Below are positions 1 through 39,050 of a stretch of 39,050 nt of DNA, piece after piece (position 1 is the stretch's first letter; each line of letters opens with the position of its first letter). Source of the stretch: an uncultured Bacteroidia bacterium. GTDB lineage: Bacteria > Bacteroidota > Bacteroidia > J057 > CALAJH01. Position numbers and translations under genes: made by a program. The stretch lies in NCBI GenBank assembly GCA_937922655.1, contig CALAJH010000060.1:1-39050 (forward strand), in the 5' to 3' direction. The notes below the pieces were generated by a model. The model was not told where the DNA came from and did no database searches. It saw only the letters and a program-made list of their open reading frames with translations.

Positions 1-1
1 G

Positions 2-1462
2 GCGGCGTTGATGGCGATTTCATGCCGTAGGGACGCGTGCGACGGCGTGGCGTGCGAACCCGGCTACAACTGCGAAAACGGCGAATGCGTTTGTACGGCG
101 GCGACGGCGCAAAGCGTCGTTGTTGCGGGCGGTATTTCCGCCCAAAGCGCCCTTGCCCTTGCCGTCGACCCCTTCGGCAACGTTCGTTGGTTCGGCGAAG
201 GCGCGGGTAAAGTGTTGTTCGGCTCCGATTCGCTCACCATCGGCGAACGGCGTTCGGTGTATTGGGCGACGGTGAACGCGGTCGACTCCGTTGCCGGCAT
301 GCGGGTCTTGGCGCCGACGGCCCGTTTTCGCTTCAACGGCGTGTTTTCCGCCTCCAACCACACGTTGCTTTACGGTTCTTGGAACCAAACCGACCTTTTC
401 GACGGTAAAACCCTTGCGGCGGCCGACGGCACGGACGGGCTTTTGGCCCGGCTCAACGCCGCCGGCGCCGTCGACCAAACTTTGCTTTTCGGCGGACGAG
501 GAAATCAATCGTTTACCGGCGCTTTTGAGGACGACCAAGGATATGTGTATCTTGTAGGCGCTTTCGACGACACTTTGGTTCACGAGGGAGGAATATCGGT
601 GAGTTTTGGCGGACGCGACGGCTTTGTTTTGTGCGTCAATGCCTCGTGGAACTTTCGGTGGCTGCGTACCTTCGGCGGTGCGGGCGACGACGAACCCGCC
701 GCCGTCTTTCAAGATTCCGAGGGCGACGTTCACGTTTGGACGACCGTCGCCGGCGACAGCATTCGCTTTCTTTCCGGCGATTCGATGTACGTATACGGCG
801 CTTTGGGGCAAAGCGACGCGGCGTTGGCGACTTTCGCCCGCAACGGCAATTTCAAGCGTGCGGTGTTGGGGGGCGGGGCGGGCCGCGACCGGGCCGTGGT
901 CGCCGCCCTTGCCCCGGACGGTTTGTATTTGGGGGGGAGTTTTCAAAACGCGGCGAGCTTCGGTACGGCGGCGATAACGTCCACGCCCGGGGGTACGGCC
1001 GGGGCGCGGGCCGCGGACACTACGTTTTTTGTGGCCAAAGCCGATTTTTCAGGACGGTTTCGCTGGGCGGCGGCGGCGCCCGGCGAAATACGCACCTTGG
1101 CCGTCGCCCCGACGGGCATGCTTTACGGCGCAGGCGTGTTCTACGGCGTTACGAACATCGGCGGCTTTAGCCTTACGGCCGCAGACCCCGGTTTGGGTGA
1201 AATATTTATGGCCGTCTGGGATGCCAAAGGAACGGTGCGGGACGCGCAACGCGGCGGCGGCCCCGGCGCCGACGACGCCAACGCCATCGTCTTCGCCCAC
1301 GACGGCCGTCCCCGAATCGCCGCCAACGCTTATAACGTCCGTGTTTACGACCAAGCGGGCGTCGCCGTTTTCAACAACGCCGATTTCGGCGCCCGTACTC
1401 TTGTCGCACCCTTTCCCAACCGCCGGTTTGCTTTTGTCGCCCGTCTTTGCAGAACCTTGTAA
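2..1462 (+). CDS. Beta-propeller (SBBP-like) lipoprotein, 5' end cut by window
   Basis: The reading frame is open to the left edge, so the true start and most of the signal peptide lie outside. The first visible residues (LMAISC) fit the end of a lipoprotein signal peptide with the lipidated Cys of AISC. A small cysteine-rich EGF-like stalk follows at once (C-x4-C-x4-C-x5-C-x4-C-x-C). The remaining ~450 residues repeat a loose pattern of the type GFGG/DG-hydrophobic-W-x-GG-x-GD-x-x-DG-x-hydrophobic-G, as in SBBP beta-propeller proteins of Bacteroidota. The predicted location is the outer membrane or cell surface, with binding or scaffolding as a guess at role. The stop lies 6 bp before the flavoenzyme gene, so the two are probably cotranscribed. 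No enzymatic motif was seen. Confidence 0.75.
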   Translation, partial: AALMAISCRRDACDGVACEPGYNCENGECVCTAATAQSVVVAGGISAQSALALAVDPFGNVRWFGEGAGKVLFGSDSLTIGERRSVYWATVNAVDSVAGMRVLAPTARFRFNGVFSASNHTLLYGSWNQTDLFDGKTLAAADGTDGLLARLNAAGAVDQTLLFGGRGNQSFTGAFEDDQGYVYLVGAFDDTLVHEGGISVSFGGRDGFVLCVNASWNFRWLRTFGGAGDDEPAAVFQDSEGDVHVWTTVAGDSIRFLSGDSMYVYGALGQSDAALATFARNGNFKRAVLGGGAGRDRAVVAALAPDGLYLGGSFQNAASFGTAAITSTPGGTAGARAADTTFFVAKADFSGRFRWAAAAPGEIRTLAVAPTGMLYGAGVFYGVTNIGGFSLTAADPGLGEIFMAVWDAKGTVRDAQRGGGPGADDANAIVFAHDGRPRIAANAYNVRVYDQAGVAVFNNADFGARTLVAPFPNRRFAFVARLCRTL

Positions 1463-1468
1463 CCCTTC

Positions 1469-2758
1469 ATGGCCACAATAGTCAATTGGGGCGGGACGCT
1501 CTCCTTCAAGCCCGCCTTTGTCGAATACCCGCAAAACGAATGGCAAATCGCCGATATCGTCAAAAAAGCGCGGTCCGAAGGCAAGACGGTGCGCGTCGTC
1601 GGCGCCGGCCATTCGTGGACGCCGCTCATCCGTACCGACGATTACCTGCTTTCGCTCGACAGGATACAGGGTTTGATTTCGGTGGGCAACCTTTCGGCTT
1701 GGGTCGCGGCCGGAACGCGGCTCAAGCGTTTGGGCGCCTTGCTTTTTGAGCAGGGGCTGGCCATGGAAAATTTGGGTGACATTGACAAACAAAGCGTTGC
1801 GGGGGCGTTAAGCACCGGTACCCACGGCACGGGCATGAGCTTCGGGGTCATCGCCACCCAAGCCACTGAAATTTCGTTTATCGACGGCACGGGTGAAAAA
1901 CGTACCCTCCGCGACTCCGAACCCGACTTCAAGTCCGTCGCCGTTTCCCTTGGCGCCATGGGCGTGATTACGGCCGTCCGTTTGCGGCTTTTGCCCGCCT
2001 ACAACCTCGAATGCATGAAAAGGAAGGAAAAGCTCGACGACACCCTTGCCAAAATTGACGACTACCGTTTCAACAACCGAAATTTCGAGTTTTTTTGGTT
2101 CCCGTATTCCGACTATTGCGCCCCCAAGATATTCAACGTTACCGACAAACAACCGATTCATCGTCCTTTGAAAAAATATCTGGTGGACGTGATTTACGAA
2201 AACGGCACGTTTAAGTTGGTGAGCGAAATCAACCGGATGGCGCCGTCGTTGAGCCGTTACATCAGCCGCATGGCGTCGGCGGGCTTGTCGTCGATGGCGG
2301 AGGTGCACCACAGTCATAAAATTTACGCCACGCCGCGCTACGTGCGTTTCGTCGAAATGGAATACGGCGTGCCGGCCGAAGAGGGCCCGACGGTCATGCA
2401 AAAAATACGCAGGTTCATCGCCCAAAACCATATTCGGGTGCATTTTCCATTGGAATACCGTTACGTTCGGGGGGACGATTTGACGCTGAGTCCGGCTTAC
2501 GGGCGCGACACCGTTTTCATTTCCTGCCACATGTACAAGGGTATGGAGTACAACCGCTATTTCAAGGGCTTGGAGCCGATATTTTTGGCCCACGGCGGAC
2601 GGCCCCACTGGGGAAAAATACACGGTCTCAACGCCGCCGACCTCAAGCCCAAATATCCCAAATGGGAAGAATTTATGCGTGTGCGTGAAAAATACGACCC
2701 CGACGGCGTGTTTTTGAACCTTTACCTCAGACAACTTTTCGGAATCGTCAAGAAATAG
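1469..2758 (+). CDS. FAD-binding aldonolactone-oxidase-type oxidoreductase
   Basis: This 429-residue protein of the VAO/PCMH flavoprotein superfamily most resembles D-arabinono-1,4-lactone/L-gulonolactone oxidases. The N-terminal FAD-binding domain (about residues 10-180) contains VVGAGHSWTP; in aldonolactone and alditol oxidases the His of GHS carries FAD covalently, here His48. The C-terminal ALO domain ends with RPHWGKIHGL and YDPDGVFLN, the conserved pair near the substrate pocket and C-terminus. No signal peptide is present, so it is predicted cytoplasmic. It follows the lipoprotein gene by 6 bp. The exact substrate (sugar lactone or polyol) cannot be told. The ATG at 1469 is the first in frame and gives the usual N-terminus. 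Confidence 0.88.
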   Translation: MATIVNWGGTLSFKPAFVEYPQNEWQIADIVKKARSEGKTVRVVGAGHSWTPLIRTDDYLLSLDRIQGLISVGNLSAWVAAGTRLKRLGALLFEQGLAMENLGDIDKQSVAGALSTGTHGTGMSFGVIATQATEISFIDGTGEKRTLRDSEPDFKSVAVSLGAMGVITAVRLRLLPAYNLECMKRKEKLDDTLAKIDDYRFNNRNFEFFWFPYSDYCAPKIFNVTDKQPIHRPLKKYLVDVIYENGTFKLVSEINRMAPSLSRYISRMASAGLSSMAEVHHSHKIYATPRYVRFVEMEYGVPAEEGPTVMQKIRRFIAQNHIRVHFPLEYRYVRGDDLTLSPAYGRDTVFISCHMYKGMEYNRYFKGLEPIFLAHGGRPHWGKIHGLNAADLKPKYPKWEEFMRVREKYDPDGVFLNLYLRQLFGIVKK

Positions 2759-2965
2759 ATAGCGCCGCCGAATTTCATTGTCATAGGATTGTCGAAAAGG
2801 CGCTTTGGCGTTGTCGCCGGCAAAACCGCTTTGAAACGAAAACGGACGCTCGCGAGGTCGGAGAGACGTCGAGCGATGTCGCTTTGTCGGCACGGAGGGC
2901 GACGTAAAATTTTGTGAAAACAATTGCGTGTTTGGCGCGTGGGCGAAAATTGCGCCAAGAATTAG

Positions 2966-2973
2966 TAATTTTA
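2966..2973 (+). promoter_or_regulatory. Possible -7 box of lpxD
   Basis: TAATTTTA stands 17 nt before the lpxD start and resembles the Bacteroidota -7 consensus TAnnTTTG except for the last base. A TTG lies 13 bp upstream, which is closer than the usual ~19 bp. It is weak on its own, but similar boxes precede several other genes here. Confidence 0.25.
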
Positions 2974-2990
2974 CGGCAAAAGTTCAACGC

Positions 2991-4043
2991 ATGAAATACA
3001 CGGCCAAAGAATTGGGCCAACTTTTCGGCGCGGCGGTCGAAGGCGACGAAACGGTGGAAATCACAACGCTGGCAAGGATAGAAGACGCTCCTCCGGGCTC
3101 GCTGACCTTTCTCCACAACCTCAAATACGCCCCTTTTCTATACGAATGTCGTGCGGCGGCGGTATTGGCCCCGACGGACTTCAAACCCGAACGTCCCGTA
3201 AACGCTACGCTGATTCGCGTCGCCGAACCCTATATGGCGTTCTATGTTTTGCTCAAGCAGTTTCACGACGAAAAATTGCCGGCCCCGGGCATATCCGAGC
3301 ATGCCGTCGTACATCCGTCGGTCGAAATCGGAAAAAACGTTTATATCGGTCCGTACGCCGTGGTCGAATCGGGTGCGGTCTTGAGCGACGGGGTCAAAAT
3401 TTATCCCTTTGTCTACATCGGTTCCAACGTTTTTATCGGTCAAGACAGCATCGTTCATCCCCACGCCGTCGTGCATTGCGACACGCAAATCGGTCGTCGT
3501 TGCGCGATTTATTCGGGGGCGGTGGTCGGCGGGGACGGTTTCGGATTCGTGCCGCAGGACGGCACACAGTCTTACGTCAAGGTGCCGCAGGTGGGCAACG
3601 TGGTTTTGGAGGACGAGGTCGAGGTCGGCGCCAATACGTGCATCGACCGGGCGATGTTGGGTTCGACGCTCGTTCGGCGCGGGGTCAAGCTCGACAACCT
3701 TATTCAAATCGGCCACAACGTCGAAATCGGCGAAAATACGGCGATGGCGGCGATGGCCGGCGTTTCGGGAAGCGCCAAAATCGGCAAAAACTGCATGATA
3801 GGCGGGCAGGCCGGCATCATCGGACATTTGTCGTTGGCCGACGGTACCAAACTCGGCGCCCAAACGGGCGTTACCAAGTCGCTTACCGAACCCGGCGCCG
3901 CTTATCGCGGTTCCCCCGCCTATCCCCTGCGCAAACAACTCGAAATGGAAGCTTTGCAACGAAAACTTCCCGAAATGTATAAAAAGCTCCAAACCCTCGA
4001 GGCCCGCATCCGCGAACTCGAACACAACCATTCCACCCGTTAA
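2991..4043 (+). CDS. lpxD: UDP-3-O-acylglucosamine N-acyltransferase LpxD
   Basis: LpxD adds the N-linked hydroxyacyl chain to UDP-3-O-acyl-glucosamine, the third step of lipid A synthesis, from acyl-ACP in the cytoplasm. The N-terminal uridine-binding domain starts at MKYTAKELGQLF and includes LTFLHNLKY. A left-handed beta-helix of hexapeptide repeats follows (about residues 100-310; V-x-I-G-x-N, I-G-x-N-V-x-I-G). The catalytic His is His242 in LIQIGHNVEIGEN. The C-terminal helix closes the trimer. Length 350 aa is normal. The ATG at 2991 was chosen over one at 2928 because the family N-terminus begins there and a possible -7 box lies between them. The usual lpxA/lpxC/fabZ neighbours are absent. 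The next gene begins 6 bp downstream. Confidence 0.95.
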   Translation: MKYTAKELGQLFGAAVEGDETVEITTLARIEDAPPGSLTFLHNLKYAPFLYECRAAAVLAPTDFKPERPVNATLIRVAEPYMAFYVLLKQFHDEKLPAPGISEHAVVHPSVEIGKNVYIGPYAVVESGAVLSDGVKIYPFVYIGSNVFIGQDSIVHPHAVVHCDTQIGRRCAIYSGAVVGGDGFGFVPQDGTQSYVKVPQVGNVVLEDEVEVGANTCIDRAMLGSTLVRRGVKLDNLIQIGHNVEIGENTAMAAMAGVSGSAKIGKNCMIGGQAGIIGHLSLADGTKLGAQTGVTKSLTEPGAAYRGSPAYPLRKQLEMEALQRKLPEMYKKLQTLEARIRELEHNHSTR

Positions 4044-4049
4044 AACCCC

Positions 4050-5420
4050 ATGGCCAATTCCATTCCCCAAAAAACACTCGTCGACCCCATCGGCGCCTTT
4101 TTAGACATGCGCGACGTTTATCGTCGCTATTACAATACCCTGTCCTACGTCGACGACGGACTCGACCAACGCTCGACAATCGAATCCGAAGACGGAAAGC
4201 CGACCCAAACGTACGACCGTTCGGAATCCAACATTCGCAAACAACGCGACGAACTCATTGAAAAAGACGGTTTGTGTTACCGTTTTCCGTGGTTGGAAGT
4301 CATGCCCGAGTACCAATCTTCGGGAAAAAAGGCGCGGGACTTGGACGACGAACTTAAACGCCTGATAACCGACGACAAGGCGCGAAAGGCGTTCGTCGAA
4401 TTGGCGGGCTTCGGTTTCGGTTTCGACGAATACCCTCTTTACGAGCATCAACTCAGCGCTTTGAAAACCGCTCTTTCGGGTAGGGACGTGGTCGTTACTT
4501 CGGGAACGGGTTCGGGGAAAACGGAAGCGTTTTTGTTGCCGCTTTTCGCCCAAATCATTAAGGAGGCCGTTGGATGGCCGAAAGCCGGGGGGCAAAATCG
4601 TGAAAAATGGTGGAACAAATATAATTTTGAAACCCAAAAAGACGCCGAATCGGCCGCGCCTCAAATCATCGACCCGTCCACCGGCGGTTTGAAAACCGAG
4701 TGTTTGCAACGCGAGGGCGAACGGCGAACTTCGGCCGTACGCGCGTTGGTATTGTATCCGATGAACGCGCTGGTCGAAGACCAGATGACGCGGCTTCGGC
4801 GGGCGTTGTGTTCGCCCCAAGCCGAGTCATGGTTCCAACGTTGGCTCAACGGCAACCGCATCTACCTCGGAAGATACAACGGCGCCACGCCCGAGGCCGG
4901 TTATTTGGTCAAAGGCGACGCCTTAAAAAAAGATTACGACTGCCAAAAACTTACGACTTTGGCCCAATACCTCAAAAAAATCGACAGATATCAAACGGGC
5001 ATCGAAAAAAAAATTCGTTCCCTTGAACGAGAATCCTCGCGCACCGAGTTTGAAAACCGTCTACTCGACGAAATGAAAAACCTCGCCCCTTACACCTTGC
5101 CGTCCACCGACCGCGCCGAAATGTACTGTCGTCAGGATATGTGGGTTCATCCGCCCGACCTGCTCGTCACCAATTTTTCCATGCTTTCGATTATCCTTAT
5201 GCGTAAGGCGGACAAGGGAATATTTGAAAAAACGAAGGCGTGGCTCGAAGAGAGCAAAGACCATGTTTTTCAACTGGTTTTGGACGAACTACATCTTTAT
5301 CGCGGTACGCCGGGCGCCGAAACGGCGTATTTGCTGCGCTTGGTGTTGGACGAAATCGGATTGTGGCCGGGACACGAACAATTGCGTATTCTTTGTTCTT
5401 CGGCCTCGCTTGAAGAATAG
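4050..5420 (+). CDS. N-terminal fragment of a DUF1998-type SF2 helicase (3'-truncated, probable pseudogene)
   Basis: Only the first RecA-like domain of a large DEAD/DEAH helicase is present. Visible motifs are a Q-like PLYEHQLSA, Walker A SGTGSGKTEA (near residue 152), ALVLYPMNALVEDQ (Ia), DLLVTNFSML (Ib-like), DELHLYRGTPGAE in place of DEAH (motif II) and CSSASLE (motif III). The frame then ends with Glu-Glu-stop. Full members of this family, common in phage-defence loci such as DISARM- and Druantia-like islands, run well over 1000 residues with a second RecA domain and a DUF1998 zinc-binding end; all of that is missing. No defence partners lie nearby. It sits 6 bp after lpxD and 16 bp before the end of an opposite-strand permease, suggesting a deletion or insertion scar. 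Which defence type it came from cannot be decided. Confidence 0.8.
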   Translation: MANSIPQKTLVDPIGAFLDMRDVYRRYYNTLSYVDDGLDQRSTIESEDGKPTQTYDRSESNIRKQRDELIEKDGLCYRFPWLEVMPEYQSSGKKARDLDDELKRLITDDKARKAFVELAGFGFGFDEYPLYEHQLSALKTALSGRDVVVTSGTGSGKTEAFLLPLFAQIIKEAVGWPKAGGQNREKWWNKYNFETQKDAESAAPQIIDPSTGGLKTECLQREGERRTSAVRALVLYPMNALVEDQMTRLRRALCSPQAESWFQRWLNGNRIYLGRYNGATPEAGYLVKGDALKKDYDCQKLTTLAQYLKKIDRYQTGIEKKIRSLERESSRTEFENRLLDEMKNLAPYTLPSTDRAEMYCRQDMWVHPPDLLVTNFSMLSIILMRKADKGIFEKTKAWLEESKDHVFQLVLDELHLYRGTPGAETAYLLRLVLDEIGLWPGHEQLRILCSSASLEE

Positions 5421-5436
5421 GGTCGCGAGCGGGTTT

Positions 5437-6426
5437 TCATGCGTTGCGTTGGGCGGGGTCTACCCGGAGGTAGACTGCGTCGGTAACGAGGTTGACGACG
5501 ATAAAAATCACGGCCGTGGCCAAACAGCAACCCGAAACGAGGGGAAAGTCGTTGTTGAGCAGGGCTTCGACCATCAGCCGTCCCACGCCCTGCCAATCGA
5601 AAAGATATTCGATGAAAAAGGCTCCGGTAAGCAATGCGGCCAACCATCCCGAAAGGGCGCCGACGAGCGGGACGGCGGCGTTTTTGAGCGCGTAAATCCA
5701 AACGATTCGCCGTTCGTTTACTCCTTGCGCCCGCGCCGCCAATATATACGGTTTTTTAAGGACGTCGCACATGCGTTCGCGGGTAATAAGCGTTATCGTT
5801 CCCAACGGACGGACGGCCAAGGTCATTACGGGTAAAACCAGACTGCGCAAATTGAAAGTTGTGCCGTCGCCGAAAATTTTGTCTTCGACGACGTAGCCCG
5901 TCGGTTGAAGTCCGAAATCAAAAACGACGGTAAAAATCCAAATGCCCAGTACGGCCGCAAAATACGACGGGGTCGAGAATCCCGTCGAGGCGACGACGGT
6001 AACGACGCGGTCGAGGGGACGGTTTTCGTGCAGGGCCGCCGTTACGCCCAACGCCACGCCCGCCGCCGCCCCCAGCGCCAAACCCAAAACGGCCAAAATC
6101 AGCGTGCCGGGCAGTTTTTCAAGATATAAGTCCCAAACGGGGCGGTCGTAAAGAAAAGACACGCCCAAATTCGGAGGAAAGATTCCCCATTTTCCGTTTT
6201 CGACGCGAAGGGGGCTAAGTCCGGCGAGGTAGGCGCGATAGCGTTGAAGGGCCGGCTTGTCGAAACCGATTTTTTTACGGACGGCCTCTTCGGTGGCTTG
6301 GTCGGCGCGGGGGCCGAGCATCATTTTGACGGGGTCGCCGGCCAAAGAAAACAGGCCGAAAAGGAGCGTGGCCACGCCCCAGAGTATCGAAATCGAAAAC
6401 AGGGTTTTGAAGAGGAGTTTTTTCAT
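5437..6426 (-). CDS. ABC transporter permease, DppB/OppB type
   Basis: This inner-membrane permease (329 aa) belongs to the peptide/nickel ABC importer family. It shows the N-terminal TM1 (FKTLFSISILWGVATLLFGLF), a long periplasmic loop with GPRADQATEEAVRKKIGFDKP typical of DppB, five more membrane segments, and the cytoplasmic coupling loop with AARAQGVNERRIVWIYALKNA (the EAA motif). The C-terminus is complete. The start ATG (6426-6424) overlaps the stop of the cytochrome gene as ATGA, which indicates translational coupling. A DppC partner, ATPases and binding protein would be expected nearby, but the gene is followed by an opposite-strand helicase fragment, so the operon may have been cut here. 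An in-frame upstream extension to 6654 is just the antisense of the cytochrome gene. Confidence 0.88.
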   Translation of the reverse strand: MKKLLFKTLFSISILWGVATLLFGLFSLAGDPVKMMLGPRADQATEEAVRKKIGFDKPALQRYRAYLAGLSPLRVENGKWGIFPPNLGVSFLYDRPVWDLYLEKLPGTLILAVLGLALGAAAGVALGVTAALHENRPLDRVVTVVASTGFSTPSYFAAVLGIWIFTVVFDFGLQPTGYVVEDKIFGDGTTFNLRSLVLPVMTLAVRPLGTITLITRERMCDVLKKPYILAARAQGVNERRIVWIYALKNAAVPLVGALSGWLAALLTGAFFIEYLFDWQGVGRLMVEALLNNDFPLVSGCCLATAVIFIVVNLVTDAVYLRVDPAQRNA

Positions 6427-8324
6427 CGCAGGGCGGCGCGAAGCCGGTTGAGTCCGGGATGGCGGGGATGCTTTTGAACGAGGTGTTTGAGATGGTTTCG
6501 GGCGACGTCTTTGTTTCCGGAAAGCAGGGCGATGTACGCGGCGTTTTCTCTTCCGACGGCGAGGTCGGGGTCGAGGGCGAGGGCGCGTTCGACGGCGAGG
6601 CGTGCGGCGGAAAGATTGTCGAGGTTCATTTCGGCGAAGGCGAGCCCGGCCCAAATGTTTGGGTCCCCGGGCTTGACGTTTGCGGCACGGGAAAAAAGTT
6701 CGCGGGCTTGACGGAGGGTGTTTTCGTCGCCGGGGCGGGCTTTGATTAGGGCGTGGGCCTGCTTGGCCGCCGCCTCCGACAAATGTTCGTTGAGCGCCAA
6801 GGCACGGGCGTACTCCTCGGCGGCCGCCGCGTACTTTTCCTGCGCCTCAAAAATTTCGCCCAAATAAAACCTGTATTCGGCACGCTTGGGTTCGTTTTCG
6901 ACGGCGATACGCATTTCTTTTTCCGCCTCGTTCAAGCGGCGGGCGTAAAGCAGGGCTTTGCCTTTGTCGAAAGGGTTTTTTAGGCCCGCGAGCGCTTTTT
7001 CGAGTATGTCCGGTTTTGGGGCGATGCGTTCGTAGTACATCAAGTGCGCGCGGGCGACGGATTCGGCGTCGGGTGCGTCGCTCGTCGCACACAAAAGTTC
7101 GACGTATTCCAACGTTTTGGGGGGCAAAGCGTCGCTTTTCAACACGCGAATGTAATGGTCGGTGAAGCGGACGTGGGGAATGTCGGCGGTGCCGCCCTTT
7201 CTCATGTGGCAATCGGCGCATCGGTCTTGCCGTGCGGCACGCAGGGACAAATCCAATTTGCAGTCGGCATGGCATTTCATGCATGCGGCGCGATAGCTTT
7301 CCGCCGGCCTGAGCGCCGTGGTTTTGTGGGGGTCGTGGCAAACGGTACAGGACAGTTTTCCCGACGAAAAACATTTGGATTTTCTAAGCCGGGCGGCGTG
7401 CGAAGAGATGCCGAACTTTTCGGGGTCGGCGTCGGGGACTAAAAACACTTCGTAAAAATCGGAAAGCCGCATCCCGGGGACAAAACGTTTTTCGTTCTTG
7501 GCAACGGACAGGCCGCTCAAATGGCACTGTTGGCAAACGTCGAAGGCCAAATCGGGCGCGAGTTTTGCAGGATTGACGATGGAATAGTCTATTTGCCGTC
7601 CGACGTCGACGGTTTGGTCGTTTTCCATTCTTTTGACGTGTATTTCGCCGGGGCCGTGGCAACGCTCGCAGTCTATGCCCAAAGGAACGTGCCGGTATTT
7701 ATTGACGGTGCCGGGGACGTGTTGGGCAAAAGCGTTGTGGCAATTCATACATTCGACGCCGATGGGCCGGGAGAATCGCGAGTTGGCGCCGTTTTCGTAG
7801 CCCGGACTCAGGTCCCACTTTTTTTCGACGACGTACCACGTGATGGGCGCCTCGAAAACAAAACCGTTGCGCTCGATAAGATACGAACGCGTTTGTCGTC
7901 CCGAACCGACGACGTAATCCACTTTTTCCCTTCGTCGGTAAACGGTGTCTTGGTTGTCGAGCCGATATTCTTCGACAATCATCGAATCGCCGTCCCAAAA
8001 CGCCCGGTAATAAAAATCCGAATGCGGGTCGTAAACAGCGGGGCCGAAGATTTCTATGATGTTTTCGCGATTGGGACGGTAAAACGAACGGCCCATACCC
8101 GTTTGGAAATAATCTTTGGCCACGTCCTCGTGGCATTTGACGCAAGTTTGCGAGCCGACATAGCCCACGCCCTCGCGGTGATTGAGGTATTGACCATCGT
8201 TAGTGCATCCATGAATAAAAATAGACAATATTGTTGCAACAATAGTCAATTTAATGCTAAATAAATGATATAAAAAAATTTTTTTAAATTCAATTTTTTG
8301 AAAAAGTGTCTTTTTTGTCGTCAT
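6423..8324 (-). CDS. Seven-heme cytochrome c / TPR lipoprotein
   Basis: The protein has 633 residues. The N-terminus has a hydrophobic segment ending in FIHGC, a probable lipobox (Cys40). Seven CxxCH heme-binding motifs follow: CVKCH (residues 61-65), CMNCH, CERCH, CQQCH, CTVCH, CMKCH and CADCH, with the HGPG and CHDPHK contexts seen in cytochrome c554-like and doubled-CXXCH proteins. The last ~200 residues form tetratricopeptide repeats (for example AEYRFYLGEIFEAQEKYAAAAEEYARALALNE). It is predicted to sit on the periplasmic side or outer membrane and to move electrons or bind partners; no substrate can be named. It is coupled by a 4-bp overlap to the DppB-like permease and divergent from the beta-helix gene. 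No cytochrome biogenesis genes are in the window. Confidence 0.88.
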   Translation of the reverse strand: MTTKKTLFQKIEFKKIFLYHLFSIKLTIVATILSIFIHGCTNDGQYLNHREGVGYVGSQTCVKCHEDVAKDYFQTGMGRSFYRPNRENIIEIFGPAVYDPHSDFYYRAFWDGDSMIVEEYRLDNQDTVYRRREKVDYVVGSGRQTRSYLIERNGFVFEAPITWYVVEKKWDLSPGYENGANSRFSRPIGVECMNCHNAFAQHVPGTVNKYRHVPLGIDCERCHGPGEIHVKRMENDQTVDVGRQIDYSIVNPAKLAPDLAFDVCQQCHLSGLSVAKNEKRFVPGMRLSDFYEVFLVPDADPEKFGISSHAARLRKSKCFSSGKLSCTVCHDPHKTTALRPAESYRAACMKCHADCKLDLSLRAARQDRCADCHMRKGGTADIPHVRFTDHYIRVLKSDALPPKTLEYVELLCATSDAPDAESVARAHLMYYERIAPKPDILEKALAGLKNPFDKGKALLYARRLNEAEKEMRIAVENEPKRAEYRFYLGEIFEAQEKYAAAAEEYARALALNEHLSEAAAKQAHALIKARPGDENTLRQARELFSRAANVKPGDPNIWAGLAFAEMNLDNLSAARLAVERALALDPDLAVGRENAAYIALLSGNKDVARNHLKHLVQKHPRHPGLNRLRAALR

Positions 8325-8348
8325 TTAACCCAACTTTGTCGAAAAATG

Positions 8349-8380
8349 TTGCATGCTACTTTCTTTAATCTCTAACTTTG
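8349..8380 (+). promoter_or_regulatory. Bacteroidota-type promoter of the beta-helix gene
   Basis: A -33 TTG (8349-8351) and a full-match -7 TAACTTTG (8373-8380) are separated by 21 bp, close to the Bacteroidota consensus. Transcription would start near 8387 and leave a ~70-nt AT-rich leader before the ATG at 8459. Confidence 0.55.
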
Positions 8381-8458
8381 CGCCGTGCAATTGAGTTTTT
8401 AGACTCTTTCACAAAAATTAAGCATAATTTAGTGAGGTTACAAAACCGATACAAATAT

Positions 8459-11400
8459 ATGAGAAAAATTTTATCAGCGCTTGCCATCGTGGCGTTTATT
8501 GCGCCGCAAGTCCGGGGCCAGAATTATTACGTGAGCCCCTTGGGAGACGATACCAACCACGGGGAGTCGCCCGATATGCCAAAACAAACGATTGCGGCGG
8601 CCTACGCCGTCGCCCCTCCCGGTGCAACGATTAACATCATGCCCGGGGATTACACCCTGCCCGCCTCGTTGAATATCGAAAAGGCGGGCATCAAGCTCTT
8701 GGGCAACGAGGGAAATCTTCCCCGCCCCAACATCTCCGGCGCCGCCGGGGTTTTGTCGCTTATCCGCGCCAACCAACCCGGCATCGAGATTCGCAACCTT
8801 AATTTGCGCATCGACCTGACCAACAACCGCTACGCCATCCAAGCCACCAACGATAAAAACTGGGACGGCATCGTCGTCGAAGACAACGTTATCGAATCGA
8901 CGTTGGCCGGTACGTACGACATCAGCTATCCTTACACCGGCACCAACTCCTACGGTATCCAACTCCAAAGCCCGAACAACTACATGTTCACGGTGAAAAA
9001 CAACTACGTCAAACCATTGGCTCTAAGCGGATACAAGGCGGTCGAGTTCGGTATTTACGTCAACGGTGGCTACGGGATTATCGAGGACAACCAAGTGCGT
9101 TCCATCAACGGCATTTTCGTTGGCAAAAGCTCGTCCGCCACGACGGTGAAAAACAATTACCTGTGGCCGCAAATTTCGGGTATCGACGTCAATTGGGCCA
9201 AAGCCAACGTTTCGGTTGAAGGCAACTTTCTTTTTGTAGGCCAAATCGATTTTCTTGCGGCGGAAATCGTTTGCCGCGACAACATCGAACCCGGAACCAC
9301 CGTTTCCATCGTCAACAACACCCTCCAAGGCTACCAATACTACGGCGTAGTCGTTACTCGTACGGAGAATGCTTTGGTATACAACAACGTCTTCACCCCC
9401 GCCGTTACCGCCGACTACTTTACCCACTTGCACCTCAACACCCGTTACGTCGTCAATGCCTCTCCCACCCTTTATCCGCCCTTCAACGGCACGTCGGTGT
9501 TTATTAAAGGCAACCTTTTCAACGGCCCCACTTCGATAGACGACGGCGGTACGGCGATAGAAATTGCCAACTTTGACACGCGCTGTACTTTTGAAGACGT
9601 GGTCATCGGCGGCGCCGGCAGCGACGCCAACACTTTTGGCAACAAACTCCGCTACTTCCTGAAAATGGATCCGCGCACCGGCGACACCGACGACCTCATC
9701 ATCAACGGCATTCCCATTGCCGACATTTCCAACCCCGGCTCGCAAACGCCCGTTGGTCCGGCGGATTTCCCCGTGGATTTGAGCCAAAACCTTTTTGGAA
9801 TCAACGAGGCGCCGTCGGGAATCTATGCGCCCGGAGCCCTTTCCCAAGCCCAACTTTTTGAAATCGAAGACAAAATCCAGCACTATATCGACTGGGGCGC
9901 CTTGGGTTATGTGAACGTTAAAAACAACGAATCCTTCGTTACCGCCGTCAACGACCTCGACTCCTTGGGAGCCGTGCCAAGCGTGCAACGCGCCCTAAAT
10001 TCCATCCCCGTAAACGGCGTCGTCAACGTCGAACCCACGACCCTTTTCAACGAAACGCTTACCGTCGACAAAGACTTCACCCTCGACGCGGCGGACTTTG
10101 TTTTGATACAAAACGTTACCGTTGACGGCGGCGACGTTACCCTTGACGGTGTTTTGAAAGTCAACAACACGCTTACCCTCACCGACGGCTTAATTAACGC
10201 ATGGGGTTCGGACGTATACGTCGTGAATTCCGCTCCCGCAAGCATTGTCGGCGGCAGCGCCGCCAGCTATGTCAATGGCTACCTGCGCCGTTGGGTCGGA
10301 ACGGGCGACTACGCCTTCCCCGTCGGCAAAACCGATTATCAATTGGCGAACTTTGGTTTTGACGCGCCCGCTTTCGATAACGTACGCGTATGGTTCGAAG
10401 AAATACCCGTCGCGATTGGCACGCTTACCAATGCCAACTGTGCAACCATTGAATACACCGCCGGTTTGGACAACGGCAAGTGGCGTTTTTATGCCTACAA
10501 CGGCATGAGCGACTATTCCGGCCCCGCCGACATTCTTTTCGACCTCAACCCGCAAGGATTCACCAACGGCAACGTTTCTTTCAGCGCCTACGTTGACGGC
10601 GCCACTTCCGGCGCTTGCTATGCTTCTGCATACGGCGACGGTACCATCGGCAATATACCCACGGGTGGAAACGTATTGACGGTTGTCACCGGCGCTTGCG
10701 GCGCTCCCTTGACACTGACCATCACCCCGCCCGCCGCCGTTTGCGCGGGTTCGGGAACGGTACAAATCGTTCTTGACTACGCCGCCGTTTCTTACGCTTG
10801 GACGGGGCCCAACAGCTTCTCCTCTACCGACCAATCGCCGTTCGTCAATCGCGTCGCCGCCAACTCGGGTACGTATACCGTCGTGGCCACCGACGCCTTC
10901 GGATGCACCGCCACGGGTACGGTCAATGTAACGATAAACGCTTTGCCGGCGGAGCCCGTCGTAGTAAGCCCGTATTTTGTCTGCTCGCCATCGGCAACGT
11001 TCGCTCCCAGCTTCGACGACAACGGCGACAACCAACTGCGTTGGTATACGAGCCTGTCGGCGCCGACTCCGTTTTCGACGGCCAATTCCTTACTAATCGA
11101 CGAACCGGTGGTGTATTACATATCGGTTTACAACACGGTTACCGGATGTGAGAGCGCACGTGTGGAAGCGCAGATTAACGTGGCTCCGAAACCGTCTTTC
11201 GTCGGCATAGAAAATATCGCCGCTACTCAGGCACGTCCGCGTTGGCGCAAAGCCCCGTCGTGGGTTTCCACCGTCAGCTTCCCTTACGGCAAGTTTGAAC
11301 TCGAATTCATTCGTACCAACCCCAGTCCTGAAACTTTATGGACGGTGGTTTCGTCGTCGTTGGCCGACACGTCGCAGTTGATTACGGGTCTTTCGCCCTT

Positions 11401-12082
11401 AACGACGTATCAAGTTCGCGTTCGTTACGAATGTTTGGACGGCTGGTCGGCTTGGTCGGACACGAGCGTATCCACGCGTTTTACTACGCTTGCCCTTGTA
11501 TGTAGTACTCCCGGCACGCCGACGACCACGGCCGCCGGTTCCGGTAGCCGTACCATTAACTGGGGCGCTTCGGGTAGTGCAATCTCGTACGCCGTGGCCA
11601 ACGGCAACATTTTGCACTCCCCGTCCACTTGGCTGGTAACCACCGTGGATGCCGCCTTTACGACCGTTACGCTTACGGGCTTGAATTCGAATATCAATTA
11701 TCGTTGCCGCGTTTTGGCCAACTGTACATCGCCTTACACCAACACGGTATTGACGACGGGGACGTCGGCGTGGTCTTCCACTTCGGCGACCTACAAACCC
11801 AACGCCCGTTTCGCTCAAAACTCCTCTTCAAACTTTGAGGTGAGTGTTTTCCCCAATCCGAACGCGGGGGTTTTCACGCTTGCTTTGGCGGCGGACGTTG
11901 CGGGTACCGCGCATATCGAAGTTCTGGACGTTACCGGACGTACGATATTCAAATCGAATTTTGACGTTGAAGTCGGCGAAAACAGCCGTGAAATTCGCCT
12001 GAACCAAGCGGCGCCCGGACTTTATACCGTCAAATGCGCCTTTAACGGAACGACCGGCTATTTCAAAACCGTCGTTGAATAA
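8459..12082 (+). CDS. Secreted right-handed beta-helix protein with T9SS type A sorting domain
   Basis: This 1207-residue extracellular protein begins with a signal peptide (MRKILSALAIVAFIAPQVRGQ). NYYVSPLGDDTNHG...QTIAAAYAVAPPG matches the N-terminal strand-and-cap start of parallel beta-helix proteins (DUF1565/NosD style). Repeated V-x-N-N-Y/F and I-x-x-N turns run to about residue 400. A middle region has the carbohydrate-binding-like RRWVGTGDYAFPVG. Ig/PKD-like modules (VCAGSGTVQI..., GTYTVVATDAFGCTATG) and a fibronectin III domain (ITGLSPLTTYQVRVRYEC) follow. The last ~75 residues are a T9SS type A signal (VSVFPNPNAGVFTL ... APGLYTVKCA). The role may be polysaccharide binding or cleavage, but no catalytic residues can be assigned. 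The ATG at 8459 was chosen because it starts the signal peptide; an upstream ATG-free extension overlaps the promoter. Confidence 0.88.
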   Translation: MRKILSALAIVAFIAPQVRGQNYYVSPLGDDTNHGESPDMPKQTIAAAYAVAPPGATINIMPGDYTLPASLNIEKAGIKLLGNEGNLPRPNISGAAGVLSLIRANQPGIEIRNLNLRIDLTNNRYAIQATNDKNWDGIVVEDNVIESTLAGTYDISYPYTGTNSYGIQLQSPNNYMFTVKNNYVKPLALSGYKAVEFGIYVNGGYGIIEDNQVRSINGIFVGKSSSATTVKNNYLWPQISGIDVNWAKANVSVEGNFLFVGQIDFLAAEIVCRDNIEPGTTVSIVNNTLQGYQYYGVVVTRTENALVYNNVFTPAVTADYFTHLHLNTRYVVNASPTLYPPFNGTSVFIKGNLFNGPTSIDDGGTAIEIANFDTRCTFEDVVIGGAGSDANTFGNKLRYFLKMDPRTGDTDDLIINGIPIADISNPGSQTPVGPADFPVDLSQNLFGINEAPSGIYAPGALSQAQLFEIEDKIQHYIDWGALGYVNVKNNESFVTAVNDLDSLGAVPSVQRALNSIPVNGVVNVEPTTLFNETLTVDKDFTLDAADFVLIQNVTVDGGDVTLDGVLKVNNTLTLTDGLINAWGSDVYVVNSAPASIVGGSAASYVNGYLRRWVGTGDYAFPVGKTDYQLANFGFDAPAFDNVRVWFEEIPVAIGTLTNANCATIEYTAGLDNGKWRFYAYNGMSDYSGPADILFDLNPQGFTNGNVSFSAYVDGATSGACYASAYGDGTIGNIPTGGNVLTVVTGACGAPLTLTITPPAAVCAGSGTVQIVLDYAAVSYAWTGPNSFSSTDQSPFVNRVAANSGTYTVVATDAFGCTATGTVNVTINALPAEPVVVSPYFVCSPSATFAPSFDDNGDNQLRWYTSLSAPTPFSTANSLLIDEPVVYYISVYNTVTGCESARVEAQINVAPKPSFVGIENIAATQARPRWRKAPSWVSTVSFPYGKFELEFIRTNPSPETLWTVVSSSLADTSQLITGLSPLTTYQVRVRYECLDGWSAWSDTSVSTRFTTLALVCSTPGTPTTTAAGSGSRTINWGASGSAISYAVANGNILHSPSTWLVTTVDAAFTTVTLTGLNSNINYRCRVLANCTSPYTNTVLTTGTSAWSSTSATYKPNARFAQNSSSNFEVSVFPNPNAGVFTLALAADVAGTAHIEVLDVTGRTIFKSNFDVEVGENSREIRLNQAAPGLYTVKCAFNGTTGYFKTVVE

Positions 12083-12106
12083 GTTATTCTTGTTGACCGT
12101 GTTTTG

Positions 12107-12133
12107 GGCCGCCCGAACGGGCGGCCTTTTTTT
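12107..12133 (+). terminator. Rho-independent terminator after the beta-helix gene
   Basis: A perfect 8-bp GC stem (GGCCGCCC / GGGCGGCC) with a GAAC loop is followed by seven T. It lies 25 bp past the stop of the beta-helix gene. Confidence 0.9.
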
Positions 12134-12246
12134 ATCAAAAAAGCCGACAAAAAAATTTGGGCGTTGCTTTTTTTTCTATTTTTGAACGGCATTTAAACGT
12201 TATTCGAAGTCGGGTGGCGCCCGATTTTTTCAATCTTATTTTCGTC

Positions 12247-12759
12247 ATGGACGCACAATACTTATACGACCTCATTAAAATGGTGGGGGAAACGGATTTG
12301 GCCGAGGTGCATTTGGAGTCGGGAGACTTCAAATTAAAAATCGTCAAGCGCTTTGCGGCTCCGGAAATGGTTGTTTCGGCTCCGCCGGCAATGATGCCGC
12401 CGGTTGTCGTTCCGCCGAATTTTGTTTCGGCGCCGGCCGCTCCCCCTCCTCTTCCGGTACAAACCCCCGCCGCCCCTGCGGCGCCCGCACCAAGCGCCCC
12501 TGCGTCGTCGGGCAATATCGTAACCGTCAAGTCCCCGATGATAGGCACATTCTACCGCGCTCCCGGACCCGACAAACCCCCCTTCGTTAACGTCGGCGAC
12601 GTTGTCCGCGTCGGTTCGGTCTTGTGCATTATCGAGGCTATGAAACTCTTTAATGAAATCGAGTCGGACGTCGAAGGTCGCGTGGTGCGCATTCTTGTCG
12701 ACAACGCCAAGCCCGTCGAATACGAGCAGCCTCTTTTTGAAATCGACACCGCCGTTTAA
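12247..12759 (+). CDS. accB: Biotin carboxyl carrier protein of acetyl-CoA carboxylase
   Basis: AccB carries the biotin that moves CO2 between biotin carboxylase and carboxyltransferase in the first step of fatty acid synthesis. The N-terminus ([32 protein letters not shown], split here by description) is the usual oligomerisation helix. A Pro/Ala linker spans residues 40-85. The biotinyl domain ends with [12 protein letters not shown]; Lys133 is the biotinylated residue. Length 170 aa is normal. The ATG at 12247 fits the family start. A near -7 box, TATTTTCG, ends only 2 nt before it. accC follows after 2 bp, the standard accBC operon; accA and accD are not in the window. Confidence 0.95.
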
Positions 12760-12761
12760 CG

Positions 12762-14099
12762 ATGTTTAAAAAAATACTTATCGCCAATCGCGGGGAAATC
12801 GCCCTGCGTATCATTCGTACATGCCGGGAAATGGGCATCCCGACGGTGGCCGTCTATTCGACCGCCGACCGCGACAGTCTGCACGTGCGCTTTGCCGACG
12901 AGGCCGTATGCATCGGTCCGCCTTCGAGTAAGGACAGCTACCTCAACATTCCCAACATCATTTCCGCCGCCGAAATCACGGGCGTCGACGCCATTCATCC
13001 GGGTTACGGCTTTTTGTCCGAGAATTCGTCGTTTTCACAAATTTGCAAGGACTATAACATAAAATTCATTGGTTCGCCGCCCGACATCATCGAGATGATG
13101 GGCGACAAGTCCACGGCTAAAGAAACGGTGAGAAAGGCGGGGGTTCCGACGGTGCCGGGTTCCGACGGTCTGCTCGAAGATTTAAATCATGCCAAACGCG
13201 TCGCCTCCGACATCGGTTATCCCGTGATGATAAAGGCGACGGCGGGCGGCGGCGGCAAAGGCATGCGCATCATCTGGAAGGCCGAAGACTTGGATGCGGT
13301 ATGGGACACCGCCCGTGCCGAAGCCATGGCCGCTTTCGGCAACGACGGAATGTACATGGAAAAGTACATCCAAAACCCGCGCCATATCGAGATACAGGTC
13401 GTCGGCGACCAATACGGACACGTTTCCCACCTCTCCGAACGCGAGTGTTCGATTCAGCGCCGGCATCAAAAATTGGTTGAAGAGTGCCCTTCGCCCGTCG
13501 TTACGCCGGAACTTCGTGAAAAAATGACGCAAGCCGCCGTCGCCGCCGCCACAAGCATTAAATACGAAGGCGCCGGCACGATAGAATTTCTCCTCGACGA
13601 CGACGGCAGTTTCTATTTCATGGAAATGAACACCCGCATTCAAGTCGAGCATCCCGTTACCGAAGAGGTTTTCTTTTACGATTTGATAAAAGAGCAAATC
13701 AAGGTGGCGGCGGGCGTACCCGTTTCGGGCAATCCGTATTATCCCAAGGACCGTTACGCGATGGAGGTGCGCATCAATGCCGAAGACCCTTTCAACGGAT
13801 TTCGCCCGTCGCCCGGCAAAATCACCGAACTTTTCACGCCCGGCGGCCACGGCGTGCGTATCGATTCCCATGCCTATGCCGGCTACGTTATCCCGCCTTA
13901 TTACGACTCCATGATTGGAAAACTCATCGTTTCGGCGTTTTCCCGAGAAGAGGTCATTGATAAAATGATACGCGCCCTCGACGAATTCATCATCGAAGGC
14001 GTGAAAACGACCATTCCTTTTCACCAAAAACTCATGCGCGACGTCCGTTTTCGACGCGGCGAATTCAGCACCCGTTTCTTGGAAACGTTTAAGTTTTAA
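12762..14099 (+). CDS. accC: Biotin carboxylase subunit of acetyl-CoA carboxylase
   Basis: AccC carboxylates the biotin on AccB using ATP and bicarbonate. The 445 residues match the full family length. The N-terminal pre-ATP-grasp domain has [17 protein letters not shown]. The ATP-grasp domain has the glycine-rich loop [23 protein letters not shown] and [16 protein letters not shown], which includes metal- and bicarbonate-binding residues. The C-terminal domain has DSMIGKLIV. Unlike the alpha subunit at 35124-37067, it has no fused biotin domain, which fits a partner of AccB encoded 2 bp upstream. About 60 bp of AT-rich sequence separates it from the convergent next gene. Confidence 0.96.
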
Positions 14100-14162
14100 A
14101 TTTTCAACGATAAAACATATATTCGAAGGTTTGCCACAAGCACGGGCTTCAAAACATCGAAT

Positions 14163-14831
14163 TTAAAAATAGAGCGAACGTTTGGCAAAACAGAAGCCCA
14201 GCTGGGCGCCGAACGTTACGGGCGGAAACGGCCGAAATCGACGGGGCGTTTCCCCATATTGCGGAAAAATAAACGTGTGCCGGTATTCCCCGCCGGCAAA
14301 TGCATCGAAGGTAAAGTTTTTTCTGCGTCCCCAAAGAAACTGCCAACCGAAGGCGATGCGTCCGACAATTCCATGGTCGTGCACCGAACCCGTAAAGTAT
14401 TTTCGGTAGCCCAACGTTTCCTCAAAAACGTAACCGGCCCCGAACATCAGGTACGGTCCCGAAGGTTCGCCTCGGCCGCGAAAGTAGTTTTTGGCGTCGA
14501 AACGAAAAGACGCGCCCCGAACGTAACGCGCGTCCCGGTTGCGGACAATAATTCCGACCGTGGTTTGTAAGGCCAAACACCGCCGGCTTAAAAACGGTCG
14601 TCGTTGACTTTGGATGGTCAGCCGCCTTGCCGGAGCCTGATAACGCAAATATTCATGGTAATAGGTTCGTTCCCACGAATCGGTGACGTATTTGGGCCGC
14701 AACTTTTTTTCAAAGGCCGCGCGAAACTCTCCCGTCCACGGGGTGGCGACGTCCAAGCGAAGGGCGGCGGTATTTGCCCATTGGCCTCGTACCGCCGTGC
14801 TTGTTATTAGTAAAAATATCAGACCGCACAA
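14163..14831 (-). CDS. Predicted outer-membrane beta-barrel protein, unknown function
   Basis: This is a 222-residue protein with an N-terminal hydrophobic stretch (LIFLLITSTAVRGQ) that looks like a short signal peptide. After it come alternating hydrophobic/aromatic strands (YLMFGAGYVFEETLGY, GIVGRIAFGWQFLWG, FTFDAFAGGEYRHTF, VTFGAQLGFCFA), ending near an aromatic residue (SLYF) as in small outer-membrane barrels. No named family was recognised. The start is uncertain: no ATG exists near the signal peptide, and an in-frame stop at 14864-14862 limits the gene, so TTG at 14831 is the best candidate. It lies 5 bp behind the arginase stop and is probably translated from the same mRNA. Confidence 0.6.
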   Translation of the reverse strand: MCGLIFLLITSTAVRGQWANTAALRLDVATPWTGEFRAAFEKKLRPKYVTDSWERTYYHEYLRYQAPARRLTIQSQRRPFLSRRCLALQTTVGIIVRNRDARYVRGASFRFDAKNYFRGRGEPSGPYLMFGAGYVFEETLGYRKYFTGSVHDHGIVGRIAFGWQFLWGRRKNFTFDAFAGGEYRHTFIFPQYGETPRRFRPFPPVTFGAQLGFCFAKRSLYF

Positions 14832-14836
14832 ACCGT

Positions 14837-15781
14837 TTAATCGAAAAGGTATTGTAGTATTTTATACCCGATTTCTCCGGTTTGGTTGTGAACGTCGAGC
14901 AGCGGGTTGATTTCGGTCATTTCAAAGACGGTCAAACGCGGGTCGCGCCAGAGTTCTTCGAGCAGTCTCGAGGCTTGTTTGACGGTCAGTCCGTTGGAAA
15001 CGGGCGTACCCGTCCCCGGCACGAGGCTTGCGTCCAGCGAGTCGATGTCAAAAGACACGTAAAGCGCGTCGCATTTTTGCAGTCGCTCGAAGGTCGCGCC
15101 GACGATGGCCTCCACGCCTTTTTCGGTAACTTCGTCGGGGGTAAAGTATTCGACGCCGCGTTTGCGAATAAAGTTCAGTTCTTGTTCTTCGTAGTCTCGC
15201 AAAGCGATGAAGACAAGGTTTTCGGGGTCGAAAAGCGGGGAAAAGCCGCTGAACTTGCAAAGATTTTTCCAGAGGTCTGCGGTTTCGGGGTCTACGGGAT
15301 TGATGGCGTCGGAAGTTTCGCCAAGCGCGAGGGCGCAAGCCAAAGGCATACCGTGCAGATTGCCCGAGGGTGAGGTGTAGGGGGTGTGCAGGTCGGCGTG
15401 GGCGTCGACCCATACGACGCCGATGCGTGCGCCCGGTTTGGCCATGCGCAGACCGGCAATGGTCGCACAGGCGCTCGAATGGTCGCCCGATACCACTATC
15501 GGGAAATTGCCGGCGTTCAAAAGTCCGGAAACTTCGCGGCTGACGCTTTGATATACTTCGCGCACGGCTTCGATGCGACGGGCAAAAGGATAGTCGTCGT
15601 CGTAAAGACGCACGCGCCGGTCCACAAAATCCAAGTGCAGACCCGGATGTTCGTTGAAAAGTTCGGATTGAAAGCGGACGGAGGCCATGCGTACCGCGTC
15701 CGGTCCCAACGAGGCGCCTACGCTGCCCGCGCCAAAATCCGATTTGACGAAAACAAAATGAGGCCGTCTCTGATGTTCCAT
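14837..15781 (-). CDS. rocF: Arginase family protein (ureohydrolase)
   Basis: This 314-residue binuclear manganese ureohydrolase most likely hydrolyses arginine to ornithine and urea. Visible metal-ligand motifs are SGDHSSA (His), VWVDAHADLHTPY (Asp-x-His-x-Asp) and SFDIDSLDASLVPGTGTP (two Asp). SGNLHGMP matches the arginase substrate loop better than those of agmatinase or formimidoylglutamase. The usual DAHxDIN reads DAHADLH, so the Asn that helps hold substrate in classical arginase is His. The ATG at 15781 (MEHQRRPHFVFV) was chosen because upstream codons have no family similarity and a promoter-like element lies between. It forms an operon with the barrel protein downstream. Confidence 0.87.
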   Translation of the reverse strand: MEHQRRPHFVFVKSDFGAGSVGASLGPDAVRMASVRFQSELFNEHPGLHLDFVDRRVRLYDDDYPFARRIEAVREVYQSVSREVSGLLNAGNFPIVVSGDHSSACATIAGLRMAKPGARIGVVWVDAHADLHTPYTSPSGNLHGMPLACALALGETSDAINPVDPETADLWKNLCKFSGFSPLFDPENLVFIALRDYEEQELNFIRKRGVEYFTPDEVTEKGVEAIVGATFERLQKCDALYVSFDIDSLDASLVPGTGTPVSNGLTVKQASRLLEELWRDPRLTVFEMTEINPLLDVHNQTGEIGYKILQYLFD

Positions 15782-15827
15782 GTTCGTTTCGAAGACGTTG
15801 GCCGTCGCCGTAAGGCGATTGGCGACG

Positions 15828-15858
15828 CAAAGTAGGCATATTTTCCCATTTTGCCAAA
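15828..15858 (-). promoter_or_regulatory. Possible arginase promoter
   Basis: On the minus strand TTTG (15858-15855) is followed after 20 bp by TACTTTG (15834-15828), one base shorter than TAnnTTTG. The implied leader to the ATG at 15781 is ~40 nt. Confidence 0.35.
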
Positions 15859-16112
15859 CGTTCTTGCCGCATGGAGCGTTCGTATGCGGCCCCCAATGCC
15901 GGTTTGCTTTCGGGTTGTACGGTTTCGGCGGCCAACAACGAAAAAACAGGCCGGGCAAGTCGCCCGTTGGCGGGCGGTCGATAGACCAATTTACGTCGAA
16001 GAAAAGCCAAAATTTCGTAAAAATTGGGGTGGAAAGGGTAAAATTCGGCCTGTTGCCCCGTTTTTTTTATTTTTTTTCGTCCCCCGTCCCCCCAAAGTGC
16101 GTCGGGAATGTC

Positions 16113-16120
16113 TAATTTTG
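16113..16120 (+). promoter_or_regulatory. -7 box directly before pncB
   Basis: TAATTTTG matches TAnnTTTG fully and ends 5 nt before the ATG at 16126, so the start site would fall at or next to the start codon. No TTG lies at the usual distance upstream; that stretch is C-rich. The box overlaps codons of the longer in-frame start at 16108, which argues against that start. Confidence 0.45.
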
Positions 16121-16125
16121 CGTTT

Positions 16126-17547
16126 ATGACGTTTACCTCACAAGACTCCGCGTTTTTCACGGACTTTTATCAATTGACGATGTCCCGGGGGTATTTCGAA
16201 GCCGGGATTTCGGAAGACACTGCGGTGTTCGAATACTATTTTCGCCGCAATCCCTTCGAGGGCGGATACGCGATATTCTCGGGTTTGGGAGACTTGCTTG
16301 AGACCTTGTCGGCGCTGCGCTTTGGGCCGGCGGAGTTGGATTTTTTACGGGCGATGGGTTTTGGCGAGGAGTTCGTCGGACGGCTGAAGCGTTTCAAGTT
16401 TCGCGGGGAACTGTGGGCTATGCGCGAGGGGGAAGTCGCTTTTCCCTTTGAACCGATTGTTCGGGTCAAGGCGCCGCTCGTCGAAGGCCAACTCATCGAA
16501 ACCTTGTTGCTCAATACGCTCAATTTCCAAACGCTGATTGCCACCAAAGCGATGCGTATGCGTTACGCCGCCGGTAGACGGACGTTGATGGAGTTTGGTT
16601 TGCGGCGTGCGCACGGTTTGGGGGGCTTGCAGGCCTCGCGGGCGGCGATAGTCGGCGGTTTCGACGCGACCAGCAACGTATTGGCCGCCAAACGCTTCGG
16701 TTTGAACGTCGCCGGAACGATGGCTCACGCTTGGGTACAGGCCTTCGACGACGAACTCGCCGCCTTCCGACAATACGCTCAAACCTACCCCGACAAAACC
16801 ACCCTTCTCATCGACACCTACGACGTGCTTCGTTCCGGCGTTCCCAACGCCATAACCGTCGCCCAAGAACTGCGGGCGCAGGGAAAAGAGCTTTACGCCG
16901 TCCGTTTGGACAGCGGCGATTTGGCTTATTTATCGAAAAAGGCGCGCCAAGCCTTTAACGACGCGGGGTTTGCCAACGTCAAAATTTTTGCGACCAACGA
17001 CCTTGACGAACGACTCATTGCGTCGCTTATTCAACAGTCGGCGCCGATAGACGGTTTCGGAATCGGCACGAAATTGGTTACGGCATACGACCAACCGGCG
17101 CTGGGCGGGGTATACAAAATTTTGGCCGTCAAGGGCAAGCCGCGTATAAAAATTTCGGAAAATATTATCAAAATGACGCTTCCGGGGGCGAAAACGGCGT
17201 GGCGTTACGTGGACCAAGCGGGAATGTTCATGGCCGACGGGGTCGGTCCCGAAAGCGCCGTTGCCCCGCCGCGTATTTACCACCCCTTCGAACCGGGCGT
17301 GGAGTCGTCGGTGGAAAAATACAAGCCCACGCCTTTGTTGGAAAAAGTAATGGCCGGGGGCAAGGTTACGAGCGCCGTACCGAGCGTTTCCGAGGCCGCC
17401 GAGTACGCCCGAGCGCGTTTCGCCCTCCTGCCTGAAGAACACAAACGTTTCGACAATCCGCACATTTACCGTGTCGGCGTCGCCAAACAAACCCTTGAAG
17501 TCCGCAACCGCCTCGTCAAAAAAATTCAGGAACGCAGCCGCGCGTGA
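16126..17547 (+). CDS. pncB: Nicotinate phosphoribosyltransferase
   Basis: PncB joins nicotinate to PRPP to give nicotinate mononucleotide, the entry step of NAD salvage (Preiss-Handler path), in the cytoplasm. It opens with FFTDFYQLTMSRGYFEAG, the family N-terminus. RTLMEFGLRRAHG, TMAHAWVQAF, LLIDTYDV, VRLDSGDLAYLS and GFGIGTKLVTAYD line the substrate and PRPP sites. Its 473 residues are typical of the longer bacterial form. I take ATG 16126 as the start because a perfect -7 box overlaps the alternative at 16108. The gene ends in a GTGA overlap with the PolX-like gene. Confidence 0.94.
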   Translation: MTFTSQDSAFFTDFYQLTMSRGYFEAGISEDTAVFEYYFRRNPFEGGYAIFSGLGDLLETLSALRFGPAELDFLRAMGFGEEFVGRLKRFKFRGELWAMREGEVAFPFEPIVRVKAPLVEGQLIETLLLNTLNFQTLIATKAMRMRYAAGRRTLMEFGLRRAHGLGGLQASRAAIVGGFDATSNVLAAKRFGLNVAGTMAHAWVQAFDDELAAFRQYAQTYPDKTTLLIDTYDVLRSGVPNAITVAQELRAQGKELYAVRLDSGDLAYLSKKARQAFNDAGFANVKIFATNDLDERLIASLIQQSAPIDGFGIGTKLVTAYDQPALGGVYKILAVKGKPRIKISENIIKMTLPGAKTAWRYVDQAGMFMADGVGPESAVAPPRIYHPFEPGVESSVEKYKPTPLLEKVMAGGKVTSAVPSVSEAAEYARARFALLPEEHKRFDNPHIYRVGVAKQTLEVRNRLVKKIQERSRA

Positions 17548-19121
17548 AAAACAAGGACGTGGCCAAAAAGTTGGAGGCCGCCGCCCAACTTATGGCGCTT
17601 TGGGGTTACGAGTCTTTTAAGTATAAGGCGTACGAAAAGGCGGCGGCGGCCGTGCGGGCCTGCGAAACGCCCGTGGCCGCGGGAGCCCAAGTACCGGGCA
17701 TAGGGCCGTCCATTGCCGAGGCCGTCAGGCAAATCGTACAAACCGGCACCTTCGAGCAATATGAAAAACTACGCGCCCAAACCCCGCCCGGCGTCCCCGA
17801 ACTCCTTCAGCTCCCGGGTTTGGGAATCAAATCGGTGCAAACGCTCTGGCGCGAAGCGGCGATTACCTCCGTCGAAGAATTGATCGGCGCCGGTCTCGGA
17901 TTGACCCGCTATAAAGGTTTCGGCGAAAAAACGGTTCGCGCCCTGCTTTCCGCCGCCGATTTTTTTATCCAAAACCGCCGAAAACTTCGCATCGACCGCG
18001 CAAGACAATGGTTTTCCCAACTCGAAATCGAACTCCAAACGCAATTATTGACCATAGGGGAAATTCGTCGTCACTTGCCCGTCGTCGAAAATCGAGAGGC
18101 CTTGTGGGTCGGGAACGGGGAACCGGCGGGATTTTCGCCCGCCGAACATGCTTTGCCTATTGCCGTAAAGTTGTGGGTTCGGGGCGACGAACGTATTTGG
18201 CAATCTTCGCCCGAAAACGCCGTTTTTTCGCGCTGGTATCTGACGGGGCCGCACACGCACGTACAAAGCGTGCTTGCACGCCTGCCCCAAGGCCTCCAAA
18301 CGTTTGCCGACGAACCGGACGTTTACCGGGCGGCGGGTATGGAATACGTCGCGCCGCCGCGTCGAGATGCACAACAACCGTCGTCGGCCCCGCCGTTGCA
18401 ACTTTCCGACCTTCGAGGCATGGTTCACGCGCACACGACCTATTCCGACGGCCTCCATACCCTTCGGCAAATGGCTTTGGCCGTTAAAAACGCGGGTTAC
18501 GAATATTTCGGCGTTACCGACCACAGCCGCACCGCCGCCTACGCCGGCGGACTTTCCATCGAGGCCGTTCGCAAACAGCATCGAGAAATCGAAGCGCTCA
18601 ATCAAGAGTTGGCGCCGTTTCGGATTTTCAAAGGCATAGAATCGGACATTTTGGCCGACGGTTCGCTCGATTATCCCGACGAAGTCCTTGACGAGTTTGA
18701 TTTTGTTGTCGCTTCCGTCCACGCCAACCTCAAAATGGACGAGGCTACGGCCACCGCACGCATCCTCAACGCCGTTTCCCATCCGAAAACGACGGTACTT
18801 GGGCATCCGACGGGGCGTTTGCTTTTGTCTCGCGAAGGCTATCCCTTGGACCACAAGGCGATTATCGACCGTTGCGCGCAAACGGGCACGGCCATTGAAA
18901 TCAACGCCAATCCCGCCCGTTTGGACTTGGATTGGCAATGGGTGGACTACGCATTGCAACGAGGGGTAAAAATCGGCATTCATCCCGACGCGCATTCGAT
19001 TGAGGGTATCGAGGACGCTTTTTGGGGGGTGGAAATCGCACAAAAAACGGGTTTGACCCCCGAAACCTGCTTCAACGCCGCCGATTTACCCGCCTTTGAA
19101 CGGCTGTGCAAGCGAAAGTAG
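17544..19121 (+). CDS. PolX-like HhH-PHP protein with lost polymerase active site
   Basis: This 525-residue protein has the layout of bacterial family X DNA polymerases. The N-terminal 8-kDa-like and helix-hairpin-helix region has VPGIGPSIAEAV and LPGLGIKSVQTLW, residues ~45-125. A palm-like middle and a C-terminal PHP domain follow; the latter begins at HAHTTYSDG and has VTDHS, HANLKM, LGHPTGR, EINANP and GIHPDAHS. PHP residues look complete, so 3'-5' exonuclease or phosphatase chemistry is plausible. The palm motif normally reading GSxRR...DxD appears as GEIRR (172-176) and then Asn-Arg-Glu (183-185), so both catalytic Asp are gone. DNA repair is the likely setting. The GTG start overlaps the pncB stop by 4 bp, pointing to coupled translation. 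Confidence 0.85.
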   Translation: MKNKDVAKKLEAAAQLMALWGYESFKYKAYEKAAAAVRACETPVAAGAQVPGIGPSIAEAVRQIVQTGTFEQYEKLRAQTPPGVPELLQLPGLGIKSVQTLWREAAITSVEELIGAGLGLTRYKGFGEKTVRALLSAADFFIQNRRKLRIDRARQWFSQLEIELQTQLLTIGEIRRHLPVVENREALWVGNGEPAGFSPAEHALPIAVKLWVRGDERIWQSSPENAVFSRWYLTGPHTHVQSVLARLPQGLQTFADEPDVYRAAGMEYVAPPRRDAQQPSSAPPLQLSDLRGMVHAHTTYSDGLHTLRQMALAVKNAGYEYFGVTDHSRTAAYAGGLSIEAVRKQHREIEALNQELAPFRIFKGIESDILADGSLDYPDEVLDEFDFVVASVHANLKMDEATATARILNAVSHPKTTVLGHPTGRLLLSREGYPLDHKAIIDRCAQTGTAIEINANPARLDLDWQWVDYALQRGVKIGIHPDAHSIEGIEDAFWGVEIAQKTGLTPETCFNAADLPAFERLCKRK

Positions 19122-19214
19122 GCCTTTTCGACGGCAAACCGCCGTACGGACGCAACGCGTCCACTTTAAAATAAACATCAATCGGCAAATCACTTCCCCA
19201 AGGGTTAGAAAAAC

Positions 19215-20921
19215 ATGTTGGGTATGACGGACGCGGTGGCGATAGGAATTTTTTTGGCGTTGACGGCGTGGCTGGGCTTGCGGGCGGCGGGCGCCAAAAC
19301 CCTAAAAGAATATTTCACGGGTGGGGGGAATATGCCGTGGCATTTGGCGGGTTTGAGCATGGCCGCCACGACCTTCGCCGCCGACACCCCCTTGGCCGTT
19401 ACCGAACTCGTCCGACAATACGGCGTTTCGGGCAATTGGCTGTGGTGGAACATGATGGCGGGAGGTATGCTTACGGCCGTGTTTTTTGCCCAATATTGGC
19501 GAAAGGCCGGGGTAACGACCGACGTCGAACTGGTTGCCATTCGTTATTCGGGTCGGGCGGCGCGAATTTTACGTTTGTTTAAGGCGGTATATTTCGGACT
19601 TTTGCTCAACGCCGTGGTATTGGGATGGGTCAATTTGGCTTTGATTTCGCTTTTGCAGGCGTATTTTGGAATAAGCTACGGGGCGGCGTTCGCTTGGACG
19701 GCTTTAACCCTGTTCTTGACGTCGATATACACGGGGGCGGCGGGATTGAAAGGGGTGGTATGGGCCGACGCGGCGCAATTTGCGGTGGCGATGGTCGGTT
19801 GCGTGATATTGGCCGTATTTGCGGTGCAGGCCGTCGGCGGCGTAGAGGAGCTAAAATCAAGGACGGGCGGCGCAATAAACTTTTTTCCCGGCGAAGGCGG
19901 ATTGACGCTGAGCTTTGGCGCTTTCCTCGCCATGATGGGCGTGCAATGGTGGGCCGGTTGGTATCCGGGCAACGAGCCGGGCGGCGGCGGTTATATTTCC
20001 CAGCGTCTTATCGCCGCCAAAAACGAAACCCACGCCCGTGCCGCCGCCTTCTTTTTTCAATTTTTGCATTATGCGGTGCGTCCGTGGCCGTGGATTATCG
20101 TCGCTCTGGCAACGATAATTCTGTATCCCGATTTGTCCGCGGACAATTATCGTATGGGTTACGTTTACGCTATGCGGGACGTGCTGCCGGACGGTTTACG
20201 GTCGTTGTTGTTGGTGGCGTTTTTGGCGGCGTATATGTCCACGGTTTCGACGCACTTGAATTGGGGGGCGTCGTATTTGACGAACGATTTTCTTTTGCCG
20301 CTTCGGCCCGACTTGAAAAATCCGCGTCGGGCCGCATTGTGGGCGACGGCGCCGGTGGCTTTGGCGGGTATCGCCGCCGCCGCCGTATCCGAAAGCGTCA
20401 GCGGCGCATGGCGCTTTTTGATTGAATGCGGCGCGGGCATGGGCGGCGTACTCATTGCCCGATGGTATTGGAAAAGGGTTTCCGCCTTTTCCGAAATTGC
20501 GGCGATGACCGTTCCGATTGTCGTTTTCGGCATCCAAAAAATATGGTTTGTTTTTGTGGACGGCGCCGACGAAGCGACGTCGCTTTTTGTCTTTCCGAAC
20601 ACGTACTTTGTTACCGTGGCCGCAACGACGGCGGCGTGGGTGGCGGCGGCCTATATTTTCCCGCAAACTAACGAAACGGTGTTAAAAAATTTTTACGACA
20701 AGGTGCGTCCGGGCGGATTTTGGGCGCCCTACTCCGACCCCAAAAGCGCCCTTAAACCGATAATTCAACTAGCCGCCGGCTGGATCTTGGCAACCGCCGC
20801 CGGTTATGCGCTTTTGTTTGCCGTAGGAAAAGCGGTCTTGGCCGAGTGGACTACGGCGGCTTTGTATTTTGTCGCCGGGATTTTCGGCGCCGCCGGCGCG
20901 TTTTTCGTTTTAAACAAATAA
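19215..20921 (+). CDS. Sodium:solute symporter family protein
   Basis: This inner-membrane transporter of the SSS family (SLC5-like, LeuT fold) has 568 residues and about 13-14 hydrophobic segments. The first helix (AVAIGIFLALTAWLGLRAAG) is followed by KTLKEYFTGGGNMPWHLAGLSMAATTFAADTP, described here in pieces: the F-T-G-G-x-x-M-P-W motif and the broken helix with the sodium-site Ala/Ser-Thr. RQYGVSGNWLWW, GLKGVVWADAAQF and AAYMSTVSTHLNWGASYLTND (helix 8 with Ser/Thr sodium ligands) complete the family signature. The solute cannot be told. It stands alone, with ~90 bp before it and the XRE gene convergent 4 bp after. Confidence 0.93.
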   Translation: MLGMTDAVAIGIFLALTAWLGLRAAGAKTLKEYFTGGGNMPWHLAGLSMAATTFAADTPLAVTELVRQYGVSGNWLWWNMMAGGMLTAVFFAQYWRKAGVTTDVELVAIRYSGRAARILRLFKAVYFGLLLNAVVLGWVNLALISLLQAYFGISYGAAFAWTALTLFLTSIYTGAAGLKGVVWADAAQFAVAMVGCVILAVFAVQAVGGVEELKSRTGGAINFFPGEGGLTLSFGAFLAMMGVQWWAGWYPGNEPGGGGYISQRLIAAKNETHARAAAFFFQFLHYAVRPWPWIIVALATIILYPDLSADNYRMGYVYAMRDVLPDGLRSLLLVAFLAAYMSTVSTHLNWGASYLTNDFLLPLRPDLKNPRRAALWATAPVALAGIAAAAVSESVSGAWRFLIECGAGMGGVLIARWYWKRVSAFSEIAAMTVPIVVFGIQKIWFVFVDGADEATSLFVFPNTYFVTVAATTAAWVAAAYIFPQTNETVLKNFYDKVRPGGFWAPYSDPKSALKPIIQLAAGWILATAAGYALLFAVGKAVLAEWTTAALYFVAGIFGAAGAFFVLNK

Positions 20922-20925
20922 ACCC

Positions 20926-21180
20926 CTAATTTTTCAACGAGTTTTCACGTGCTTGTTGGGAATAATCGGGAAAATCCTTGAAGAATTCCGACAGCGTAAC
21001 GTCGTAATACATGCACAATGCATGAAGGGTCGAGACGGTCAAGTTCGACTTGCCCGCCTCAATGCGCCCGACGTGAATCCCCGTTTCCAAATACACCTCT
21101 TCTTGGGTTGCCCCTCGTTTTTCCCGCCACACCCGAAGACGCATGGCTACGGTCTTCAGGAAATGCTCGTTTTTTCCCAA
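20926..21180 (-). CDS. Small XRE-family HTH repressor
   Basis: The 84-residue protein is little more than one Cro/C1-type helix-turn-helix: RLRVWREKRGATQEEVYLE, then TGIHVGRIEAGKSNLTVSTL, then LHALCMYYDVTLSEFFKDF. The recognition helix lies around residues 33-45. It is divergent from the EGF lipoprotein, and the ~160 bp between them hold two matching palindromes over both promoters, so it is the natural candidate to bind them and repress itself and the lipoprotein (inference). No protease or sensor domain is attached. It resembles C-protein-like controllers of restriction systems in size, but no restriction or methylase gene is present. Confidence 0.87.
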   Translation of the reverse strand: MGKNEHFLKTVAMRLRVWREKRGATQEEVYLETGIHVGRIEAGKSNLTVSTLHALCMYYDVTLSEFFKDFPDYSQQARENSLKN

Positions 21181-21209
21181 CCCCTCTTTTTTGATCTATT
21201 CCGTCGCGG

Positions 21210-21239
21210 CAAAGATGTGGATAATTTTTTTTCGCTCAA
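21210..21239 (-). promoter_or_regulatory. Candidate promoter of the XRE gene
   Basis: On the minus strand TTG (21239-21237) and CATCTTTG (21217-21210) are 19 bp apart; the -7 box has one mismatch to TAnnTTTG. The -33 element lies inside operator 1, which fits autoregulation. Confidence 0.4.
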
Positions 21240-21257
21240 TGACGTAAAAGTCATTGA
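21236..21257. promoter_or_regulatory. Operator 1 (inverted repeat)
   Basis: Perfect 8-bp arms TCAATGAC / GTCATTGA flank the 6-bp spacer GTAAAA. The core AATGAC-N6-GTCATT (21238-21255) is the same as in operator 2, 51 bp away. It covers the -33 elements of both divergent promoters. Confidence 0.75.
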
Positions 21258-21282
21258 CAAAGAAAATCAATTCTTATTTTTG
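21254..21282 (+). promoter_or_regulatory. Promoter of the EGF lipoprotein
   Basis: TTG (21254-21256), 18 bp, then TATTTTTG (21275-21282) match the Bacteroidota pattern in full. Transcription would begin near 21289, at the left edge of operator 2, with a ~50-nt AT-rich leader. Confidence 0.65.
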
Positions 21283-21287
21283 CACTG

Positions 21288-21307
21288 TAATGACATATAT
21301 GTCATTA
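21288..21307. promoter_or_regulatory. Operator 2 (20-bp perfect palindrome)
   Basis: TAATGACATATATGTCATTA is a perfect palindrome with the AATGAC-N6-GTCATT core at 21289-21306. It sits about +1 to +20 of the lipoprotein promoter, a classic repressor position. Confidence 0.78.
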
Positions 21308-21339
21308 TCGAAAAGTAAAAACAACTCATTTATCATATC

Positions 21340-22155
21340 ATGATGAAAAAATTATTGAATTTAGCCGGTGCTTCGATGCTGGCACTGGGTTTAATCCTAA
21401 CTATTGGCGGTTGCAGCAAAGACAAATGCAAAGATATAACTTGCCTCAACGGCGGTTCGTGCATCGACGGAGCCTGCAACTGCGTCAACGGCTATACCGG
21501 CGACCGCTGTCAAACAAGCAAATGTGAAGGAGTAACATGTATGAACGGCGGTTCGTGCATCAACGGAGCCTGCAACTGCGTCAATGGCTATACCGGCGAC
21601 CGCTGTCAAACGGCGCCTGCCCCGCCCGTCGCCTCGTTTACCATCGACAAGACCTCTTGTACCGCGCCCTGTACCTTCAACGTTACCAGCACCGCCACCA
21701 ACGCCACGTCCATAGAGTGGAGCGTGGAAAAAGTAGGCGGCACGGCTTACATCACTATTAGCAACAGAACCGCCCCCAACGCCTCCATAGAATTCGGAAG
21801 CAATCAAGCCGGTACTTATAAAGTCAAACTCAAAGCGACCAATGCCGGCGGGAGTCACACGGCCGAAAAAACCATCAACGTCAATGAGCAGACGAACAAT
21901 CCTCCCTGCCAAATCAATAACACGGCGGAAATTACCATATCCATCACCGGTTCTACCAATCCTTATAAAGTTTATATCAACAACGAGTATAAAGACGACA
22001 TCCAAACTCCGGGTTCCAAAAAGTTCACCTTTACCGCCGGCAACACGTCTTTCAAAGTCGAGCAGCGTTCGGGTTATCTGTTTGAGCCCACCGTTAGACA
22101 AACGTCCGTTTTCGCCGAACCATGCGGAAAATACACATGGAATGTTGAATTGTAA
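21340..22155 (+). CDS. Lipoprotein with two EGF-like modules and a PKD-like domain
   Basis: The 271-residue protein starts with a lipoprotein signal peptide (KKLLNLAGASMLALGLILTIGGC; Cys25 lipidated). Two EGF-like modules follow (C-x4-C-x-N-G-G-S-C-x-x-G-x-C-x-C-x-N-G-Y-T-G-D-R-C), nearly identical to each other. A PKD-like beta-sandwich (SFTIDKTSCTAPCTFNV ... AGTYKVKLKATNAGG) and a ~75-residue C-terminal beta domain (AEITISITGSTNPYKVYINN) complete it. It is predicted to be anchored in the outer membrane and exposed outside. Function is unknown; adhesion or ligand binding is likely. Base composition is visibly more AT-rich than that of its neighbours. An XRE repressor and two operators appear to control it. 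ATG 21340 or 21343 may be the start. Confidence 0.85.
   Translation: MMKKLLNLAGASMLALGLILTIGGCSKDKCKDITCLNGGSCIDGACNCVNGYTGDRCQTSKCEGVTCMNGGSCINGACNCVNGYTGDRCQTAPAPPVASFTIDKTSCTAPCTFNVTSTATNATSIEWSVEKVGGTAYITISNRTAPNASIEFGSNQAGTYKVKLKATNAGGSHTAEKTINVNEQTNNPPCQINNTAEITISITGSTNPYKVYINNEYKDDIQTPGSKKFTFTAGNTSFKVEQRSGYLFEPTVRQTSVFAEPCGKYTWNVEL
21448..21611 (+). repeat. Tandem duplication of an EGF module
   Basis: Two 68-bp copies at 21448-21515 and 21544-21611 differ at only two positions, with an offset of 96 bp (32 codons). The intervening bases differ more. This points to a recent in-frame duplication or gene conversion. Confidence 0.85.
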
Positions 22156-22172
22156 AAACGGACAAAATTCCC

Positions 22173-22214
22173 ATGCGAACGGCAGGCCGAAAAGCCTGCC
22201 GTTCGCATTTCGTT
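22173..22214 (+). terminator. Strong hairpin terminator after the EGF lipoprotein
   Basis: A perfect 15-bp stem (ATGCGAACGGCAGGC and its complement, 22173-22187 and 22194-22208) with a CGAAAA loop is followed by TTCGTTT. It lies 17 bp past the stop and may also serve the convergent gene ending at 22312. Confidence 0.85.
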
Positions 22215-22311
22215 TAAAAACTTGGATTGATTTTAATCCTTTTTCTAAAGTGGAAGTTCTTCCGTTCGGAATGGGTTCGTTGGGTCGATAAGAAACGGCC
22301 GAAAGGGAAGT

Positions 22312-23007
22312 TCATCGGTCGGGTGAATCGGCGCCGGGAAGGTTGTTGAAAGTGGCGTCTTGGTTGGCAAAGGAAAGCAGCGTTTGGGCAAAGTGGCGAA
22401 CGGTTTTGGGGCCTGAAAAAGCGAGCCTGTTGTTGATGACGACGGAAGGAAAGGCTTGTATGCCGTGGCATTTGGCCATCCTCGGAAAGGCCGCCGCATC
22501 GATGGTTTGCACGGAAATATTCGGATTTTCGACGGCGAAACGATGAGCCGTTGCGGAAATCGAAGGACAAAACGGACACCACGGCTGGGAAAACACTTTT
22601 ATCGAAAGAGGCCGATGGATTTGAGCCAGAAGGCGACGCAAGTCGGGGTCGAGCCCGGAGTCGGCTTTGGAGGCGGCGACGATGGCGTCGATGAACGCGT
22701 TGAGTTCGTGGCCCGTAGGCGTACCCAAAAAGCGCAATCCCCGGCTTTTCGGACCGTCCACGACCCAAGTAGGCGAATGAGACACGTCGCTTTGATAAGC
22801 GTCGTGGACTTCGTAACGAATGAGCGGGGAAAGTTCGGCCAAACAAGAAACGAATCCGTCGGGTGCGGGCGTGTGCCGGCGCCGTCCGCTCAAAACGTCG
22901 TTGAGCCAACCCGATTTGCGCACATACAGCCGCAAGACAACGGGATTTACCAACCCCGCGGCGAGCGTATGGTTGTAACGCGAAAAAATATCTTGGCAAT
23001 GCAACAT
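22312..23007 (-). CDS. Tandem thioredoxin-fold protein (glutaredoxin-like/AhpF N-domain type)
   Basis: The 231-residue protein looks like two thioredoxin folds in a row. The first half (to ~115) keeps the fold pattern: LIRYEVHDAY, then SPTWVVDGPKSRGLRFLGTPTGHELNAFIDAIV with the cis-Pro strand. It lacks an active CxxC. The second half has SQPWCPFCPS (Cys144 and Cys147), VENPNISVQTIDAAAFP and the cis-Pro loop IQAFPSVVIN. This arrangement matches AhpF N-terminal domains and protein disulfide oxidoreductases, so a dithiol-disulfide transfer role in the cytoplasm is likely. The partner reductase is not in the window. It stands alone. Confidence 0.78.
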   Translation of the reverse strand: MLHCQDIFSRYNHTLAAGLVNPVVLRLYVRKSGWLNDVLSGRRRHTPAPDGFVSCLAELSPLIRYEVHDAYQSDVSHSPTWVVDGPKSRGLRFLGTPTGHELNAFIDAIVAASKADSGLDPDLRRLLAQIHRPLSIKVFSQPWCPFCPSISATAHRFAVENPNISVQTIDAAAFPRMAKCHGIQAFPSVVINNRLAFSGPKTVRHFAQTLLSFANQDATFNNLPGADSPDR

Positions 23008-23243
23008 TTTTCAAAACCCTACGTATAAACGTATTCTTGCTTGTAATCCGTTCCAAGTTCGTTCGGGTTTTGAGAGGTTTTTCGCTTTTGTTTTATCCCT
23101 TCGGTCGAAAAAATGTATAAACACTATTTTATTTATTTGGATATCGGGCGGGAATTGGCCGAAAATGCTTAATTTTACACCTTGAAACTCGGGCGAATTC
23201 TACAACCTAGCTACCCACAAGCCCGACGCGGATATAAAAAAAT

Positions 23244-24890
23244 ATGCTTGCACTATGGACGGGAATTTTATGGCTGACGGCATGCGGAGCGTTGTGCGGA
23301 CAAACGTCCAAGCATGATTGGGGCCGTTTTACCCGTACCGACACGCTACGCGGTATGCTTTCCCCCCAACGCGCCTGTTTCGACGTTCATCATTACAACC
23401 TTCATTTAAGAATCGACGTTGAAAAACAAACGATTTCGGGCAGTAACGCCGTATATTTTCGGGTCGTCGAGCCGTTCGTCAATTTTCAGTTGGATTTGTT
23501 CGACAACCTCAAAGTCGAAAAGATTGTTCATCGGGGCAAAGCGGTGAGCTTTGAGCGGGAGGGACACGCGATTTTTATACAATTGGACAAATCGCTTGCC
23601 CCGGGGAGTTACGACTCGGTACGAGTGTATTATTCGGGCAAACCACGCACGGCGCCCAACCCGCCGTGGGACGGCGGCTTCGTTTGGAGCAAGGACGAAC
23701 GTGGACGGCCGTGGATTGGCGTGGCGTGCGAAGGAACGGGCGCATCGCTCTGGTGGCCCCTCAAAGACCATCCCTCCGACGAACCCGACAGCATGACCGC
23801 CGCCTTTGAAACCCCCGAAAACCTTGTTTGCGTTTCCAACGGACGCAAAATCTCCGAAAAAAAACTCGGCGACGGTTTCGTACACACCGTTTGGAAAACC
23901 TCCGCACCCATCAACAGTTACAACGTAACCGTCAATATCGCCGACTACGCCCATTTTTCCGACACGCTCAACGGCGAAAAAGGCGTGCTTACCCTCGACT
24001 ATTACGTACTTTCTCAAAACTTGGGTAAGGCGCAAAAACATTTTGGACAGGTCAAGCCGATGATGCGGTGCTTTGAAAAGCATTTTGGCCCTTATCCGTT
24101 TTACGAGGACGGCTATAAACTCGTTGAAACCCCGTATTGGGGCATGGAACATCAGTCTTGCGTCGCTTACGGCAACAATTACAAAAACGACGCGGTTTTC
24201 AATTTCGACTTTATCATCATCCACGAAACGGGCCATGAGTGGTTCGGCAACAGCGTCTCCGCCGACGACCACGGCGAACTCTGGATTCACGAGGCGTTCA
24301 CCACCTACGCCGAAGCCGTTTACCTCGAATGCCGGTACGACTATCCTACCGCCGTCAATTATTTGCGTCGTCAAAAAGAACGCATCCAATACCTCGAACC
24401 GATTCAAGGGCCGAGAAACGTCAATTTTAATGCATTTTCCACCTCGGATATGTATATGAAAGGGACGTGGATGTTGCACACCCTGCGTTCGGTGGTGGAC
24501 GACGACACAAAATGGTTCCGGGTGTTGAGAAAGTTTTGTACCGAATTTTATCGAAAAACCGTCCGTTCCCAAACGGTCGTCGAATGGTTTTCCAAAGAGC
24601 TGACGGGAAAAACCGACGGTTTGACGGCGTTTTTCGACCTTTATTTGAACGCCGTGCATCCGCCGACGTTCGAATACGGATGGGAAACGACCGACGACGG
24701 CCCGGCGCTCAAATATCGATGGGCCGAGCCGGGTTTTGATATGCCGTTGGACGTGTACGTGCGTGAAGGGGTCAAAATACGGATTTTTCCCACGTCCGAA
24801 GTTCAAACGCTAATAGACGCAAGGTTTTCGGTCAAAAGTTTTCGGGCGGACGAAGATTCATTTTTGGTTAAAGTTAAAGACAAGTGGTAG
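23244..24890 (+). CDS. M1 family zinc aminopeptidase, exported
   Basis: This 548-residue metallopeptidase has an N-terminal signal segment (ALWTGILWLTACGALCGQ) and the M1 beta-saddle domain (YNLHLRIDVEKQTISGSNAVYF). The zinc site is HETGHEW (His327, Glu328, His331) with Glu350 in HEAFTTYAE, exactly 18 residues later. The exopeptidase motif, usually GxMEN, reads WGMEHQ. Helical C-terminal sequence follows, shorter than in full PepN. It probably removes N-terminal residues from peptides in the periplasm or outside. A -7-like TAATTTTA at 23170-23177 precedes it. The mutase gene starts 1 bp past its stop, so the two share an mRNA. Confidence 0.92.
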   Translation: MLALWTGILWLTACGALCGQTSKHDWGRFTRTDTLRGMLSPQRACFDVHHYNLHLRIDVEKQTISGSNAVYFRVVEPFVNFQLDLFDNLKVEKIVHRGKAVSFEREGHAIFIQLDKSLAPGSYDSVRVYYSGKPRTAPNPPWDGGFVWSKDERGRPWIGVACEGTGASLWWPLKDHPSDEPDSMTAAFETPENLVCVSNGRKISEKKLGDGFVHTVWKTSAPINSYNVTVNIADYAHFSDTLNGEKGVLTLDYYVLSQNLGKAQKHFGQVKPMMRCFEKHFGPYPFYEDGYKLVETPYWGMEHQSCVAYGNNYKNDAVFNFDFIIIHETGHEWFGNSVSADDHGELWIHEAFTTYAEAVYLECRYDYPTAVNYLRRQKERIQYLEPIQGPRNVNFNAFSTSDMYMKGTWMLHTLRSVVDDDTKWFRVLRKFCTEFYRKTVRSQTVVEWFSKELTGKTDGLTAFFDLYLNAVHPPTFEYGWETTDDGPALKYRWAEPGFDMPLDVYVREGVKIRIFPTSEVQTLIDARFSVKSFRADEDSFLVKVKDKW

Positions 24891-24891
24891 C

Positions 24892-26304
24892 ATGGCGCTG
24901 ATTACCTCGGTATCGGGATTGCGCGGGACGATAGGCGGTCGTCAAGGGGAAAACCTAACGCCGCCCGACGTCGTCAATTTTACGACGGCTTTTGCCTTGT
25001 GGGCGCGTCGTCAAGGCGCGGAAGAAAAAAGAATCGTTTTGGCGCGGGACGCACGGTCTACGGGCGGAGCGATTTGTGCATTGGTGAGCGGTACGCTCAA
25101 TCTTTGCGGTTTCGACGTATTGGATTTGGGCGCCGTTCCCACGCCGACGGCGGCCTGTGCCGTATCCCGGCACAAGGCGGCGGGCGCCGTCGTCGTTACC
25201 GCCTCCCACAATCCCGTTGCATGGAACGCCCTCAAACTTTTTAACGCAAAAGGCGAATGCCTATCTCCCGCCGAGGTCGAAGAGTTTTTGAAGATTCATA
25301 AAAAAGGCGACTTCGACTATCCCGAGCACTACGCCGTCGGACGCACCCAACGTTACGACAACGCCGTCGACGACCACGTCGAAGCCATTGTCGCGTTGGA
25401 ATTTGTGGACGTGGCGGCGATTCGCGCCGCCGGATTTCGGGTGGCCTTCGACGGCGTCAACAGCGTCGGCGGCCCGGCGCTCGCCACGCTTTTGCGTCGC
25501 TTGGGCGTAGAGGAAACGGACGGCCTCAACGACCAACCGACCGGCGAATTCGCCCACAACCCTGAACCCTTGCCCGAAAACCTCACCCAACTTTCCAAAC
25601 GGGTGCGCGAATACAAGGCCGACGTCGGTTTTGCCGTCGACCCCGATTCCGATAGACTCGTCATTTTCGACGAACGCGGCGAATGCTTTGGCGAAGAGTA
25701 CACTCTTGTTGCCCTGAGCGACTTTCGCCTCAAATACGGCCCCAAACCCGAACACGTTACCCTCGTGAGCAATCTTTCCTCTTCGCGGGCGTTGAAGGAT
25801 TTGGCCTGCGAAAACGGCGTCGAATATCAGGCCGCATTGGTGGGCGAGGCCAACGTCGTCGAAAAAATGAAAACTTACCGCGCCCTCATCGGCGGCGAAG
25901 GCAACGGCGGGGTCATCGTTCCCGAACTCAACTACGGACGCGACGCGCTCGTCGGCGTCGCGATGTTTCTTACCTTTTTGGCCAAAGAAAAAGCCACCGT
26001 TTCCGCTTTGCGCAAACGTTACCCCGACTACAAAATGTTTAAACACAAAGTGGACTTTTCGAACTCGGACGTCGACCCTAAATTTGTTTTGGCCCGGGCG
26101 ACCAAATCCCTGCCCCGAAAAGACGGCATGAGCATCGACACCTCCGACGGCCTCAAAGTCGATTACGCCGACCGTTGGGTACACATGAGGTTGTCGAACA
26201 CCGAACCCATCGTCAGAATTTACACCGAAGCCCTCGACCTCGAAAACGCACGCAACTTGGCCCTCGAATACGAAAACCTTTTGAAGAAAGCCGCCCTTCG
26301 TTAG
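24892..26304 (+). CDS. glmM: Phosphoglucosamine mutase-type phosphohexomutase
   Basis: This 470-residue alpha-D-phosphohexomutase has all four domain signatures. They are the phosphoserine loop VTASHNPVAWNALKLF (Ser105), the Mg loop VDPDSDRLVIF, the sugar loop GGEGNGGVIVPE and the phosphate loop RLSNTEPIVRIYTEA. GEGNGG rather than GEMSGH is common in GlmM/archaeal-like members, so conversion of glucosamine-6-phosphate to the 1-phosphate for peptidoglycan and LPS is most likely. Phosphomannomutase or phosphoglucomutase activity cannot be excluded. It starts 1 bp after the aminopeptidase stop. A large hairpin lies 67 bp past its stop. Confidence 0.88.
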   Translation: MALITSVSGLRGTIGGRQGENLTPPDVVNFTTAFALWARRQGAEEKRIVLARDARSTGGAICALVSGTLNLCGFDVLDLGAVPTPTAACAVSRHKAAGAVVVTASHNPVAWNALKLFNAKGECLSPAEVEEFLKIHKKGDFDYPEHYAVGRTQRYDNAVDDHVEAIVALEFVDVAAIRAAGFRVAFDGVNSVGGPALATLLRRLGVEETDGLNDQPTGEFAHNPEPLPENLTQLSKRVREYKADVGFAVDPDSDRLVIFDERGECFGEEYTLVALSDFRLKYGPKPEHVTLVSNLSSSRALKDLACENGVEYQAALVGEANVVEKMKTYRALIGGEGNGGVIVPELNYGRDALVGVAMFLTFLAKEKATVSALRKRYPDYKMFKHKVDFSNSDVDPKFVLARATKSLPRKDGMSIDTSDGLKVDYADRWVHMRLSNTEPIVRIYTEALDLENARNLALEYENLLKKAALR

Positions 26305-26370
26305 ACTTCGGTCCGCACACGGTTCTTGGCCGACCAACCCTGCGGCGAGTGAATCGAAATTCAACGTTGT

Positions 26371-26400
26371 CGGGGCGGACGAATCCGTTCGTCCGCCCCG
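26371..26400. terminator. Long GC hairpin between convergent genes
   Basis: A perfect 13-bp stem (CGGGGCGGACGAA and its complement) with a TCCG loop lies between glmM and the convergent permease. There is no clear T run on either side, so it may act as a bidirectional transcription barrier or mRNA end stabiliser rather than a classical terminator. Confidence 0.55.
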
Positions 26401-26520
26401 AATTTGGCAACCACAAGCCCGAAAACGACGGGCGTCGCCGTCTTGCGCATCGAGGGCAAAGCCGTTCTTTGCTTTTTTTGATTTGGTGCAAAGTCGCCGT
26501 CGGGCGCGGATTGAAATCGA

Positions 26521-27594
26521 CTATTTGGGGGCGCGGCGAACCAAGACGAACGCGACGGCCAAAAATATGATATTCGGAAGCCAAAGCGCCAGCCATGCGG
26601 GGAATTTGTCGCCTATGGCCACCTTTGCCGTCGAAAGCAAAAGAATGTACAAAAACGCTATGAGCAATCCCAAGCCGAGTTGCAAGCCCAAGCCGCCGCG
26701 GCGCTTGCGACTCGAAAGCGCCACGGCGATGAGCGTCAGTATGGGCGTGGCGAAAGGAAACGCCCAGCGTTCGTATTTTTCCAAAATCAAGTCTTTGACG
26801 GTGTCCGAACCCCGGTCTTCTTCGCGTTCGATGAGCGCATAGAGTTCGTTGATGGGTAGGCTTTCGGCGTAGTTGTCGCGACGGTAAACGTCGTCGGGAT
26901 GGAGGGCGACGACGGTGTCGAAGCTTGCCACGCGTTTGCGCGTCATGACCGGGCCGTTGAAAACGAAATGCTCGGGCTGTTCAAGGCGCCAAGACTTTTT
27001 TTCGGGGTTCCAAACCACTTTTTGCGCGTTCCATTTTTCGACCAACTTTCCGCCTTCATAACGCATCAACGAAAACTGATAACCCGAATATTCATAGGGG
27101 TTGTACGAATACATATAGGCGAAGTCGTTTTTGCCGATTTTTGTGTACAGGTGCCGACGGCCGTATTCGTCCTTGTTTTTGATGAAGCGATATTCAAAGT
27201 CCATGCGTTTGCGTACGGCTTCGGGCGCAAGGTAGGCGTTGAAACCAAAAGAGACCGCGCCTATCGCCAACGACGTACCCAAATAAGGAACCAACAACCG
27301 ATAATAACTTACCCCCCCGCTTAGTATCGCCACGATTTCCGTGTCCTGCGCCATTTTCGTCGTAAAAATAATGACCGACAAAAAAACGCACAGCGGGCAG
27401 AGCATATTTGCCAAAAAGATGACGAGGTTGGGGTAATAGACCGTCGCCGTATCCCACAACGGGATTTGTTTTTCCAAAAAGTCGTCCAATTTTTCGGAAA
27501 AGTCTATGACGACAATCAACAACGCCAGAACGCCCAACATGAAAAGAAACGTTACGAAAAATTTGCGAATGATGTAGCGGTCTAGAATTTTCAC
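26521..27594 (-). CDS. LptF/LptG family permease
   Basis: This 357-residue inner-membrane protein of the YjgP/YjgQ family is part of the LptB2FG ABC exporter that lifts LPS from the inner membrane toward the outer membrane. TM1 is ILDRYIIRKFFVTFLFMLGVLALLIVVIDF, the signature N-terminus, quoted here only to mark it. TM2-3 are in residues 55-120 with AILSGGVSYYRLL. A periplasmic beta-jellyroll spans ~125-265. Three further TM helices follow, with KYERWAFPFATPILTLIAVALSS near the end. Whether it is LptF or LptG cannot be decided by eye. It fits the lipid A theme of lpxD but is not linked to it. It is transcribed alone, from a possible promoter ~90 bp upstream. Confidence 0.9.
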   Translation of the reverse strand: MKILDRYIIRKFFVTFLFMLGVLALLIVVIDFSEKLDDFLEKQIPLWDTATVYYPNLVIFLANMLCPLCVFLSVIIFTTKMAQDTEIVAILSGGVSYYRLLVPYLGTSLAIGAVSFGFNAYLAPEAVRKRMDFEYRFIKNKDEYGRRHLYTKIGKNDFAYMYSYNPYEYSGYQFSLMRYEGGKLVEKWNAQKVVWNPEKKSWRLEQPEHFVFNGPVMTRKRVASFDTVVALHPDDVYRRDNYAESLPINELYALIEREEDRGSDTVKDLILEKYERWAFPFATPILTLIAVALSSRKRRGGLGLQLGLGLLIAFLYILLLSTAKVAIGDKFPAWLALWLPNIIFLAVAFVLVRRAPK

Positions 27595-27681
27595 GGCGGT
27601 TGAAACGAAAAATAACCCAACGCGTGCGTTCGTTTTTTGTTTGCGCTAAAGTGGAAAAACGGTCTTGGCGCGACGCGACCG

Positions 27682-27689
27682 CAAAATTA
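27682..27689 (-). promoter_or_regulatory. -7 box for the LptF/LptG gene
   Basis: TAATTTTG on the minus strand, 87 nt before the ATG. The nearest TTTG upstream is 27 bp away, too far to count as a normal -33. Confidence 0.35.
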
Positions 27690-27920
27690 ATAAAGTCCAC
27701 TCGTCTTATGCTCGGGCAAATTTCATGCCGTCTTTTCGGGCGTTGATTCACGGCCGCGTTTTTTGCACGGCACGCTTTTCTTCGACGTTCGTTGCGGTCT
27801 TGTCGCTTACCCTTCAACCGACAAGGCTCGGAAAAATTTTCGTTTCCGTGCCGATTTTACCGTCGATTAAGGTAAAAGGCGATATTTTTTTACATTTTAT
27901 TAACTTTTAGATTAAATAAG

Positions 27921-27928
27921 TAAATTTG
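27921..27928 (+). promoter_or_regulatory. -7 box for the secreted phosphatase
   Basis: TAAATTTG, a full match, 24 nt before the ATG at 27953, in AT-rich DNA. No clear -33 TTG. Confidence 0.45.
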
Positions 27929-27952
27929 CGATTCGATAACCAAACGAACAAA

Positions 27953-29533
27953 ATGAAAAAATGGATATGGGTCGCGTCCTTGTTGTGGGGAAACGCGACG
28001 GGCCAAGTGTTGCGCGAAGCGTTTGTCCAACGGGCCGGGGAAACGGAAATAACGATATGTTGGCGGACGATGGCTTCGGAAATCGGGGTGGTGAAATTCG
28101 GTCCCGCTCCGGGGGAATGGACGGGGGAATTTCGCGACGACGCCCCGACCCAAAACCACGAAATTCGCATTCAGGGCCTCAAACCCGAAACCCGTTACTA
28201 CTATGCTTACGGCAACGCTTCCACCCTTTACGACCCCGGAGACGCGTCCCGATTTTTCAAAACCCTGCCTCCAAAAGGCTCGGCAAGAAAACTACGTTTT
28301 TGGACCCACGGCGACATGGGAAGTTACAACGAACGACAAACCGGCGTGCTGAATTCGTTCATGGCGTTCAACGGCGGCGCCGACGTGGACGGGTGGTTGA
28401 TTTTGGGCGACGTTGTTTACCGAAAAGGCGGTTTCAACGACGGCTCGGATACCCTTTACACCTCCGACTTTTTCAACACCTACAAACACCTATTGAAAAA
28501 CACGGTGGCATGGCCCTCGCCCGGCAACCACGATTATCTTTCGGTTTTTGGCAATTCGGGGCCGTACTACGACGCTTACGTCATGCCGAAAAACGGCGAA
28601 TCGGGAGGCGAACCCTCGGGAACCGAAGAGTACTACTCCTTCGACATCGGTAACGTTCATTTGGTTTCTTTAAATTCCGAACTTTATACGTTGAACGGGA
28701 GTTCTACGTCCCCGCAGGCCGAATGGCTTCGGCGGGATTTGGCCGCTTCCGACGCCAAATGGAAAATCGTCTATTGGCACCAACCCCCGTATTCCAAAGG
28801 TTCGCACAATTCGGACGACCTTTGGGAAGTGCCGATGCGAAATATGCGGGCGGTGTTTTTGCCGATTGTCGAATCTTACGGCGTGGATTTGGCGCTTACG
28901 GGCCACAGTCATAATTACGAACGTTCTTGTTTGATTAACGGGCATTACGGTTATTCGAGTTCGTTTGTGCCTTCGCTTCACTTGGTGCAATGGGGCGACG
29001 GCGCTTATCCCTCCGCGCCTTACGTCAAGGAGGGTTTGCGCGGGACGTTGTACGCCGTTTTTGGCTGTGGCGGAAAGCTCAACACCGGCGACGGCAGCCT
29101 TAATCATCCCGTCATGGTGGTTTCGCAGGACACCGTGGCCGGTTCCGGGATTATCGACATAGACGGCGACACGCTTAGAGTTCGTTTTTTGTCCATGAAC
29201 GGCCAAATCTTGGACGATTTTGCCATCGTCAAACCCGAAGTTACGGCTTTGGAAAAAAACAATTTTGCATCGCGTTTTCATCTGTTTCCCAATCCGATAT
29301 CCGACGGCCATTTGTATTACGGCGCGTCGTTTGCGCGTCCGGAGCGGATAACGGTGGAAATATTCGACCCTGCGGGAAAGTTGGTTCTTCGTCCGATGTA
29401 CGAACGCGTTTTTTTGCCCGGCGCTCACGAGGGAGTCATGGACGTTCGGGGGTTGGCCAAGGGTACGTATACCGCCGTAATTGGCTCGTCCGAATACCGC
29501 AGGCCCGTAAAGTTTACGGTGATAGACCGTTGA
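27953..29533 (+). CDS. Secreted purple acid phosphatase-like metallophosphoesterase, T9SS type A
   Basis: This 526-residue protein has a short signal peptide (MKKWIWVASLLWGNATGQ). A purple-acid-phosphatase N-terminal/fibronectin III domain follows (EITICWRTMAS ... IQGLKPETRYYYAYG). The calcineurin-like catalytic domain has all metal motifs: THGDMG, LGDVVY, GNHD, YWHQPPY and GHSHNYER. The C-terminal ~85 residues are a T9SS type A sorting domain (LFPNPISDGHLYYG ... GLAKGTYTAVI). It probably releases phosphate from organic esters at the cell surface. The ATG at 27953 starts the signal peptide and follows a -7 box. It ends 11 bp from the convergent kinase gene, with no terminator hairpin visible. 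Confidence 0.93.
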   Translation: MKKWIWVASLLWGNATGQVLREAFVQRAGETEITICWRTMASEIGVVKFGPAPGEWTGEFRDDAPTQNHEIRIQGLKPETRYYYAYGNASTLYDPGDASRFFKTLPPKGSARKLRFWTHGDMGSYNERQTGVLNSFMAFNGGADVDGWLILGDVVYRKGGFNDGSDTLYTSDFFNTYKHLLKNTVAWPSPGNHDYLSVFGNSGPYYDAYVMPKNGESGGEPSGTEEYYSFDIGNVHLVSLNSELYTLNGSSTSPQAEWLRRDLAASDAKWKIVYWHQPPYSKGSHNSDDLWEVPMRNMRAVFLPIVESYGVDLALTGHSHNYERSCLINGHYGYSSSFVPSLHLVQWGDGAYPSAPYVKEGLRGTLYAVFGCGGKLNTGDGSLNHPVMVVSQDTVAGSGIIDIDGDTLRVRFLSMNGQILDDFAIVKPEVTALEKNNFASRFHLFPNPISDGHLYYGASFARPERITVEIFDPAGKLVLRPMYERVFLPGAHEGVMDVRGLAKGTYTAVIGSSEYRRPVKFTVIDR

Positions 29534-29544
29534 AAGCGTCGGGC

Positions 29545-30594
29545 TTATTGCTTTTTCTTTTTTAGGAGCGAGCCTTTGAGTTTGGATTCGCCCGTAGGCG
29601 GCAAGACGTGGGTCGGTTTGGGTTTGGGTTCTTTGAGACTTGTGCGCAGGGATTCGCGCACGGCGCTCATCATGCCGTCGTCTTTGGCGGTGGGGCTTTC
29701 GGATTGCAGTACGGCGAGGGTTTGTTCGGCGGTGGGCCGGTCGGCGGCTTGCGGCGCCCACATTGCTTCCATGAGTTCGACCCATGCGTGCGGAACGCCG
29801 TCGTCGTCGAGTTTGAGGCCGCCAATGGTTCTCGCGGACGAGGGTACGACGAGTTTTTTGCCTTCGAGGGTGGCGCGGTGGGCGTAGCTCCATTCGGCGG
29901 GGAAGTCGGGCAGACGTCCGTAGAGCCACAAACAAAACAGCAGTCCGAGGGCGTAAACGTCGGCTTTGACGCCGGGCGCCGGGCCTTCGCCGCGCAGGTA
30001 AAGGGCGGTTTCGGGGGCGTAAAACGCGGGGTCGCCCGCCAAGAACGCCGGCGCCGGCGCCTCGCCTTCCAAATAGCCCGAGTCGTAGTCGATGAGTTTG
30101 GCGGTCAGTCCGCCCGTGGCCGTGCGCTTGATGAGGACGTTGTCGGGTTTGAGGTCGGCGTGAACGACGTTTTCGGCGTGTAAAAGGCTCAAACTGTGGG
30201 CGACGGTTTTGAGCAGCACCCGCTTGGGAGCGAGGGGCATGGCGGCCACGGTTTCAAGCGACAAACCCGCCGCGTCGATTTTTTCCGTAACCTTGTAGTA
30301 CCGGGCGCCGTGGCGGAAAAAGTCTTGGGTGTAAACGAGGTTGCCGCCTTCGGCGATGCGACGATTGACGGCTTCGGCCACCCGTTTTTGGCGGCGTTCG
30401 AACTCCGCGCATTCCCGACGCTTTTTTTCCAGCGTTTCCGCACCGCCCGGCGCCCCTTCCGCCGGGTACGTCGGCGACAAAAACGACTTCAAAAAAAAGA
30501 CTTTTCCGTCTTTTTCGGCGAACGTCCACTTGCTCAACCCCCCGCCGGCTGTTGTGAACGGCGCCAACGGCGCATATCCGTTAATCGTTTCCAT
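29545..30594 (-). CDS. Hanks-type protein kinase with non-canonical motifs
   Basis: This 349-residue kinase-fold protein has Lys36 in VFFLKSFL (ATP lysine) and HADLKPDNVLI (residues 145-155; HRD is HAD but catalytic Asp147, Lys149 and Asn152 remain). DYD (169-171) replaces DFG, keeping a metal-binding Asp. FYAPE (191-195) and VKADVYALGLLFCLWLYG complete the C-lobe. The glycine loop TTAGGGLSKW is unusual. A ~60-residue Lys/Pro-rich tail ends in KKKKQ. There is no transmembrane segment, so it is not a PASTA-type receptor kinase; it resembles soluble kinases paired with PP2C/VWA proteins, but those are absent here. It is likely active, with unknown substrate. The ATG at 30594 follows a -7-like box closely. 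Confidence 0.85.
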   Translation of the reverse strand: METINGYAPLAPFTTAGGGLSKWTFAEKDGKVFFLKSFLSPTYPAEGAPGGAETLEKKRRECAEFERRQKRVAEAVNRRIAEGGNLVYTQDFFRHGARYYKVTEKIDAAGLSLETVAAMPLAPKRVLLKTVAHSLSLLHAENVVHADLKPDNVLIKRTATGGLTAKLIDYDSGYLEGEAPAPAFLAGDPAFYAPETALYLRGEGPAPGVKADVYALGLLFCLWLYGRLPDFPAEWSYAHRATLEGKKLVVPSSARTIGGLKLDDDGVPHAWVELMEAMWAPQAADRPTAEQTLAVLQSESPTAKDDGMMSAVRESLRTSLKEPKPKPTHVLPPTGESKLKGSLLKKKKQ

Positions 30595-30600
30595 GCACCG

Positions 30601-30608
30601 TAAAGTTA
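30601..30608 (-). promoter_or_regulatory. -7-like box of the kinase gene
   Basis: TAACTTTA (one mismatch to TAnnTTTG) ends 6 nt before the kinase ATG on the minus strand. Confidence 0.3.
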
Positions 30609-30728
30609 TTAATTTTTCGCCGTTTTTCCCAAATTCATCAAAACCGAGGAATCGCGCGAACATACCGGACGCGTCTTGCAATTAAAATTAATGTGTCGCG
30701 ATGGATAAATAAATTGCAACATTCCTAC

Positions 30729-30736
30729 TAATTTTG
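30729..30736 (+). promoter_or_regulatory. -7 box of the Lrp-type gene
   Basis: TAATTTTG, a full match, 34 nt before the ATG at 30771. A TTG lies only 12 bp upstream, short for a standard -33. Confidence 0.45.
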
Positions 30737-30770
30737 TGTTTATTTAAAGCGCGTTTGCGTACCTCCGGCT

Positions 30771-31229
30771 ATGAAACACGTTTTGGACGAACTCGACAAA
30801 AGAATTCTCTCTCTTCTCATGGAGAATGCTTCCAAGCCTTACACCGACGTTTCCAAAGAACTGGACGTTTCGGGTGGAACCATTCACGTTCGTATGAAAA
30901 AGCTCATGGATTCCGGAGTGGTCATGGGTTCGCGCCTCGTTATCGACCCTGTAAAATTGGGTTATACCATTTGTGCGTTTTTAGGCATTTATTTGGAAAA
31001 AGGCTCGAAGTATCGGGAAGTGGTCGCCGTCTTGAAGACTTTTCCCGAAATCGTCGAACTTCACTACACCACGGGTGAATACAGCATTTTCGCCAAAGTC
31101 TTCTGTCGCGACACCGAACATTTGCGCGATTTGCTCAACGACCAAATTCAACCCATCAACGGCGTCGAAAGAACGGAAACGTTTATTTCGTTGGAGCGGA
31201 GCGTGGACCGGGAAATTCAATTGCCTTAG
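30771..31229 (+). CDS. Lrp/AsnC family transcriptional regulator
   Basis: The 152-residue protein has an N-terminal winged helix-turn-helix (LDELDKRILSLLMENASKPYTDVSKELDVSGGTIHVRMKKL region, residues 5-45) and a C-terminal RAM domain (GYTICAFLGIYLEKG, then IVELHYTTGEYSIFAKVFCRD) that normally binds an amino acid and drives octamer formation. It probably acts as a global or local amino-acid-responsive regulator; the ligand is unknown. It overlaps tsaD tail to tail by 47 bp. No palindromic operator was recognised next to it. Confidence 0.93.
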   Translation: MKHVLDELDKRILSLLMENASKPYTDVSKELDVSGGTIHVRMKKLMDSGVVMGSRLVIDPVKLGYTICAFLGIYLEKGSKYREVVAVLKTFPEIVELHYTTGEYSIFAKVFCRDTEHLRDLLNDQIQPINGVERTETFISLERSVDREIQLP

Positions 31230-32148
31230 CGCCCGCGAACGCGACCATCGCGGCATTGTCCGTGCAGTACTCGAAAGCGGGAATATGGGCGACCATCCCC
31301 GTCGCCTCGCACTTGCGCGAAAGTTCGCGGCGCAAAAGCCGGTTGGCGGAAACACCGCCCACGACCGCCACATGCCGCACTTTGTAGGCTTGGGCCGCCT
31401 CCGTCAATCGCCAAACACAAAAATCCACAATGGTTTTTCGTATCGAGGCGCAAATGTCGGCTTTTCGCGTTTCGATAAATTCCCGGTTTTGACCTTGTAA
31501 AAAATACAATACGGCCGTTTTTAGTCCGGAAAAGCTGAAGTCCCAATTTTTGACCGCCGGTCGCGGGAAGGGGAAAACGGCTTGCCCCTCCTCGGCACAG
31601 GCGTCGAGCATCGGCCCGCCCGGATAATCGAATCCCAACATTCTTGCGGTCTTGTCGAAGGCTTCGCCCGCCGCGTCGTCCAAAGTTTTTCCTATCACCT
31701 CATAATCGTGAAAACCGCGGACAAGAGTCAATTCGGTATGGCCGCCCGAAACGGTGAGCGCCAAATAAGGAAATTCGGGGGGCGGGGGGGTCAAAAAAGC
31801 GGAAAGCAAATGGGCATGCAGGTGGTTCACCCCCTGTGCCGGTACCCCCAAGGCCAAAGCGAAACCCTTGGCGTACGCCATGCCAACGTGCAATGCCCCG
31901 GGCAAACCCGGGCCCGACGTATATGCCACCGCGTCGATTTCTCCCGCCGTCACTCCCGCACGGGTCAGCGCCGCTTCCACCGTAGGCCCAATGAGTTCGT
32001 CGTGCAGGCGCGAGGCCAACTCGGGTATTACCCCCCCTTCGGCGGCATGGGCCGCCTGCCGACCAACGACGTTGGACAAAATTAACCCGTCCCGATAGAT
32101 GCCGGCGGCCGTGTCGTCGCACGACGTTTCTATGCCCAGTACCGTCAT
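31183..32148 (-). CDS. tsaD: tRNA threonylcarbamoyladenosine transferase TsaD
   Basis: TsaD transfers the threonylcarbamoyl group to A37 of ANN-decoding tRNAs, together with TsaB and TsaE. This 321-residue copy begins with the ATPase-like VLGIETSCDDTAAGI. It has the metal motif NHLHAHLLSAFL (His pair), LTVSGGHTEL, LDDAAGEAFDK, YPGGPMLD, FSFSGLKTAV and VVGGVSANRLLR, and ends with CTDNAAMVA. All are typical and complete. The last 47 bp overlap the end of the Lrp gene on the other strand. A terminator for the upstream acidic-protein gene lies directly before its ATG, so tsaD must have its own start within a very short space, or depend on read-through. Confidence 0.96.
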   Translation of the reverse strand: MTVLGIETSCDDTAAGIYRDGLILSNVVGRQAAHAAEGGVIPELASRLHDELIGPTVEAALTRAGVTAGEIDAVAYTSGPGLPGALHVGMAYAKGFALALGVPAQGVNHLHAHLLSAFLTPPPPEFPYLALTVSGGHTELTLVRGFHDYEVIGKTLDDAAGEAFDKTARMLGFDYPGGPMLDACAEEGQAVFPFPRPAVKNWDFSFSGLKTAVLYFLQGQNREFIETRKADICASIRKTIVDFCVWRLTEAAQAYKVRHVAVVGGVSANRLLRRELSRKCEATGMVAHIPAFEYCTDNAAMVAFAGAKAIEFPGPRSAPTK

Positions 32149-32151
32149 AAC

Positions 32152-32179
32152 AAAAACCGTTCGGTACGCGCCGAACGGT
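32152..32179 (-). terminator. Terminator after the acidic-tail gene
   Basis: A perfect 9-bp stem (ACCGTTCGG / CCGAACGGT, loop of 6) is followed on the minus strand by TTTTT. It ends 3 bp before the tsaD start codon. Confidence 0.75.
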
Positions 32180-32207
32180 GAACATTTATATAGGTATGTA
32201 TTTTATT

Positions 32208-32573
32208 TTACTCTTCTTCGTCGTCAAATTCTTCCTCGTCTTCCTCGTCGTCGAAGTCGTCGTCATCGAAATCTTCGTCGTCGAATTCGTCGTCGAATTC
32301 GTCGTCGAAGTCTTCGTCGTCGAAGTCTTCGTCATCGAAGTCTTCGTCGTCGAAGTCGTCGTCGAAGTCTTCGTCCTCCGTTTCTTCGTCGGCGGCGGTG
32401 ATGTGGGTGGTGGCGATGGCGTCGTACCAAACGACGAAGAACGGCGCCGGTACCCAAAGCTCAATCTCGCCTTGGGGGTTCAAAACCGGCATCATTACGC
32501 CGTTCGGCGCGTAAGTCAATGTTTTGAGCGTCATGCTAAAAAACTGATGATTCGTTTCGAATTCGCGACCCAT
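32208..32573 (-). CDS. Small protein with a 60-residue Asp/Glu/Phe tail, unknown function
   Basis: The 121-residue protein has an N-terminal ~60-residue globular-looking part (TLKTLTYAPNGVMMPVLNPQGEIELWVPAPFFVVWYDAIA) and a tail (62-121) of 49 Asp/Glu, 10 Phe and one Thr. The Phe recur every 4-5 residues (DEDFD, DDEF). The net charge is extremely negative. Such tails can bind basic proteins, metal ions or nucleic-acid-binding partners; nothing specific is supported. The start is uncertain: ATG 32573 follows a full -7 box at 32610-32603, while ATG 32534 and a TTG at 32594 are alternatives. A terminator follows. Opposite-strand frames here are shadows. Confidence 0.72.
   Translation of the reverse strand: MGREFETNHQFFSMTLKTLTYAPNGVMMPVLNPQGEIELWVPAPFFVVWYDAIATTHITAADEETEDEDFDDDFDDEDFDDEDFDDEDFDDEFDDEFDDEDFDDDDFDDEEDEEEFDDEEE
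32211..32390 (-). repeat. Acidic-tail coding microrepeat
   Basis: Degenerate tandem 12- and 15-bp units (coding DDEF and DEDFD) built from GAC, GAA/GAG and TTC codons fill this stretch. Units are close enough to allow slippage in multiples of three bases, so tail length may differ between strains. Confidence 0.75.
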
Positions 32574-32602
32574 ACCGTTTGGGTACAAGGCCAACTACGG
32601 TG

Positions 32603-32610
32603 CAAAAATA
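32603..32610 (-). promoter_or_regulatory. -7 box of the acidic-tail gene
   Basis: TATTTTTG on the minus strand, a full match to TAnnTTTG, 29 nt before the ATG at 32573. No TTG at the standard distance. Confidence 0.45.
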
Positions 32611-33079
32611 AAAACCCATTCCTTATCCGCGAAATAGTTTTGAATATTTTTTTTACCCCCTATTGGGTTTCCCTAATTTTTGTCTTTCGTGGATAATTGT
32701 AGTACGCGAAAGTAATTACGCCCTATCAATGTGCAACCCTCCCCCCGGCGCGGCCGCACGCTTTTCCCCCGACGAACGTTTACGGATAAATTCGGTACGC
32801 CTTTAATTTTCTGTGCCGCCCGTTCGTTAAAGAAAAACCATACCTTCAATTAAAATCCGCGTTTGTTTCACATTCGACACGGTTGATATTTTTCAAGTAG
32901 ATGCGGCTTGTCGTTTTCAAGCGTGTGGAAGTCGTTCCCACGTTTGCGGTTCTCGTTTACATCGTTGGCCGAAACGCCGACAAACGTTTTATCCGTAAAG
33001 CATCTCTTGTTTTTGAGGTCAAACCTCCGGTAAAATCCGACGTAAATTCTCTAAAACAGGCGTTTTCCCACAATAAAAG

Positions 33080-33103
33080 CAATAAAAATCGGGCGTTTTA
33101 TTG
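33080..33103 (-). terminator. Possible terminator after the coiled-coil gene
   Basis: CAATAAAA / TTTTATTG arms with an 8-nt GC-containing loop, followed on the minus strand by CTTTTATTG. The stem is AT-rich and weak. Confidence 0.4.
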
Positions 33104-33165
33104 TTGCTTTTTCCAACGGACGGAACAAAAAAAATCCTATTGAATTTTCCTTATCAAATTCAAGC

Positions 33166-33915
33166 CTAAATTTTAGGACCGATGAGCGTGTAACGCGAAC
33201 GATAGTCGTCGGGAACGCGCATTTCCACCGATTCGCCCGAGGGTACAATCACCGCCAAGCCTTTTTTAAGGGCGTATTCAATCAGTGAAGGGGCGGCTAT
33301 CATTGCCGCAATCGCCCCGTAAAGCCGTGTTTCGGCAAACGCACGCGACGGATATTTTTGCATTTTGGCTATTCGCTTCAGATGTTCGTCGATATCGTCC
33401 TTTCTCAAACGATTTTTGACCTCGACGGCCACGGAAACCGTGTCGTTGACCAAAAGCAAATCCACCTCGGCGACGGTTTCCCCGCGTTCGTTGGTGATTT
33501 GTACCCGCTGCATGACCATGCGCAGGTTCCAATCGAATTGGGAAAAAAGACGTAAAACGGCGGGCGCCACCTGCTCTTCGGCAAAAAGCCCCAAAACGTC
33601 CGTAACCTCCGCCACTTTTTTGTTTGTCGCGGCCAGCGCCTTGTCCCACTTTTTTTCCCATTCTTTATGCTCCTTTTCTCGTTGCCGACGCTCGGCTTCG
33701 AGACGTTTTTCGCGTTCTTGTTCTCGTTGCAGGCGTTCTTGTTCCCGTTGTCGATGTTCTTGTTCTCGTTGCAGGCGTTCTTTCTCCAATTGCAAACGGG
33801 TTTCTTCTTGGCGTTGCGCCAATGCCTGAATGTCTCGTTGGTTTTGGCGTTGCAACTCCCACGTTTCCGCAATTAACGCCATTAACTGCTCGTAGCTTAC
33901 CGGTTCCGTTTCCAT
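33166..33915 (-). CDS. Coiled-coil protein with PD-(D/E)XK-like domain (DUF3782-like)
   Basis: The 249-residue protein has an N-terminal coiled coil (about residues 15-100) rich in Glu, Arg and Gln with a repeating RLQREQE / RQREQE unit. The globular C-terminal part has AEVDLLLVNDTVSVAVEVKNRL: Asp in EVDLL and Glu-x-Lys in VEVKN match the core of PD-(D/E)XK nuclease folds. Proteins of this layout are widespread in cyanobacteria and other bacteria, usually with unknown function. Nuclease activity is possible but unproven. The -7 box stands only 4 nt before the ATG. It is a single gene, with GAPDH divergent from it. Confidence 0.78.
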   Translation of the reverse strand: METEPVSYEQLMALIAETWELQRQNQRDIQALAQRQEETRLQLEKERLQREQEHRQREQERLQREQEREKRLEAERRQREKEHKEWEKKWDKALAATNKKVAEVTDVLGLFAEEQVAPAVLRLFSQFDWNLRMVMQRVQITNERGETVAEVDLLLVNDTVSVAVEVKNRLRKDDIDEHLKRIAKMQKYPSRAFAETRLYGAIAAMIAAPSLIEYALKKGLAVIVPSGESVEMRVPDDYRSRYTLIGPKI

Positions 33916-33919
33916 AACC

Positions 33920-33927
33920 CAAATTTA
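33920..33927 (-). promoter_or_regulatory. -7 box directly before the coiled-coil gene
   Basis: TAAATTTG on the minus strand is a full match and is followed by GGTT and then the ATG at 33915. The transcript would start at or inside the start codon. Confidence 0.45.
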
Positions 33928-34013
33928 AAAAAATACGTGGTGAAGGCGACAAACGTTTGGAAATTTTAACGTTTGTCCGTTCGATATTCTTTACGACGAG
34001 TCCAATCGTTTAG

Positions 34014-35087
<1,074 letters not shown>

Positions 35088-35093
35088 GTTTTT

Positions 35094-35131
35094 GGGCGCG
35101 TCCGACCGACGCGCCCCATTCTTTTATTTTA
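35094..35131 (+). terminator. Terminator after gap
   Basis: A perfect 9-bp stem (GGGCGCGTC / GACGCGCCC, loop CGACC) is followed by CATTCTTTTATTTTATTT. The T-rich end overlaps the stop of the convergent carboxylase gene. Confidence 0.85.
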
Positions 35132-37067
35132 TTTCCAACAACGGCATTCCCGCCTCGACGAATTGTCCCGGCCGGACAAACACCTCTTCCACTCTTCCGT
35201 CTTTCGGAGAACAGACCGTATGCTCCATTTTCATCGACAAAACAACGACCAATGTCTCTCCCGTCTTGACCGTTTGGCCGCCCTCGACCAAAATTCGAGA
35301 TACCTGACCCGGCACGGGCGAAGATAAATCACCGACGGTCGCAACGGCGGTGGCGGGGTCGTCGTAACGCGGCAAAATTTCCCATTCCGTCGTTCCAAGT
35401 CCGGGTGAATGGACGTAAATTTTTCCCTCGTCCTCCAAAATTTCATAACGTCGCCGAACGCCGTTTAACGTCAAAACCAAAATTTGGTCGTTGCAATCGT
35501 TCCATTGGGCAACGGTTCCGTCGGTAAATTCAAGACGTTTATCGTCGAACGAACGGTACTCCAATTTAAGTGTGGTTTGGCCGTTTTTGTAGTTTTCGAA
35601 TTGCGGGGCGAAAAAATTGTTGCGCCAGCCCGCGGGAACGTGGACAAGGGCGGGGTGTTTGGCTTTGAGTCGTTGAACGAAGCGGTAAACCAACGCCGCT
35701 TTTGCCGGCGCCGTGTTTTCGTCGTGTATCGGACGCAGTTCGTCGCCGTAGCGTTTGACGAACGACGTGTCGTGTTCGCCGCGAACGAACGTCGGATGTT
35801 TTAGAATTCGAATTAAATAATCGGTGTTGGTTTTGAGGCCGAAAACGACGGCGCGTTCCAAGGCGAAAATCATTTTTTGTAGGGCTTCGTCCCTAGTTTC
35901 TCCAAAGGCGATGACTTTGGCCAACATCGGGTCGTAAAACGCGCTCACTTCCGTTCCCGTCCGCACCCCGGACTCCAAGCGTACGCCCTCGGGGATAAAA
36001 AAACGCCGGAGTTTGCCGGCGGCGGGCAAAAAGTCGTTGTCGGGGTCTTCGGCGTAAATCCTGCATTCGACGGCATGACCCCGAACGACGGGGTTCGATA
36101 TTTTTTGCGCAATGTTTTTTCCGCCGGCCGAAAGCAGTTGAAGTTCGACGAGGTCGAGGCCCGTAATTTCTTCGGTTACCGGATGTTCGACTTGGAGCCG
36201 GGTATTGACTTCAAGAAAATAACAATACGTTTGGCCGTCGGAGACGAATTCGACGGTTCCCGCGTTGTCGTAATCGAGGGCGCGGGCCAAGCTTAGGGCC
36301 GATTCGATGATTTTTTCGCGTATCTCGGGATGGAGGTTGGGGGCGGGGGCTTCTTCGATGATTTTTTGGTAACGCCGTTGCACCGAACAGTCGCGTTCGT
36401 AGAGGGCGCCGACGTTTCCATGTTTGTCGCCGATGATTTGCACTTCGATGTGTCGTGCGCATGGCAGGTATTTTTCGAGGATAAGGGCGTCGCTTCCAAA
36501 GGCGGCGCGGGCTTCGGCTTGTGCGGAGGCAACGGCTTCGGCGAGCTCTTTCGGGTTATGGACGATTTTCATGCCTTTTCCGCCGCCGCCGGCCGCCGCT
36601 TTCAACAAAACGGGATAACCGATTTTTTCGGCATGGGCGGCAAATTCGGCCGTGTTTCCACCGTCGTAACCCGGCGCAACGGCTACGCCCAAGTTTTTCG
36701 CCAATTGACGGGCCGCGTCTTTGGAACCCATTTGACGAATGGCCTCGACACGCGGGCCGACGAACGTCAGACCCGCGTCGGCGCAGGCTTGCGCGAAATC
36801 CGCGTTTTCCGACAAAAAACCAAAACCCGGATGAACGGCGTCCGCCCCCGAAATTTTCGCCGCCCGAAGTATTTTTTCAACGTCCAAATATGTTTCGGCG
36901 CTCGTCGAACCGTCCAATTCCAACGCTTCATCCGCCTCGTAAACATACGGAAGCTCGGCGTCGGGACGGGAATAGACGCCCACCGTCGAAAGGCCCATTT
37001 TTCGGCACGTGCGAAAGATACGACTCGCGATTTCCCCCCGGTTGGCGACCAACACCTTTTTTATCAT
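35124..37067 (-). CDS. Acyl-CoA carboxylase alpha subunit (biotin carboxylase plus biotin domain)
   Basis: The 647-residue alpha subunit is of the propionyl-/methylcrotonyl-/acetyl-CoA carboxylase type. The N-terminal biotin carboxylase has VLVANRGEIASRIFRTC, the [13 protein letters not shown] loop, RDCSVQRRYQK and [17 protein letters not shown] linker/BT domain with antiparallel beta structure follows (~residues 460-570). The C-terminal biotinyl domain has VVLSMKMEHTV, biotin on Lys613, 34 residues from the end. Unlike AccC at 12762, biotin is fused in. The beta subunit (carboxyltransferase) is not in the window, so the acyl-CoA cannot be named. Mass and domain order fit PccA or MccA. It lies 64 bp behind the PKD gene on the same strand. 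Confidence 0.92.
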   Translation of the reverse strand: MIKKVLVANRGEIASRIFRTCRKMGLSTVGVYSRPDAELPYVYEADEALELDGSTSAETYLDVEKILRAAKISGADAVHPGFGFLSENADFAQACADAGLTFVGPRVEAIRQMGSKDAARQLAKNLGVAVAPGYDGGNTAEFAAHAEKIGYPVLLKAAAGGGGKGMKIVHNPKELAEAVASAQAEARAAFGSDALILEKYLPCARHIEVQIIGDKHGNVGALYERDCSVQRRYQKIIEEAPAPNLHPEIREKIIESALSLARALDYDNAGTVEFVSDGQTYCYFLEVNTRLQVEHPVTEEITGLDLVELQLLSAGGKNIAQKISNPVVRGHAVECRIYAEDPDNDFLPAAGKLRRFFIPEGVRLESGVRTGTEVSAFYDPMLAKVIAFGETRDEALQKMIFALERAVVFGLKTNTDYLIRILKHPTFVRGEHDTSFVKRYGDELRPIHDENTAPAKAALVYRFVQRLKAKHPALVHVPAGWRNNFFAPQFENYKNGQTTLKLEYRSFDDKRLEFTDGTVAQWNDCNDQILVLTLNGVRRRYEILEDEGKIYVHSPGLGTTEWEILPRYDDPATAVATVGDLSSPVPGQVSRILVEGGQTVKTGETLVVVLSMKMEHTVCSPKDGRVEEVFVRPGQFVEAGMPLLEIK

Positions 37068-37131
37068 CGCATTTCCAATTGCGCCGCAATTATAGACAAA
37101 TGGGCCGACAAATAAAAAGATGTTAATGGGT

Positions 37132-39050
37132 TTAACGTATGAGCGTCACGTAACCGTGGCGATAAATCGAACGTCCGTCCCTGAACGTGGCGACAAGCGT
37201 CCATACAAAAGCGTTTTCGGCGCCGTGGCCGCCATCCTCCACGTCCCAAGTGGGTTGGTGGTCCGTACCGTTCCAGCCCGCCAGCGGGTCGGTGGATTCG
37301 AACATCAAATGCCCCCAACGCGCGTAAATCCGTAAGCGGTAACTCAACAAACAATCGACGATTTCGGGGTTGGAACGCAAGAGCGGCAAATAAAACTCGG
37401 GATTGACGTTGTCGCCGTTGGGGGTGAAAACGTTGGGAACCTCCATACACTGTATGGCGTACTCGCAAAAGTCCACGACCTTGAACGAACACAATTCGGC
37501 GGTGTCCGTGCAACCCGCCGCCCCTTCACACACCATTTTGACGCAGTATTCGCCCGGTCGGTTGTAGGTATGGGAAGGATTAGGGGTTCGGCCGGTTGTA
37601 CCGTCGCCAAATTCCCAATAATAATTGTTGGCGCCGTTGGAGGTATTGACGAATCGCACGACGGTTCCCGTTTTTAAACCCGCCGGAATGCATCCATCGT
37701 TTTTGTACGGTACTTGCCCGCCGGCGGCTACGGTGACGGTGTCTTTGGCCGAGAGCGAAAAAAACTCCGCTGAAAAACCCGCTTCGACGTTGTGGATGGT
37801 CAGCGTCGCCGTGGTTTGCGTTTCGCAACCGGCTTCGTTGACGGCGGTAAGGGTGTAAACGCCCGTTGTACCGGCGCATACTCGGATTTCGAGTTGCGTG
37901 GGGTCGGAGGCGATGCTTTCCCCCAGCCACAAGTACGACAACGACGCGGAAGCGTTTTCGGCGGCGCGGAGCGTAACGCAATCGCCTTCGCCGCAAGAAA
38001 CGGCGCTTTCCGCACGTAAATTCGGCAAACCCACGACCCGAACGCTTACCGAAGCCTGTTCTTCGCAACCGGCCGCGTCGCGTACCGTCACGTAATAGGT
38101 ATTGACGCCGATGGAGTTCGGGTTTACCTGCACGCTTTGAGCCGTGTTCGGTTCGGCGTTGAGCCAACGGTACGTGTAACCCGCGCCCGTGGGTTGCGCC
38201 GTCAGTACAATCGTTTCCCCCGGACAAACAACGCTACGGGACGCCGTCGCCGTCGCAAAGCCCGGCACGGCGGCGGGATTGACGGTAAACGACGTCGAAC
38301 CTACACCCGTTCCCGCAAAATTGGTTGCGTAAAGTTCAATGACGTACGTACCCCGGACGGTGAAACTCGTACAACCCAATTGCGGTCCCGAGCATTCGGG
38401 TAATTCTACGCCGTCGCGCGTAACTTTCCATAAACTTTGGGTGACGACGTCGTTGCATGGGTCGATTTGTGCAAGACCGGGGTTGAACGTGACCAATGAA
38501 CAGGCGTCGGCCACGGGCGGGAGCGTTACCGTCGGCGGACAAACGACTTTTATGCGCATGGTCGATACCGCTTGCCCACAGTCGTTGCGTGCCGTTTGGG
38601 TAACGACGTAATCGCCGGCGACGTTGAATCGAATTTCGGGGTGGGTTGAATTTTCGTTGGACGGCGGCACAAACTCCCATCCGGTTTCGGGATTAACGCC
38701 CCAAGTAACCGAAGCGGCGTTGGATGCGTTGCTTGTAAACGCCACCGTTGCTCCTTGCACGATTTTATCGGGCGCCGAAAACGCGGCCGTCGGCCCTTCG
38801 AAAACGGTAAAGGTTTCGGTATAGGTGTCGGAACCGTAGGCGTTGGAGACGGTCAGGGTCAAGACGTAAACGCCGGGCTGGGTGAATTGGGAGCAGGGCG
38901 GGTTCGGTGCCGTTCCCGAACATTCGGGGACGTCCACGCCGTTGCGCGTCAGCGTCCATTGATACCCCGTTATCGGCGAATTGCCGTCGTTGATTTGCAG
39001 TAAAGAGGTAAGAAAAGAGGTTGAAAAACACCCGCTTTGCGTGCCGGGGT
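37132..39050 (-). CDS. Large PKD-domain surface protein with T9SS type B (gliding-motility) C-terminus, 5' end outside window
   Basis: The frame runs off the right edge; at least 639 residues are visible. Repeated PKD/Ig-like modules (YVLTLTVSNAYGSDTYTETF, GDYVVTQTARNDCGQAVSTM, GTYVIELYATNFAG, NTYYVTVRDAAGCEEQASVSV, GVYTLTAVNEAGCETQTTATL) are followed by a classical PKD (YYWEFGDGTTGRTPNPSHTY). The C-terminal ~90 residues are the gliding-motility-associated (CHU_C) type B sorting signal: PNVFTPNGDNVNPEF, then LRIYARWGHLMFES, GWNGTDHQ and FVWTLVATFRDG. It is exported by T9SS and is probably an adhesin or a surface matrix protein. Cys pairs recur in each module. Confidence 0.9.
   Translation of the reverse strand, partial: PGTQSGCFSTSFLTSLLQINDGNSPITGYQWTLTRNGVDVPECSGTAPNPPCSQFTQPGVYVLTLTVSNAYGSDTYTETFTVFEGPTAAFSAPDKIVQGATVAFTSNASNAASVTWGVNPETGWEFVPPSNENSTHPEIRFNVAGDYVVTQTARNDCGQAVSTMRIKVVCPPTVTLPPVADACSLVTFNPGLAQIDPCNDVVTQSLWKVTRDGVELPECSGPQLGCTSFTVRGTYVIELYATNFAGTGVGSTSFTVNPAAVPGFATATASRSVVCPGETIVLTAQPTGAGYTYRWLNAEPNTAQSVQVNPNSIGVNTYYVTVRDAAGCEEQASVSVRVVGLPNLRAESAVSCGEGDCVTLRAAENASASLSYLWLGESIASDPTQLEIRVCAGTTGVYTLTAVNEAGCETQTTATLTIHNVEAGFSAEFFSLSAKDTVTVAAGGQVPYKNDGCIPAGLKTGTVVRFVNTSNGANNYYWEFGDGTTGRTPNPSHTYNRPGEYCVKMVCEGAAGCTDTAELCSFKVVDFCEYAIQCMEVPNVFTPNGDNVNPEFYLPLLRSNPEIVDCLLSYRLRIYARWGHLMFESTDPLAGWNGTDHQPTWDVEDGGHGAENAFVWTLVATFRDGRSIYRHGYVTLIR

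Follow-up and report, generated by a model that had tools for sequence, protein, structure and literature searches.

Sequence comparison places an 84-amino-acid XRE protein, encoded in a 39,050-nucleotide stretch of an uncultured Bacteroidia bacterium (contig CALAJH010000060.1; hereafter the window), in a patchy, Bacteroidota-wide family of regulators of 75–85 amino acids whose genes mostly carry a palindromic site at a conserved position upstream. In the reading we favor, and hold to be probable, the protein is a dedicated autoregulator of the kind known from restriction–modification controller (C) proteins and lambda CI, governing its own level and limiting a divergent lipoprotein gene through two operators. 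Pairing of this regulator with this operator is very likely and regulation of both divergent genes is likely; the choice between activation–repression and plain repression at the regulator's own promoter leans slightly toward the former. The XRE gene (20926–21180, minus strand; TTG start) encodes the family signature TGIHVGRIE, and its product scores 31.9 bits against the HTH_3 profile (curated cut-off 23), which assigns it to the XRE/HTH_3 group. The divergent gene (21340–22155, plus strand) encodes a predicted lipoprotein of 271 amino acids with a lipobox (IGGC), two EGF-like modules and a PKD-like domain, and is followed by a 15-bp hairpin (22173–22208, plus strand) that scores as intrinsic-terminator-like. 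An earlier note on this DNA had suggested that this AT-richer block, closed by the hairpin, may be a transferable cassette. The hairpin is present but is an ordinary terminator, and although the intergenic region has a GC content of 31%, both genes stand at 49–50%, against a window mean of 54% and 51% in a nearby peptidase gene; neither feature supports a cassette, and transferability finds indirect backing instead in the patchy distribution and re-paired cargo of the family. The immediate neighbors of the XRE/lipoprotein pair in the window encode a sodium/solute symporter and PolX-like, disulfide oxidoreductase-like and peptidase-like proteins, with no restriction or modification genes among them.

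The intergenic region contains two exact copies of AATGAC-N6-GTCATT, 51 bp apart, as the earlier note had reported. Putative operator 1 (21238–21255; AATGACGTAAAAGTCATT, extending to TCAATGAC..GTCATTGA) is centered at about −41/−42 from both predicted start sites, and putative operator 2 (21289–21306; AATGACATATATGTCATT, extending to TAATGAC..GTCATTA) covers approximately +3 to +20 of the predicted lipoprotein transcript. A search of the entire 3.58-Mb genome recovered these two copies only, where the base composition of the window predicts about 0.14 exact matches, and the reversed control pattern gave 0 matches in the same genome. When the window was shuffled 100 times, 8 shuffles contained at least three matches at up to two mismatches, as would be expected if the palindromes were accidents of AT-rich intergenic DNA; that explanation is most improbable given that both sites are exact against so low an expectation, and it is contradicted by conservation of the site across the family at one spacing.

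The closest XRE homologs share 39–48% identity and come from two other genomes of the class among 60 related genomes searched; at loci L004 and L019 the palindrome again occupies the interval separating the XRE gene from a divergent lipoprotein gene, with lipoproteins that differ from that of the window. Of 395 genomes of the class, 22 were carriers by profile search, and scanning genome contigs with the family alignment recovered 80 loci, nearly all labeled Bacteroidota, where the window protein alone gave no match. Viral contigs contained one family locus, phage records none, and plasmids distant matches only. One XRE locus on a contig labeled Polynucleobacter closely resembles a Bacteroidota locus (L077 and L038, respectively), and that contig is probably a contaminant in a metagenome-assembled genome. 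We defined the subfamily by a T-[GN]-I-[HN]-x-x-R-[IV]-E helix that is shortened by three residues relative to standard XRE proteins, together with GAC-N6-GTC upstream of the regulator's own gene, a definition that includes the window protein. We found no prior description of this regulator family in the literature searched, coverage of which was partial.

We analyzed operator conservation across 108 loci, 87 of them unique, with related loci not independent, such that the counts overstate evolutionary events. GAC-N6-GTC occurs 100 times in the 24.7 kb around XRE starts and 40 times in the remaining 526 kb (4.05 versus 0.08 per kb), a 53-fold enrichment upstream of family genes, and GAC-Nx-GTC spacings of 0–5 and 7–12 show no comparable excess in the 108 loci. 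A sequence-free count of 6-bp inverted repeats likewise peaks at a loop length of 6 (50 of 87 loci versus 8 in shuffles), with smaller peaks at other even loops, as expected from a shared center of symmetry. The palindrome is kept next to the gene in relatives, occupying the usual upstream place in 68 of 87 unique loci and missing from it in about 19. The distance from site to start codon is 50–58 bp in relatives and 75 bp in the window, where the leader is 24 nt longer, no second site lies over the XRE start and the operators are spaced by 51 bp. Members of the GIHF subtype commonly have another site 36 bp further downstream that overlaps the start codon region, other two-site loci have spacings of 36–38 bp, some members have a single site, and loci L040 and L103 have a site also near the divergent start. 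The 51-bp spacing, which the earlier note had described as about five helical turns, is thus a peculiarity of the window locus.

One recognition-helix residue covaries with one operator base. Histidine at this helix position accompanies AATGAC-type half-sites on both sides at 59 loci and on one side at 3, and asparagine accompanies A(C/A)AGAC-type half-sites in 6 of 6 cases. Two further loci, L045 and L035, have N6-spaced palindromes with other half-sites (ACATAC and AATTAC), possibly representing further operator specificities. Among six other carriers of an AATGAC-type regulator, five have the exact site once per genome, at the XRE locus, and the remaining one has a second exact site elsewhere. 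Fourteen genomes without a strong family match contain 0–1 exact sites each, except for one genome of the same order (G002; L148, L155 and L156) with six exact AATGAC-N6-GTCATT sites, in which another regulator may use the same motif. Since the exact site is nearly confined to the XRE locus, the regulator looks local and not global. The core proposal of the earlier note, that the XRE protein binds the palindromes and regulates both genes, is strongly supported, since across the family the site is conserved along with its spacing and position and covaries with the recognition helix.

To relate the operators to promoters we aligned the loci on the site, which revealed a near-invariant TT at +43/+44; we take this to be where a −7 box of the form AnnTTGY or AnnTTTG ends. 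This box starts at an offset from the site start of 39 in 31 loci, 40 in 7, 32 in 11 and 31 in 5. In Flavobacterium psychrophilum, TAnnTTTG and the variant TAnnTTGY have been mapped experimentally at −12 to −5 (PMC9723704); the family boxes match these forms, but the first T is usually absent. A −7 box at offset 39 would place the start site at +51 and the operator center near −42, and +51 is also the commonest start-codon position (23 of 68), so that regulator transcripts are predicted to be leaderless or nearly so. In the window, the XRE promoter reads as ATTG-N19-CATCTTTG (21240–21210, minus strand), with a predicted −33-type element at 21237–21240 and a predicted −7 box at 21210–21217 whose distance from operator 1 agrees with the family register to within 1 bp. 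The lipoprotein promoter reads as ATTG-N18-TATTTTTG (21253–21282, plus strand), with a predicted −33-type element at 21253–21256 and a predicted −7 box at 21275–21282 that fully matches TAnnTTTG. Each ATTG element straddles an edge of operator 1, while operator 2 begins at the predicted lipoprotein start, in agreement with the earlier note. We also considered a leaderless lipoprotein promoter reading from operator 2, the start of which is exactly 51 bp from the ATG, and rejected it in favor of the consensus TATTTTTG upstream for want of a −7 box at the family offset. Across the family, a perfect TAnnTTTG occurs within 35 nt on the divergent side in 34 of 68 loci versus 2.9 in shuffles, and on the regulator side in 1 locus versus 2.4 in shuffles. 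Both boxes of the regulator-side promoters are weak, and the −7 boxes on the divergent side keep phase with the operator at approximately 23–24 and 32–35.

These computed features (the sites, their family-wide conservation, fixed geometry, helix–operator covariation and local uniqueness) support a switch in which the XRE protein, presumably as a dimer, would bind AATGAC-N6-GTCATT at two operators. From operator 1, which would sit about 41–42 bp upstream of both predicted starts and over their −33 regions, the protein would set its own level, with low doses probably activating its weak promoter in the manner of C proteins and lambda CI, and by occupying the −33 region and the start site at operator 2 it would limit the lipoprotein; some signal may release the switch. 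An operator near −42 is at the position used by class II activators, by lambda CI at PRM and by C proteins. The likeness to lambda CI at OR/PRM lies in this predicted operator center near −42 of a weak own promoter with a stronger divergent promoter opposite, and the difference in an 84-amino-acid XRE protein of unrelated sequence that has no C-terminal domain and gives no evidence of induction by cleavage. A simpler autorepressor, in line with the earlier note, would have the XRE dimer do no more than exclude RNA polymerase from both promoters, the lipoprotein being switched on by an inducer or when the protein is lost; we rate this as less likely than our reading yet worth keeping in view. 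It fits the overlap of operator 1 with both −33 elements and of operator 2 with the lipoprotein start, as well as the frequency in the GIHF subtype of second sites over the start of the regulator itself. The weak regulator-side promoters and the operator center near −42 in fixed register argue for activation, though they stay compatible with plain repression, and the fixed −7-box register could also be expected if the operator merely overlaps the −33 element, such that activation is suggested by the geometry and not dictated by it. Of the proposed switch that represses both genes, regulation of both is retained, and the geometry fits an activator–repressor like C proteins and lambda CI at least as well as pure repression. 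Phase-like display of the lipoprotein, also suggested earlier, finds no support.

Of the 87 loci, 58 have a divergent gene whose start lies within 300 bp, and 32 of these 58 partners count as exported by a crude rule (predicted lipoprotein or signal peptide) compared to 67 of 284 other ORFs (Fisher p = 5e-6). BLASTP groups the partners into 36 clusters, 22 of which include an exported protein. Pfam analysis of 20 partner representatives detected type IX secretion tails, an outer-membrane barrel, a weak collagen-like stretch and a weak Bor-like match, with most representatives giving no match. Homologous cargo occurs with different regulator subtypes (L024 and L098; L026, L045, L105 and L123; L087 and L094), pointing to exchange of partners. 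Relatives of the EGF-lipoprotein are frequent elsewhere (20 of 198 genomes), and the seven such loci inspected lack both an XRE gene of the regulator family and a matching operator; the regulator is therefore not tied to the EGF-lipoprotein family. This independent occurrence and the wide variation of partners between loci are what would be seen if operator 1 served the XRE gene only and the lipoprotein were controlled independently. We regard that arrangement as improbable in view of the second perfect operator at the lipoprotein start in the window, the phasing of divergent −7 boxes to the operator and the enrichment of exported proteins among divergent partners.

Among solved structures, the nearest relatives of the family are C proteins. 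The model of the 84-amino-acid protein (pLDDT 88.6) has its best fold matches with C.Esp1396I and C.BclI (Z 10.8 for both; rmsd 1.9 and 2.4 Å over 69–72 residues), although other XRE proteins fall within 1–2 Z units of the C proteins and fold ranking alone is weak. A family profile searched against PDB sequences also ranks C.BclI first (1.9e-11), followed by C.Esp1396I (3e-9). The family shares with C.BclI, C.Esp1396I and C.AhdI a small single-domain XRE architecture with similar overall sequence and fold, an inverted-repeat operator with a GAC/GTC core, placement of operators both at the promoter and upstream of it, and a regulator gene that is leaderless or nearly so, as predicted here and as is common for C genes (PMC4824078). 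The C-box consists of inverted repeats with a GACT/AGTC core (PMC5282649); the family operator has the GAC/GTC core in common with it and differs in its AATGAC half-sites and spacer of 6. In C.Esp1396I, R35 and T36 contact bases and Y37 contacts the backbone (PMC4041747), whereas the family recognition helix lacks this tripeptide, which aligns to a three-residue gap in a helix region shortened in 22 of 22 aligned members; we speculate that base reading may have passed to the invariant Arg39. A controller site inside a transcribed region, as operator 2 would be, has a parallel in the elongation roadblock of C.Kpn2I, which is reported to affect its own gene and not, as would be the case here, a divergent lipoprotein gene (PMC6237814). 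The family further differs from C proteins in its partner, which in place of a restriction enzyme is a divergent protein that is usually exported, with a single locus adjoining a C5 methylase. With both the R-T-Y contact residues and the linkage to restriction–modification missing, we classify the family as a variant and not as a C protein, while the system probably works like one.

Recurring across the Bacteroidota beside many unrelated surface proteins, the regulator with its site has the look of a portable switch akin to the ones controlling restriction enzymes. We tentatively extend this to a Bacteroidota-wide, C-protein-like autoregulator clade with a helix shortened by three residues, which might form a portable and possibly bistable switch repeatedly re-paired with unrelated exported proteins to give dose- or history-dependent surface display. 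These data turn a guess at a single locus into a testable regulator family whose operator, spacing, promoter register and one-residue/one-base rule are readable from sequence, link restriction-type controller proteins to surface-protein regulation in Bacteroidota, and offer a source of compact regulator–operator pairs with separable specificities. Several family loci have additional neighbors. At the one relative with a C5 methylase neighbor (L133:5807-11093), the family member leads an operon-like run of the methylase, confirmed by Pfam, a 940-amino-acid ORF that by look is GHKL/MORC-type ATPase-like and a 307-amino-acid ORF that by look is receiver-domain-like, and the run looks like a defense operon. 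SIR2-like, DUF6088/AbiEi-like and IrrE-like genes adjoin family members at L104:3280-4800, L092:3298-3936 and L122:1891-2700, suggesting mobile or defense contexts for some loci. At L034:1946-2167 and L100, divergent ORFs of 73–77 amino acids encode short leader-like peptides (MKKSILNL..EQKNV), and a thioredoxin-reductase-like gene lies on the other side.
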